NCBI GenBank assembly: GCA_035764935.1
Contig: DASTYK010000187.1
Location: 1-46,889 of the forward strand
DNA from: Longimicrobiales bacterium
GTDB taxonomy: Bacteria; Gemmatimonadota; Gemmatimonadetes; Longimicrobiales; RSA9
Direction: 5' to 3'
DNA length: 46,889 bases
The notes below the pieces were generated by a model. That model had not been told where the DNA came from. It was given only the letters and a program-made list of their open reading frames with translations, and did no database searches. Positions 1-46,889 of this stretch are shown piece after piece. The position numbers were made by a program, and so were the translations under genes. Each line of letters begins with the position of its first letter. Position 1 is the first letter of the stretch.

Positions 1-78
1 CAGGATCCCGGCGCGCGCACTACGCGGCAGATCCAGCTCGCGCGCCACTCTACGCAACGCCGGAGCGAACCTGTGCAT
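1..78 (-). CDS. N-terminal fragment of an unidentified protein, coupled to PadR
   Basis: Reading leftwards from an ATG at 78, an open frame of 26 codons runs off the window edge. Its start overlaps the last 29 bases of the PadR gene in another frame. A GGAGG Shine-Dalgarno lies seven bases upstream of this ATG (complement of 85-89), which strongly supports the start and implies translational coupling. The visible peptide begins MHRFAPALRRVARELDLPRS and has no signal peptide. Genes directly behind PadR regulators often encode membrane proteins or permeases that the regulator controls, but too little is visible to assign a family. Confidence 0.6.
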   Translation of the reverse strand, partial: MHRFAPALRRVARELDLPRSARAGIL

Positions 79-421
79 CGCCATCCTCCGGTTCGATGAA
101 CGCTGCCACCTGTGACGCCAGCACGCGCCACTCACGCGCGATCTTCGTCAGATAACGGCGCCCCGCCCTGGTCAGGGAGTACTGCTTCCGGGCACGTCCC
201 TGCGCCGGATCCGACCAGTCCCCTCCGACCACACCGTCTTCCTCGAGGCGGTGCAGGATCGGGTACAGCGTACCGTGCTGAAAGCGAAAGAAGCCGCCGC
301 TCCGCTCCTCGACTTCGAGAGCGATCTGATAGCCGTGCATCGGCGCATGCGACAGCACGGACAGGATCAGCAGCTCGTTGATCCGCCGCGTGGTGAGCTG
401 GCTGTCGAAGGAGTCGCTCAT
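50..421 (-). CDS. PadR-family transcriptional regulator
   Basis: The product is 123 residues, a normal length for a stand-alone PadR winged-helix repressor. The start is ATG 421 (MSDSFDSQLTTRRINELLIL), where family homology begins; an upstream in-frame start at 532 would add a non-homologous tail and lie inside the promoter. PadR features visible are LLILSVLSHAPMHGYQIA (helix 1-2), the FRFQHGTLYPILHRLEEDG recognition region, and RKQYSLTRAGRRYL of the wing. The small C-terminal domain is shortened compared with PadR proper. It probably represses its own operon through the dyad at 516-540. The next gene starts within its 3' end. The DNA-binding family is certain; the effector is unknown. Confidence 0.9.
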   Translation of the reverse strand: MSDSFDSQLTTRRINELLILSVLSHAPMHGYQIALEVEERSGGFFRFQHGTLYPILHRLEEDGVVGGDWSDPAQGRARKQYSLTRAGRRYLTKIAREWRVLASQVAAFIEPEDGDAQVRSGVA

Positions 422-515
422 ACGTTCGTCCGTGCTGGCCAGGCCCGGACGCGCAGGCGTGCGATGCCCGCGGTCCGTACCGGCGGGAAGTGATCCGCCG
501 TTCCGTATGATCGAA

Positions 516-545
516 CTATATATATCGACCATCTATATAGATCAA
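516..545 (-). promoter_or_regulatory. padR promoter overlapped by an operator-like dyad
   Basis: On the minus strand TTGATC (complement of 540-545), a 17-base spacer and TATATA (complement of 517-522) form a good sigma70-type promoter in an otherwise very GC-rich region. Exactly over it lies an inverted repeat CTATATA (516-522), 11 bases, TATATAG (534-540). A repressor bound there would cover both promoter elements, so autorepression by PadR is inferred. The transcript would carry about 90 bases of leader. Confidence 0.6.
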
Positions 546-744
546 TAGTGATGCCTACCGGACGTCTGTCCGGTGCAGCCGGCGATGTGTCCGGCCGCCC
601 GAGATCCACAGCGCTATGCGCGTCTCCTGCCCCATAACCCGGCACCTCCGGTCCCACCGGGCGTCACAAACTCTTGCCGCCGGTCGTCGCATCGGGAGAA
701 TTCACTGGTGCGCAACACACCCTCCCAGCAGCCGGAGTACTCAC

Positions 745-1332
745 ATGCAGAATCATCGATTGGGCCTTGCCGCGTGTGCGGCGGTCGTGACGCTCGCACT
801 TCCGATCAACCTGCAGGCGCAGGAGCACGGCCATGCCCCGGGTGCTCAGCCTGCGGCCGTCGCGTCCCTGCTGCGGGATCTCTCGCAGGTCGAGCAGAAG
901 CTGATCTCGCTGGCGGAGGCGATGCCGGAGGAGGCGTTCGCCTGGCGGCCGGCGGAGGGGGTCCGCTCGGTGGGCGAGGTGGTGATGCACATTGCGGCGG
1001 ACAACTACTTCCTGCCGACGTTTGCGGGGCACCCGGCGCCGGCGGAGACGGGGATCAAGAGCGGCGACTACCCGAGTGTGCAGGCGTACGAGGGGCGGCA
1101 GGTGAGCAAGGCGGAAGCGGTGCAGGCGATGCGCGATTCCTTTGCGCACCTGCGCGGCGGGATGGAGATGGCGGACGATGCGTTTCTGTCGAGCCAGCTG
1201 GATGTGTTCGGCACGCAGATGAGCGGGATGGATCTGTCCGTGATCACGACGACGCACCTGCACGAGCACCTCGGGCAGCTGATCGCGTATGCCCGTTCCA
1301 ACGGTGTCGTGCCGCCGTGGAGCCGGAGCTGA
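745..1332 (+). CDS. Exported DinB-fold protein
   Basis: The product is 195 residues. ATG 745 is preceded by GGAG at 734-737 with seven bases spacing and opens a Sec signal peptide (hydrophobic core about residues 6-20, likely cleavage after LQAQ at residue 26). The rest is a four-helix DinB/YfiT-like domain. The usual metal-binding histidines are present: His82 in MHIAADNY and the pair in HLHEHLGQL (171-175). DinB-like proteins are putative metal-dependent enzymes, some acting with bacillithiol or mycothiol, but most have no known substrate. The signal peptide makes a periplasmic location likely. Upstream bases 546-744 separate it from divergent padR and hold no convincing promoter. Confidence 0.85.
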   Translation: MQNHRLGLAACAAVVTLALPINLQAQEHGHAPGAQPAAVASLLRDLSQVEQKLISLAEAMPEEAFAWRPAEGVRSVGEVVMHIAADNYFLPTFAGHPAPAETGIKSGDYPSVQAYEGRQVSKAEAVQAMRDSFAHLRGGMEMADDAFLSSQLDVFGTQMSGMDLSVITTTHLHEHLGQLIAYARSNGVVPPWSRS

Positions 1333-1341
1333 CGCGACGGA

Positions 1342-2652
1342 TCAGCGGGGCTCGTTGGCGATGCGCCGATCGCCGACGCCGGCGATCGGCAGCAGTGACA
1401 TGGAGCGCAGGTTGACGATGTAGCCGTTGAAGCCGCTCAGCACATCGAGTCCGAGCCGGCAGTCGGAGCCGCGCTCGATGAGCGAGTCGACGGCTACGGT
1501 ATAGGCGGGCATGTTGAACAGCCGGGCCGAGGTTTCGCCCAGCGTGAGGGTCACGTTGTCGAGGACCCACGCCGGCACGAGTCGATCGCCTGCGACGCCG
1601 GCGATGCGCACGGTGTCGGGGCGGCCCTCGTCCTGGATCCGGGTCTTCATGCGCTCGTAGAAACGCAGGAAGAGCGCGCTGTGTGTTGCGCCGGTGTCGA
1701 GGTCGCAGACGACCTGCTCGTTCAGCACCTCGAGCTGTACGACGGGCATGAGGAAGCGCAGCGCGAGGTTGTGGACGTCGTAGCTCGGCACCCTGTTCGG
1801 GATGTGCATCACTCCATTGCGGCGGAACTCGACTTCGCCGAGTGCGTCGAGCACGGGGAAGCCGAGGATGCCGGGGATGGAGAACTGCGGATCGCGCCCG
1901 AGCACCTCATCGGGAGCGACGAGGAACGCGACGTTCTCGATCTCGATCCCGCCGAGCCGCAGCCGCGGCGCCACGGTCACATCGGCGACGAACCGTTTTC
2001 CGGTCGACGTGCCGATCTCCACGTCCGCGTGGCGGATCTCGAGGCCCAGCGACTCCGCCTCCGAGCGCCGCATGACGGACAGGTTGGCCCCGGTGTCGAA
2101 CATGTAGGAGCGGAGCGAGTCACCGATCACGACGGGCACGCGCGCGTACCTGCCGCGCGGGATGCTGGTGGAGGTCCGCCGCACGACGCGCTGAGGCGCC
2201 ACGTCCGCGAGGGCGCGTGCGATGCGCAGCTCGTTTTCCGTTTCCGCCCGGAGCAGCGAGTCGAGGTTCTCGAGCGCGAAGAAGTGCTCTGCTGCGGCGG
2301 CCGCAGCGGCGTACTCGTGGAGTCGGAAGTGGTTGCGGTAGCGTAGCCGGTGGGCGACCGCGCGCATGCTGCCGTTGATTCCGTCGAGACCCGGGCCGAG
2401 CAGGTCCAGCTGCCGGTTGGACTCGATGGGGTCGTTGAATGCGTGAGCGACGATAGCGCGGAGCAGCGTGACGCGCGCGTCGTCCAGCGTCGGCTGCTGC
2501 TCGAGTGCGGTGCGCAGGCCGAAATAATCCCGGCGCTCGTACATCTCGACCAGCTGCCTGACTTCGTCATGCGACGACCACACGCGGATGGATGCGCATC
2601 CGGCGGGAAGCAGCAGCAGCGCGAGCCAGGAGAAACGGTGCAGCCGGTGCAT
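1342..2652 (-). CDS. Lipoprotein with two retropepsin-like aspartyl protease domains
   Basis: The product is 436 residues. ATG 2652 is preceded by AGGAG with seven bases spacing and opens a hydrophobic signal ending LLPAGC, so Cys19 is a probable lipidation site, although Pro at -3 is not typical. Residues 25-150 are helical and repeat-like. Two clan-AA aspartyl protease modules follow, each with the catalytic DTGA motif: Asp186 in YMFDTGANLSVM and Asp319 in CDLDTGATHSALF. A tandem pair could form one intramolecular active site, unlike viral retropepsins, which dimerise. A role in envelope proteolysis is inferred. A related protein is encoded at 33190-34266. It is divergent from ada. Confidence 0.8.
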   Translation of the reverse strand: MHRLHRFSWLALLLLPAGCASIRVWSSHDEVRQLVEMYERRDYFGLRTALEQQPTLDDARVTLLRAIVAHAFNDPIESNRQLDLLGPGLDGINGSMRAVAHRLRYRNHFRLHEYAAAAAAAEHFFALENLDSLLRAETENELRIARALADVAPQRVVRRTSTSIPRGRYARVPVVIGDSLRSYMFDTGANLSVMRRSEAESLGLEIRHADVEIGTSTGKRFVADVTVAPRLRLGGIEIENVAFLVAPDEVLGRDPQFSIPGILGFPVLDALGEVEFRRNGVMHIPNRVPSYDVHNLALRFLMPVVQLEVLNEQVVCDLDTGATHSALFLRFYERMKTRIQDEGRPDTVRIAGVAGDRLVPAWVLDNVTLTLGETSARLFNMPAYTVAVDSLIERGSDCRLGLDVLSGFNGYIVNLRSMSLLPIAGVGDRRIANEPR

Positions 2653-2947
2653 CCAGGGCTCCTGCGAATCGAATGCGGCGGGTGAGCCGGCCATGGTCGG
2701 GCCGCCGGCGACTCCAGCCCGGAGCCGCAGCGGTCGGCGCGGGCGATGGCGTCGCCGGCTCACTACAGTGTAACGCCGTGAGGATCACCCGTGTGACGAC
2801 CTTACCCCTGGAAATCTGACACGGTTCATCCGCGGGGACGAATGACGGGTCTCCGGATTCGATGTGCAGTTTCCGGTCGATCAGCGGAGCCCGGGAGGTT
2901 AGCATCGTGGGAGCCACTACCCTCGAACGGAGCACCGGGAGCCCCGG
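2653..2947. other. Intergenic region between divergent aspartyl protease and ada genes
   Basis: These 295 bases hold no supported gene. Frames crossing the region lack family similarity and ribosome binding sites. A short dyad CACT-AC-AGTG near 2761-2770 lies where a minus-strand promoter could be, but I see no convincing -35/-10 pair for either gene. Confidence 0.4.
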
Positions 2948-4051
2948 ATGAACACGACGATCGAACGCACGCTGCCGCCGGCGGACGAGATGTACGGTGC
3001 GCTGCTCGCGCGTGACACCCGCTACGACGGCATCTTCTTCACGGCGGTCCGCACGACCGGCATCTTCTGCCGGCCCACGTGCCCCGCAAAGAAGCCGGAC
3101 CGGCGCAACGTCGATTTCTTCGCGTCGGCGCGCGCTGCCCTGGCTCACGGGTTCCGGCCCTGCCTCCGCTGCCGCCCGATGGAGCCGCCCGGCGCCACCC
3201 CGGAGCCGATCCGTCTGCTGCTGGCCGAGATCGAGCGTGCGCCGATGAACCGGCTGCGCGACGCCGACCTGCGCGCCCGGGGTCTCGAGCCCGCGGCGCT
3301 GCGCCGCTGGTTCCGCACCCATCACGGGATGACCTTCCAGGCGTACCACCGCGCACTGCGGCTTTCCCGCGCGCTGGGCCAGCTCGCGAGCGGCGCCGAC
3401 ATCACCCGCGCTGCCTTCGACAACGGCTACGATTCGCTGAGCGGCTTCCAGGATGCGCTGCGCCAGATCACCGGGCGCTCCCCGGCGCGCAGCCGGAACA
3501 CGACGGTCGTGCACCTCTCGCGCGTCCTGACGCCCCTCGGTCCGATGCTGCTCGGGACTGCCGACGAGCAGGTTTGCATCCTGGAGTTCACGGATCGCCG
3601 CATGCTGGAAACGCAGCTCACACGGCTCAGCCGGAAGCTGGGGTGTGCCTTTCTGCCCGGATCGACCGACGTGAGTCGCCGGATGGAAGGGGAGCTGGCG
3701 GAGTACTTCGCCGGTGAGCGCCGCGTCTTCGAGACCCCGGTCGCCACGCCCGGCACGGACTTCCAGCAGCGCGTCTGGGCCGCACTGCGCGAGATTCCCT
3801 TCGGCACCGTGCGCAGCTACGGCGAGCAGGCGCGCGCGATCGGTGAGCCGAACGCGGTGCGCGCCGTCGCGCGCGCGAACGGCGACAATCGCATCGCGAT
3901 CGTGATCCCCTGCCACCGCGTCATCGGTGCGGACGGCACGCTGACCGGCTATGGCGGCGGACTCTGGCGCAAGCAGTGGCTGCTGGAGCACGAGGGCTGG
4001 ACTTCACCCGGCACCGGTTCCGTGACGAGCGCGCAGACAGAGCTGCTCTGA
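2948..4051 (+). CDS. ada: Ada-type methylphosphotriester/O6-methylguanine-DNA methyltransferase and regulator
   Basis: The product is 367 residues, the usual length for bifunctional Ada. GGGAG at 2937-2941 sits six bases before the ATG. Order of domains: an N-terminal zinc domain with Cys41, Cys45, Cys72 and Cys75 (GIFCRPTCPAKKP and FRPCLRCRP), which accepts methyl groups from DNA phosphotriesters; an AraC-type helix-turn-helix (about 85-185); and a C-terminal methyltransferase with the IPCHRVIG active site, Cys322. All residues needed for both transfers are present. Methylation of the N-terminal domain normally turns Ada into an activator of its own gene. No alkA or alkB lies next to it. The 3' end faces the acylase gene across a strong hairpin. 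Confidence 0.95.
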   Translation: MNTTIERTLPPADEMYGALLARDTRYDGIFFTAVRTTGIFCRPTCPAKKPDRRNVDFFASARAALAHGFRPCLRCRPMEPPGATPEPIRLLLAEIERAPMNRLRDADLRARGLEPAALRRWFRTHHGMTFQAYHRALRLSRALGQLASGADITRAAFDNGYDSLSGFQDALRQITGRSPARSRNTTVVHLSRVLTPLGPMLLGTADEQVCILEFTDRRMLETQLTRLSRKLGCAFLPGSTDVSRRMEGELAEYFAGERRVFETPVATPGTDFQQRVWAALREIPFGTVRSYGEQARAIGEPNAVRAVARANGDNRIAIVIPCHRVIGADGTLTGYGGGLWRKQWLLEHEGWTSPGTGSVTSAQTELL

Positions 4052-4056
4052 ACGCC

Positions 4057-4080
4057 GGGGCGCCCCCGCGCGGGCGCCCC
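4057..4080. terminator. GC hairpin between convergent genes
   Basis: A perfect nine-base-pair inverted repeat, GGGGCGCCC and GGGCGCCCC with a six-base loop, fills most of the 41-base gap between the ends of ada and the acylase gene. It can form in both transcripts. There is no T tract, so it is a probable bidirectional 3'-end structure but not a canonical intrinsic terminator. Confidence 0.55.
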
Positions 4081-4092
4081 ACCGGTCAGCGG

Positions 4093-6300
4093 CTACTGCC
4101 CGGGCGCGTAGCGACGCTCGGCGTGCGCCTCGACGTCCGAACGGTAGAAATACACGTCGCGCAGTGCGCCCATGGCGTAAATCGCTGCCTGGTCGTCGAA
4201 GTGGGGCGAGGCCGGATCCCCGCTCTCGCCGCCCGCGGAGACGGCCCTGGCCCGTACGCTGTCCCCGAACTCCACGACCGCAACGAAGCTGTTGCCGCTC
4301 GTGCCGTACCACTTCTTCGTGTTCGGGTAGGGCCGTGCGCCGAACGAGGCCAGCGAGCCCCAGCGCGCGGAGGTGAACGGCACCGGGATGCTGTGCCTGG
4401 CGTCGTCGAAGTTGGGGCCGATCTCCGGGCTGATGCGCTGGAAGCGGTTGATGTGCCACCACGGGACCTGCCACGTGCCGAAGTCCTCCTCCAGCCGGGC
4501 CACTGCGCCCGCGAACGATGACAGCAGCACCTCGTCATCGGCGTGGCCGTGAGCGATGAAGTCCTCACCGGACATTCCACGCTCGCGCGCGTCCGCGGCA
4601 ACGGCCCGAAGCACGTCCTCCCCCCAGAACACCGCGAGCGACGTTGCGACCGAGTTCACCCCCCAGCGGTAGTCCCAGTCGCGCAGCACCTCGGCCGCCT
4701 GGACGATGCGCCACGCTGCGTCGATCTCGTCGACGGCCTGGAGCAGCGCCGGCACCATCTCGGCAAACGACGGCAGGTAGCTGTCGTACGCCAGCTCCGT
4801 GAGCGACGCCATCGTGAACGGATCCGGATCCTCGAGCAGCATCAGCGCGTGCTTGCCGCGCGGCGACTCCGCCGTCGTGGTTTCGACATAGGCGGGATAG
4901 TCCTCGCGCCGGGGGCTGTCCGGCCCCGCCGCGGACCACGGCCAGTTGTTCACGTTGTAGACCCAGCCGATGTCCGGGTTGACCACGTTGGGCGTCTCCT
5001 CGTAGGAGAGCACACCGTCGTACGCGGTCGCGGGGTCACTTCCATCCACCGGCTGCGACCAGTCGAAGCGCGGGTCACGACGCGGGATGTAGTTCGAGTG
5101 GAAGTACGCGATGTTGCCTTCCGCATCGGCGAAGATCGTGTTGTTCGACGAGTTGGTGTGCAGCCGCATGATCTCGACGTACTCGTCGAGGTTGGCGGCC
5201 CTGGTGCGGCTGTACGACTGGATCAGTGCATTCACCGGCTGCCACATGATGTGCACGCTCAGCCAGCGCTCCCCTTCGCGCCCCACGATGGGACCGCGGT
5301 GCGTGAAGTACGCGGTGAACGTCCGCTCCTGCAGGCCGCGATCGGTGCGGTACGGGATCGTGATCGTGCGCGAGGTCATCGGGCGCTCCTCGTCGCCGTA
5401 CCGGTAGAAGTAACGGCCGTTGCGCCGGACCGGCGTCTCGAGGAACCAGTCGATGTTGTCGACGCGACTCGACGTGTGCATCCAGCCGGCGCGCTCGCTG
5501 AAGCCCTGGTAGATGAAGAACTGCCCCCAGGTCACGGCACCGTACGCGTTCAATCCCTCGTTGCTCGTCATCTGCAGCTCGGAGCGGAAGTAGAACGACG
5601 TGTGCGGGTTGATGAAGAGCAGCGCGTTGCCGTTGCGCGTGAGCTCGGGCGCAATGGCGAACCCGTTGGAGCCGCGCGGCTCGGGCGCCGGCCCGTCGAG
5701 TGAGCCGAGCATCTCCTCGAGCGGCGAAGGCACCGGCTCCGGCGCATCCGTTCCGCCGTAGAACGCGGCGAGATCCTCGAGGGAGATGCGCTCGATGTCG
5801 CCGCCGATGCTGCCCTCCGTGAAGCTGAGGGCCATCCACGGCTCGAAGCGCCTGATCACGCGAGGCTCGACGTCCGGGTGCGTGTGCAGGTAGTAATTGA
5901 GGCCGGCGGCCCAGGAATCCATCAGTCGCTTCAGCCAGTCGGGGCTGGCCGAGTACGCCGCCTTCAGCGAATCCGGATCCGCGTACATGCGCGCACGCAG
6001 ATCATGCCAGATGCCGCCCTCGCCCTCTGCCTGGGCGAGGTAACCGAGCGAGAGGATGTAGTTCATCTCGACCCGGTTGAAGTCGTCCTCCGCCTGGGCG
6101 TAGACCATGCCGAACACGGCGTCCGCATCCGTCTCGCCGTACACGTGCGCGATGCCCCAGCGGTCGCGGATGATCTCGATGTCCTGCGCCTGCTGCTCCC
6201 AGCGCCGGACTTCCTCCGGCGTGAACGACTGTGCGGCCAGCGGCGGGGCCGGCGCGAAGAGCAGGATGCAGATCGCGGCAGTGCGGAGCAGTCTCGTCAT
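4093..6300 (-). CDS. Penicillin acylase-family Ntn hydrolase, exported
   Basis: The product is 735 residues with a signal peptide (MTRLLRTAAICILLFAPAPP, cleavage near AAQ24). The start at 6300 is chosen because the signal begins there; no good ribosome site is visible. The family is made as a precursor that cuts itself so that a serine becomes the N-terminal nucleophile of the beta chain. That serine is Ser211 in PRGSNGFAI, and the beta-chain ALLFINPHT segment follows. The alpha-chain hallmark IIRDRWGIAHVYGETDADAV is at about 43-62. Family members hydrolyse amide bonds of beta-lactams, acyl-homoserine lactones or other N-acyl compounds; the substrate here cannot be read from sequence. Periplasmic location is inferred. 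Confidence 0.9.
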   Translation of the reverse strand: MTRLLRTAAICILLFAPAPPLAAQSFTPEEVRRWEQQAQDIEIIRDRWGIAHVYGETDADAVFGMVYAQAEDDFNRVEMNYILSLGYLAQAEGEGGIWHDLRARMYADPDSLKAAYSASPDWLKRLMDSWAAGLNYYLHTHPDVEPRVIRRFEPWMALSFTEGSIGGDIERISLEDLAAFYGGTDAPEPVPSPLEEMLGSLDGPAPEPRGSNGFAIAPELTRNGNALLFINPHTSFYFRSELQMTSNEGLNAYGAVTWGQFFIYQGFSERAGWMHTSSRVDNIDWFLETPVRRNGRYFYRYGDEERPMTSRTITIPYRTDRGLQERTFTAYFTHRGPIVGREGERWLSVHIMWQPVNALIQSYSRTRAANLDEYVEIMRLHTNSSNNTIFADAEGNIAYFHSNYIPRRDPRFDWSQPVDGSDPATAYDGVLSYEETPNVVNPDIGWVYNVNNWPWSAAGPDSPRREDYPAYVETTTAESPRGKHALMLLEDPDPFTMASLTELAYDSYLPSFAEMVPALLQAVDEIDAAWRIVQAAEVLRDWDYRWGVNSVATSLAVFWGEDVLRAVAADARERGMSGEDFIAHGHADDEVLLSSFAGAVARLEEDFGTWQVPWWHINRFQRISPEIGPNFDDARHSIPVPFTSARWGSLASFGARPYPNTKKWYGTSGNSFVAVVEFGDSVRARAVSAGGESGDPASPHFDDQAAIYAMGALRDVYFYRSDVEAHAERRYAPGQ

Positions 6301-6485
6301 GATCGTCGCCCGGATGGAGTGTGTCGGATTGCGGGCAACGTACGGCGGGCGGGTCCGGCGGTTCAAGTCGGGGGCGACGGCACCGCTCCTGCACGGACTG
6401 GCGCAGCGCCGCGCCTCATTTCATTGTTGCGGCATCGAGCAAGCGGCTCGCACCCCGAACGCCACCTCTGCGCGGGATCACACCC

Positions 6486-7175
6486 ATGCCCCTCGATCGC
6501 GGCATCATCGATCAGCAGCTCCAGGAGCTGGGCGAAGGCAACCGCTGGTGGGACCAGCGCGAGATGCGCGACCTGCCCGCCGTGCTCGGCGCCGACGAGC
6601 GCATCCTCGCGATTGCCCGCGGCCGCATCGCCCGCGTGCGCGTGCTGCGGCGAAGCTGGCTCATCATCGTGACCGATCGCCGCCTGCTCTGCCTCCGCTC
6701 CGCAGGCGGCGGCGGATGGCGCCAGGTGGACGTGCCCGCAAAGCAGATCACGCGCGTGGCCCTTCGCATCGGACCGATGCACGGCCGGGTACGCGTGACC
6801 GCGGGAGATCGAAATCTCCGGCTCCTCGTTCCTCGCAGCGACGCGTACAAGCTCGCGACCGCGCTGACCGGGGTCGGCAGCATCACGCGACCTTCGCCCA
6901 ACCTCCCCGGCCCCGTGCTCATGGTACGGCGCGTCTTCGACCACGTGCTCGCGCTGCCCGCCGCCGCGCTCAATCCGAATGCTGCGGAGCCCGTCGCGGC
7001 AGCCGCCGGCAACAGGGGGCAGCAGGTCGCCAGGGCCGCCGCGCTGCCCGATCCCGTGACCGAGCAGCGCATCGAATGGCTGGAGGCGCAGGTCGCCGAG
7101 CTGCAGCAGCAGATCGACTTCCTGGAAAGGCTGCTGCAGGAGCGGCACGAAGCAAAGGCTGCATTCGAGCCGTGA
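6486..7175 (+). CDS. Bacterial PH-like domain protein with C-terminal coiled coil
   Basis: The product is 229 residues; the start is ATG 6486 (MPLDRGIIDQQLQELGEG), because upstream in-frame sequence looks non-coding. Residues about 40-125 (DERILAIARGRIARVRVLRR through LLVPRSDAYKLATAL) resemble the bacterial pleckstrin-homology-like fold: alternating strands with the LIIVTDRRLLCL core. A low-complexity linker rich in Ala and Pro follows, then a strongly predicted coiled coil near the C terminus (TEQRIEWLEAQVAELQQQ). There is no signal peptide or membrane segment. The molecular role is unknown; a scaffolding or oligomerising protein is plausible. It stands alone, convergent with the ArsR-SRPBCC gene three bases away. 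Confidence 0.65.
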   Translation: MPLDRGIIDQQLQELGEGNRWWDQREMRDLPAVLGADERILAIARGRIARVRVLRRSWLIIVTDRRLLCLRSAGGGGWRQVDVPAKQITRVALRIGPMHGRVRVTAGDRNLRLLVPRSDAYKLATALTGVGSITRPSPNLPGPVLMVRRVFDHVLALPAAALNPNAAEPVAAAAGNRGQQVARAAALPDPVTEQRIEWLEAQVAELQQQIDFLERLLQERHEAKAAFEP

Positions 7176-7178
7176 AGC

Positions 7179-7958
7179 TCATGTCTCCTGCCGCAGGTAC
7201 ATCAGCGAGCCGGGCGTCGTCAGCACCTCGCCCGTCTCGAGAAGGGTCTTGAGCCCCGACAGCACCATCGGCCAGCCGCCCCACAGCTCGTCGAGCACAT
7301 CCTCCGGAAGCTGGTCATGCGTCACCGTCAGCCGGCAGGAGTCGCCCACCGGCTCGATCTCCCACGTGACCCGTGACGTTCCCTGCGCCTTCGCCTCCTC
7401 GCTCCAGACCGCGCGGAAGCTCTGCACCAGCCGGCGCGGTGGATCGACCTCCAGGTTCTCCCCTTCGCTGATCCGCATGCCCGGCCCCACCGTCTCCTCC
7501 CCCGCAATGCTCTCCCAGCTCGATCCCGCCTCCCAGGTCGACTCCGTGCCGACGCCGAAGCTGTACTTCCGCCGCAGCTCCGGATTCGTGATCGCCTCCC
7601 ACAGTCGCTCCGGCGTCGTGCGGATGTAGATCTCGAAGATCTTCTCCATGCTCCCCTCCTCCAGGCGTTGCTTCAGCTCGCTGAGCCCCGCGGCCCAGCG
7701 CTCTGCATACTTGCTCACCCACCGGTCATGGATGAGCCGGATCGGCACCGCGTTCAGGAAGTGCAGCTTCTCCCGACCGCGCCGCCGCGTGACCACCAGC
7801 CCTGCCTCCTCCAGCACCCGCAGGTGCTTCATCACACCGAACCGGGTCATCGTCACGCGCGACTCCAGCTCGCCCAGCGTCTGCCCGTCGCGCTGGTAAA
7901 GCGCATCCAGCAGCAGCCGGCGTGTCGGATCCGCGAGTGCCCTGAAGACATCGTCCAT
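7179..7958 (-). CDS. ArsR-type regulator fused to a SRPBCC (AHSA1) domain
   Basis: The product is 259 residues. Residues 1-90 are an ArsR winged helix (DDVFRALADPTRRLLLDALY, MTRFGVMKHLRVLEEAGLVV). Residues about 103-255 are an AHSA1/START-like domain (FEIYIRTTPERLWEAITNPE, RVTWEIEPVGDSCRLTVTHD). In most genomes these are separate neighbouring genes, as at 36868-38213 in this window; here they are one chain, so ligand binding by SRPBCC may directly control DNA binding. I chose ATG 7958, not 7985, because a TTGACA/CATATT promoter puts the transcription start at 7958 and the upstream ATG would lie inside the promoter. The gene is probably autorepressed. Confidence 0.88.
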   Translation of the reverse strand: MDDVFRALADPTRRLLLDALYQRDGQTLGELESRVTMTRFGVMKHLRVLEEAGLVVTRRRGREKLHFLNAVPIRLIHDRWVSKYAERWAAGLSELKQRLEEGSMEKIFEIYIRTTPERLWEAITNPELRRKYSFGVGTESTWEAGSSWESIAGEETVGPGMRISEGENLEVDPPRRLVQSFRAVWSEEAKAQGTSRVTWEIEPVGDSCRLTVTHDQLPEDVLDELWGGWPMVLSGLKTLLETGEVLTTPGSLMYLRQET

Positions 7959-7964
7959 GAGCGG

Positions 7965-7994
7965 AATATGTGACCAATCGGTCACCTATGTCAA
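7965..7994 (-). promoter_or_regulatory. Promoter and operator of the ArsR-SRPBCC fusion gene
   Basis: On the minus strand a perfect TTGACA (complement of 7989-7994), 18-base spacer and CATATT (complement of 7965-7970) lead, after six bases, to ATG 7958, predicting a leaderless mRNA. A dyad GTGACC-AATC-GGTCAC (7970-7985) fills the spacer between -35 and -10, a typical place for an ArsR repressor to bind. Confidence 0.65.
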
Positions 7995-8115
7995 CCGGTG
8001 GGTAGGGGTGCGAACGGCGGGCTGACGGAAGTTGGAAACGATTGGCGCAGTTCGGGGGTCCGGCGTTCCGGCGCGCAAGTTGCTCCGGTGGGGCGCGCGG
8101 ACGCGAGAAACAGGC

Positions 8116-8121
8116 TATAAT
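8116..8121 (+). promoter_or_regulatory. TATAAT box upstream of the flavin oxidoreductase gene
   Basis: A perfect TATAAT stands out in GC-rich surroundings 36 bases before ATG 8157. No -35 element at a normal distance is recognisable. The sequence GGGGGA before the ATG could serve as ribosome site. Confidence 0.45.
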
Positions 8122-8156
8122 TGACGTACTCGCTCACAATCCGGGGGATTTTGCTA

Positions 8157-9653
8157 ATGGAAGCAGCACTGCCTCTGATCATCCAGGGCGGCATGGGGAT
8201 CGGCGTTTCGAACTGGAAGCTCGCGCGCGCGGTGTCGATGCGCGGGCACCTGGGCGTCGTCTCCGGCACCTGCATCGATTCCGTGCTCGTGCGGCGACTG
8301 CAGGACGGCCTGGACGCACTCGACATTCGTGGCGCGATGGATCGGTTTCCGCTGCCGGACGTGAGCATGCGGACACTGAAGTCGTACTTCCTTGCGGACG
8401 GCCGTCCCGAAGGTGTGCCGTACAAGCTGCTTCCGATGTGGCGGGAGAAGGTGAGCAAGGCGCGCGAGCAGATCACGATGCTTGCGAGCTTCGTGGAAGT
8501 GCACCTGGCGAAGCGGGATCATGATGGCCTGGTCGGCATCAACCTGCTGACCAAGGTGCAGATGCCGAACCTGGCGACGCTGTACGGCGCGATGCTGGCC
8601 GGTGTCGATTACGTACTGATGGGTGCGGGCATCCCGCGTGAGATCCCGGGTGTGCTGGACGCGATGGCGCGCGGCGAGCTGGCGAGCATGCGCTTCGACG
8701 TCGAGGGGCTGGCTGCGGGCGAGACGCGCAACCTGACCTTCGATCCGGCGGAGCACTTCGACGGCAACCCGCCGATGCTGAAGCGCCCGAAGTTTCTGCC
8801 GATCGTCGCGGCGAGCTCGCTGGCGACGATGCTGCTGCGCAAGTCGACGGGCGAGATCGACGGGTTCGTGGTCGAGGGTCCGACCGCGGGTGGTCACAAT
8901 GCGCCACCGCGTGGCAAGCTGGCGGTCGATGAGACGGGTGAGCCGATGTACGGCCCGCGCGACGTCGTCGATCCCGCGGAGATGAAGGCGCTGGGCAAGC
9001 CGTTCTGGATGGCTGGCGGCACGGGCTCGCCCGAGGCCGTTCAGCAGGCGGTCGACGCGGGAGCTGCGGGCGTGCAGGTCGGTACGCTGTTCGCGTTCTG
9101 CGAGGAGAGTGGTCTCGCAGACAACCTGAAGAGCTCCGCGCTCGCGCAGGTCCGGGGTGGTGAGGTGGATGTGAAGACGGACCTGCGGGCGTCGCCGACG
9201 GGTTTCCCGTTCAAGGTGCTGAACCTGCCGGGCACCAACGCGATCACGGAGCAGTACGAGCAGCGGACACGCATCTGCGACCTCGGCTACCTGCGCACGG
9301 CGTACAAGCGCGAGGACGGCCGTATCGACTATCGCTGCCCTGCGGAGCCGAAGAAGGACTGGATCCGCAAGGGTGGCGCGCCGGAGGACGCAGAGGGACG
9401 CAAGTGTCTGTGCAACGGCCTGATGGCGAACATCGAGCTGCCGCAGACCCGGGAGGAGGGCGACGAGCGCGCCCTGCTCACGACGGGCAACGAGCTCGCG
9501 AACATGCGGCCGTTCCTCGGAGATCGGACGTCGTACTCGGCGGATGACGTGATCGACTACCTGACCGAGCTGGTCGGGGATCGTCGTGCGGACGCGGCTT
9601 ACGCGTCCGGCTCGTCGGTATCGGCTCGCGCCGCGGAGATCGTCGCGTCGTAG
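8157..9653 (+). CDS. Nitronate monooxygenase-like FMN oxidoreductase, long form
   Basis: The product is 498 residues; ATG 8157 is preferred over a TTG at 8121 because homology starts at PLIIQGGMGIGVSNWKLARA and the TTG overlaps the -10 box. It is a TIM-barrel flavoprotein of the 2-nitropropane dioxygenase/enoyl-reductase-like group. FMN-binding features include QGGMGIGVS, GPTAGGHNAPPRG with the conserved His, and WMAGGTGSPE followed by GAAGVQVGTLFAF. Ordinary family members have 310-380 residues; this one has an insert at about 60-110 and a C-terminal extension with four cysteines (ICDLGY, YRCPAEP, KCLCNGL) that may bind metal. The substrate is unknown. Its last 55 bases overlap the end of the opposing lipoprotein gene. 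Confidence 0.85.
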   Translation: MEAALPLIIQGGMGIGVSNWKLARAVSMRGHLGVVSGTCIDSVLVRRLQDGLDALDIRGAMDRFPLPDVSMRTLKSYFLADGRPEGVPYKLLPMWREKVSKAREQITMLASFVEVHLAKRDHDGLVGINLLTKVQMPNLATLYGAMLAGVDYVLMGAGIPREIPGVLDAMARGELASMRFDVEGLAAGETRNLTFDPAEHFDGNPPMLKRPKFLPIVAASSLATMLLRKSTGEIDGFVVEGPTAGGHNAPPRGKLAVDETGEPMYGPRDVVDPAEMKALGKPFWMAGGTGSPEAVQQAVDAGAAGVQVGTLFAFCEESGLADNLKSSALAQVRGGEVDVKTDLRASPTGFPFKVLNLPGTNAITEQYEQRTRICDLGYLRTAYKREDGRIDYRCPAEPKKDWIRKGGAPEDAEGRKCLCNGLMANIELPQTREEGDERALLTTGNELANMRPFLGDRTSYSADDVIDYLTELVGDRRADAAYASGSSVSARAAEIVAS

Positions 9654-10594
9654 ATCCGCCAGGCGCGCTGCTCTGCGGTCGCGCCGTCCACGTTGCTTCG
9701 TCGCAGCGTATAGGTGCCCTCGAAGTGCTGCCGCTCACCCTCCGTGGTGACGGCCCGCACGACGACGGGCACCTCGACGTATACGGACCCTGCGGCGCCC
9801 TGCACGTCGGTCGGTGTCCCGACGTCCGCCTGCACACTCGCGGTTTCTGCGTACCCGCGCGTGAACTCCTGCAGCGTCTGCCCGCTCGCCGCACCGTCGT
9901 TGCTCCAGAGCCGATACGCGCGCGCATACTCGCCCGCCGCGATCGCCTGGTAGTAGCTGCGGATGACCGCGGCGGCCTGTTGCGGGTCGGCCTCGCCGGC
10001 GTCCGCACCGTCGTCCGGCGCCGTCTCCGTATCGGACGCCCCGGCGCCGGGATCCGCGCCCGGCGCGGACACTCCGCCGGCCCGTGCGGCGCCGTTCTCC
10101 TGCTCGAAGCCGCTGATCCGCCAGCCGTCGCCACTGTCGAGGCGAATGGTCACTGGTTCGCGCAGTGCATCATTCCCTGTCGCGTCGGTGCTCGTCGCAT
10201 ACACGATCTCCCCCTGCACGACGCACGCGTCCCCTGCAGCAGCGGACGACGCCACCTCGATGTGGTCCGGCCACGGGCTCGACGTGAGCCTGCCGGGCGC
10301 CGTTGCAGGATCATCGATCCATTGCTCCAGCAGCGCGGGCGTGACCAGCGCGCCGTAGTGCTCCCGCAGCGAGGCATCGAGCAGTGAATCGGGCGCGAGC
10401 AGCGAGACCTGCTGCAGTGAGCGCCCGAAGCGGTCGATCAGAGCCTGCGCCTCGGCATCGAGGCAGCCGGCGCCTCGAGTACTCGACGTGTCGCCAGGTG
10501 CGTCATCCGTGTTCTCTGCGTCGCCGCAGCCGGCGAGCGCGAGGGCGAGGAGGAGGGCTGTTGCGGCGTGGATGCAGGCGTGCGGACGTCGCAT
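9599..10594 (-). CDS. Lipoprotein with NTF2-like domain
   Basis: The product is 331 residues. GGAGGTGAT, almost a full complement to the 16S tail, precedes ATG 10594. A lipoprotein signal ends LALALAGC, so Cys23 is the likely lipidated residue. Residues 40-165 form one domain (MSxx-like segment LLEQWIDDPAT, VTIRLDSGDGWRISGF). An acidic Gly/Ala/Asp linker (about 168-205) leads to a second domain, about 208-320 (AVIRSYYQAIAAGEYARAY, then EQRAWRIYDATI), that resembles NTF2/SnoaL-like folds. No catalytic residues are evident. The 3' end overlaps the flavin oxidoreductase gene by 55 bases in convergent orientation. Confidence 0.75.
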   Translation of the reverse strand: MRRPHACIHAATALLLALALAGCGDAENTDDAPGDTSSTRGAGCLDAEAQALIDRFGRSLQQVSLLAPDSLLDASLREHYGALVTPALLEQWIDDPATAPGRLTSSPWPDHIEVASSAAAGDACVVQGEIVYATSTDATGNDALREPVTIRLDSGDGWRISGFEQENGAARAGGVSAPGADPGAGASDTETAPDDGADAGEADPQQAAAVIRSYYQAIAAGEYARAYRLWSNDGAASGQTLQEFTRGYAETASVQADVGTPTDVQGAAGSVYVEVPVVVRAVTTEGERQHFEGTYTLRRSNVDGATAEQRAWRIYDATISAARADTDEPDA

Positions 10595-10704
10595 TGCTGA
10601 ATCACCTCCGGATGCAGGAGCGATGAGCGGGCGAGGGTGTGCAACGTTTCCCGCTGCAGGATGATCACGTACCCGTTTCTGTGACGTACGACGCGCCCGC
10701 TATC

Positions 10705-11112
10705 CTACAGCGCCTCGCCCTGGCATTCCGGACACTGGATCGCGAGGTAGCGAAGCCAGGAGACGACCTCGTCGGGCTCGATGAAGGCATGGTCGTCGCC
10801 TGCGGGCTCGACCACGAACAGCTCGCCCCACTGGTCTGCGATGAGAACGGCTGGTGCCGGGATGCCCGCGGCGGCGAGTTCATCGCTCGCGTGCGTGGCG
10901 ATGAGTCGGCCGTCCCACTCCTCCATTTCGGTCTGCACCCGTGCCAGCCCGTCGAGGTATGCCGCGCATGTTTCGCAGCCGGGGTGCACCGTTACGAGCA
11001 CGGTTGCGAGCCTGCCCGGCCGGCGCAGCGGCACGAGCGCGTCACCGTCCAGCGGCTGAACCTGGATCAGTGGAAGTCGTTTGCCTGTCTCGAGTGAAGC
11101 CGCTATGGCCAT
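10705..11112 (-). CDS. Thioredoxin-fold protein, coupled to the upstream permease
   Basis: The product is 135 residues with a redox-type motif HPGCETCAAYLDGL (CxxC near residue 46-49) after a beta strand, and the cis-Pro-like AGIPAPAVLIAD segment, all fitting a thioredoxin/peroxiredoxin-like fold. A second Cys pair (CPEC) is near the C terminus. There is no signal peptide, so it is probably cytosolic. Its ATG follows the permease stop after a single base, and GGGGGAG lies just upstream, so it should be translated from the permease mRNA. A job in thiol chemistry linked to that transporter is inferred only from coupling. Confidence 0.75.
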   Translation of the reverse strand: MAIAASLETGKRLPLIQVQPLDGDALVPLRRPGRLATVLVTVHPGCETCAAYLDGLARVQTEMEEWDGRLIATHASDELAAAGIPAPAVLIADQWGELFVVEPAGDDHAFIEPDEVVSWLRYLAIQCPECQGEAL

Positions 11113-11113
11113 G

Positions 11114-13762
11114 CTACTCCCCCTTCAGTGCTTCCGTCGGCTGGATCCGCAGTGCACGACGAGCGGGCAACACGCATGCCGCGATGCCCGCGAGAAGCAT
11201 CAGTACTGCCACTCCTGCGACGAGAGGCAGACCATTCGGATCCTCGAGTACCGCAAAACTCACGAGCACCGCACCGATCACGATGCCGAGCCCGATCTGG
11301 AGCAGGGCGCGTGAGAAGATCGAGCGGAGGATGCGACGCGGATCCGCACCCAGTGCCGCGCGCACCGCGATCTCACGCGTACGCCGGGATACGGTGAACG
11401 ACAGCAGCGCGTACGTGCCGTTCAGCGCAAAAAGCAGGATGACCAGTGCGATCGCAGTGACGAGGCCGCCGAGCAGGAGATTTCCACGCTCGACCGGTCG
11501 CCACTGCGCGTCGAGCGACATCAGGTTCTGCACGTTCAGGTCGGGATCGATGGCGCCGACGATATCGTGGATGCGCGGCGTCAGCGTGGCGGGGGGCACC
11601 GACGTACGCGCGAAGAGCTGCAGCCCGGCGAGGCGGGACGAGTCGAGAGGGACGAAGATCGCTACGCCCGATCCAGGTCCGATCGCCTCCTCCGCACCCC
11701 GCACGACGCCAACGACCTCGTACCAGCGCAGCCCTGCCTCCCCGTTCAGCTTCGGGTAACGGAAGCGCTGGCCGAGCGGTGACCCCGCCAGGTTCTCGCC
11801 CGCCCATTCCTCGTCGACGATGGCCACCCGCGGCTCGTCCGTATAGTCGCCGGTGCCGAACCCCCGTCCGGCGATGACACGCATGTTCATCACACGGAAA
11901 TACTCCGGGTCGATCTCCAGCGTGCGCGTCACCTTGACTTCGCTGCTGTCCGCTTCGAACAGCAGGTCATCGACGGGATGGTTGAAGCCGGGCAGCCAGC
12001 TCGCGAATGCGACCGCCTGGATGGACGCCTCCGCGAGCAGCCGGCGGCGCAGCTCGTCCCGTCTGCCTGCGTCTGCTCCCTGTGCCGCTGCGGAGTCGGC
12101 AGCGGGGGCCGGGTCGGCCGAGTCTTCAAGGTTCGAGGCACTCGCGATACGGCCCGTCAGGTATTCCTCCGCAGGAAAGACGGCGGCACTGCCCGTCGAT
12201 GCGATTGCGCCCTGCGCCATCGTGAATGCAATCGGCAGGAAAGCCACACAGAGCGCCACCTGCAGCACGATCATTCCGGTCGAGATCGCGCCGAACCGCA
12301 GCCCCGCGGCACCGCCTCCCGCGCTGGTCAGGTGCTGGCGCAGGCGGGGGCCGGTCGCCTTGAGCGCAGGGATGCCGCCGATCATGAGCGCCGCGACCAC
12401 TGCGAGCAGCCCCCCGTACGCGAGGGTCTGCCACGACAGGCCGCCGTCGAACCAGTACGGCGGGCGCGACTGCTGCACCTCCCAGAAGATCGGCATGCCA
12501 TGCTCCATGCCGTACCACGTCATCGCGAGCCCCAGCGCCACTCCCGCCGTCGTGAGCACGAGTGCTTCCGCAACGAGCTGTGCGACGATGCGCCCCCGGC
12601 TCGCGCCGATCGCGCTGCGCAGCGCAATCTCGTTCATTCGCGTCGACGTCCGCGCGATGACCAGCGACGCAACGTTGCCGCACACCACCACGAGAAACAG
12701 CAGGAACGGGACGTTCATCAGCGTGGCGACCGTCCGCATGCTTCCACCGAGTGCACTCTCGAGATACCGCACACGCGGACGGAGATACTCGTTCGTTGCT
12801 GGCGACTCCAGGGCCGTGCGCTCACCGATTGCCGCAAGCTCCGCCTGCGCTTCTTCCAGCGTCCGCCCCGGAGCAATGCGACCGAAGATCCGGACCGACG
12901 GACCCTCCCCTCGCGCGAACTGCACGGCTCGATCGCGCAGCGGGACCCAGAACTCCTGGTTGGACGGAAAACCAAAACGCTCCGGCATCACGCCCACGAT
13001 CGTCATCGGCGTGCGGCCAACCCTCAGAATGCGACCACGCACGTCACCGCCGTCCAGCAGCCGCTGCCAGAGATCGTAGCCGATCACGACCACGTCAGGC
13101 GCATCCGCGGCGACGTCCGACGCCAGCAGCGTCCGCCCCTGGATCGGCTGGACCCCGAGGAGTGCAAACATGTCCGGGGTCGCACGCGCGCCCCGTGCGG
13201 TCACGTACCGCCCGTCCTCCGCCGTCACCAGCGCGTCCATCTGCGACACGGCAGTCAGCTGTTCCAGCGACCGCACACCATCGCGCCACAGCTCGAAATC
13301 GTGCAGCGCCCGCGCGTCGCTGTCCCCGCTGCGATCGTCGAAGTTGTCGAGGATGACGACCTGGTCCGCGTCCGGAAAACCGAGCGACGGTCGGGAGATG
13401 TATCCGCTGAACTCGAACCACGCACTCGCGACGCCCACCGCAACCGCGATCGCCAGTATGCCCGCAATCGTCAGCCCCGGATACTTGATCAACATCCGGA
13501 ACCCGAGCTTCACATCCAGCCTGAGGCTGCTGAGCCACGCAAGACCGCGCGCCTCACGCACCGCCTCGCGGTGCTTGTCCACTCCCCCGAACGCCAGGGA
13601 AGCGCGTCGCCGGGCCTCTCGTGCACCCAGGCCGTCCTCGCGCATGCGACGCTGCGCCTCCATCTCGACGTGGAACTCCATTTCCTCGGCGGTCGCGTCA
13701 TTCTCGCGCTCGGCAAGGAAGAGTGCGCGCAGGCGCTCGCGGATGGCAGAAATCAGTCTCAT
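11114..13762 (-). CDS. Large FtsX/MacB-type permease (ADOP-like) with N-terminal prefix domain
   Basis: The product is 882 residues from ATG 13762; an alternative ATG at 13798 would add 12 residues. Residues 1-75 (ERLRALFLAERENDATAEEM, HVEMEAQRRMREDGLG) are the permease prefix domain typical of Acidobacteria/Gemmatimonadota duplicated permeases. Then comes a first membrane segment (about 88-110), a large extracytoplasmic MacB-like domain, an FtsX block (near 375-480), a second periplasmic domain and a final FtsX block ending RRALRIQPTEALKG. Such proteins normally work with an MacB/LolD-like ATPase, which is absent here. The leader carries a box shared with the PadR promoter (13782-13792). The thioredoxin-fold gene follows directly. 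Confidence 0.9.
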   Translation of the reverse strand: MRLISAIRERLRALFLAERENDATAEEMEFHVEMEAQRRMREDGLGAREARRRASLAFGGVDKHREAVREARGLAWLSSLRLDVKLGFRMLIKYPGLTIAGILAIAVAVGVASAWFEFSGYISRPSLGFPDADQVVILDNFDDRSGDSDARALHDFELWRDGVRSLEQLTAVSQMDALVTAEDGRYVTARGARATPDMFALLGVQPIQGRTLLASDVAADAPDVVVIGYDLWQRLLDGGDVRGRILRVGRTPMTIVGVMPERFGFPSNQEFWVPLRDRAVQFARGEGPSVRIFGRIAPGRTLEEAQAELAAIGERTALESPATNEYLRPRVRYLESALGGSMRTVATLMNVPFLLFLVVVCGNVASLVIARTSTRMNEIALRSAIGASRGRIVAQLVAEALVLTTAGVALGLAMTWYGMEHGMPIFWEVQQSRPPYWFDGGLSWQTLAYGGLLAVVAALMIGGIPALKATGPRLRQHLTSAGGGAAGLRFGAISTGMIVLQVALCVAFLPIAFTMAQGAIASTGSAAVFPAEEYLTGRIASASNLEDSADPAPAADSAAAQGADAGRRDELRRRLLAEASIQAVAFASWLPGFNHPVDDLLFEADSSEVKVTRTLEIDPEYFRVMNMRVIAGRGFGTGDYTDEPRVAIVDEEWAGENLAGSPLGQRFRYPKLNGEAGLRWYEVVGVVRGAEEAIGPGSGVAIFVPLDSSRLAGLQLFARTSVPPATLTPRIHDIVGAIDPDLNVQNLMSLDAQWRPVERGNLLLGGLVTAIALVILLFALNGTYALLSFTVSRRTREIAVRAALGADPRRILRSIFSRALLQIGLGIVIGAVLVSFAVLEDPNGLPLVAGVAVLMLLAGIAACVLPARRALRIQPTEALKGE

Positions 13763-13781
13763 GGCGGTGCCGGGACTCCTG

Positions 13782-13798
13782 TAGATGGTCGACACCAT
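13782..13798 (-). promoter_or_regulatory. PadR-promoter-like box in the permease leader
   Basis: The 11 bases TCGACCATCTA (complement of 13782-13792) are identical to 525-535 in the centre of the padR promoter dyad. Here the box lies in a small dyad ATGGT-CGAC-ACCAT (13785-13798). Since PadR regulators commonly control these permeases, this is a candidate binding site for the PadR of this window or a paralogue. Confidence 0.35.
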
Positions 13799-13937
13799 GA
13801 TGGGGGGTTGTTCTGTAGACGGACAAGAGGATGGGACGGGTAGGGCTCTTGTAAGGCTGAACGGCGGGCTTTGGGCGGTGGGTGGAGGGAGGCGGGTGGC
13901 GGACACTTCGGGAGGGACGGCGGGTGGTGGGCGGCGG

Positions 13938-13988
13938 GGTCACCGGCGTCCGACCGCGCCCTGGGACGCGGGTCGGCTGCCGGTCACC
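13938..13988 (-). terminator. Long imperfect hairpin downstream of the DHFR-like gene
   Basis: Arms 13938-13955 and 13971-13988 pair over 18 positions with three mismatches around a 15-base loop. It begins eight bases after the stop of the reductase gene and precedes the permease leader, so it probably ends the ppc-reductase transcript. No T tract is present. The rest of 13763-13937 holds no supported gene. Confidence 0.45.
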
Positions 13989-13995
13989 GGTGGCG

Positions 13996-14556
13996 TTACT
14001 TCGCGGGCCTCTGCACCTCGTAGCGGAGCTGCGCGAAGCCGGGGCCCATCTGCTGGACGGAAACGAGGCGCATCGGCGGGGTGGTGATGGCGCGGGGGAG
14101 GAGGGGCGCGCCGGCACCGAGCGTGACGGAGCCGATGGTGACGATCAGCTCGTCGAGGAGTCCGTGGTCCCAGAACTGGCCGACCAGGTCGCCGCCACCG
14201 ACGAGCCAGATGTCCCTGCCGCCGGCGGCGGCGGCCATCTGCTCGTGGACCGGGCGGACGTCGCCCTTCACGAAGCGGATATCGGCACCGACGACACCGG
14301 GCAGGGAGCGCGTGCTGAACACCCAGGTCGGCTGCGAGTACGGCCATGGGCGCGTGTTGCCGGCGTCGAGCAGCTTCTCGTGGTCGAGGATCCACTCGTA
14401 CGTGGTCGAGCCCATCGCGATCGCGCCGATGCGCGGGATGAACTGCACGTAATCCGCCTCGCCTTCCCCCTCGAGCTGGAAGAGCCACTCCAGGGAGTTG
14501 TTCGGGTCGGCGATGAAGCCGTCGAGGCTGGTAGCCGTGTAGTAGATCGTCTTCAT
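13996..14556 (-). CDS. RibD C-terminal/dihydrofolate reductase-like protein
   Basis: The product is 186 residues. It opens MKTIYYTATSLDGFIAD, the hallmark of the RibD_C/DHFR-like family, followed by GAIAMGSTTYEWIL, WVFSTRSLPG and the NADPH-site pattern DIWLVGGGDLVGQF. GGTGAT just upstream of ATG 14556 can serve as ribosome site. These stand-alone proteins reduce an unknown substrate with NAD(P)H; few have a defined role and this is not the folate-pathway FolA. It lies 89 bases behind ppc on the same strand and may be co-transcribed. Confidence 0.88.
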   Translation of the reverse strand: MKTIYYTATSLDGFIADPNNSLEWLFQLEGEGEADYVQFIPRIGAIAMGSTTYEWILDHEKLLDAGNTRPWPYSQPTWVFSTRSLPGVVGADIRFVKGDVRPVHEQMAAAAGGRDIWLVGGGDLVGQFWDHGLLDELIVTIGSVTLGAGAPLLPRAITTPPMRLVSVQQMGPGFAQLRYEVQRPAK

Positions 14557-14645
14557 GCAATCACCAGGAGTTTTGACAGCCGCGCGCGACTTTCCGTTAA
14601 CCACATGAGACGAACGAGCCTGCCTGTTCCTGTCATGGCGGGTGG

Positions 14646-17417
14646 TCAGCCGGTGCTCTGCATCGCTGCGGCGATGCCGTTGATGCTGAGGAAGAGCAGG
14701 CGTCGGAGCTCGTCGGTTTCGTCCTCCCCCGTGTGCCGCGCCCGGTCGTAGCGCTGGAGCAGCTCGACCTGCAGCAGGTTGAGCACGTCCGTGTACGGGT
14801 TGCGCAGCTCGATGGAGCGGCGGATCACCGGTGAGCGTTCCAGCAGGCTGGCGGAGCGGGTGACGCGCAGCAGCGCCGTGCTGCTGCGGTCGAACTCCTC
14901 CGCGATGCGCCGATGCAGGTCCATTCCATCCACGCGCCGTGCGTAGTGTTCGGCGATCGGCAGGCGGGAGCGCGCCATCTCGCGCTCGGCGTTCTCGATC
15001 ACGGCGGCGAGGAACGGCCAGCTCGTGTGCAGGCGCTGGAGCAGATCGAGTGACCCGTCCTCCTGCAGCAACTGCTCGAGCGCGCTGCCGATGCCGTACC
15101 ACCCCGGCACGATGTAGCGCGTCTGTGTCCAGGCGAATCCCCAGGGGATCGCGCGCAGGTCGTCGAACGCCACGTCTTCTGCGGACTTGCGTGACACGGG
15201 TCGCGACGCGATGGGCAGCCTGCTGATGTGCTCGATGGGCGTGACGCGGATGTACCAGGGCCAGAAGGCCTGGTCGTCGATGAGTCCGCGGTACGCGCGC
15301 ATGGACGCCTGTGCGATCCGGTCCATGATCGCATAGGCTTTCTCGTCGGCGGGTGAGGCAGCCTGTGTCTGCGGCGCAGTGGAGAGCAGCACGGCGCTTA
15401 CCAGCTGTTCGGTGTGCCGGTGCGCAATGCCGGGCAGCGCATACCGGAACGAGATCACCTCGCCCTGCTCGGTCAGTCGGATGCGGCCGTTCTGTGCGGG
15501 TGCCGGCATCGCGGAGATCGCGAGGTTGGCGCGCCCGCCGCCGCGACCGACGGTGCCGCCGCGACCGTGGAACAGCCTGAACTCGACGTCGTGCTCGCGG
15601 CAGACACGGCCGAGTGCATCCTGGGCGCGGTGCAACGCCCAGTTGGCCATCCAGTAGCCGCCGTCCTTGTTGCTGTCGGAGTAGCCGAGCATGAGCTCCT
15701 GGAACCGGCCGCGCGCCTGCAGCTGCATGCGATACACGGGATTCGCGAAGAGCGCGCGCATGTAGTCGCCGGCGTGTGCGAGGTCGTCGATCGTTTCGAA
15801 GAGCGGCACGAAGTCCAGGTCGCTCTCCAGCGCATCGTCGCCCACGCGCAGCAGCCCGCTTTCCTTTGCGAGCAGCATGGGCTCGAGCAGGTCGCTCACG
15901 TCGTGGGTCATGCTGACGATGAAGCTGCCCACGGCCTCCGGATCGCGCAGCCGCGCGTCGGCCACAACGGCGAAGGTTTCGAGTGCGTCGCGGGCAGCGT
16001 CCGGGACGTCGTCTGCGCCGACGAGCTTCTGCGGCATCCGCAGCACACGCTCGAGGAGCGCGACGCGTTCCGGCTCGGTCCGCTCCGCGTAATCGTCGCA
16101 GATCCCGGCGGTCTCGAGCAGCGCCGCGACGGCCTGCTCGTGAATTGCGCTGTGCTGGCGAACGTCGATCGCGGCAAGGTGAAAGCCGAAGGTGGCGGCG
16201 AGCACGCGCAGGCGGGCGATGCGGCCGCTGCGCACGATGGTGTCGTAGCCGCGCTCGGCGAGTGCGTCGGCAATGGCGTCGAGGTCGGCGCGGTACTGCG
16301 TCGCGTCGTATGGCGCTGGCGGCTCTGCGGAGTCACCGTCGCCACCGAGCAGCGACGCGATGCGTCGCTTCATCGAGTCGATCAGCCGGCGGTACGGCTC
16401 CTCCGCCTCGCCGCCGGCCGACAGCGCTCCGTGCCGCGCGAGTGCAGCCCGCAGCGAGGCAGGCAGGTCGGTGCTGCGATGCGCGATGCTGAGCTCTTCG
16501 TGCAGTGCGTCCAGCTCCGCGTGGTGCAGCTCGAGCGCCGTACGCCGATGACGTTCGAGCGTCCAGCGGGTCACATCGGCCGTCACGAAGGGGTTCCCGT
16601 CCCGGTCCCCACCGATCCAGGAGCGCCAGCGCAGCACGGCCGGCACCTGGACGCGGGCGCCGTAGTAGCGTTCCAGCGCGCGCGCCAGGTCGCGATGGAT
16701 CCGGGGCGCCACGTCCCAGACGGTGCTGCGCAGGAAGAAGAGTCCCTGCTCCACCTCGTCGTGCACGCTCGGCCGCTCCTCGCGCACGACGTCGGTCGCT
16801 GCGAGCAGCATGATCTGGGCGTAGATCGCGTCGGCAGCCTCGTCCACTTCGCCACTCGTTGCATCCGGCCTGCGCAACGCCGTCAGGAGCTCTGCAATGC
16901 GGCGCTGCTTGAGCAGGATGGTGCGACGTCGGGCCTCCGTCGGGTGCGCCGTGAACGTGGGCTGGATGTCGATGCGGGCGAGCATGGCGCGCAGCTCGCC
17001 GAGCGAGACGCCCGCACCGTGCAGCCGCCTGACAGCATCGTCGATGGACTCGGGGCGCGGTGCATCGTCAGGGTGGCGCGGCGAGCGCTCGCGGTTCACG
17101 CGCAGGATCTCCTGGCGCTCCGCCTGGTTCACGAGGTGAAAGAATGCGGCGAACGCGCGCAGCAGCCACTGCAGCTCGCCGGTGCTCAGCGTGCGCAGGC
17201 GTTCTGCGGCCCGTTCGCGCAGCGCGGGATCGTCTTCCTGCAACGCCCGTTTGCAGAGCGTGCGCAGCTCCTCGACCAGCGCGAGCATGTCGCTGCCGGC
17301 CCGCTCCTCGACCACGCTGCCCAGCAGGCCGCCGAGCAGGTTCACGTTTTCGCTGAGGGGACGCGAGATGCCCGTGCCCTCCGCCTGTATGTCGATGCCG
17401 CGGATCCTCTCGATCAT
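14646..17417 (-). CDS. ppc: Phosphoenolpyruvate carboxylase
   Basis: The product is 923 residues, matching bacterial PEPC (about 880-960). It fixes bicarbonate onto phosphoenolpyruvate to give oxaloacetate, refilling the citric acid cycle. Visible active-site motifs are [11 protein letters not shown] (His158), [15 protein letters not shown] with the catalytic Lys, and the glycine-rich [14 protein letters not shown] loop. The C terminus ends [11 protein letters not shown], as expected for the aspartate-inhibitor region. ATG 17417 lacks a Shine-Dalgarno; TATTAT ends six bases before it, so the mRNA may be leaderless. The RibD/DHFR-like gene follows. It is divergent from the flavin oxidoreductase gene. 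Confidence 0.97.
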
Positions 17418-17429
17418 GGGTCGATAATA
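17418..17429 (-). promoter_or_regulatory. -10-like element placing the ppc start at its ATG
   Basis: TATTAT (complement of 17424-17429) is followed by six bases and ATG 17417. No Shine-Dalgarno is present. No clear -35 is visible. A leaderless transcript is inferred from this spacing, which recurs at four other genes of the window. Confidence 0.45.
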
Positions 17430-17542
17430 GCACCGATACGGCTTGCGACGAGTCCGCGCCGCCGGGCCTGCCCGCAGGATGCGCGAATCCCCGGGGCACT
17501 GCGGCCGCGTTACATTGTGGGCTCACCGCTCAGGAGGCAGGC

Positions 17543-18570
17543 TTGGAGATCGGGATCTACACGTTCGGCGAAGCGACGCCGGACGTCAGCACGGGCAGGA
17601 CGATCAGCGCACAGCAGCGCCTGCACGACCTGATCGAGGAGATCGAGCTTGCGGACCAGGTCGGGCTCGACGTGTTCGGCGTGGGGGAGCACCACCGCCC
17701 GGATTTCACGGTGTCGGCGCCCGCCATCGTGCTCGCCGCCGCGGCCACGCGCACGAAGCGCATCCGCCTGACCAGCGCAGTCAGCGTGCTCAGCTCGGAC
17801 GATCCGGTGCGCGTCTACCAGCAGTTCGCGACGCTGGACCTGCTCTCCGATGGCCGTGCAGAGATCATGGCGGGCCGCGGCTCGTTCATCGAGTCGTTTC
17901 CGCTGTTCGGCTTCAGCCTCGACGACTACGACGAGGTGTTCGCGGAAAAGCTGGAGCTGCTGCTGCGCATCCGCAGCGAGCGGCACGTGACGTGGACCGG
18001 CAGACATCGCGCGCCGCTCTCCGGCCGGGCATCTACCCGCGCGCGGTGCAGGACCCGCTCCCGGTCTGGCTCGCGGTAGGCGGCAACCCGGGCTCAGCCG
18101 CCCGTGCGGGCACGCTGGGCCTGCCGATGGCACTCGCGATCATCGGCGGTGAGCCGGCGCGCTTTGCGCCCTTCGCCGCGATTCACCGCGAGGCTGCGCA
18201 GCGCGCCGGCCACGCAACTCCCGCCCTTAGCATCAACTCGCACGGATTCCTCGCGCGGGACTCAAAGGCCGCGGCCGACGAAGCCTTTCCAGCGTTCAAG
18301 GCGACGATGGATCAGATCGGACGTGAGCGCGGATGGCCGCCGATGACGCGCATGCAGTTCGACGCTTCGGCAGCGTTGCACGGCGCGAACTTCGTCGGCA
18401 GCCCGCAGCAGGTGATCGACAAGATCCTCTACCAGCACGAGATCTTCGGCCACCAGCGCTTCCTGCTGCAGCTCACCGTGGGCACGCTGCCCCACAGGAG
18501 CGTGCTGCAGGCAATCGAGCTGCTCGGGACCGAGGTCGCGCCCGCGGTGCGCAAGGCAACAGCCCGGTAG
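17543..18570 (+). pseudogene. LLM-class flavin oxidoreductase broken by one frameshift
   Basis: Translation starts at TTG 17543 ([14 protein letters not shown]) with AGGAGG at 17532-17537. Residues run in one frame to [10 protein letters not shown], then the family sequence resumes in the next frame at [14 protein letters not shown] and continues to the stop at 18570. One extra G in the GGG run at 18027-18029 would restore an unbroken protein of 342 residues that closely follows the LLM group near TIGR03858 from end to end ([41 protein letters not shown]-like, [12 protein letters not shown]). The product would be an FMN-dependent luciferase-like monooxygenase of unknown substrate. Either a recent mutation or a homopolymer read error explains it. 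Confidence 0.85.
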
Positions 18571-18619
18571 CGGCGCGGACCGGAACGTCAGCGCCGTGCG
18601 CAACGTACAGGTCGCACCA

Positions 18620-18655
18620 GCTCGCCATGCCGGTGCGGATCCCACGATGGCGAGC
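18620..18655. terminator. First hairpin between convergent genes
   Basis: GCTCGCCAT (18620-18628) and ATGGCGAGC (18647-18655) are perfect inverted nine-mers with an 18-base loop. The structure lies 50 bases after the oxidoreductase stop. Confidence 0.45.
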
Positions 18656-18658
18656 CAT

Positions 18659-18689
18659 TGCCGCCGGCGCCTGCTCCGCGCCGGCGGCA
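18659..18689. terminator. Second, stronger hairpin between convergent genes
   Basis: TGCCGCCGGCGC (18659-18670) and its exact complement (18678-18689) form a 12-base-pair stem with a seven-base loop, 15 bases beyond the end of the small membrane-protein gene. It can act on both converging transcripts; no T tract follows on either strand. Confidence 0.55.
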
Positions 18690-18703
18690 GATCGGGTGGT
18701 GGA

Positions 18704-18904
18704 CTAGTTCGGTGCCGTCGGGCTCGGCACGTTTACGTCGACGTCGACCTGCTCCGGCACGCCGCCCGTGTCGCCGCCCCGTACGAAGAACAGCCAGATG
18801 ACGAGGGCGAGCACGATCACGGCCAGCAGTCCCACGATCCACCCGGCACCACCGCCGCCACTGGAAGGTGGATTCGTGTTGTGGACATGCACTTCTTCCG
18901 CCAT
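18704..18904 (-). CDS. Small single-pass membrane protein
   Basis: The product is 66 residues, with GGAGG five to six bases before ATG 18904. It has a polar, glycine-rich N terminus (HVHNTNPPSSGGGG), one membrane helix (about residues 21-42, WIVGLLAVIVLALVIWLFFV) and an acidic tail (EQVDVDVNVPSPTAPN). The following Arg suggests a mostly N-out or N-in ambiguous orientation. Small proteins of this build are frequent in soil bacteria but I recognise no named family. Good ribosome site and composition argue for a real gene. Confidence 0.7.
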   Translation of the reverse strand: MAEEVHVHNTNPPSSGGGGAGWIVGLLAVIVLALVIWLFFVRGGDTGGVPEQVDVDVNVPSPTAPN

Positions 18905-18995
18905 GGATCCCTCCGGCAGGGGAGAAAGGAAGCTGCCAGCGGCGCGCCTTGCCGGAACTGTGCCACGCGCCGCAGCACGGTGAGATGTGGGGGAC

Positions 18996-19056
18996 CTGAC
19001 GGCGACGCCGCTCGCCGTGCGCCGGGTATCTGACCGCGTCGCCGCTCGCCGTGCGC
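18996..19056. repeat. Imperfect 27-bp direct repeat
   Basis: Bases 18996-19022 and 19030-19056 match at 25 of 27 positions, separated by seven bases. They lie between divergent genes, about 70 bases before ATG 19122 and 90 before ATG 18904, so the repeat could be a paired regulator site or a small tandem duplication. Confidence 0.6.
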
Positions 19057-19121
19057 GCTGGACCATTTCCCGCAGTTCCGGTTATCCTCCAGCACGCCAC
19101 GGTTCCGCCACCTCGAGCCCG

Positions 19122-20189
19122 ATGCGCCGACTTCCGCTCCTTCTGCTCTGCATCTCCGCCGGCACCATCGGCCTCGCGCGGGGCGCGGCCCGGAGCGATG
19201 CGGTCATGGGGTCCGACCCGGGCCGCCTGAGCCTGCAGGAGGCGGGCGTCCTGGCCACCTGGAGCGAGGACGCGTTCCGGTCGGGCCCTTCCCCGCGCGC
19301 CCCGGTCATCCTGGCCACGGGAAGCGGAAACGCCCTCCGCCCCGGACGTGTTTTCGGACCTCTTCCCTTCTTCTACGACCTCTACACGTTTCGCGGCGGA
19401 CCCGGCAGGACCGCCGTGGTCGCGGCGTACGCCGTCCAGGCGCGCCACCTGGACCACGAGGATGCGGGTGAAGGTGTCCGCTACCGCTTCGACGTCACGC
19501 TCGTCCTCGCCGACACGTCCACGGGCGTCGTCGAGCGGCGCGACGATTCCGTGTTCGTCAGCGTTTCACGCGAGCTGCCGGACGAGCACGTGCTCTCCAC
19601 CTACATCGAGATGCAGGCGACGCCGTCGCGACACATGTTCCAGCGGGTGATCATGTCGGATGCGACCACACCGGGCGTGGGCCAGCTGTACGGATCGCAT
19701 TTCCCGATTCCGGACTACAGCGGCAAGGCGCTGATGCTGAGCGACGTCGCGCTCGGCCAGCCTGATCCGACGATCGGCTGGCAGCGACGAGGGCACACGC
19801 TCGCACTGCTGCCCACCACGCAGTTTCCGGGCAGCAGCTTCGACGTGTACTACGAGATCTACAATCTGCCCCATGGCACGCCGTACTCGACGGAGATCGC
19901 CATCGAGGATGCCGGCGGCGAAGACGAGAAGTCGGACTTCCGCCCCGTGAGCATCCGCTTCGCCGGTGAGTCGGATGCGCACAGCGATGCGGTTGCGACC
20001 GAGCTCCGGCGCGTCGAGACGGCCCTGCCCAGCGGCCGCTACCGCATCACTGTCACCGTGGTCAACGACCTCACCAGGGAATCCGCGACACGCTCGCGCT
20101 TCTTCGCCGTCAATCGCGACCGGCGCAGAACGACGCTGATGCCGGCGTGGCCGCACGTCGAAACGCCGCCCACCGCCGTGCGACCGTAG
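19122..20189 (+). CDS. Exported protein of unknown function
   Basis: The product is 355 residues with a short signal (MRRLPLLLLCISAGTIGLAR). The mature part is rich in beta strands. Segments such as FDVYYEIYNLPHGTPYSTEI and RYRITVTVVNDLTRESATRS recall the strand-rich middle domain of GWxTD-type exported proteins found in Acidobacteria and Gemmatimonadota, but the GWxTD motif itself is absent, so this is only a structural resemblance. It has no neighbours on its operon: 243 bases of apparently empty sequence follow before the binding-protein gene. Start chosen at the signal peptide; ribosome site weak. Confidence 0.7.
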   Translation: MRRLPLLLLCISAGTIGLARGAARSDAVMGSDPGRLSLQEAGVLATWSEDAFRSGPSPRAPVILATGSGNALRPGRVFGPLPFFYDLYTFRGGPGRTAVVAAYAVQARHLDHEDAGEGVRYRFDVTLVLADTSTGVVERRDDSVFVSVSRELPDEHVLSTYIEMQATPSRHMFQRVIMSDATTPGVGQLYGSHFPIPDYSGKALMLSDVALGQPDPTIGWQRRGHTLALLPTTQFPGSSFDVYYEIYNLPHGTPYSTEIAIEDAGGEDEKSDFRPVSIRFAGESDAHSDAVATELRRVETALPSGRYRITVTVVNDLTRESATRSRFFAVNRDRRRTTLMPAWPHVETPPTAVRP

Positions 20190-20432
20190 CGGTACGTTCC
20201 GTCGAGCTGCCGGCAGTCGCTCGAGGGCCGCGCCCCGTACGCCAGCCGGTTGCGCGAGTCGACGCGCCGATGGAGATTGTCGCAATTCGTCCGGTCCCCT
20301 CCCTGCCGCGGCACCGATTCCGGGCCGAACCGGCCGGACACTCAACCGCGCGGCGGTCCGTTGTCAGCAGAGCGGCCCGCCGGCTGGTGCGTGTCAGCAT
20401 CAGTGGAGAGACACACCGCTGAAGACGCTTTC

Positions 20433-21302
20433 ATGAAGGGAAGCCTCGACGGAGCGCAGCGCCGCCGGTGCTCGCTGACCGGCATGGTCATGGTGCCCGT
20501 GCTCGGAGCGCTCCTGACGACGACGTGCACGACCGGAGACGTGCCGGAAACCTCACTCGCGCGCGCCCGGCAGGTGGGGCTGCGCGTCGGGTTCGCGATC
20601 GAGCCGCCGTTCGCGTTCGTCGATTCGGCGGGCGAGCCGCGCGGCGAGGCTCCTGCTATGCTGCGTCGTGTCGCGGGCGCGCTCGCCATCGATTCACTGC
20701 AGTGGTTCCCCCTCGAGTTCGACAACCTGATCCCCGCGCTCGAGCAGGGACGCATCGATGTGATTGCATCGGGGCTGTTCATCACCGGGGAGCGCTCGCG
20801 CAAAGTGCGCTTCTCGCGACCCACCGCGTGCCTCGCGCCGGCGCTGGTCGTGCGTCGCGACGAGCTGCTCGATCGAGCGTCCGCGTGCGACACGTGCCGG
20901 ATCGCGGTGATCCGGGGCAGCGTGGAGCAGCGCGCGCTGCGAGTTGCTGCGGACACGGGGCTGACGGCGCCGGACGTCTCGACTGCGGTCGCTGCGGTGA
21001 AGTCGGGCGATGCCGTGGCTCTCGCGATCTCGGCGCCCACGGCGCGGATGATCGCGGAGAGCGACTCGTCGCTCGCGCTGCGCGACGAGGTGCCTGCGGC
21101 TCTCCGTTCCGCTCGCGGGTGTGCGGCGCTCGCCTTCCGGCCTGGCGACGGTGCTCTTGCCGACGCATTCGATTCGGTGCTGGCGCAGCTCGTCGGCACG
21201 GAGTCTCACCAGGCACTGGTGGACGAGTACGGCTTCACGCGGCGCGAGATCGTGTGTGCGGCCGCCGCGCCTGCGGACGATGGCGTGGAGGCCGCGTGCT
21301 GA
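20433..21302 (+). CDS. Periplasmic solute-binding protein (SBP family 3), linked to a kinase
   Basis: The product is 289 residues. After an N-terminal export signal (hydrophobic stretch about 17-31 ending LLTTTC, possibly a non-canonical lipobox), it shows the family-3 binding-protein pattern: LRVGFAIEPPFAFVDSAGEP, then NLIPALEQGRIDVIASGLFI, ERSRKVRFSRP, and a second lobe with RIAVIRGSVEQRAL. Such proteins bind amino acids or similar small solutes. No transporter gene accompanies it. Instead its stop overlaps or abuts the start of a hybrid histidine kinase, so it probably presents a ligand to that sensor. A CDTC pair (near 150) could form a disulfide. Confidence 0.85.
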   Translation: MKGSLDGAQRRRCSLTGMVMVPVLGALLTTTCTTGDVPETSLARARQVGLRVGFAIEPPFAFVDSAGEPRGEAPAMLRRVAGALAIDSLQWFPLEFDNLIPALEQGRIDVIASGLFITGERSRKVRFSRPTACLAPALVVRRDELLDRASACDTCRIAVIRGSVEQRALRVAADTGLTAPDVSTAVAAVKSGDAVALAISAPTARMIAESDSSLALRDEVPAALRSARGCAALAFRPGDGALADAFDSVLAQLVGTESHQALVDEYGFTRREIVCAAAAPADDGVEAAC

Positions 21303-21316
21303 GGACCCGCCCGTGG

Positions 21317-23425
21317 ATGTTCGGTGCCGGGATCCCCGTGCTGCGTCCCTGGTGGCCGACGATCGCACTGCTCGTGCTCGGCACGGCGTCGGTCATCCTC
21401 CTCGACAGTGTGCATTCCCGCAGCCGCGATCTGCTGGAGCAGACCGTCGTTGCGCTGGACAACGCGGCAGAGAGCCGGCACCGGCTGCTGCACGCGTACC
21501 TGATCCACGAACGACAGACCGCCGGCGATGCCACGTTCGCCCAGTCATCACCACTGGCTGAGCTTCGGGCAGCGGAATACGCACTGCTGAACTGGCTGGG
21601 CGGACGCAGCGGCATCGCCCGGTTCGACGGTGCTCCGCCCGCCGACCCGCGGCTGCTCGACCAGCTCGCGGGATACAGGACGGCGCTGGATGCGTTCCGG
21701 GACCAGCTCGCGCTGGAGGAGCACGACGACGTCATCGTGCGCATGCGCTTCTCGGAGGCGGAGCAGGCCGCCGCCGCGCTGGAAGACGCGATCCGCGCCG
21801 ACGTGACCGCGGCGATGCGTGCGGAGCAGCGCGCGTACACGATCGAGCTGACCGGCTGGGGGGTGCTGCTGCTGCTCAGCCTGGCTGCGGCCGCCTGGGG
21901 ACGCCGCCTGCTCGGCTCGTCCGAACATCGAACGCGGCAGACCGAAAGGCGCCTGTCACGTCTTCGCGCCGTCGCGCCGGTCGGGATTGCGGAGTGCGAC
22001 ATCGACGGGAGTGTGCGCGCGGTCAACCCGGAGTGGGCGCGACTCACGCACCAGGCAGAAGAGGATTGGATCGGCGTCGCGTGGTGGAACGCCCTTGCCG
22101 AGCCTTACCGCGACCGGGCGCGCTCACTCTGGACGAGCACAGATGGCCCGAAGACCGCAACGGTGATGGAAGCGCGCCTGGACCTGGAAGGTGAGGACCA
22201 GGATGACCCGTGGACGCTCGTTCGCTTCGGTGTCGAGGACGTCGTCGGAGGCGCGCGCACACGGGTCGTCACGCTGACCGACATCACGCAGCAACGTCGC
22301 GTCGAGGAGCAGCTCCACCATGTCCAGCGCCTGGAGGCGGTGGGACGCCTCGCCGGCGGTGCTGCACACGACTTCAATAACCTGCTGACCAGCATTGGCG
22401 GGTTTGCCACGCTTGCCCGCGAGCAGATCACGGACGCCGAAGCGGTGGGGGACCTGGACGAGATCGAGCGAGCGGTGGCGCGTGGCCAGGCACTGACACG
22501 CCAGCTCCTCACATTCAGCCGCCGCAACCGCTCACAGCCGGGACTGATCGACCCGGCCGAAGTCCTGGCGGACCTGCGTCGCATGCTGGAGCGGCTCGTA
22601 TCGGACGACGTGGTCATCGAGACGTCCATCGCCCGCACGCCGCCCGTGCTCGCCGATCCGACGCAGCTGGAGCAGGTGATCACGAACCTCGTGATCAATG
22701 CGTCGGACGCGGTGAACGGGCCGGGCCGCATCCGCATCACCGTTGAGCCCACCGATCTGACCGAGCCGTCCGCCTCGGCGACGGGCGAAGTCCCAGCGGG
22801 TCGCTACGTCCTGCTCTCGGTCGCGGACAATGGTCCCGGGATTCCGCCCGAGCTGCGCGAGCGCATCTTCGAGCCCTTTTTCACGACCAAGGAGCGCGGC
22901 AAGGGTACCGGCCTGGGGCTGAGCACGGTCTGGGGCATCGTCCGGCAGATCGGCGGCCACATCCGGCTCGAAAGCGCGCAGGGTCGCGGTGCCTGCTTCC
23001 GGGTCTACCTGCCCGCGGCCGAGGGCGTCGCCGATTTCAAGCCCGAGGAGACGATGGAACAGCGCCGTGCCGCATTCACGGGAACAGCACTCGTCGTCGA
23101 CGACGAGGACGCCGTGCGCCGCCTGACGACGCGCATTCTCGAGCTGCGCGGCTGGATCGTCGTCGAAGCCGTGAACGGCGAGCAGGCGCTCCGTGTCATG
23201 AGCGAGCGCGGTGCCGGCATCGACCTGGTGATCACGGACGTGATGATGCGCGGCATGAACGGCCTCGAGCTCGCCGAGCGGCTGCGTGAAAGCGGCAGCG
23301 ATGTCCCGATTCTGTTCGTGTCCGGCTACGCAGGTGAAGACCTGGACGTTACGGAGGGCGAGTTCCTCGAGAAGCCCTTCTCACCGCCCGCGCTGCTCCA
23401 GGCGGTCGATGAGCTGATGTCGTGA
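21317..23425 (+). CDS. Hybrid sensor histidine kinase with receiver domain
   Basis: The product is 702 residues from ATG 21317; GTG 21296, which overlaps the upstream stop and has GGAGG four bases before it, is an equally possible start. Domains: TM1 (about 15-33), a helical extracytoplasmic sensor (about 35-170), TM2 (about 174-193), PAS (about 210-320), HisKA with AAHDFNNLLTS (phosphoacceptor His351), HATPase with LVINASDAV, VADNGPGIP, FFTTKERGKGTGLGLS, and a C-terminal receiver with Asp641 in VITDVMMRG and the FLEKPFSPPAL lysine. All catalytic elements are intact. It is coupled to a binding-protein gene and faces a degenerate paralogue; the output regulator is not in the window. Confidence 0.93.
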   Translation: MFGAGIPVLRPWWPTIALLVLGTASVILLDSVHSRSRDLLEQTVVALDNAAESRHRLLHAYLIHERQTAGDATFAQSSPLAELRAAEYALLNWLGGRSGIARFDGAPPADPRLLDQLAGYRTALDAFRDQLALEEHDDVIVRMRFSEAEQAAAALEDAIRADVTAAMRAEQRAYTIELTGWGVLLLLSLAAAAWGRRLLGSSEHRTRQTERRLSRLRAVAPVGIAECDIDGSVRAVNPEWARLTHQAEEDWIGVAWWNALAEPYRDRARSLWTSTDGPKTATVMEARLDLEGEDQDDPWTLVRFGVEDVVGGARTRVVTLTDITQQRRVEEQLHHVQRLEAVGRLAGGAAHDFNNLLTSIGGFATLAREQITDAEAVGDLDEIERAVARGQALTRQLLTFSRRNRSQPGLIDPAEVLADLRRMLERLVSDDVVIETSIARTPPVLADPTQLEQVITNLVINASDAVNGPGRIRITVEPTDLTEPSASATGEVPAGRYVLLSVADNGPGIPPELRERIFEPFFTTKERGKGTGLGLSTVWGIVRQIGGHIRLESAQGRGACFRVYLPAAEGVADFKPEETMEQRRAAFTGTALVVDDEDAVRRLTTRILELRGWIVVEAVNGEQALRVMSERGAGIDLVITDVMMRGMNGLELAERLRESGSDVPILFVSGYAGEDLDVTEGEFLEKPFSPPALLQAVDELMS

Positions 23426-23469
23426 GCGTCGGGACGCTGGTCACAGTAACCGTGCGTCCGACGCTCACG
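23421..23469. terminator. 15-bp hairpin between the two hybrid kinase genes
   Basis: Bases 23421-23436 and 23455-23469 pair over 15 base pairs with a single bulged G, around an 18-base loop. The structure starts over the TGA of the first kinase and nearly fills the gap to the end of the second, so it can terminate both converging transcripts. There is no T tract. Confidence 0.6.
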
Positions 23470-23482
23470 TCGGCCGAAGTGC

Positions 23483-25351
23483 TCAGTTCAGCGTGAGGCG
23501 GCTGCCGTTGACGAGCGTGGAGTGTACGGCACGCAGCAGCTCGTCCGGCGAGAACGGCTTGTGCAGGAACTGCGCGCGCGCCGTCCTGCCCGCGATATCC
23601 GGGTCGGCCCCATAGCCCGACATCAGCAGCACACGCACGTCGGGCTGATGCGACCGCACCATCTCGACCAGCGCATCACCGCGCACGCGTGGCATCACGA
23701 TGTCGGTGATCAGCAGGTCCAGAGGCTGATCGAGCCGTGAGATCACCTCGAAGGCGTCCTGGCCGTCGCTCGCCTCGAGGACGCTGTACCCCCGGCGCAG
23801 CAGGAGCACGCGCACCAGCGAACGCACGGCGACGTCGTCCTCGACCACCATGATGCGCGTTGCGGGCGGCTCGTGACGTGCAGCCTCGATCTCCACGGCA
23901 TCCTGCGCGGCGACCGGCAGATAGATCGTGAAGAGCGTGCCCGCCTGGCGACCTGCGTCCGCCCAGATGTAGCCGCCGCTCTGCTTCACGAAGCCGTACA
24001 CGCTCGCCAGCTCGAGACCGGTCGCCTCCTCGCCCGTGAACGGCTGGAAGATGTGCTCCAGCACGTCGGCGCCAAGGCGCGGACCCGAGTCCGAGATTGC
24101 AAGCATCGCATACTGGCCCGCCTGCACCGGATACGGAAAGCTCCGGCTGCGATCCGGCGTGAGCTCTGCAGGTGCTACCTGGACCGTCAGGTTGCCGCCA
24201 TCCGGCATCGCGCTGCGGGCGCGGCTCGCCAGCGTGAGCAGCGCACTGCGCAGCTCGGCACTGTCCACGTGCACGTGGGGCGTACGGTCGTCGATCGAGA
24301 CGTGCACGTGAATGCTCTCGCCCAGCGTACCGCGCAGCGCCGGCAACAGCGCCTGCATTGTCGCCTGCAGGTTCACTGTTACCGGGTTCAGGTGCTGCAT
24401 GCGCGTATAGGCAAGGAGCTGATGGATCAGCGCCGTGAGCCTGTCGCCTGCAACCTGGATCTCATTGATGCCGTTCCACTGCGGGGTGTCGCGCAGCTCG
24501 TGAGCCAGCACCGCGGCGTGGCCCTGGATCGTGGTCACGATGTTGTTGAAGTCCGGTGCAATCCCCGACGTGATCCGGCCCAGCATCTCCATCTGCGCGG
24601 CACGGCGCGTCTGCTGCTCGACCAGCTTGAGCTCCGTGATGTCACGGCCGCGCAGCTCCGTCCTGCTCCTGCCATGTGCTGCGATACGATCCTCACGGAA
24701 CAGCTCGATCGTGCGAACCCCGCCCTTCGGCAGGGGGAAGCGCAGCTCCCGGCGCGACGACAGCCCCGACTCCGTGTCCGGCGCCAGCATGGCCCGCGCG
24801 GCCGGTGCGTCCTGCGTGTGCACCAGCGCGTCGAAGCGCTGACCCGTCAGCGACTCGGTCGCGATGCCGAGCACGCGCCCGCACGATTCGCTGGCCCACG
24901 TCACCACGCCCCCGTCACTGATCGACAGGACCAGGTCGCTCGCGCTGCGCAATGCGTCGCGCCGCGCCCGGTGCAGCAGCTCGGTGACCCACCCGGCCGC
25001 GAGCGTCACGACGATGTATGCAGAGCCCAGGTACAGGAAGAGCGGATCGTCGGGAGCCGTGCCGCCCAGGACGGAGACCGTGCCGTTCCACAGCGACAGC
25101 ACGGCCATGCCGATGGCAAACGCCAGCGCAGCGCCCACCCAGCCCTTGTAGTACGACAGGAGAAAGGGCGGAATCAGCGCCGCCAGCCAGAGCAACGGCT
25201 GCCCCGTCGTCCAGCTTTCCGGCGTGATGCGCGGCAGCACCAGCGGGATCAGGAGCGCAGCGATCGAAAAGAGCAGCGCGCGCACCGGCACCGCGCCCGC
25301 CCCACCCGCAGAGGAGTCGCGCACTACGTGCGCACGGAGACTCGCTGTCAT
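23483..25351 (-). CDS. Degenerate hybrid histidine kinase (pseudokinase) with intact receiver
   Basis: The product is 622 residues from ATG 25351, chosen because GGCGAGG stands six bases upstream. The N terminus holds four to five membrane helices (about 22-130), then a PAS domain (about 140-245). The H-box reads GIAPDFNNIV: Pro266 replaces the phosphoacceptor His. The N-box is LASRARSAMPDGG, without the Mg-binding Asn, and the G2 box is ATGLELA instead of GTGLGLS. The receiver is intact, with Asp550 in LITDIVMPR and the HKPFSPDEL lysine. It cannot act as a normal kinase; it may tune or receive signal from the convergent intact kinase. A TATTAA near 25421-25426 could be its -10. Confidence 0.9.
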   Translation of the reverse strand: MTASLRAHVVRDSSAGGAGAVPVRALLFSIAALLIPLVLPRITPESWTTGQPLLWLAALIPPFLLSYYKGWVGAALAFAIGMAVLSLWNGTVSVLGGTAPDDPLFLYLGSAYIVVTLAAGWVTELLHRARRDALRSASDLVLSISDGGVVTWASESCGRVLGIATESLTGQRFDALVHTQDAPAARAMLAPDTESGLSSRRELRFPLPKGGVRTIELFREDRIAAHGRSRTELRGRDITELKLVEQQTRRAAQMEMLGRITSGIAPDFNNIVTTIQGHAAVLAHELRDTPQWNGINEIQVAGDRLTALIHQLLAYTRMQHLNPVTVNLQATMQALLPALRGTLGESIHVHVSIDDRTPHVHVDSAELRSALLTLASRARSAMPDGGNLTVQVAPAELTPDRSRSFPYPVQAGQYAMLAISDSGPRLGADVLEHIFQPFTGEEATGLELASVYGFVKQSGGYIWADAGRQAGTLFTIYLPVAAQDAVEIEAARHEPPATRIMVVEDDVAVRSLVRVLLLRRGYSVLEASDGQDAFEVISRLDQPLDLLITDIVMPRVRGDALVEMVRSHQPDVRVLLMSGYGADPDIAGRTARAQFLHKPFSPDELLRAVHSTLVNGSRLTLN

Positions 25352-25459
25352 CGGCATCCTCGCCGGACCTTTGTGCAATGGAGAAGCGCCCGGCGCGGGG
25401 AGGAAGGCCGCCGGCAACTCTTAATAGTCGGAAAATGCGACCGGGAATGGAAGGGGGCC

Positions 25460-25508
25460 CGGGTGCGATCCCCCAAATCCTGTAGGGAGAATCCTGACAT
25501 CGCACCCG
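25460..25508. repeat. 10-bp inverted repeat upstream of the asnB leader
   Basis: CGGGTGCGAT (25460-25469) and ATCGCACCCG (25499-25508) are exact inverted repeats, 29 bases apart. The interval contains CCC/GGG that could extend the stem and two copies of AATCCTG 14 bases apart. It lies between the divergent pseudokinase gene and the asnB promoter; it could be a regulator site or an RNA structure if transcription starts further upstream. Confidence 0.5.
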
Positions 25509-25523
25509 CTTTCCGTACCCGCC

Positions 25524-25552
25524 TTGTCCGCCGCCAGCGCTGCCGCTAGTGT
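25524..25552 (+). promoter_or_regulatory. Candidate promoter of the asnB leader
   Basis: TTGTCC (25524-25529), a 17-base spacer and TAGTGT (25547-25552) match sigma70 at 4 and 3 of 6 positions. Six bases separate the -10 from ATG 25559, so the leader ORF would begin at the first base of the RNA. The match is weak alone; its support comes from the same geometry at other genes here. Confidence 0.4.
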
Positions 25553-25558
25553 GCAGAC

Positions 25559-25642
25559 ATGAGCAAGCGCCTGAATCGCAACGGCAATTTCCTCAATTCG
25601 CGTCCCTCGTGGAGCCGCGAACCGGGAGCGTCGTTGCGTTAG
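25559..25642 (+). CDS. Asparagine-rich leader peptide of asnB
   Basis: The ORF encodes 27 residues beginning MSKRLNRNGNFLN. Asparagine occupies positions 6, 8, 10 and 13, four of the first 13 codons (AAT, AAC, AAT, AAT), far above normal use. No Shine-Dalgarno precedes it, consistent with a leaderless start. It lies upstream of an intrinsic terminator and asparagine synthetase, so it most likely works by ribosome stalling when charged tRNA-Asn is scarce, like the trp and his leader peptides. The peptide itself probably has no function. Too short for standard gene callers. Confidence 0.75.
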   Translation: MSKRLNRNGNFLNSRPSWSREPGASLR

Positions 25643-25676
25643 GTCAGCGTGCGCTTGCGATCCAGGGCTCCACGGT
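25597..25676 (+). promoter_or_regulatory. Antiterminator elements of the asnB attenuator
   Basis: CGTGGAGCC (25608-25616), inside the leader ORF, is identical to part of the terminator 3' arm and therefore complementary over nine bases to its 5' arm (25666-25674). Pairing of these two forms an antiterminator. A competing protector hairpin, TTCGCG (25597-25602) with CGCGAA (25616-25621), holds the same segment in its loop and stem. A ribosome stalled at Asn13 (25595-25597) would cover the protector arm and free the antiterminator; a ribosome that finishes the ORF lets the protector and terminator form. Confidence 0.65.
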
Positions 25677-25696
25677 CACCGTGGAGCCCTTTTTTT
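25665..25696 (+). terminator. Intrinsic terminator of the asnB attenuator
   Basis: GGGCTCCACGG (25665-25675), loop TCA, and the exact complement (25679-25689) make an 11-base-pair stem followed directly by seven Ts (25690-25696). It is the only T-tailed hairpin I found in the window. No plus-strand gene other than the leader ORF lies upstream, so its position 23 bases after that ORF and 25 bases before asnB points to regulation, not gene ending. Confidence 0.9.
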
Positions 25697-25721
25697 GTGC
25701 CCATGCGCGGGAGCACCATCG

Positions 25722-27551
25722 ATGTGTTCGATCCTCGCCGTACTCAACCTGGAAAGCGACGTCTCGCCCCGACGTCGCGAGGTGGTCCGCCTGTCGCGGC
25801 TGCAGCAGCACAGGGGCCCCGACTGGTCGGGCGTGTACACCGGCACGCACGCGGTGCTCGCTCACGAGCGCCTCGCAATCGTGGACGTGCTGCACGGCGC
25901 GCAGCCGCTGCGCAACGCGGAAGGCACGCAGGCACTGGCGGTGAACGGCGAGATCTACAACCACCGTGCGCTGCGCCACGGCCTGCGTGCGCCGTACGCC
26001 TTCCAGACCGACTCCGACTGCGAGATCATTCTGGCGCTGTACCGGGAGCAGGGCTCCGATTTCATCGGGATGCTGAACGGCATCTTTGCGTTCGTGCTCT
26101 TCGACGAGGCGCGCGGGCGCTACGTCATCGCGCGCGACCCGATCGGTGTGATGCCGCTCTACATGGGCAGCGACGATGCGGGCAACACCTGGGTCGCATC
26201 GGAGATGAAGGCGCTCGTGCCCGTGTGCACGTCCATCCACGAGTTTCCGCCGGGACATGTCCTCGACAGCGGGAGCGGTGCGCTGCGGCGGTATTACGAG
26301 CCTGCGTGGCGGGAGTTTGGGGCTGTGGCGGGCGGCGCCGCGTCGCATCCGGCCCGGATCGAAGCGGTGATGGTGACGCCGGAGTCGGCGCATCGGGCAC
26401 CGGGCGCTACCGGGGCGGACGCAGAGCACCCGGCACCGGCCGCTGCCGATGCGGCACCGGCGCCCGGCCGCATCCGCACTGCACTGCGTGCCGCCGTCGA
26501 GCGCCAGCTCATGTGCGACGTGCCCTACGGCGTGCTGCTCTCCGGCGGGCTCGACTCCTCCATCATCGCAGCCACCGCCCGTACGTTCGCCGACCGCCGC
26601 ATCGAGGAGGACGGTCGCGCGGCCGCGTGGTGGCCGCGCCTGCACACGTTCTCCATCGGCCTGGACGGTGCACCCGACCTCGCGGCCGCGCGCGACGTCG
26701 CGCGCCACATCGACTCGGCGCACCACGAGTTCCACTTCACCGTGGAAGAAGGCCTCGACGCACTCGCGGACGTCGTCTACCACCTCGAGACGTACGACGT
26801 CACGACCATCCGCGCGGCGACGCCGATGTACCTGATGGCGCGTCGCATTCGTGCGATGGGCGTGAAGATGGTGCTCTCGGGAGAGGGTGCGGACGAGATC
26901 TTCGGCGGCTACCTGTACTTCCACCGCGCGCCGGACGCGCGTGCGCTGCACGAGGAGACCGTGCGCAAGCTCGACCGGCTGCACATGTACGACTGTCTGC
27001 GGGCGAACAAGGCCATGGCGGCGTGGGGCGTGGAAGCGCGCGTGCCGTTCCTGGACCGCGAGTTCCTCGACGTCGCGATGCAGATACCACCGGAACTCAA
27101 GATGGCCGGCGGCGACCGCATGGAGAAGCACGTGCTGCGCGAGGCGTTCGCGACCGACCTTCCGCAAGCAGTCGCGTGGCGGCAGAAGGAGCAGTTCTCC
27201 GACGGCGTCGGTTACGAGTGGATCGACAGCGTGCGCGCGTTCGCGGCGCGCGAGATCAGTCCGCGCGTGCTCGAGCATGCGAACGTCCGCTTCCCGTACA
27301 ACACGCCGACCACGCCGGAGGCGTACCTGTACCGGGCGCTGTTTGCCGAACGGTTCCCGCATGACGCATGTGCGCGCTGCGTCCCGGGCGGCGCTTCCGT
27401 CGCGTGCAGCACGCCGGAAGCGCTGGCCTGGGACGCGTCGCTCGGTGACGTGATCGATCCGTCCGGCCGGGCCGTACGCGGCGTGCATGCAGCCGCGTAT
27501 GCCGCTACCGGCACGACGGAGCGGCCGGCTGAGGCCGGCCCGCTGTGCTAG
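25722..27551 (+). CDS. asnB: Asparagine synthetase, glutamine-hydrolysing
   Basis: The product is 609 residues. It makes asparagine from aspartate, ATP and glutamine. The start is ATG 25722, since Cys2 must become the N-terminal nucleophile (MCSILAVLNL); GGGAG lies eight bases upstream. The class II glutaminase domain covers about 2-195 (QQHRGPDW, HERLAIVD, NGEIYNH, DSDCE). The ATP-dependent synthetase domain starts near 250, with the PP-loop LLSGGLDSS (274-280) and LSGEGADEIFGGY. E. coli AsnB has 554 residues; the excess is mainly an Ala/Pro-rich linker at about 200-250. The gene sits behind the attenuator. Its TAG shares CTAG with the stop of the opposing VOC gene. Confidence 0.96.
   Translation: MCSILAVLNLESDVSPRRREVVRLSRLQQHRGPDWSGVYTGTHAVLAHERLAIVDVLHGAQPLRNAEGTQALAVNGEIYNHRALRHGLRAPYAFQTDSDCEIILALYREQGSDFIGMLNGIFAFVLFDEARGRYVIARDPIGVMPLYMGSDDAGNTWVASEMKALVPVCTSIHEFPPGHVLDSGSGALRRYYEPAWREFGAVAGGAASHPARIEAVMVTPESAHRAPGATGADAEHPAPAAADAAPAPGRIRTALRAAVERQLMCDVPYGVLLSGGLDSSIIAATARTFADRRIEEDGRAAAWWPRLHTFSIGLDGAPDLAAARDVARHIDSAHHEFHFTVEEGLDALADVVYHLETYDVTTIRAATPMYLMARRIRAMGVKMVLSGEGADEIFGGYLYFHRAPDARALHEETVRKLDRLHMYDCLRANKAMAAWGVEARVPFLDREFLDVAMQIPPELKMAGGDRMEKHVLREAFATDLPQAVAWRQKEQFSDGVGYEWIDSVRAFAAREISPRVLEHANVRFPYNTPTTPEAYLYRALFAERFPHDACARCVPGGASVACSTPEALAWDASLGDVIDPSGRAVRGVHAAAYAATGTTERPAEAGPLC
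27523..27540. terminator. GC hairpin at the end of asnB
   Basis: GGCCGGC (27523-27529), loop TGAG, GCCGGCC (27534-27540) lies within the last codons of asnB and just downstream of the converging VOC gene, which leaves no intergenic space. It may help end both transcripts. Confidence 0.35.
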
Positions 27552-27982
27552 CCGAACTGCACGTCGCCCGTGTACATCACCATCCAGCGGATGCCGTAAC
27601 GGTCCGTCAGGTCGCCGTAGGTTTCCGCCCACGCGGTGCGCTGCATCGGCATGCCCTCCTTGCCGCCTTCGCCGAGCGCCTCGAAGATGCGGTGGGCCTC
27701 GTCCGCGGAGTCCGTCTCGAGAGCGATGTAGAAGTTGTTCCCGACGTTGACCTTTTCCATGCTGGCGGGCACGTCCGACGCCATGAGCACGGTATTCGGT
27801 GCGATCGGCAACCCGATGTTGGCGATCAGGTCGAGGTCCTTGCCCTTGAAGCCCATCTGCTCGCCACCCATGTCACGGAACCGCGTCACGTTCGTGAACT
27901 CGCCGCCCAGGACCGAGCGGTAGAACTCGAAGGCCTCTTCGGCATTGCCGGGGAAGTTCAGATAGGGGCTGACGGATTTCAT
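27548..27982 (-). CDS. VOC-family (PhnB/glyoxalase-like) protein
   Basis: The product is 144 residues, with GGAGG five bases before ATG 27982. It opens MKSVSPYLNFPGNAEEAFEFY, the usual start of PhnB-like vicinal-oxygen-chelate proteins, contains VLGGEFTNVTRFRDMGG and ends DRYGIRWMVMYTGD. The family includes glyoxalases, dioxygenases and resistance proteins; the canonical metal ligands are not complete, as in most PhnB-like members, so no reaction is assigned. It overlaps asnB by four bases at the stop codons. Bases 27983-28173 upstream hold no supported gene. Confidence 0.88.
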   Translation of the reverse strand: MKSVSPYLNFPGNAEEAFEFYRSVLGGEFTNVTRFRDMGGEQMGFKGKDLDLIANIGLPIAPNTVLMASDVPASMEKVNVGNNFYIALETDSADEAHRIFEALGEGGKEGMPMQRTAWAETYGDLTDRYGIRWMVMYTGDVQFG

Positions 27983-28173
27983 GCGTACCTCCGGGGTCAG
28001 GGATGCAGATCACGTGGCCGCGCGCGATGTGCGGGCCCGTCGTGTCGGTGGTGCTGGTGGCGTCCGTCGAGAGCCACGCGTTAAGACGAACGGAGGCCAG
28101 GCTAGGCGACACGCCGCGCGGAGCGGCCCGGGGTGGTGCGGAGCGGATTGCGACCCGGTGTCTGGAAACTGGC

Positions 28174-28392
28174 TCAGGAGCTCGTGCCGGCCCGCTCGGC
28201 GCGATACGCATCGAGCAGCCGGACCTCCCGGCTGTCGGGCGGGAATTTCCTGCGTATCTCCGCTTCGTGCTTCAGAAACCAGCCCATGAGGGCGTGCCGG
28301 ACAGCGTCGGTGCCGTGCCGGGCCGCGGCATCCCGCACGCTTTCCTGGAGCACCGCGCCGAAGAGGGCCGCGGACGCCGGTTCCTGTGGCAT
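28174..28392 (-). CDS. Small hypothetical protein
   Basis: The product is 72 residues from ATG 28392, with AAGGA eight bases upstream. It is predicted to be helical and soluble (ALFGAVLQESVRDAAARHGT, ALMGWFLKHEAEIRRKFPPD). I recognise no family. It is divergent from the glycosyltransferase gene 106 bases away. Acidic/basic balance, codon pattern and ribosome site argue that it is coding. Confidence 0.5.
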   Translation of the reverse strand: MPQEPASAALFGAVLQESVRDAAARHGTDAVRHALMGWFLKHEAEIRRKFPPDSREVRLLDAYRAERAGTSS

Positions 28393-28498
28393 GGCCTGTC
28401 CTTTCGTCGGCGGCCCGCAGGTCACTGGACCGCGGGTCATCTGCGAGGTGGAGAGATATATTCCGCGAAACACTGCAAACGTGGGCGCGAGGATTTCC

Positions 28499-30052
28499 AT
28501 GGGCAAGATTGTCGCTGCGCTCACGTTCGTCGTTCACCTGGCGGTCGTTGCATTCGGCCCGTACGGGCCGCATCGGGACGCGCTGCTGTACTATGCGATG
28601 GGCGAGCACCTGCGCCTGTTCGCGATGGACTTTCCCCCATTCATCGCGATCGTCGCACGCGCATTCACCCTTTTCGGCAACATCGAGCTGCTGACGCACG
28701 TGCCGATCGCGGCGGCACACGCGGCGCTGGTCGTGTTTGCGGCAGCGTTCGCGCGACGCAGCGGCGGCGGGCACGCCGTCCAGGCGATCGCGGCGCTCTG
28801 CATCGCGACCGCACCGGTATTTCTGCGCACCGGCTCCCTCTTCCAGCCGGTCGTCTTCGACCAGCTCTGGTGGACGGCCGCGCTGTGGGTGCTCGCCCTG
28901 GTTCCGGCTGCCGCGGAGCCACGGCGCTGCTGGCTCACGCTGGGCGCCGTGCTCGGGCTGGGTCTCCTGACCAAGTTCACGATCCTGGTACTCGGCGCTG
29001 CGATCCTCGTGGCGATTCTCGCGACACCCGAGCGGCGTGCGCTGCGCACGCGCTGGCCCTGGCTCGCGGGCATGCTCGCGCTGCTCGTGGGGAGCCCGAG
29101 CATCATCGGACAGATCGTGCTTGGCTGGCCGTTCCTGAAGCAGGTCCAGGACCTGGCGGACGTGCAGCTCGTGCACGTTTCCCCCGTCGCGTTTTTCGCT
29201 GAGCAGTTCCTCATGGTGGGACCCGTGCTGCTGTTCGCCGTCGCTGCGGCACTGACCACCCTGCGAGTCCGCGGCGCCGCACCCACACCGGCCCGGCACG
29301 AGGACGACGGGCTCCGCCTGGTCGTGATCGCCGCACTGGCTGCATTCGTGCTGATGCTGCTTGCGCGCGGCAAGCCCTACTACATCGCGCCGATCTGGCC
29401 GGCGCTGATCGGCATCGGCCTGGGTCGCCTCGACGTCCGGCTGCAGCATGCGACGTCCTCACGCAGCGCCCGTCGCGTGCGCGCGCGCACTGCCGCCGTG
29501 GCGATCCTGTGGCTTCTCGTCGTCGGATGGGGCGCGATCACGCTGCCGCTCGGGCTTCCCGTTCTGCCCCCCGAACCCATGGCGCGCTATGCCGGCTGGC
29601 TTGGGGCCGGAACGACGACGAACACGGGCGCGGTGATCTCGCTGCCGCAGGACTACGCGGACATGCTCGGCTGGGAGGAGCAGGTCGCTGCGGTCGAGGC
29701 CGCGTGGGCCTCGCTCTCGCCGGAAGAGCAGCAGCGCGCCGTCGTGCTCGCGACCAACTACGGCCGTGCGGGTGCGATCGACTGGTTCGGCGGCGATGCG
29801 TTGCCGGACGCGATCGCTCCGGTCGGCAGTTACTGGTTCTGGGGACCCGGTGAGCTGCCCGGCGAGATCACGATCGTGGCGGGCGAAGAGGCGAGCGAGC
29901 TGGAAGGCAGCTACTTCCGCAGTGCGCAGGAGTTCACGCGCGTGCGTCGTCCGTGGGGCGTGCCAGAAGAACGGGATGTTCCGATCACGATCGCGCGCGA
30001 GCCGCTCGCACCGCTGCAGCAGATCTGGCCGCGCTTCGAGGGCGTCAACTGA
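28499..30052 (+). CDS. Membrane glycosyltransferase, GT39/PMT-like (ArnT fold)
   Basis: The product is 517 residues; GAGGA precedes ATG 28499. About ten membrane helices fill residues 1-390. The first extracytoplasmic loop has HRDALLYYAMGEHLRLFAMDFPPF, matching the Asp/Glu-containing catalytic loop of polyprenyl-phosphate-dependent GT-C enzymes. KPYYIAPIWPALIGIG near 300 is typical of the dolichyl-phosphate-mannose-protein mannosyltransferase superfamily. A soluble periplasmic C-terminal domain (about 400-517) follows. It would transfer a sugar from a lipid carrier to a lipid, glycan or protein; donor and acceptor are unknown. TATATT at about 28457-28462 could be its -10. Confidence 0.85.
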   Translation: MGKIVAALTFVVHLAVVAFGPYGPHRDALLYYAMGEHLRLFAMDFPPFIAIVARAFTLFGNIELLTHVPIAAAHAALVVFAAAFARRSGGGHAVQAIAALCIATAPVFLRTGSLFQPVVFDQLWWTAALWVLALVPAAAEPRRCWLTLGAVLGLGLLTKFTILVLGAAILVAILATPERRALRTRWPWLAGMLALLVGSPSIIGQIVLGWPFLKQVQDLADVQLVHVSPVAFFAEQFLMVGPVLLFAVAAALTTLRVRGAAPTPARHEDDGLRLVVIAALAAFVLMLLARGKPYYIAPIWPALIGIGLGRLDVRLQHATSSRSARRVRARTAAVAILWLLVVGWGAITLPLGLPVLPPEPMARYAGWLGAGTTTNTGAVISLPQDYADMLGWEEQVAAVEAAWASLSPEEQQRAVVLATNYGRAGAIDWFGGDALPDAIAPVGSYWFWGPGELPGEITIVAGEEASELEGSYFRSAQEFTRVRRPWGVPEERDVPITIAREPLAPLQQIWPRFEGVN

Positions 30053-30058
30053 GGCGCG

Positions 30059-30910
30059 TCACCGACCGATGGGACTGGTCCGGATCGCGCGCGAGAAGTC
30101 GGGATCGCCGATGGCCGCAGCGATCCGCTCATTGACGCGGCGCGCGCGCCGGGTCTCCTCGAGCGACAGGTCCGTATCGATCCAGCCACGTTCGTAAGCG
30201 GCATCCAGCGAGTAGCCCGGCAGCAGACCGACGAGCGGCCCGAGGGCGGCGTCGTCTGCCGCGAGCTCGTTGACGGCATCGACGATCGTGCTGGTGCAGT
30301 TGTTGGTGAGCGTGTTGTACCACGTCGGCGTGTGCTCGATGCGCTGCGCGTCGTCGACCAGGCGGCGGAACAGGTGCTGCGCCTGTGCTGGCGTGACGCG
30401 CACCGGGAAGAAGTATAGCGGGTCGTCCCACGCGATCACGCGCAGGCCGAGCAGGTCCGGCTCCGTGCCGATCACGACCATCGTCTCGTAGCGCCGCAGC
30501 AATCCCCGCAGCGGCGAGTACTCTTCACCTTCCTCCCTGCGCGCCTCGACGGACACCGCCAGTGTTCGCCCATCGGCGAACTCGAACGACAGGAACGGAT
30601 GCGCAATCCCCCGGAAGCGCGGAATGAACGGGGACAGCGCGAACCACACGCGCTCGAGCTGTGCGAGGTCGTACTCACCCTCGGTCCAGCGCGCCTCGGA
30701 CGTGCCGTCAGGAGCGTGGCGGAAATCGCGGATGTTGCTGATGCGGACCAGGTCGCCATCCGTGCGCACGATCGGCAGCCGCGACTGGGCGAGGTTCCAG
30801 GTGCGCTCGTGCGAGGGCTCGCGACCGAGGACGGCGGCCGCGAGCAAGCCGACGGCGAGGACGAGTGCGACGGTGAGCGCGAGCATGGCGCGGCGCGGAC
30901 GTCGCTTCAT
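30059..30910 (-). CDS. DUF4105 protein, membrane-anchored
   Basis: The product is 283 residues from ATG 30910; GTG 30922 is an alternative. An N-terminal hydrophobic segment (about 10-30, ALTVALVLAVGLLAAAVLG) anchors or exports it. The DUF4105 (Lnb N-terminal-like) domain covers about 35-250 and shows the conserved WYNTLTNNCTSTI with a Cys that may be a peptidase-like nucleophile, plus a His upstream (FRGIAHPFLSFEF). The activity of the family has not been settled. It follows the small unknown gene by a short gap on the same strand, so the two likely share a transcript. It converges with the glycosyltransferase gene, six bases apart. Confidence 0.85.
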   Translation of the reverse strand: MKRRPRRAMLALTVALVLAVGLLAAAVLGREPSHERTWNLAQSRLPIVRTDGDLVRISNIRDFRHAPDGTSEARWTEGEYDLAQLERVWFALSPFIPRFRGIAHPFLSFEFADGRTLAVSVEARREEGEEYSPLRGLLRRYETMVVIGTEPDLLGLRVIAWDDPLYFFPVRVTPAQAQHLFRRLVDDAQRIEHTPTWYNTLTNNCTSTIVDAVNELAADDAALGPLVGLLPGYSLDAAYERGWIDTDLSLEETRRARRVNERIAAAIGDPDFSRAIRTSPIGR

Positions 30911-30929
30911 CGCGAGCCGCACCCCGATC

Positions 30930-31304
30930 TCAGTCGTTCTCCTGCGGTATGGCGATCTTCCGCTTGCGCGCGGCCGTGTAGATGTCCGCCGTCGAGACGC
31001 GCACCACCTTGGGCGTCAGGGCGGGTCCGGTGCCGAACTCGGCGGTCCAGGTCACCGACTGCCCGCTGACATTGGTCGCGCGCACCGGGTTGTGGACACT
31101 CGGGATCTGCAGCACCTGCACGTCCTGGTCGAGCTGCGGCAGCACGTAGCCGCGCACGACGTCGACGAGCAGCTCCCTGAGCTCGGATCCGCCCAGGCCG
31201 GGGAACGCCTCACGCAGCAGCTCGCCGCTCTTGAAGCCGGATCGCTGGTACAGGGAAGCGGTTTCGAACAGGAACTCTTCGGGCGGACCGTCGTTGGGGA
31301 CCAT
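30930..31304 (-). CDS. Hypothetical protein upstream of the DUF4105 gene
   Basis: The product is 124 residues; GGAGGA lies just before ATG 31304. No signal peptide or membrane segment is visible. It contains helical N-terminal (FLFETASLYQRSGFKSGELL) and mixed C-terminal (VVRVSTADIYTAARKRKIAI) parts. I do not recognise a family. Gene order suggests joint expression with the DUF4105 gene, whose start is 20 bases downstream. It is divergent from yceI. Confidence 0.6.
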   Translation of the reverse strand: MVPNDGPPEEFLFETASLYQRSGFKSGELLREAFPGLGGSELRELLVDVVRGYVLPQLDQDVQVLQIPSVHNPVRATNVSGQSVTWTAEFGTGPALTPKVVRVSTADIYTAARKRKIAIPQEND

Positions 31305-31485
31305 GCTCCTCCGGGGGTACAGGAAGCCACAAAGATAGCCAGTTTGCCCCGTTTCTGGTATTGCGGCCCGCCCCACCAACCGCAAACCCGCTTCGAAGAG
31401 GGCCGGCTGGCATGCCGTTCGCCTCACGTGCGCGGTCTCCAGCACACGATGCGGAGACGCTGAACCCACGCAGATGGAGGCACCC

Positions 31486-32055
31486 ATGGCCGGAACCGCG
31501 CAGCAGGTCGGAACGCCCACCTGGCAGCTCGACCCGACGCACTCGAGCGCCGAATTTTCCGTGAAGCACATGATGATGACAACGGTCCGCGGCCGCTTCA
31601 AGGAGCTGCAGGCCACGCTGCGCGGGGATCGCGACAACCCGAAGGACGCGGGCGTGGACGTGCGGATCAACGTCGCCAGCATCGACACCGGCGTCGAGGA
31701 TCGCGACAAGCACCTGCGCAGTGCAGACTTCTTCGACGCGGAGAAGTATCCCGAGATCACGTTCCGCAGCAAGCGGATCGAAGGTTCGCCGCCGAAGGAG
31801 GAAGGCGACACGTTCAAGGTGGTCGGCGACCTCCAGATCGCTGATACGACCATGGAGATCCCGCTGGATTGCGAGTATCTCGGGCGCGGCACGGATCCAT
31901 GGGGCAAGACGCGCGCGGGCTTCACGTTCCGCGGCGAGATCGACCGTCGCGAGTGGGGGCTCAAGTGGAACCAGGCGCTGGAAACCGGTGGCGTGCTGGT
32001 CGCCAACAAGGTGAAGATCGAGGGCGAGGTGCAGTTCGTCCGTGATGAAGGTTGA
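31486..32055 (+). CDS. YceI-family lipid-binding protein
   Basis: The product is 189 residues, with GGAGG five bases before ATG 31486. Family landmarks are WQLDPTHSSAEFSVKHMMMT at the N terminus, VASIDTGVEDRDKHLRSADF, EITFRSKRIEG and FRGEIDRREWGLKWN. YceI proteins form a lipocalin-like beta barrel that binds polyisoprenoids such as ubiquinone precursors. Many carry a signal peptide; this one does not, so it is probably cytosolic. The cytochrome c'-like lipoprotein follows after 15 bases and DinB after that, suggesting one transcript. Confidence 0.93.
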   Translation: MAGTAQQVGTPTWQLDPTHSSAEFSVKHMMMTTVRGRFKELQATLRGDRDNPKDAGVDVRINVASIDTGVEDRDKHLRSADFFDAEKYPEITFRSKRIEGSPPKEEGDTFKVVGDLQIADTTMEIPLDCEYLGRGTDPWGKTRAGFTFRGEIDRREWGLKWNQALETGGVLVANKVKIEGEVQFVRDEG

Positions 32056-32070
32056 TTTCAGCAGAGAGGC

Positions 32071-32637
32071 ATGATGCGCGGATTCGTGGAGCTTGCGGCG
32101 GCAGTGGGACTGGCCCTGATGGTGGGAGGGTGCGACACCGGCGGAGAGGAGGCGGAAGGGGTCGGCAATGCACCAGTGAGCACGCCGGGCGCGACGCAGG
32201 TCGCTGACAGTGCGTCGCATGATGCACACGATGCAGCGCAGCGTGCCTCCGCTGACAATGTGCACGCGCATGCCGGCACGGGCGAGCCGCGCCCGCTGCT
32301 GCCGATCATGCAGCAGCTCGGCACGGACATGATCGCGCTGACGCACGCGCTGATGACGGACAGCACGGTCCTGGTTGCCCACGCTGCGGAGGCGATCGCG
32401 CATCATCCGCCCATCGCACAGGATGACATCGCGCGCATCCAGGCGACGCTGGGCGAGGAAATGGCTGAGTTCGAGCGGCTGGACGAGGAGGTGCACGAGG
32501 CATCGGTGCGCCTGCACGAAGCCGCGCAGGGCGGCAGCAGCGAGCGGGTGCTCACGCTGCTGAACGAGGTGCAGCGCGGATGCGTCGCCTGTCATGCGCA
32601 GTTCCGTGATCGGCTGCGCACGAACGCCCCACGGTAA
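32071..32637 (+). CDS. Lipoprotein with C-terminal cytochrome c'-like haem site
   Basis: The product is 188 residues (ATG 32071 or the next ATG, 32074). A lipoprotein signal ends LMVGGC, Cys21. A low-complexity stretch follows, then a helical domain (about 75-185) ending with RGCVACHAQFRDRL: Cys171, Cys174 and His175 form a single haem c site near the C terminus, as in cytochrome c'. It probably resides in the periplasm as an electron carrier or gas sensor. It is placed between YceI and DinB genes. Several His-rich patches (ASHDAHDAA, NVHAHAG) lie in the linker. Confidence 0.8.
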   Translation: MMRGFVELAAAVGLALMVGGCDTGGEEAEGVGNAPVSTPGATQVADSASHDAHDAAQRASADNVHAHAGTGEPRPLLPIMQQLGTDMIALTHALMTDSTVLVAHAAEAIAHHPPIAQDDIARIQATLGEEMAEFERLDEEVHEASVRLHEAAQGGSSERVLTLLNEVQRGCVACHAQFRDRLRTNAPR

Positions 32638-32669
32638 CATTCACCCTGCGATACAACCGGGAGGACTGC

Positions 32670-33182
32670 ATGAGCTTCATCCGGGACCTGCTGCCCGAGT
32701 TCGACGAGGAGATGCGTACGACGCGCCGGGCACTGGAGCGCGTGCCGGCGCACCGTGGCGAGTGGAAGCCGCACCCGAAATCATTCCCGCTCGGACACCT
32801 GGCACAGCTCGTCGCGTCGATGCCGTCATGGACGACCACGATGCTGCGCGAAACCGAGCTGGACCTGACGAAGGGCGGAGGCTACAGCTTCGAGACGACG
32901 GAAGCGCTGCTCGCACGCTTCGACCGGGGTGTCCAGGAGGCGCGCCTGGCGATCCAGGAGGCGAAGGACGGCGACATGTCCGTGCCATGGTCGCTGAAGA
33001 TGGGGGACCAGGTGCTGTTGACTCTGCCCCGCCAGGTCGTCGTGCGGCAGCACATCAACCACCTCGTGCACCATCGCGGCCAGCTCAGCGTGTACCTGCG
33101 ACTCCTCGACGTGCCGGTCCCGTCCATGTACGGTCCGACAGCGGACGAGCCGTGGGGGGCGCAGGCGTCGCCCGAGCAGTGA
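32670..33182 (+). CDS. DinB-family protein
   Basis: The product is 170 residues, with GGGAGGA before ATG 32670. It is a cytosolic four-helix DinB protein close to the DUF1572/DinB_2 type. The three-His metal site is visible: His43 in PLGHLAQLV, and His131 and His135 in INHLVHHRGQL. Such proteins are likely metal-dependent transferases acting with a low-molecular-weight thiol, or stress proteins of unknown role. It closes the yceI-cytochrome gene group and converges with the second aspartyl-protease gene seven bases away. Confidence 0.92.
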   Translation: MSFIRDLLPEFDEEMRTTRRALERVPAHRGEWKPHPKSFPLGHLAQLVASMPSWTTTMLRETELDLTKGGGYSFETTEALLARFDRGVQEARLAIQEAKDGDMSVPWSLKMGDQVLLTLPRQVVVRQHINHLVHHRGQLSVYLRLLDVPVPSMYGPTADEPWGAQASPEQ

Positions 33183-33189
33183 GCAGCGG

Positions 33190-34266
33190 CTAGACGCAGA
33201 CGTGCAGGCGTTTCGTGCTGTACGACAGCAGCAGGGCGCAGTCGTACAGCACGTCGACGCCGAACAGCACGGCCGGAGCGTCCTTGCCGCCGATCGCGTC
33301 GAATACGGGCAGATCGAGGATGCGCAGCTCGGTGGGCGGCAGGCAGCGCCCGCCGATGCACAGGCTGTCGAACGTGTAGCGGTGTGCGGCCATGCTGCGG
33401 CCGTTCATCCCGCGCGCACCGCGCGCATCCTCCCGAACTCCGTCACTGTCTGCAGCGACACCAGCAAGCGCGGCCGCCCGCCAGTTCATCGTGCCGGTCT
33501 GTGCACCCGTATCGAGCAGCGCGGGGACGGAGTCGCCGTGCAGCACCGCCGTGAACTGAATGAAGCCATCGGCCACGCTGGAGTGGAACGGAACACCGCT
33601 GGTGGCCGAGCCGAGCCGCTGCTCCGCACTGCCATCGCGCGGGTGCAGCCGCAGCACCCCACTCGGAACATCGAAAACGACGTCGTAGTCGGCGAGCACA
33701 TCGACGCCGAGGATGCCGTTCACCTCGCGCTCGCCGTACCTGCGGAAGTCCGGGATGTCCGCGACAATGACCCAGGGCGTCTCGTGGGCCGCATTGCCGA
33801 CGTGCAGCGCGGGCAGGCGCACGAACTCCATGATGCTCTGACCCGTGGCCCCCGTCACCAGGGAGAGGCGGACATCAGAGTCAGGGACGTCCAGCTCGCG
33901 GCGCAGGTCCGCCGAGATCAGTGACCTGCCCGCCGCCGTATCGATGATGAACCAGTGCGTTCCCACGCCTTCCACGGTCACCTGGGTCAGCAGGCGGCCG
34001 TCGACGGATACCAGCGGCAGGTCGATTGTTGGCGAGCGGACCTCGCCGCCCGACAGCGCGGGATCGCTCGAGCGGAGCTCAGCGCTGGCCGCCGAGCCTG
34101 GCCCGCCCGGCCGCTCGGTGAGCGCGCCGGCAGCTGCTCCCTCGTTGCCGTCACCGTAGCCCGCGGGTGCGCCACAGGCCGCCGCAAGCACGATCAGCAG
34201 GCCAGCCGTCCAGCCAGCGCCAGCCGCACGTGCCCGGCGCGCCAGGTCTCTCGCAAATCCTCTCAT
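33190..34266 (-). CDS. Second lipoprotein with paired retropepsin-like domains
   Basis: The product is 358 residues; AGGA lies near ATG 34266. A signal segment ends VLAAAC, so Cys31 is probably lipidated. A disordered linker (about 35-80) precedes two clan-AA modules: FIIDTAAGRSLIS with Asp109, where Ala replaces the usual Gly of DTG, and ALLDTGAQTGTMN with Asp252, which is canonical. Hydrophobic ILGVDVL and LFGVDVL end each module. The DTA variant may weaken catalysis. It is a distant paralogue of the protein at 1342-2652. Its 3' coding end holds a 13-bp inverted repeat (33214-33253). Confidence 0.8.
   Translation of the reverse strand: MRGFARDLARRARAAGAGWTAGLLIVLAAACGAPAGYGDGNEGAAAGALTERPGGPGSAASAELRSSDPALSGGEVRSPTIDLPLVSVDGRLLTQVTVEGVGTHWFIIDTAAGRSLISADLRRELDVPDSDVRLSLVTGATGQSIMEFVRLPALHVGNAAHETPWVIVADIPDFRRYGEREVNGILGVDVLADYDVVFDVPSGVLRLHPRDGSAEQRLGSATSGVPFHSSVADGFIQFTAVLHGDSVPALLDTGAQTGTMNWRAAALAGVAADSDGVREDARGARGMNGRSMAAHRYTFDSLCIGGRCLPPTELRILDLPVFDAIGGKDAPAVLFGVDVLYDCALLLSYSTKRLHVCV
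33214..33253. repeat. 13-bp perfect inverted repeat in the 3' end of a gene
   Basis: CGTGCTGTACGAC (33214-33226) and its exact complement (33241-33253) flank a 14-base loop. The repeat lies inside the last codons of the aspartyl-protease gene and 32 bases past the DinB stop, so it may terminate DinB transcription while being read through in the other direction. Confidence 0.55.
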
Positions 34267-34321
34267 CGGTCCTACATTACCCGCGAGCGCCGATTGTTTC
34301 CAACAGTTTACGGAGCTGGCC

Positions 34322-34549
34322 GTGCCCGGACGCAAACTGACCGCAGTGCTGCTTGTGCTCGTCATCGTGCTGGTCGTGGTCGCGCTGATCCGGACCGCCA
34401 CGAGCGCACCGAGCTTCCGCGCTGCTGATCATCCGACCTACAACCAGTGCATGGCGGCCATCCCGACCGAGTGGTCCCGCAACAGCCTGGAGCGCGAGCG
34501 GGCCGAGCGCGCCTGCCTGCACGAGGAGCAGCAGCGGCGCGGTCGGTAG
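34322..34549 (+). CDS. Small membrane-anchored protein
   Basis: The product is 75 residues from GTG 34322, with GGAG six bases upstream. One strong membrane helix (about 7-24, AVLLVLVIVLVVVALI) is followed by a periplasmic part with two cysteines (YNQCMAAIP and ERACLHEEQ) that could form a disulfide. No named family. It is divergent from the aspartyl-protease gene, 55 bases apart. Confidence 0.6.
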   Translation: MPGRKLTAVLLVLVIVLVVVALIRTATSAPSFRAADHPTYNQCMAAIPTEWSRNSLERERAERACLHEEQQRRGR

Positions 34550-34578
34550 GATTTCCCCGGCATGATCCGGGCGGGAAC

Positions 34579-34680
34579 ATGATCCGCGCGTCGATCCACA
34601 GGCTGGCTGCGGTGCTGATGCTCGCCGCGTGCCAGGAGGATGCCCCGCAGCAGGCTCGTGGCTGCTCGCGGGCAGGATGA
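34579..34680 (+). CDS. Very small putative lipoprotein
   Basis: The ORF encodes 33 residues: MIRASIHRLAAVLMLAAC is a full lipoprotein signal with Cys18, and the mature part would be only 16 residues. It may be a true small lipoprotein or the 5' remnant of a longer gene cut by the adjacent repeat array at 34710. Ribosome site is poor. Support is the lipobox only. Confidence 0.35.
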   Translation: MIRASIHRLAAVLMLAACQEDAPQQARGCSRAG

Positions 34681-34709
34681 GGGTCGCGAGCTCCCGGCAG
34701 CGGCGAGAT

Positions 34710-34890
34710 CGAAGGCAATGTTGCGCGAGTCGGGGCGGGGGCGAATGCGAGCAACGTTGGCTTGGATAATCAAAGGCAACGTTGCGCGCGTTACGGCGGG
34801 AGCGAACGCCAGCAACGTTGGCTTTGATTATCGAAGGCAATGTTGCACGCGTCGCGGCGGGGGCGAACGCCAGCAACGTTGGCTGTGAAT
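34710..34890. repeat. Three tandem 61-bp hairpin repeats
   Basis: Units start with AAGGCAA at 34712, 34773 and 34834, an exact 61-base period. Each unit begins AAGGCAAYGTTGC and ends GCAACGTTGGCTT; these arms are complementary at 12 of 13 positions, so every unit can fold into a long hairpin with a loop of about 26 bases. The inner GCAACGTTGC is itself a palindrome. The array sits in the 296-base gap before the end of pabB and holds no supported gene. It resembles REP/BIME-type elements. Confidence 0.85.
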
Positions 34891-34976
34891 CCCCCGTGTG
34901 TCGGCGGCAGCACCATCCCTCGAATCCGGTTGCGGACGCGGCCCCTCATGGCCGTGACATCCGCGACTTCTACGAG

Positions 34977-36845
34977 CTACGCGACTTCCGCGGCTTCCGC
35001 ACCTGCGATGGCCCGCGGCTCAACCGTCACCTCCATCGCGCCCCGCAGACTGTTCACGAACCACAGCCGCTCCGCCCTTCGCACGTCATCGAGAGGAATG
35101 GTGCGTTCCCGCACGACGCCCTGCTCGAGCAGCTCGGCACGCAGGCACCCGCCGAGCAGCCCGGCCGTTCGCGGCGGGGTGATCAGCTCGCCCTGGATCA
35201 GCGCGACCAGGTTGCCGCGCGTGAACTCGGTTGCCTCGTCGCGCTCATTGCCGAGGAGGACGTCGAAGCAGCCGGGCGCTGCTGCCAGAGCGTGTTCGTA
35301 GACGGAGCGCAGCGATGTCTTGTGATAGACGAAGACGTCACGCGAGTCGATCGCGCGGGGTGCGATGCCGATGAATCGCCGGCGCGCATCGCCGTGCGAG
35401 GACTCCATCCCGCCACCAGCGCCTTCGGCGGGAACCAGGTCGGGTCCGCAGTCGAAGTCATCCAGCCGAGCGACGTCGACGCCGACGGCGCCGGTTCGGG
35501 ACAGCGTGAGCCGGACGCGACGCCGTCGCGGTCCGGTCTGCGGTACGCTGCCGGCGCCCGGCGCTTCGTCGCAAAGCGCCGCGAGCCGCTCCCGCACCTC
35601 CTCCTCGGGAAACCGCCGGCCGAAGTACGCACACGACTCCGCCAGTCGTGCCAGGTGTCGCTCCAGGCGTGCGATCCGTCCGTCTTCCAGGCGCATCGTT
35701 TCGATGAGCGAGAAGTCCGGCTGCGCGGCCCACAGGATCCGGCTCTTTTCCTTCAGCTCCTCGGCTTCGCGCGACGCTGTCGCGTCGATCGTAATGCCGC
35801 TGCCCACGCCATACTCGGCAACGCCCCGTTCGTGATCGATCCACATCGTGCGAATGGGAACGGAGAACGTGCAGTCGCCTCCGGGCTCGATGATACCGAT
35901 CGCGCCGCAGTACACTTCCCGCGGTGAAGGCTCGAGCTCCCGGATCAGCCGCATCGTGGAGATCTTCGGTGCGCCGGTGACGGAGCCGCAGGGAAAGAGC
36001 GCGCCGAAGATCTCGACGAGGCTGCAATCGTCGCGCAGCTCCGCAGTCACGGTCGAAGTCATCTGCAGCACCGTGGGATAGCGCTCCACGACGTGCAGCG
36101 ACGGCACCCGCACCGTGCCCGTGCGGGCGATGCGACCCAGGTCGTTGCGGAGCAGGTCCACGATCATGAGGTTCTCCGCCCGTTCCTTCTCCGACGCGCG
36201 CAGTGAGCGTGCGAGCTCTTCGTCCTCGCCCGACCAGCGGCCGCGCGCGTGCGTTCCCTTCATGGGGCGTGTCGTGATGGTGCGCCCGCTGCGCGCAAAG
36301 AACAGCTCGGGTGATGCCGACAGGATGCGCACCGCGCCCAGGTCCAGGTCCGCATGGTAGCCGTGCCCCTGCGCGCGGTGCAGGGCCGCGCACGCTGCAT
36401 CGACGTCGAAATCGGCGGGCAGCGTCGCATGCAGGCGCGTCGTGTAGTTGACCTGGTACGACTCGCCGGCCAGGAGCGCCTCGCGGATGCGTGCAAAGGC
36501 AACGTCGTACTGCGCGTCCGTCGTGGCCGGCATCCACTGGAGCGCAGGGGCCTGTGGCGCCGCAGCCGCGGCGGGTGCCGGGTGCCCGCACTCGAAGATG
36601 CCGAGCCAGAGCAGCGGGAGGTGCCCGCGCTCGTGCGTGCAGAGTGCATCGTCGAATGCGGGCGCAGCCTCGTAGGACACGAAGCCCGCGACCCAGCAGC
36701 CAGAGCGTGCGGCTTCCCCGGCTGCATGCAACGCCGGCAGGACCTGCTCGAGCGACGTCGCCTGCAGCACCTCGAGCGGCCGCTCGAACATGCGGCGGTG
36801 CGGGGTGCCGTCGCAGCCGGGGAAATCGAACAGGAGGCGCGCCAT
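34977..36845 (-). CDS. pabB: Aminodeoxychorismate synthase component I fused to 4-amino-4-deoxychorismate lyase
   Basis: The product is 622 residues and combines two steps of 4-aminobenzoate (folate) synthesis. Residues about 100-360 are the chorismate-binding PabB domain (SYQVNYTTRLHATL, TTRPMKGTHARG, LLRNDLGRIARTG, PCGSVTGAPK, YGVGSGITIDA). Residues about 375-615 are a PLP-dependent lyase related to PabC, with the Schiff-base lysine Lys509 in FVYHKTSLRSVYE and EFTRGNLVAL. The glutamine amidotransferase PabA is not nearby. ATG 36845 has no Shine-Dalgarno; TACATT ends six bases upstream, suggesting a leaderless mRNA inside the SRPBCC operon. Confidence 0.94.
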   Translation of the reverse strand: MARLLFDFPGCDGTPHRRMFERPLEVLQATSLEQVLPALHAAGEAARSGCWVAGFVSYEAAPAFDDALCTHERGHLPLLWLGIFECGHPAPAAAAAPQAPALQWMPATTDAQYDVAFARIREALLAGESYQVNYTTRLHATLPADFDVDAACAALHRAQGHGYHADLDLGAVRILSASPELFFARSGRTITTRPMKGTHARGRWSGEDEELARSLRASEKERAENLMIVDLLRNDLGRIARTGTVRVPSLHVVERYPTVLQMTSTVTAELRDDCSLVEIFGALFPCGSVTGAPKISTMRLIRELEPSPREVYCGAIGIIEPGGDCTFSVPIRTMWIDHERGVAEYGVGSGITIDATASREAEELKEKSRILWAAQPDFSLIETMRLEDGRIARLERHLARLAESCAYFGRRFPEEEVRERLAALCDEAPGAGSVPQTGPRRRRVRLTLSRTGAVGVDVARLDDFDCGPDLVPAEGAGGGMESSHGDARRRFIGIAPRAIDSRDVFVYHKTSLRSVYEHALAAAPGCFDVLLGNERDEATEFTRGNLVALIQGELITPPRTAGLLGGCLRAELLEQGVVRERTIPLDDVRRAERLWFVNSLRGAMEVTVEPRAIAGAEAAEVA

Positions 36846-36857
36846 GCGCGGAATGTA
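36846..36857 (-). promoter_or_regulatory. -10-like element at the pabB start
   Basis: TACATT (complement of 36852-36857), six bases and ATG 36845. There is no ribosome site and no clear -35. It lies in the 22-base gap after the SRPBCC gene. Confidence 0.4.
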
Positions 36858-36867
36858 GCGCCTCGAG

Positions 36868-37854
36868 CTACGCCACCGCCGCCTCCAGCACGCTGTCCTC
36901 CAGCCGCGCGTAGCTCTGCTCCATGCCGCCGACCATGCCCGTCCCGAGTGCCGCGTCGCGCACCTCGGCGCTCGGGTACGTGATGACGATGCTCAGCAGT
37001 GTGCCTGCTCCGACCGGCGTCAGTGTCATCTCGTTGGTGGTCGCGGGACCATCCATGCCGGTCATGCGCTCGCTCGTCACCTCCCGATACGGCGGCTCCG
37101 ACTCCAGCACCTCGCCTTCGAAGCCGAAGCGCTGGCTGCCGTCCGTGTTCTCCCACTCGTAGCGGTAGCGGCCGCCCACCTCCGAAGCGAGCTCGCAGAC
37201 GGGCATCGTCCAGCCCTCCGGGCCGAGCAGCCAGCGCTGCAGGAGCGCGGGCTCGTGATGCGCGCGCCACACCTGCTCCACGCTGCCCCGGATCACCCGG
37301 CTGATGCGCACCTGTGTGTCGCTCAGAATCTGAGCCTCCGTCGGACGGCTGGCAGCGAAGGCGGAAAGATCGGCCAGGACGTCGTCGAGCTGACCCAGAG
37401 CGGACTTCATGCCCTCGACCATTCCCATCGCGACGAGATTCTCCATCGCCTCGAGGCTCGGGAAGTATGCGACCGACGTGAACGTGGAGCCGCCGGACGG
37501 CAGGGACGCAAACGTGTAGACCATGCGCATGGTCGGCATCGACTCGTCGGGGGTGCCGTCCTCCTTGCCGAAGCCGTCCTCCACCTCGAAACCGCGACAG
37601 GGATTTACGGAAAGGAAGCGGAACCAGCCGTGCGACCGGGTCCCATCGGGTCCCGTCATGTAGTAGAGCGACTGGCCGCCCGGCGCCATGTCATGTCGCG
37701 TGAACGTGGCGGGCCACTGTTCAGGCCCCCAGAACTTCTCGAACTGCCGCGGGTCCGCGAAGGCGTCCCAGAGACGCTCCACGGTCACCGGGTACTCGGC
37801 AGTGACAGTGAGCGTGAGATCTTCGGGGTTGGAACGTACATCCTTGATCGGCAT
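36868..37854 (-). CDS. Protein with two SRPBCC (AHSA1) domains
   Basis: The product is 328 residues from ATG 37854, selected because AGGAG from the end of the ArsR gene is eight bases upstream; the GTG at 37863 would be too close. Two START-like domains are in tandem: about 10-150 (LTVTAEYPVTVERLWDAFAD, FEKFWGPEQWPATF) and about 168-325 (QVRISRVIRGSVEQVWRAHH, LQRWLLGPEGWTMPV). Each has a hydrophobic cavity for small lipophilic ligands. It is translationally coupled to the ArsR repressor gene. This ArsR-SRPBCC arrangement is common, but the ligand is rarely known. Confidence 0.92.
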   Translation of the reverse strand: MPIKDVRSNPEDLTLTVTAEYPVTVERLWDAFADPRQFEKFWGPEQWPATFTRHDMAPGGQSLYYMTGPDGTRSHGWFRFLSVNPCRGFEVEDGFGKEDGTPDESMPTMRMVYTFASLPSGGSTFTSVAYFPSLEAMENLVAMGMVEGMKSALGQLDDVLADLSAFAASRPTEAQILSDTQVRISRVIRGSVEQVWRAHHEPALLQRWLLGPEGWTMPVCELASEVGGRYRYEWENTDGSQRFGFEGEVLESEPPYREVTSERMTGMDGPATTNEMTLTPVGAGTLLSIVITYPSAEVRDAALGTGMVGGMEQSYARLEDSVLEAAVA

Positions 37855-37859
37855 GATCA

Positions 37860-38213
37860 TCACTCCTGCGCTTCAGGGTTGTCGAAGAGTCTGTCGATCT
37901 GACTGAACCGCGCCCGCCACAGCTCCTCGAGCTGTGCGAGCAGCTCACGCGCCCGGGCCAGCTGCTCCGGGTTGCCGCGGACGCGGCGTTCACGGCCGTG
38001 CGGCTGCTTGGTCACGAGACCTGCCTCCTCCAGGACCGCCACATGCTTCTGCACCGCCGCAAACGACATGTCGTAGCGGGCGGCCAGCGACGACACCGAT
38101 GCGGGCTCTCCCGTGAGCACACGCCGGACGATGTCGCGACGCGTTGCGTCGGCGAGTGCGCGGAACAGTCGATCGAGCTCCGCATCGGAGAGTGCGCGGT
38201 GACCTACAACCAT
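37860..38213 (-). CDS. ArsR-family repressor
   Basis: The product is 117 residues starting MVVGHRALSDAELDRLFRAL. It is a winged-helix repressor (RALADATRRDIVRRVLTGEP, AVQKHVAVLEEAGLVTKQPH) without the metal-binding cysteines of arsenic sensors, as usual for regulators paired with SRPBCC genes. The start codon lies at the centre of a perfect 20-bp palindrome, so the first codons (Met-Val-Val) are dictated by the operator. The stop overlaps the start region of the SRPBCC gene. Upstream, 136 bases separate it from the sirtuin gene. Confidence 0.92.
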   Translation of the reverse strand: MVVGHRALSDAELDRLFRALADATRRDIVRRVLTGEPASVSSLAARYDMSFAAVQKHVAVLEEAGLVTKQPHGRERRVRGNPEQLARARELLAQLEELWRARFSQIDRLFDNPEAQE

Positions 38214-38223
38214 ATGGTTGTAG
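38204..38223. promoter_or_regulatory. Perfect 20-bp operator palindrome over the ArsR start codon
   Basis: CTACAACCAT followed by its exact reverse complement ATGGTTGTAG. The ArsR ATG begins at 38213 in the centre. TATCTA just upstream on the minus strand may be the -10 box. Autorepression by the ArsR protein through this site is inferred. Confidence 0.75.
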
Positions 38224-38265
38224 ATAACGGGAGCCGCCGGCGGACACAAGGGGGGCGAAACGCGA

Positions 38266-38302
38266 CAGGGCGAGGACCGGCGCCGAACCGGCCATCGCCC
38301 TG
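38266..38302 (-). terminator. Hairpin downstream of the sirtuin gene
   Basis: CAGGGCGA (38266-38273) pairs with TCGCCCTG (38295-38302), with an inner CCGG/CCGG stem. It lies 48 bases after the sirtuin stop in the direction of transcription, followed by a weak TTT. Probable 3' end of that transcript. Confidence 0.45.
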
Positions 38303-38349
38303 CCCTTATCTGTCGCGGCTGTGGCCGGAAAAGGGCGCCAGGATGTGCC

Positions 38350-39219
38350 TCAGCGCACGTTAGCGAGCGCGTCCGCCAGTGCGGGCAGCACGATGCCGAG
38401 TGAGCCGTCCACCTTGACCTCGGCGACGTCGTCTGCGCGTGTGGGTCCGCGGTTGACGACGGCGATCGGCACACCGTCGCGCATTGCGCGGTCGATAAAG
38501 CGCCGGCCGGAGTACACGGCGAGGGAGGAACCGGTCACGAGCAGGACGTCGCCCTGCTCGAACACGCGCCACGCGTCCGCCAGTACGGGTGCCGCCACGT
38601 TCTCACCGAAGAATACGACGTCTGGCTTCATGATCCCGCCGCACACGTCGCATGCCGGCACGCGGAAGTCCTCCATCGTTTCCTCGGGCAGCTCCGCGTC
38701 GCCATCGGGGCGGATCTCGACCATGTCGGGAAACAGCAGCGGTGGCCAGTCGGCATTGAGCTCGAGCAGGCGCTGCTGGAAGTCGTCGCGTGCCACGGGC
38801 GTGCTGCAGGCGATGCAGCGAACGAGTGCGAGCGAGCCGTGCAGCTCGACCATGTTGCGACTGCCGGCGGCCTGGTGCAGCCCGTCGACGTTCTGCGTGA
38901 TGAGTCCGGTGACGTGGCCTGCCTCCTCCATCCGGGCGAGCGCCTGGTGTCCGCTGTTCGGCAGCGCATCGCGCATGCGCGGCCAGCCGATCGTGCTGCG
39001 CGACCAGTAGCGTGCGCGTGCCGAATCGCTGCGCACGAACTCCTGGTACTGCACGGGAGCGCGCCGGCTCGGCGCACCGGCGCCGCGGTAGTCGGGGATA
39101 CCGGACTCGGTGCTCATGCCGGCGCCGGCGAGGACGACGATGCGGCGGTCGCGGAGGAGAGGAACGAGCGGCTCGACTGCGTCGGCGGAGCGGCCGACGT
39201 GCGCTTTGGTGTGATCCAT
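38350..39219 (-). CDS. Sir2-family NAD-dependent protein deacylase
   Basis: The product is 289 residues from ATG 39219. It uses NAD to remove acyl groups from lysines. Motifs: VVLAGAGMSTESGIPDYRG (NAD binding), LITQNVDGLHQAAG, catalytic His in VELHGSLALV, and a zinc site with CIAC and CDVCGG. The PDYRG form and overall pattern resemble class II (SIRT4-like) sirtuins common in bacteria. ATG 39237 is an alternative, but TATCTT ends six bases before 39219, fitting a leaderless start. It is not clearly in an operon: 75 bases separate it from the dehydrogenase gene. Confidence 0.93.
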   Translation of the reverse strand: MDHTKAHVGRSADAVEPLVPLLRDRRIVVLAGAGMSTESGIPDYRGAGAPSRRAPVQYQEFVRSDSARARYWSRSTIGWPRMRDALPNSGHQALARMEEAGHVTGLITQNVDGLHQAAGSRNMVELHGSLALVRCIACSTPVARDDFQQRLLELNADWPPLLFPDMVEIRPDGDAELPEETMEDFRVPACDVCGGIMKPDVVFFGENVAAPVLADAWRVFEQGDVLLVTGSSLAVYSGRRFIDRAMRDGVPIAVVNRGPTRADDVAEVKVDGSLGIVLPALADALANVR

Positions 39220-39231
39220 GCCGTCAAGATA
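39220..39231 (-). promoter_or_regulatory. -10-like element at the sirtuin start
   Basis: TATCTT (complement of 39226-39231), then six bases, then ATG 39219, without a Shine-Dalgarno. No clear -35 is present. Confidence 0.4.
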
Positions 39232-39294
39232 GAACATTCGCGAGGCCGGATGCAGGCGCCTCTCGACCCTGCGTGGAGGCGTTCCGCGACACGT

Positions 39295-40344
39295 TCACAT
39301 CTCCAGCACCACCTTGCCCCACCCTTCCTCCCGCGCTGCCAGGGCTCGATACGCGTCCACGCCCCTGGCCAGCGGCAGCCGGTGCGTGATCAGGCGTGCG
39401 AGCAGGTCGACCTCGCGTCCGGCGAGAACGAGCGCATCAGGGAGCAGCCGTCGCGCCGGGCATCTTCCCGCCACGTAGGCGAGGTTGCGGTCGTACAGCT
39501 CACCGGGCGAAAGCGCGAGGCTCGGTTCCGTGTGTACTCCGACAGCGGCGAGCCTGCCGCCCGGCCGCAGCATGTCCGCGGCCGTGCGTGTCGCCTCGGG
39601 AGAGCCGACGGCCTCGATGGCGCAGTCCGCACCCGGGCGATCCGTCACCTCGCGCACGCGCGCGACGAAATCATCTTCGCGGATCGACAGCGGCGTTGCA
39701 CCGAACGCTGCAGCGAGCTGGAGGCGTGAGGTGACCGCGTCCAGCGCGAAGACGTGGCGGGCACCGCGCGCAATCGCGGCCCGCACCGCGAGCACGCCGA
39801 CAGGACCGCAGCCGACGATCGCAACGACGTCGTCTGCACCGACCTGCGCCATCTCCGCAGCGAACATCGCCGTCGCGAGCACATCGCCGGCCAGCAGTGC
39901 GACGCCGGCATCCGGCAGGGTGTGGGGTACACGCACGAGCGTCGAATCCGCTAGCGGCACACGCACGAACTCCGCCTGTGCGCCATGCAGCCCCGTGCCG
40001 TTCTGCACCCATCCGAAGAGCTGCCCGCGGACGCAGCGTGCCGTCAGGCCGACGGCGCACGCCCAGCACGCTCCGCAGCTGGTGGTGAACGGCGCAACGA
40101 CCCGATCACCGACGCCGAAGCGTTTCACCGCCGATCCGATTTCGACCACGTGCCCGGTGAACTCGTGACCCATGACCGTGCCGGGGTCGAGTCCGCGCTC
40201 GCGTCCGAGGTACGGATGCAGATCGGAGCCGCAGATGCCGGCGGCCTCGACTCGCACGATGACGTCTGCGTCGTCGCGGAGGATGGGATCGGGGACGGTG
40301 CCGTAGTGCAGCGTCTCGATATCGGCGAACGTGATCGCGTTCAT
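39295..40344 (-). CDS. Zinc-dependent alcohol dehydrogenase family protein
   Basis: The product is 349 residues, a medium-chain dehydrogenase. Catalytic zinc ligands are seen in GICGSDLHPYLG and VMGHEFTGHVVEIG; the structural zinc site is SCGACWACAVGLTARC. A Rossmann fold follows with AIVGCGPVGVLAVRAA and an Asp/Glu-type cofactor end (FALDAVTSRLQ), suggesting NAD. The overall pattern is like threonine/glutathione-independent formaldehyde-type dehydrogenases, but the substrate is open. It starts seven bases after the tenA stop, so it is co-transcribed with tenA. Confidence 0.9.
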   Translation of the reverse strand: MNAITFADIETLHYGTVPDPILRDDADVIVRVEAAGICGSDLHPYLGRERGLDPGTVMGHEFTGHVVEIGSAVKRFGVGDRVVAPFTTSCGACWACAVGLTARCVRGQLFGWVQNGTGLHGAQAEFVRVPLADSTLVRVPHTLPDAGVALLAGDVLATAMFAAEMAQVGADDVVAIVGCGPVGVLAVRAAIARGARHVFALDAVTSRLQLAAAFGATPLSIREDDFVARVREVTDRPGADCAIEAVGSPEATRTAADMLRPGGRLAAVGVHTEPSLALSPGELYDRNLAYVAGRCPARRLLPDALVLAGREVDLLARLITHRLPLARGVDAYRALAAREEGWGKVVLEM

Positions 40345-40351
40345 GAGCCGG

Positions 40352-41059
40352 TCATCGCGTGACCGCGGCCGCTTCTCTTCCCTGCACCTCGTCTGGCGCC
40401 CACGCCTCACGCCGCCAGCACATCTCCCAGAACATCCACTCGTACCTGGACGACAGCACGAAGATGTCGATCAGCCGCTGTCGCTTCTCCCCCGAAGCGC
40501 CTGCGCCGAGCCGGTTCATCTCCTCGATCAGCCAGTCGCGGGCGGCGATGAACTCCTCCGACACGTACATCGCGATCCAGTCGGCGTACCGCGCGTCCGC
40601 GGGTGTGCCCAGCTTCGCCATGTCAGCCGCCACGTACGCGTAGCCCCATGCGCACGGCAGCAGCGCGGCCACCAGGTCGGCCATGTCGCCGTCCGCGGCG
40701 GTGCGCACGAGGAAGTCCGTGTACGCACGCGTCGTCGGCCACACCGGCTCACGTTCCAGCTCGTCCGGGCTGATGCCGAAGCGTTCCGCGTACGCACGAT
40801 GCAGCCCCATCTCCAGGTTCAGCGTCAGATCGAGAATTTTCGCGTACCACTGCATGGAATCCAGGCGATTGGACTTCGCCGCACCCCACGCGAACATGCG
40901 CGAATACTCCTTCAGGTACAGGTAATCCTGGCGGACCCAGTTCCTGAAGACGTCCGGATCCAGCGTGCCGTCGGCGATGCCGCGCACGAACGGGTGCTCG
41001 AGCTGCGCGTCCCAGAGCGGGCGGGCGGCCTTGAACAGGTCGTCGGTAAGCTTCTGCAT
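40352..41059 (-). CDS. tenA: TenA-family thiaminase II/aminopyrimidine aminohydrolase
   Basis: The product is 235 residues from ATG 41059; GTG 41092 is an alternative and neither has a good ribosome site. The all-helical TenA fold is recognisable: HPFVRGIADGTLDPDVFRNW, QDYLYLKEYSRMFAW, the catalytic Cys in LLPCAWGYAYVA, and YVSEEFIAARDWLIEEMNRL. TenA hydrolyses aminomethyl-pyrimidine products of thiamin breakdown so the HMP part can be reused. No other thiamin gene is near and I found no TPP riboswitch upstream. Confidence 0.9.
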   Translation of the reverse strand: MQKLTDDLFKAARPLWDAQLEHPFVRGIADGTLDPDVFRNWVRQDYLYLKEYSRMFAWGAAKSNRLDSMQWYAKILDLTLNLEMGLHRAYAERFGISPDELEREPVWPTTRAYTDFLVRTAADGDMADLVAALLPCAWGYAYVAADMAKLGTPADARYADWIAMYVSEEFIAARDWLIEEMNRLGAGASGEKRQRLIDIFVLSSRYEWMFWEMCWRREAWAPDEVQGREAAAVTR

Positions 41060-41159
41060 GATCTGCTGATCGGGTTCGGGTGCTCCGCGCACCGGATCGA
41101 TGAAGCAACGACGTCGCGCGGCGGGGCGTACGTCGCATGGCTCAACCTACCGTTCTGTC

Positions 41160-41203
41160 GGGATTCCCGCCTGTTCGTTACGACGTTCCGCCGGCGGAAT
41201 CCC
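41160..41203. repeat. Inverted repeat in the tenA upstream region
   Basis: GGGATTCCCGCC (41160-41171) pairs with GGCGGAATCCC (41193-41203) with one bulged C and a 21-base interval. It lies about 100-145 bases before tenA and before the serine-hydrolase remnant. It could be an RNA structure in the tenA leader or a terminator. Nothing else is seen in 41060-41286. Confidence 0.45.
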
Positions 41204-41286
41204 GGCAAGGCTGAAACTTTCCCCTCGCGCCACCCGACCTGCATGCTTCAGTTCCAGATCATCATACTGCAAACGACCCGACGAAG

Positions 41287-41661
41287 GTGGACCGACTGGC
41301 GTTCCGGCGCGCAGGCGACGGCAGAGTCGAGAGCGCCACCGTTTCCTTCAGCGGTCAGACGTTCGCGCTGCACCGGCTGGTGGCAGGTCCCTCAACGGAC
41401 GAGCTGCGGGCATACACCGGTCGCTACTTCAGCGACGAGGCGGCGACGGTGTACATGGTCGAGCTGCGCGGCGACACGCTGGTCGCAACGCACCACAGAA
41501 ACGGAGACGTTCGCCTGCGCGCCGTCGGCGACGACGCGTTCGCCGGGGTGGAGATCCCGCTGCATCTCCAGTTCGCGCGCGATGCGCGGGACACGGTCAC
41601 GGGGCTGCACATGTCGATCGTGCGGACGCCGCGTGTGTGGTTCGAGCGGATCGACAGGTAG
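41287..41661 (+). pseudogene. C-terminal remnant of a serine hydrolase (beta-lactamase family)
   Basis: The frame from GTG 41287 encodes 124 residues resembling only the C-terminal accessory domain of class-C beta-lactamase-like hydrolases: ELRAYTGRYFSDEAATVYMV, then LQFARDARDTVTGLHMSIVR and the end VWFERIDR. The catalytic domain with SxxK and YxN motifs is missing in all frames upstream, and there is no ribosome site or signal peptide. An in-frame stop lies at 41212-41214. The likely explanation is 5' deletion of a longer gene; a stand-alone small protein cannot be excluded. Confidence 0.6.
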
Positions 41662-41860
41662 ACATCAGGGGCGGGGCGCATCACCGGCCGGTGCGTCCCG
41701 CTGGTCCCGCTCGCCAAGGCCGAGCGCCGGACCCCACCGCAGCGCGTGCGGCGTCGCATCTCACGACATCCGCCCCAGCGCCATTGTCGCGCACCGCGCG
41801 CCCGTGCATCCGTGCGGGGTCGTCCCGCCGATCCGCCTGACCTGCTGCCCGGAGGACAAG

Positions 41861-44272
41861 TTGCGCGATATCCGCCATGCCTGGCGCGCGCTGTTGCGTG
41901 CACCCGGCTTCCTCATTGCGACCATGACGACCCTCGCCCTCGCGCTCGGCGCGGTGACGGGCATGTTCAACGTGGTGAAGACGGTGATCCTGGAGCCGCT
42001 TCCCTTCCCTGCGGCGAACCGGCTGGTCGCGATCCTGGGTACCGCACCGGGTTCCGACCTGCCGGAGGAGTTCGGGCCCGGCCTCGAATTCTATCTGCAC
42101 TACGGCGAGCAGTCGCAGCTGCTCGAGGACGTGTTCGTCTTCGCGGCCGGCACGTCGACGCTGCGCACCGACGACCGCGTCGAGCGCATCCCCATGGCAT
42201 GGCCGACCAACGAGATCTACACGACGCTCGGCATCCAGCCGCAGCTCGGGCGCCTGCCGGTGGCGGAGGATGGTGACGACGTCGTCGTCATCAGTGATCG
42301 ACTCTGGAGCAGCTGGTTCGGGCGCGATCCCTCCGTGATCGGGAGATCGTACTTCGTCTCGGACGGGATGAAGCGCATCATCGGCGTGATGCCGCCCGAG
42401 TTCACGTTCCCATCGGACGAGACGCTGCTGTGGGTCGCTTCGGTCTTCGAGCTGGAGGACGTGCAGCCAGGTCAGTTCGGCCTGGGCATGATCGGCCGCA
42501 TGAAGCCGGGCGTCACGCACGCCGGTCTCGCCGACGAGCTGACGAAGCTGTCACGGGAGCTGCCGGAACGATTTGGCGGCTCACCGAACTACGCCCGTGT
42601 CATGGAACAGCACCGCGCGATCGTGGAGCCGCTGCTCGATCGCGTCGTGGGCACGACTACGCGGACGTCGCTCTGGGTGCTCCTCGCCGGAGTCGGAATC
42701 GTGCTCGTCATCGCGTGCGTCAACGTCGCGAACCTGTTCATGGTGCGCGCGGAGACACGGCGCCGCGACATGGCCGTGCGTCGCGCGATCGGCGCCGGTC
42801 GCGGTGCGCTCGTGCGCCTGCAGCTTGCCGAGGCGTTCCTGGTCGCGCTGCCCGCTGGTGTGCTCGCGGTCCTGCTGAGCGCCGTGACGCTGCCACTGTT
42901 CGTTCGTGCGGCGCCGGACGGCATTCCACGGCTGAGCAGCGTGGGCCTGGACGGCACCACCATTGCCGCCGCGTTCGTGCTCGTGCTGGTTGCGGGGCTC
43001 GCGTGTGGGTTGGTGCCGGCCCTGCGCGCGTCCGCACCCGACCTGGTGCGGCTGCGGGAGGGGGGGCGCGGCTCCACCGGCCGCAGCCGACTGGGGCGCG
43101 ACGTGCTGGTCGTCGGGCAGACCTCGCTGGCGCTCGTGCTGCTGATCGGCGCCGCACTGCTGCTGCAGAGCTTCGACCGGCTGCGCAGCGTGGACCCGGG
43201 CTACGAGATCGAGGACATCTACACCTTCCAGTTCGCACCGGACCAGGAGCACCTGGTCGACGGGCCCTCGTTCGGCGCCATGCACCTGGACTTCATGCAG
43301 CGGCTGCGCGGGCTGCCCGGCGTGACCGGCGTCGGCATCGTCAACAACCTGCCACTGGACGAAGGCACGGGCGGCACACGCTTCCTCAGCGACGACATGA
43401 CGGACGAGAGCGGCGGCGCACTTCTCGATGTCAACTTCGCCGGAGGCGACTACTTCGAGGTGATGGGCATCGAGATGCTGTCGGGTCGCGCGTTCACGAG
43501 TGACGAGGCCGTGCGGCCGAACAACAGCGTGATCATCAGCCGCTCCGCTGCCGAGCGCTTCTGGCCGGGGCGCAACGCCGTCGGGCAGCGGCTGCGCTGG
43601 GTGCAGCCGGATGGACCTGTCGCGTTCCAGGTCGTCGGCGTGGTCGAGGACGTGAAGCAGAACGACTGGCGCGAGGAAGGCTCGGCACTGGTGTATGCGC
43701 CGCTGACCGGGCCGGCGCCCGACACCTGGGCAATGGGGTCGCCTGCCTACGTCGTGAAGTCGCCGCGTGCGGACCGGCTCACGCCCGAGGTCCGTGCACT
43801 CGTGCGCGAGGTCGCGCCGGAGGCGCCCGCGTACCGCGAGTACACCATGGAATTCCTGGCCGAGCGCTCGATGATCCAGCTCTCCTTCACGATGCTGACA
43901 CTCGCCGTCGTCGCCGGACTGGCGCTGCTGCTCGGCGTCATCGGCCTCTACGGCGTGCTGTCCTACGTCGTCGCGCAGCGCACGCGCGAGATCGGCGTAC
44001 GCATGGCGTTCGGTGCGACGACGGGTGCTGTGCGGCGCCTCGTGGTCTCGCAAGGCGCACGCGTCGTGCTGATCGGCGTCGTGCTGGGGACGGCGGCAGC
44101 CCTGGCATCGACACGCCTGCTCGACGCACTGCTGTTCGGCATCAGCGCTGTCGATCCGATCGTGTTCGTGCTGATGTCGCTGATGATGCTCGCGATCGGC
44201 ATGCTGGCGAGCTACATGCCGGCACGGCGGGCGAGCGCGGTGAATCCGGTGGAGTCGCTGCGAAGCGACTAA
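41861..44272 (+). CDS. Second large FtsX/MacB-type permease (ADOP-like)
   Basis: The product is 803 residues, starting at TTG 41861: GGAGG at 41851-41855 lies five bases upstream and the peptide then reads MRDIRHAWRALLRAPGFLIA, the standard beginning of this family. It lacks the prefix domain of the permease at 11114-13762. TM1 (about 18-40), a MacB-like periplasmic domain, an FtsX triplet near 270-390, a linker, a second periplasmic domain and a last FtsX block ending PARRASAVNPVESLRSD. No ATPase or PadR is adjacent. Substrate unknown; export of lipids, peptides or lipoproteins is known for related proteins. Confidence 0.9.
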   Translation: MRDIRHAWRALLRAPGFLIATMTTLALALGAVTGMFNVVKTVILEPLPFPAANRLVAILGTAPGSDLPEEFGPGLEFYLHYGEQSQLLEDVFVFAAGTSTLRTDDRVERIPMAWPTNEIYTTLGIQPQLGRLPVAEDGDDVVVISDRLWSSWFGRDPSVIGRSYFVSDGMKRIIGVMPPEFTFPSDETLLWVASVFELEDVQPGQFGLGMIGRMKPGVTHAGLADELTKLSRELPERFGGSPNYARVMEQHRAIVEPLLDRVVGTTTRTSLWVLLAGVGIVLVIACVNVANLFMVRAETRRRDMAVRRAIGAGRGALVRLQLAEAFLVALPAGVLAVLLSAVTLPLFVRAAPDGIPRLSSVGLDGTTIAAAFVLVLVAGLACGLVPALRASAPDLVRLREGGRGSTGRSRLGRDVLVVGQTSLALVLLIGAALLLQSFDRLRSVDPGYEIEDIYTFQFAPDQEHLVDGPSFGAMHLDFMQRLRGLPGVTGVGIVNNLPLDEGTGGTRFLSDDMTDESGGALLDVNFAGGDYFEVMGIEMLSGRAFTSDEAVRPNNSVIISRSAAERFWPGRNAVGQRLRWVQPDGPVAFQVVGVVEDVKQNDWREEGSALVYAPLTGPAPDTWAMGSPAYVVKSPRADRLTPEVRALVREVAPEAPAYREYTMEFLAERSMIQLSFTMLTLAVVAGLALLLGVIGLYGVLSYVVAQRTREIGVRMAFGATTGAVRRLVVSQGARVVLIGVVLGTAAALASTRLLDALLFGISAVDPIVFVLMSLMMLAIGMLASYMPARRASAVNPVESLRSD

Positions 44273-44279
44273 CGAAGCC

Positions 44280-44310
44280 GGTGGCGCCCGGCGCTGGCTT
44301 TGACGCCACC
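44280..44310 (+). terminator. Hairpin downstream of the second permease gene
   Basis: GGTGGCG (44280-44286) and CGCCACC (44304-44310) form a seven-base-pair stem with a 17-base loop, eight bases after the stop. No T tract, so a weak candidate. Confidence 0.35.
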
Positions 44311-44361
44311 GTCCGGAACCGCCGCCGGATCGTGTCACAGATCAGGCCTCTCCGGTGTCTA

Positions 44362-44390
44362 CTGTATGAACACTGACTCCGCTCATACAG
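44362..44390 (+). promoter_or_regulatory. Inverted repeat before the DoxX-like gene
   Basis: CTGTATGA (44362-44369) and TCATACAG (44383-44390) are perfect inverted repeats with a 13-base spacer, ending 20 bases before GTG 44410. Arm length and spacing suit a dimeric repressor such as TetR, MarR or HxlR types that often control DoxX genes; no such regulator is adjacent. Confidence 0.5.
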
Positions 44391-44409
44391 CCGTCAGGAG
44401 AGGCACGTC

Positions 44410-44760
44410 GTGTCTTACGCCTACTTGTTCGTTTCGCTCCTCCTGGTCTCCCTGCTCGTGTATGCGGGTGCCCGGAAGCTGTCGCATCGAGGCGATGTCG
44501 TGGCGAGCTATGCCCGGGTGGGGGTACCGGAGGAGCGGCTCGACGCACTGGCGGCAGTACTGTTCGTGAGTGCGGCGGGCCTGGTGGCGGGAGTGTTCAT
44601 CCGTCCGCTGGGCATCGCTGCCGCTGCGGGGCTGGTGATCTATTTCCTGGCGGCACTCACCGCCCACTTCGTGCATCGCGACGCGAGCAACGCCGGCACG
44701 CCGCTGGTCATGCTGGTACTGGCGGCGGGCGCGTTGGTGCTCCGGATCCTTGTGGCGTGA
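44410..44760 (+). CDS. DoxX-like membrane protein
   Basis: The product is 116 residues from GTG 44410, with AGGAG nine bases upstream. Four membrane helices fill the protein: SYAYLFVSLLLVSLLVYAGA, then LDALAAVLFVSAAGLVAGVF, LGIAAAAGLVIYFLAALTAH and a final LVMLVLAAGALVLRILVA. The ARKL segment after helix one, and the Ala/Gly pattern, fit the DoxX-like group. The family is linked to redox and detoxification systems, with few defined activities. It converges with the GH172 gene. Confidence 0.82.
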   Translation: MSYAYLFVSLLLVSLLVYAGARKLSHRGDVVASYARVGVPEERLDALAAVLFVSAAGLVAGVFIRPLGIAAAAGLVIYFLAALTAHFVHRDASNAGTPLVMLVLAAGALVLRILVA

Positions 44761-44767
44761 GTGGCCG

Positions 44768-46252
44768 CTACTCCGCGCGCCGCAACACGAACCCGTCGAT
44801 CCCGACCAGGTACCCGTCGGAGTAGCCCGACGATCTCGCATCCTTCCCCAGCAGCTCCACCACCACCGTGGCGGTCCCGGCCGCCAGGCGCACGTTTCCG
44901 AACGAGATCGGCCCGGTCGGCTCGACCGTCCGTGAGAACCCGTCGACGAGCGGCTGCAGGGGCTCGTCGTTCACCCTGAGCTGGAAGATCCCGTAGTCGT
45001 TCGCACGTGTGAAGAAGCCGACGAGCTCGTATGTACCCGCGGCCGGCACCGGGAGCTGCAGCGACAGCCGGTTTCCCGGTCGCGCACCGACCCACCAGAG
45101 CTGTGCCTCACCGCCCCAGCCGCTGTCGAACGCACCCATCTGCTGGACCTGCAGCTCACCGCCCGTCACGGAAGCCGACGAAAGCAACGCCTCCGCCTCG
45201 ATCTCCGGTGTCGCCAGGCGGCTGAGCGGTAACAGGTCGCGTGGCAGACTCACAAAGGACGCGTGCGGCTCGGTCTGATACCAGAACGCCACGGTCGCGT
45301 ACTCCACGCCAGGCTGGTCATTGGTGCCACCGTGCTCCAGGTCGAACCGGAAGCTCTGCCGGAAGGGGATCGGGTCCTCGATGTGCCAGCGGTAGGTGTT
45401 GATGCGGCCCTTCTCCTCGTCCTTGATCGTGACTCCGTGGTACGGCGCGCTGTACTCGCCCGTGTCATAGTACCAGCCGGAGGAGAAGTAGTCCTCGGTC
45501 CCGGTGCCGATGTATGAAGGCTGGCGCTCACCGTCGATGTAGATCCGCTCGTCGCCTTCGAGGTAGCCGAGGTGACTCCCCTGAAGCGGCTGCATGGACG
45601 CGAGTGTCCCCACGTAATGGCCGCGACCGCGCGCCTCCAGGACCGCAACCGGGCTGCCCGCCTGGGTGAGATGCTGCCGGTACTGTGCGTGGAAGTACAG
45701 GACGTCGTCCGGCAGTCGATCGTACGTGAGGACGTCGATGTTGTAGTAGAAGCGTTCTGCGGCCCTGCGTGCGGTGTTCGTGATGGTAATGCGCGCGCCC
45801 GTCCGGAACGGCATCGGCCAGTAGCTGTTGTAACCGCCGCTGGTCATGTTGAGCGGCAGCGACGTGAAATCCTTCCACTCGCCGAAGCCCATCCCGAAGA
45901 AATCCGACAGCGGCACCTCCACCGAAGGCTGGGCCTCGCCGTCCCAGTACGCGCGCACGATCATCTGACGCTGGAGCTCACGATCATTGCGCGGCGAGAC
46001 GGTCACCCACAGGCGTCGCACGACGCCGGCACCGTCGTGCTCCATTAGCGTCGGGGTCTCGCCGGGCGCGATCGCGACCCAGTCGTCGTTGCCGCCGGTG
46101 CGATCGTAGCTCGAGTAGTGTGCCGCGCCCGCGTCGAACGGACGCGTCAGGCGCTCGAGCGCGCTGCCATGGCCGATAGGCGGCGCCTGAGCGGACGCGG
46201 GTATGGCGGCAGCGACGAGCAGAACGCAACAGCACGCGGCGAGTGGGCGCAT
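44768..46252 (-). CDS. Exported GH172/DUF2961 glycoside hydrolase-like protein
   Basis: The product is 494 residues with signal peptide (MRPLAACCCVLLVAAAIPAS, cleavage near AQA23); GAGG precedes ATG 46252. The DUF2961 domain covers about 30-360: the start SSYDRTGGNDDW, then VPLSDFFGMGFGEW, NSYWPMPF, and IGTGTEDYFSSGWYYD with the likely catalytic Glu. Characterised members of GH172 cleave or rearrange alpha-fructofuranosides and D-arabinofuranosides. The C-terminal part (about 385-490) is a separate beta-sandwich, perhaps carbohydrate binding. The gene follows the P-type ATPase gene by 16 bases, but a joint role is not evident. Confidence 0.88.
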   Translation of the reverse strand: MRPLAACCCVLLVAAAIPASAQAPPIGHGSALERLTRPFDAGAAHYSSYDRTGGNDDWVAIAPGETPTLMEHDGAGVVRRLWVTVSPRNDRELQRQMIVRAYWDGEAQPSVEVPLSDFFGMGFGEWKDFTSLPLNMTSGGYNSYWPMPFRTGARITITNTARRAAERFYYNIDVLTYDRLPDDVLYFHAQYRQHLTQAGSPVAVLEARGRGHYVGTLASMQPLQGSHLGYLEGDERIYIDGERQPSYIGTGTEDYFSSGWYYDTGEYSAPYHGVTIKDEEKGRINTYRWHIEDPIPFRQSFRFDLEHGGTNDQPGVEYATVAFWYQTEPHASFVSLPRDLLPLSRLATPEIEAEALLSSASVTGGELQVQQMGAFDSGWGGEAQLWWVGARPGNRLSLQLPVPAAGTYELVGFFTRANDYGIFQLRVNDEPLQPLVDGFSRTVEPTGPISFGNVRLAAGTATVVVELLGKDARSSGYSDGYLVGIDGFVLRRAE

Positions 46253-46268
46253 CAGATCCTCGACCGGT

Positions 46269-46889
46269 TCAGGGTCGGCTCACTGTCGGGGTGCGACGCG
46301 GGCCGTGCACGCGCCGCCGCGCGCCGGGCGGCACCACCGGCGGGTGCGGCCTGCCGCCGAGCAGGCGCAGCCCGTTGGCGGCGACGAGCAGTGTGCTTCC
46401 CTCGTGTCCGACGACCGCGAGCGGCAGCGGAATTCCGATGGTCAGCGCCACGACGACGAGCATGGCCATCCAGCCGATGCTGAAGAACACGTTCTGCCGC
46501 ACCACGCGGCGGGCGCGCTTCCCGAGATGGATGACGTAATCGACCTTCTCGATGTCGTCGCTCATGAGCACGACGTCGGCGGTCTCGATGGCGACGTCGG
46601 TTCCGATCGCGCCCATGGCGACGCCGATCGTGGCGGCGGCCATCGCCGGTGCGTCGTTCACGCCGTCGCCGACCATTGCGACACCCACGGAGCTTTCGCG
46701 CAGCACGCGCACCGCCTCCACCTTTTCGTGCGGCAGCAGGCCGGCGCGCACCTCGTCGGCACCGATCTCGGACGCGATGGCGCGCACGGCGTCGGGATGA
46801 TCACCCGATAGAACCGTGATCCAGCGCACGCCCTCGTACTTGAGGTGACGCACCGCGGCGGCAGCGTTCGGCTTGAGCTCGTCACCGAA
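46269..46889 (-). CDS. C-terminal part of a P1B-type heavy-metal ATPase
   Basis: About 206 residues are visible; the 5' part lies beyond the window. It includes the end of the P and N domains (ITVLSGDHPDAVRAIASEIG, and the hinge MVGDGVNDAPAMAAATIGVA) and the last two membrane helices. The final helix carries HEGSTLLVAANGLRLL. The HEG-S/G-T motif is typical of the P1B-4 group, which exports cobalt, zinc or iron, and differs from the copper (MxxSS) group. The preceding SPC/CPC motif that would confirm this is not in the window. An unusual Arg/Pro-rich tail ends the protein. Confidence 0.92.
   Translation of the reverse strand, partial: FGDELKPNAAAAVRHLKYEGVRWITVLSGDHPDAVRAIASEIGADEVRAGLLPHEKVEAVRVLRESSVGVAMVGDGVNDAPAMAAATIGVAMGAIGTDVAIETADVVLMSDDIEKVDYVIHLGKRARRVVRQNVFFSIGWMAMLVVVALTIGIPLPLAVVGHEGSTLLVAANGLRLLGGRPHPPVVPPGARRRVHGPRRTPTVSRP

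Follow-up and report, generated by a model that had tools for sequence, protein, structure and literature searches.

A CckA-like hybrid histidine pseudokinase with a complete receiver domain in a Longimicrobiales bacterium

The locus and its genes

The window, i.e. the whole stretch of 46,889 nucleotides that was analysed, carries on its minus strand a gene related to hybrid histidine kinases, the product of which is called the pseudokinase below. The features of the locus are the following:

23483..25351, minus strand: whole pseudokinase gene (622 aa; membrane domain, PAS-like domain, DHp, CA, receiver)
24947..25294, minus strand: membrane domain (residues ~20-135, predicted helices 23-133), joined in relatives to GGDEF proteins
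24641..24961, minus strand: weak PAS-like domain (residues ~131-237), below the Pfam cut-off
24407..24637, minus strand: DHp domain (residues 239-315), two long helices, with the H-box
24554..24556, minus strand: codon 266, CCG (Pro), where the phosphoacceptor His is expected (codon reading and alignment)
23888..24385, minus strand: CA (HATPase) domain (residues 323-488), fold apparently retained, ATP boxes lost
24209..24235, minus strand: N-box (residues 373-381), with N373T, N377R and D380S (alignment)
24074..24091, minus strand: G1 box (residues 421-426, DSGPRL), second Gly lost (G425R), Asp421 kept
24005..24049, minus strand: F-box, ATP lid and G2 (residues 435-449), lid shortened, G443A, G447E
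23507..23857, minus strand: receiver domain (residues 499-615), 17/18 conserved positions kept
23702..23704, minus strand: codon 550, GAC, the receiver phosphoacceptor Asp (codon reading and alignment)
21317..23425, plus strand: canonical hybrid histidine kinase, convergent neighbour and possible, unproven partner (Pfam, alignment)
20250-21302: SBP_bac_3 protein, before the kinase at 21317-23425
25695-27551: asparagine synthase gene, on the other side of the pseudokinase

The pseudokinase frame runs from an ATG at 25351 to a stop codon at 23483-23485, and its GC content at the three codon positions (0.70/0.49/0.86) is ordinary. A first, sequence-only reading had described an open frame of 622 codons without decay, leaving the strand unstated; the frame indeed contains no internal stop. 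Comparison with the Pfam HisKA and HATPase families gives a score just under the cut-off for HisKA (24.4 bits against 26.9) and a weak pass for HATPase_c (38.4 bits), for which the neighbouring kinase scores 92.6 bits. The receiver passes well (Response_reg, 69.6 bits; 74.4 bits in the neighbour). The same reading had called the PAS domain intact, which was generous: a PAS-like region is present, but it is weak, with the matches to PAS_3 (18.8 bits) and PAS (17.8 bits) both below the cut-off.

Catalytic residues lost and kept

The roles of the phosphoacceptor histidine, the Mg-ligand region, the G1 loop, the lid and the G2 box belong to the general knowledge of histidine kinases. The DHp and CA domains were aligned with homologues from the same genome, the family, the order and GTDB contigs. 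Position 266 is a histidine in 60/60 non-self rows, some of which are overlapping copies of one gene, and a proline in the pseudokinase. The H-box accordingly reads SGIAPDFNN instead of GGVAHDFNN, with the D-F-N-N that follows the lost histidine retained. Pro266 had already been noticed at this place, and its codon is, as stated then, two changes away from CAC, as it also is from CAT.

The ATP-binding boxes are damaged as well. The N-box reads TLASRARSAM where the homologues have NLxxNARDAM, so that the reported absence of its asparagine holds and extends to the aspartate at position 380. The G1 box, DSGPRL, stands against DxGxG in the homologues, and the lid and G2 region, TGEEATGLELAS, against TTKxxGxGTGLGLS, with one G2 glycine lost, in agreement with the altered G2 box described before. 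The loss of the second G1 glycine, the shortening of the ATP lid and the membrane domain are additions to that description. By contrast with these boxes, the receiver is intact, as had been claimed: Asp550, Ser578 and Lys598 are all present in the alignment. Of the features expected from an active hybrid histidine kinase, the protein thus has the receiver and lacks the H-box histidine and proper Mg-ATP N, G1, F and G2 boxes.

Predicted structure

An AlphaFold model built with 57 aligned rows reached a mean pLDDT of 80.7 and a pTM of 0.66. It places the DHp helices at residues 239-285 and 292-315; pLDDT is mostly 90-98 in the CA blocks, 76-80 in the lid region and mostly 92-98 in the receiver. 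It is low at residues 1-18, 134-142 and 151-166, the last two being PAS-like stretches with values below 50. The model suggests that the DHp, CA and receiver folds are retained. Foldseek matches include CckA 5idj (rank 9), RetS 6dk7 (rank 34) and DivL 4q20 (rank 39), and by sequence the closest solved core is that of CckA 5idj (E 4e-35). The best NCBIfam model is likewise CckA, at 242.1 bits, far below its equivalog cut-off of 1000. A histidine kinase fold that is kept, according to AlphaFold and Foldseek, and missing catalytic residues are features shared with histidine pseudokinases such as DivL and RetS; the protein would be a membrane-anchored pseudokinase of the CckA-like (HDFNN) kind.

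Selection or decay

Retention was scored over 48 non-redundant homologues, at columns that are at least 90% conserved. The pseudokinase keeps 14/19 such positions in the DHp domain, 23/37 in the CA domain and 17/18 in the receiver. The homologues have a mean retention of 0.97 per domain, with minima of 0.58 (DHp), 0.81 (CA) and 0.78 (receiver). CA retention in the pseudokinase (0.62) is thus under that of the lowest homologue, DHp retention is low, yet not the lowest, and receiver retention is normal. Conserved positions are not fully independent, and with this limit Fisher's test of the receiver against DHp and CA combined gives a modest one-sided p of 0.014 (two-sided 0.030), and that of the receiver against CA a p of 0.010.

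Neutral evolution was simulated from the present-day sequence with substitutions only, indels being ignored. At a 34% loss of the marked sites, the frame was still open in 11/1200 runs (4, 6, 1 and 0 of 300 under four settings). At a 10% loss it was open in 249/1200 (79, 77, 44 and 49 of 300), so that a recent loss of function would leave no trace. The simulation thus speaks against prolonged neutral drift and leaves room for a very recent loss. In a tree, the end branch of the pseudokinase measures 2.14, against a median of 0.6, a length that also fits relaxed constraint, and the protein sits in an unresolved fork. The earlier claim of a selected rather than dying gene is therefore supported: the losses pile up in the kinase core, the receiver is well kept and few neutral runs stay open, although function may have been lost recently, no orthologue having come up for a test of selection.

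Orthologues and rarity

A full-length search of 99 relatives, in which 12 candidates per genome were scored, recovered besides the protein itself only paralogous cores with 33-42% identity, none of them extending over residues 1-114. Searches with the N-terminal part found the membrane domain only, and no orthologue of the pseudokinase, in 12 family genomes and in 154 order genomes. GTDB contigs yielded 20 loci with at best 35% identity across the core, and again no orthologue.

At the DNA level, the pattern G-x-A-X-D-F-N-N with Pro, Leu or Arg at X has a single match in 298 phylum genomes, the pseudokinase itself. With a CAN codon, which pools His and Gln, it occurs in 199/298 genomes and at no fewer than 1377 places (198 genomes); the places listed and read have CAC or CAT, and the pattern overlooks kinases with other flanks, such as the GGAAHDFNN of the neighbour. 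A candidate second loss in the phylum (His to Tyr, L106), the one match with a codon starting with A, G or T, was rejected, being a 125-aa frame without kinase sequence.

Among the 63 HATPase_c rows of its own genome, the pseudokinase ranks 55th (41.8 bits). The upstream translations of 61/63 rows were read by eye; the two left aside are the pseudokinase and the second of two rows that fall in one frame. Most of these stretches are HisKA-type with the histidine, and among the others are GyrB-, CheA-, LytS- and anti-sigma-like proteins without such a box. No other HDFNN-type case was seen, and the HisKA-type proteins seen in this genome to lack the histidine number two, the pseudokinase included.

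The second one (G000:C119:10938-12065; L174, L187) has the H-box SGITYELRETLG, with Tyr for His, and an altered G2 (GAPGFRLAIS). Its family relatives at five loci (L188, L189, L190, L192, L193) carry the histidine in an H-box of the RGFTHDVKNPLG type. Another kinase-like protein of the same genome, of 254 aa (G000:C142:13201-13476; L186), keeps the histidine (VAHELRSPIAAI) and is devoid of the N-box Asn and of clear G boxes. A literature search pairing Gemmatimonadota with hybrid histidine kinase gave no match.

The membrane domain

The AlphaFold helices at residues 23-133 form an N-terminal multi-helix domain, which we read from its hydrophobic sequence as probably crossing the membrane. With its own genome counted, the domain is found in 38/154 order genomes at E <= 1e-12 and, with a threshold of E <= 10 that lets in several weak matches, in 9/12 family genomes. 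When 27 frames with the domain (25 distinct genes) were checked, 25 (23 distinct) ran into a GGDEF-type start; one of the other two has a short open end and one leads into unrelated sequence. Of the longer frames listed, eight continue to a receiver and an HD-GYP-like part (read by eye). In no matching frame that was read does a PAS-kinase follow the membrane domain immediately, as it does in the pseudokinase. One 1252-aa frame (L074:3050-6805, minus strand) combines the membrane domain with a GGDEF-like part (GDDEF), a canonical HDFNN kinase and a receiver. In the genome of the pseudokinase, the G000:C133:23831 region (L091:2140-4077) encodes a protein in which the membrane domain precedes a degenerate GGDEF (WRGDSF against GGEEF) and a receiver-like tail.

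Neighbouring genes and possible partners

The kinase at 21317-23425 had been put forward as a phosphodonor for Asp550, a proposal that nothing in particular favours. The two genes converge, their stop codons lying 57 bases apart, and this arrangement provides no evidence for a pair. This kinase moreover has its own receiver. The stretch 20250-23425 and G000:C11:3808-6662 are a duplicated pair of an extracellular solute-binding protein and a hybrid histidine kinase (75% identity for the kinase, 61% for the binding protein), and on contig C11 the pair is followed, on its own strand, by the gene of a canonical hybrid kinase. For these reasons the neighbour was not adopted as the partner. With six Hpt matches besides the 63 HATPase rows in the genome, donors for phosphotransfer in trans are in principle present.

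Function and rival explanations

The explanation favoured here, to which we would give about an even chance of being right, is that of a catalytically dead, CckA-type membrane hybrid kinase that probably acts as a receiver-based phosphate acceptor and as a dimer partner for another kinase. With the histidine replaced by proline and the Mg-ATP pocket dismantled, the protein would neither bind ATP normally nor autophosphorylate. Its DHp helices and CA fold, as predicted, could persist as a dimerizing, signal-responsive body. Phosphate for the chemically complete receiver would probably come in trans, from an Hpt protein or from a different histidine kinase. The protein may then be a membrane-gated sink or relay point for phosphate, in the way the RetS receiver drains GacS, and the retained D-F-N-N might aid phosphatase action on a partner receiver. 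The joint loss of N-box, G1, lid and G2, beside a receiver that kept its conserved positions, is counted for this explanation; a proline in the middle of a DHp helix, which could disturb the dimer, counts against it. The sequence-only reading had left the choice between sensor, scaffold and phosphate sink open, and at the level of sequence the three appear indistinguishable. A more elaborate version, which we consider possible and on the whole rather doubtful, is that of a one-lineage chimera: the membrane sensor of a GGDEF protein of the c-di-GMP type would have been joined to a CckA-like hybrid kinase that later discarded its ATP chemistry, and the membrane-gated receiver would drain or relay phosphate, or the DFNN dephosphorylate partners, for other kinases.

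Several other explanations have to be weighed. The dead core could instead be a DivL-like reader, with the receiver secondary, and tune a canonical kinase allosterically by binding either that kinase or a phosphorylated response regulator. The resemblance of the core to CckA, whose known pseudokinase regulator DivL shares the fold, speaks for it, as do the DFNN stretch and the DHp positions kept, and in the excerpted text of PMC4211667 DivL is devoid of autokinase activity and a poor binder of ATP, and it senses DivK~P. However, that text describes DivL without a receiver, which is the best-kept domain here, and many kinases of the phylum are CckA-like, so that the likeness is not specific; we regard such a reader as unlikely. 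A dying gene, i.e. a kinase copy inactivated in its own lineage that has not yet gathered stops or frameshifts, would account for the lack of an orthologue in the order genomes and GTDB contigs searched and for the long end branch. The second His-less kinase of the genome also lost its histidine, so that such losses may be common. Set against this are the domain-selective loss, an open frame with ordinary codon-position GC and the rarity of open frames in neutral runs at the observed loss, and we hold this explanation to be improbable.

A core with a new activity, which could for instance bind a nucleotide second messenger or carry out a different enzyme chemistry, governed by the GGDEF-associated membrane domain, would agree with the otherwise c-di-GMP-type company of that domain and with the c-di-GMP bound to the CckA CA domain in 5idm, according to the entry title. 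No new active site is apparent in the sequence, however, and we think this very improbable. Finally, the assembly is a draft of 195 contigs, which would allow for a sequencing or assembly error. Yet the many separate substitutions and the in-frame lid deletion lie clustered in the catalytic boxes of one open frame; one error cannot yield them all, and an error is thus nearly refuted.

Comparison with known systems

The pseudokinase shares with CckA of Caulobacter (5idj, 5idm) an HDFNN-type DHp domain, a CA domain and a receiver. CckA, however, is an active kinase/phosphatase with the histidine, N-box and G boxes that are all damaged here. A further difference is the N-terminal membrane domain, which in the pseudokinase belongs to the GGDEF-associated type. 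DivL of Caulobacter (4q20) resembles it in having the histidine replaced (by Tyr), in its PAS and histidine kinase core and in its fold, and it is without autokinase activity, as far as described in the excerpt of PMC4211667. The DivL substitution is conserved across alphaproteobacteria, and that excerpt describes no receiver, whereas the present protein has a proline, a shortened ATP lid and a complete receiver.

RetS of Pseudomonas aeruginosa (6dk7) is also a hybrid kinase with a degenerate HATPase. According to the portion of PMC5992135 consulted, it does not autophosphorylate; its REC2 is a phosphate sink for GacS, and it additionally has phosphatase action and blocks GacS autophosphorylation. 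RetS retains its H-box, which has the HExxT phosphatase motif, while the pseudokinase lost the histidine and kept DFNN. By analogy, RetS would be the nearest working model; if the protein reads partners, the closest model would be DivL. The ChrS variant of Corynebacterium glutamicum is likewise a kinase without a working CA domain and still alters the output of a paralogous kinase; in the excerpt of PMC9491836 it is a laboratory-evolved frameshift that keeps the sensor kinase histidine. The pseudokinase, by contrast, lost both histidine and ATP site in nature and has a receiver attached.

As membrane-bound hybrid proteins that have a receiver and whose histidine-kinase boxes are degenerate, the subfamily II ethylene receptors (ETR2, EIN4) offer a parallel. 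Unlike the pseudokinase they are plant proteins, and Ser/Thr kinase activity is reported for them in the excerpted part of PMC3485614, which gives no confirmation of the degenerate boxes.

DivL and RetS are among the few histidine pseudokinases of bacteria that have been elucidated, and retention of conserved positions scored domain by domain can help to separate such proteins from decaying genes when orthologues are missing. Histidine pseudokinases are already known, and the protein described here is a lineage-specific variant, in which the histidine and the ATP site are lost and the same chain has a complete receiver.

Follow-up and report, generated by a model that had tools for sequence, protein, structure and literature searches.

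How is transcription of asnB, the gene for asparagine synthetase B, controlled in a bacterium of the order Longimicrobiales? In the stretch of 46,889 nucleotides analyzed here (hereafter, the window), a short open reading frame (ORF) with several asparagine codons and a hairpin followed by a run of T are located just upstream of asnB. The initial annotation of this DNA proposed that they form an attenuator, in which a ribosome stalled at Asn codons allows transcription to continue into the gene. We compared the locus with those of related genomes. On the basis of the comparative evidence described below, we are strongly confident that the region encodes a ribosome-mediated transcription attenuator, which is predicted to sense asparaginyl-tRNA and to control asnB.

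Leader ORF and hairpins upstream of asnB in the window

The features of the locus are summarized in Table 1. The position and length of the leader ORF, its Asn residues at codons 6, 8, 10 and 13, and the 6-bp protector had been placed correctly in the initial annotation. The complementarity of a nine-base segment of the ORF (25608-25616) to the terminator 5' arm was also as described. This segment, CGTGGAGCC, lies inside strand 2 and repeats the sequence of the terminator 3' arm; when position 25607 is added, the antiterminator in the window comprises 10 bp (25607-25616 with 25666-25675). The terminator hairpin and its seven Ts were present, but the stem is 12 bp long and not 11 bp.

Table 1. 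Features of the asnB leader locus in the window and loci of the tRNA-Asn leaders
Feature	Position	Strand	Evidence
Candidate promoter, TTGTCC (25524-25529), 17-nt spacer, TAGTGT (25547-25552)	25524..25552	+	promoter scoring
Leader peptide ORF, 27 codons, MSKRLNRNGNFLNSRPSWSREPGASLR	25559..25642	+	equivalent ORF in 28 analyzed leaders
Control region, Asn codons AAT (25574-25576), AAC (25580-25582), AAT (25586-25588), AAT (25595-25597)	25574..25597	+	
Strand 1, protector 5' arm TTCGCG, partner CGCGAA (25616-25621)	25597..25602	+	1:2 covariation
Strand 2, antiterminator 5' strand TCGTGGAGCC	25607..25616	+	2:3 pairing tests
Strand 3, terminator 5' arm GGCTCCACGG, alternative partners strand 2 or strand 4	25666..25675	+	
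Intrinsic terminator (3:4), 12-bp hairpin (25664-25675/25679-25690), loop TCA, T7 (25690-25696)	25664..25696	+	covariation
asnB, glutamine-hydrolysing asparagine synthetase B, regulated gene	25722..27551	+	equivalog model
tRNA-Asn leader loci: L236, L244, L245, L249, L256, L257, L260, L261, L276, L282, L286, L287, L288			

The asnB gene begins with an ATG codon, and its product matches the asparagine synthase B equivalog NF006949 with 835 bits (cut-off, 499). The following gene (27548-27982) is encoded on the opposite strand, and asnB is apparently a single-gene unit. The gene for asparaginyl-tRNA synthetase (AsnRS), asnS, was found in the same genome (G000 C173; 495 bits, cut-off 342.6), and it scored above the cut-off in 36 of the 40 genomes tested. 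Because AsnRS is present, the charging of tRNA-Asn can depend on free asparagine.

Of the 379 ORFs of 20-40 codons on both strands of the window, only the asnB leader has at least four Asn codons. Likewise, the scan of the 47-kb window found a single strong terminator-like hairpin, that of asnB, and it lies 22 nt from the leader ORF. In frames sampled from neighboring genes, Asn accounts for about 1.7% of residues, which gives a rough probability of about 0.001 for four Asn in 26 residues. For the 198-nt region, folding was 4.5 s.d. better than for shuffled sequences. Chance is out of the question for the combination of leader and terminator because this combination is conserved in relatives, as described in the next section.

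Leaders before asnB in related genomes and their alternative pairings

We took asnB from related genomes and read the upstream regions. The same architecture was found in 35 genomes, namely 29 from Gemmatimonadota (13 genera) and six from the Rubrivirga class of Rhodothermota. We analyzed 28 leaders in detail, and one of these (L009) belongs to the six from the Rubrivirga class. Examples of the leader peptides are MTALFRNRNRNRNPLSPGSRGWGCPSP, MRATGCTLNNNNNRNPRTLCARAGCDV, MIRHTLNVNNSNHRLTRGRRPGIVP and MTATALRTNRNNNGNPRANRAWAGQGA. In the 28 leaders, Asn codons account for 129 of 741 codons in frame (17.4%), as compared with 2/741 (0.3%) and 1/741 (0.1%) in the other two frames. In all 28, the terminator is located 19-41 nt past the leader stop codon. 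The leaders were chosen partly for their Asn content; this selection does not account for the contrast between frames or for the adjacency of the terminator. As exceptions, the hairpins are kept with only one Asn codon in L104 and with two in L095 and L108. Furthermore, a leader is absent upstream of many asnB genes in the phylum, as judged from the upstream regions read in genera g12 and g31 and family f7. Asn-rich ORFs before gammaproteobacterial asnB genes were rejected as chance occurrences; these genomes are AT-rich, and an adjacent terminator is mostly absent.

The attenuator proposed in the initial annotation would have been refuted if relatives retained the hairpin without the Asn codons or the antiterminator pairing. 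In fact, Asn codons, hairpin and antiterminator pairing are all kept, while the surrounding amino-acid and nucleotide sequences vary. Apart from Asn and the residues that strand 2 imposes, the leader peptide differs almost everywhere, and the nucleotides outside the paired parts are poorly conserved.

These observations bear on two other explanations. One is that the ORF is incidental and that a T-box or another riboswitch responds to a metabolite or to uncharged tRNA-Asn. T-box control is common for asparagine genes in Firmicutes, and the region upstream of asnB is highly structured. However, no Rfam family reached its gathering score in the window, and the leader gave only sub-threshold, unrelated matches, with no T-box at E-values up to 1. 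Moreover, a riboswitch does not account for Asn codons conserved in a single frame or for the poor conservation of unpaired nucleotides. We consider this explanation very unlikely. The other is that the hairpin merely serves as the constitutive terminator for a small gene upstream, which encodes a functional Asn-rich protein. An ORF and a terminator would also be expected in this case, but hardly any part of the peptide is constant apart from Asn and the strand 2 portion, and a strand inside the ORF, family-specific in its sequence, is complementary to the 5' arm of the terminator. Because the window terminator ends 31 nt from asnB, there is also hardly any room for a second promoter. A constitutive terminator is, in our judgment, extremely improbable.

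Strand 2 lies inside the ORF, and its sequence is CGTGGAGCC in the window, GCGAATCG in family f5 and GGCAGGGTG in L092. The terminator sequence differs between families together with strand 2. The 2:3 pairing between leaders and their own terminators was stronger than in codon shuffles (p = 3e-6, Fisher over 13 genera). It was also stronger than the pairing with swapped terminators of other genera (182 of 100,000 permutations, p = 0.0018); this test used the terminator arm including the loop, into which some 2:3 pairings reach. As a separate observation within family f5, an A-to-G change distinguishes strand 2 of L155 (G112) from that of L148 and L151-L154, and the terminator 3' arm of L155 carries the identical change (at both sites, GCGAATCG to GCGAGTCG), as if the two copies were maintained at the same strength with respect to strand 3.

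In the aligned leaders, the 1:2 hairpin directly follows the last Asn codons in 11 of 11. Compensatory changes were found in 11 cells of the 1:2 stem, and none of 500 shuffles reached its covariation score. Covarying 2:3 and 3:4 stems had been anticipated. For 3:4 this held, with no shuffle of 500 as good. In contrast, the 2:3 columns of alignment A1 are conserved rather than covarying, and 88 of 500 column shuffles were as good. Since this test was not significant, the point for 2:3 is carried by the cross-genus swap test.

We also folded the RNAs with a ribosome footprint placed on an Asn codon and with strand 4 not yet made. Under these conditions 2:3 was obtained in 27 of the 28 leaders, with no clear 2:3 in L161. 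For the window RNA, the predicted number of 2:3 pairs was 0 in the free RNA and 9-10 with the stalled ribosome. In about half of the members, 2:3 also appears in the minimum-energy fold without a ribosome, and therefore the switch in those members would need the order of folding. Either equilibrium folding falls short in this respect, or the switch itself is weak in those members.

A covariance model was built from 11 Gemmatimonadota leaders, with no Rhodothermota in the training set. It recovered two unseen asnB leaders (L217, 82 bits; L218, 75 bits) and, with 44-72 bits, each of the six Rhodothermota leaders, whereas it gave no match in five asnB loci without a leader. Thus, the leader ORF, the enrichment of Asn codons in its frame only and the three alternative pairings are conserved in two phyla.

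Weak matches of the model before a MATE-like exporter gene (L232 and L235), at a tRNA-Lys gene (L228) and in L229 were set aside, as they probably reflect the terminator only. The model also led to leaders for other amino acids in the same bacteria. Tyr-rich leaders with terminators precede DAHP synthase genes in L219, L220, L222, L223, L226 and L231 (for example, MSIHTRTSYRGYRYYGFPNGTPGLAARV and MIECRRSSSVYAYYYATHTVGRYRRRMR). In L224 (match 1501-1641, minus strand), a His leader, MDTYTTHRHHHHHHAAPTGGATEVCA, and a terminator are followed by a gene with a HisG-like product (hisG). In L221 (match 1501-1636, minus strand), a Thr/Lys-rich leader, MTLVTKKFTKTKGLPGGAARSRL, and a terminator precede the gene for aspartate-semialdehyde dehydrogenase (asd). 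Apart from these leaders, the window genome, which is 96% complete, gave no match for the acetolactate synthase large subunit (ilvB, TIGR00118), a gene considered as another candidate for attenuation; this absence suggests branched-chain amino acid auxotrophy or loss from the assembly.

The mechanism with a stalled ribosome put forward in the initial annotation is well supported by these comparisons of sequences. Translation of the ORF, ribosome stalling on the control codons, and termination and read-through in the cell are all inferred. When Asn-tRNA is plentiful, the ribosome would pass the Asn codons and reach the stop codon. The protector 1:2 would then form behind it and hide strand 2, so that the 3:4 terminator may form and transcription would end upstream of asnB. 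If Asn-tRNA runs short, the ribosome would stall at Asn codons 6-13, and strand 1 would be covered or kept unpaired. Strand 2 could then pair with strand 3, the terminator would not form, and asnB would be transcribed.

Leaders before tRNA-Asn genes

The covariance model also matched upstream of tRNA-Asn(GUU) genes. We therefore searched with this tRNA as the query and read 53 upstream regions. An Asn-rich leader and a terminator were found upstream of tRNA-Asn(GUU) in 13 genomes from six genera of the same order (Table 1); an example of the peptide is MNMLSNPNSNPNRNLQGGGADFA. These leaders resemble the asnB leader in the type of peptide, in the alternative pairings and in being matched by the same covariance model. 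They differ in that a tRNA gene lies downstream and in that their genomes have no close asnB (0 of 13 in the asnB search). Asn codons account for 59 of 294 codons in frame, as compared with 2 and 0 in the other frames. When tested across genera, 2:3 pairing was significant (p = 1.3e-6). The distance from terminator to tRNA gene is 6-72 nt. In L236, L249, L287 and L288 it is 6-10 nt, too short to accommodate a further promoter. Several others have a gap of 32-72 nt, in which a separate tRNA promoter is possible. In these 13 genomes without asnB, the tRNA-Asn gene is apparently subject to attenuation by a leader peptide.

The tRNA-Asn genes that follow these leaders encode U1-A72. In the order, tRNA-Asn with U1-A72 (53) and asnB (46) almost exclude each other, with one shared case (hypergeometric, 5e-10, not corrected for phylogeny). 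The U1-A72 pair is recognized by GatCAB, and bacteria without AsnA and AsnB can make asparagine on the tRNA even when they have AsnRS (PMC4206432). AsnRS was above the cut-off in 12 of the 13 genomes with tRNA leaders. We infer that tRNA-Asn in asnB-less genomes is in effect a component of asparagine biosynthesis; the specificity of AspRS and the presence of GatCAB are themselves inferred. If so, a regulator shared with asnB is sensible.

The tRNA leaders also bear on a further explanation, namely that the ORF acts on asnB through translational coupling or general upstream-ORF repression and not through transcription termination. Such action has been proposed for leader ORFs elsewhere (PMC4833913). 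However, 79 nt with a strong terminator separate the leader stop codon from the asnB start codon in the window, and the same device stands before tRNA-Asn genes, which are untranslated. Control at the level of translation is therefore scarcely credible. We return to transcription attenuation: because at least 34 related genomes share the device and it also occurs before tRNA-Asn, asparagine is probably sensed via the ease of reading Asn codons. We further regard it as likely, with less certainty than attenuation of asnB itself, that Asn leader attenuation switches its regulon. It would act on asnB where this gene is present and otherwise on tRNA-Asn of the AspRS/GatCAB route, whose pool would be set by stalling on its own codons in a leaderless mRNA.

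Start of the leader and relation to known systems

The initial annotation had raised the possibility of a leaderless ORF. No Shine-Dalgarno-like motif was noticed by eye before the leader ATG in the window. The candidate promoter in Table 1 ends 6 nt before the ATG, scores 11.7 and would begin the transcript at or beside the A of the ATG. A rival promoter (CTGACA, 16 nt, TACCCG; 25494-25521), 37 nt upstream, scores 12.1. Since the two promoters score alike and 5'-end data are lacking, leaderless translation remains a plausible but unproven possibility for the window copy. In 11 of 28 asnB leaders and in 13 of 13 tRNA-Asn leaders, the end of the best promoter lies 6-9 nt upstream of the ATG, where shuffling predicts 1.3 and 0.6, respectively. 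A leaderless mRNA has such a layout, and judged from promoter geometry alone, many members are probably leaderless. As a precedent, the trpL leader ORF of Sinorhizobium (S. meliloti) is reportedly leaderless.

The asnB device meets the sequence-testable features of classical leader-peptide attenuators. Like the trp, his, leu, thr, ilv and phe attenuators of Proteobacteria, it combines a short ORF, enriched in codons for the amino acid under control, with hairpins 1:2, 2:3 and 3:4 that overlap one another and with an intrinsic terminator before a biosynthetic gene. It differs from them in sensing, as predicted, asparagine, in its occurrence in Gemmatimonadota and Rhodothermota, in the position of strand 2 inside the ORF and, probably, in the leaderless state of many members. 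With asparagine T-boxes of Firmicutes it shares the charging of tRNA-Asn as input and the same kind of target gene, but a T-box reads the tRNA directly without translation, and the asnB leader has no T-box signature. Leader-peptide attenuation is likewise described in high-GC bacteria, namely in Actinobacteria (PMC1262725) and for Sinorhizobium trpL (PMC7298713). The actinobacterial report does not mention asparagine and includes no Asn member.

The initial annotation knew of no described Asn leader peptide, and we also found none in the open-access literature searched; closed papers were outside the scope. With the same limits, our search found no leader-peptide-attenuated tRNA gene, and we know of no described case. 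The principle is thus a known one; within the open-access literature, what is new is the amino acid, the phyla and, in the sister elements, the tRNA target.

Asparagine would thereby join the amino acids sensed by leader-peptide attenuation, and this regulation, as inferred from sequence, is established in two little-studied phyla. If the Asn device indeed acts before tRNA-Asn, it would provide direct feedback on the synthesis of a tRNA via the decoding of its own codons. Attenuation of tRNA-Asn is relevant to the unsettled issue of how the supply of tRNA is adjusted to demand in bacteria.
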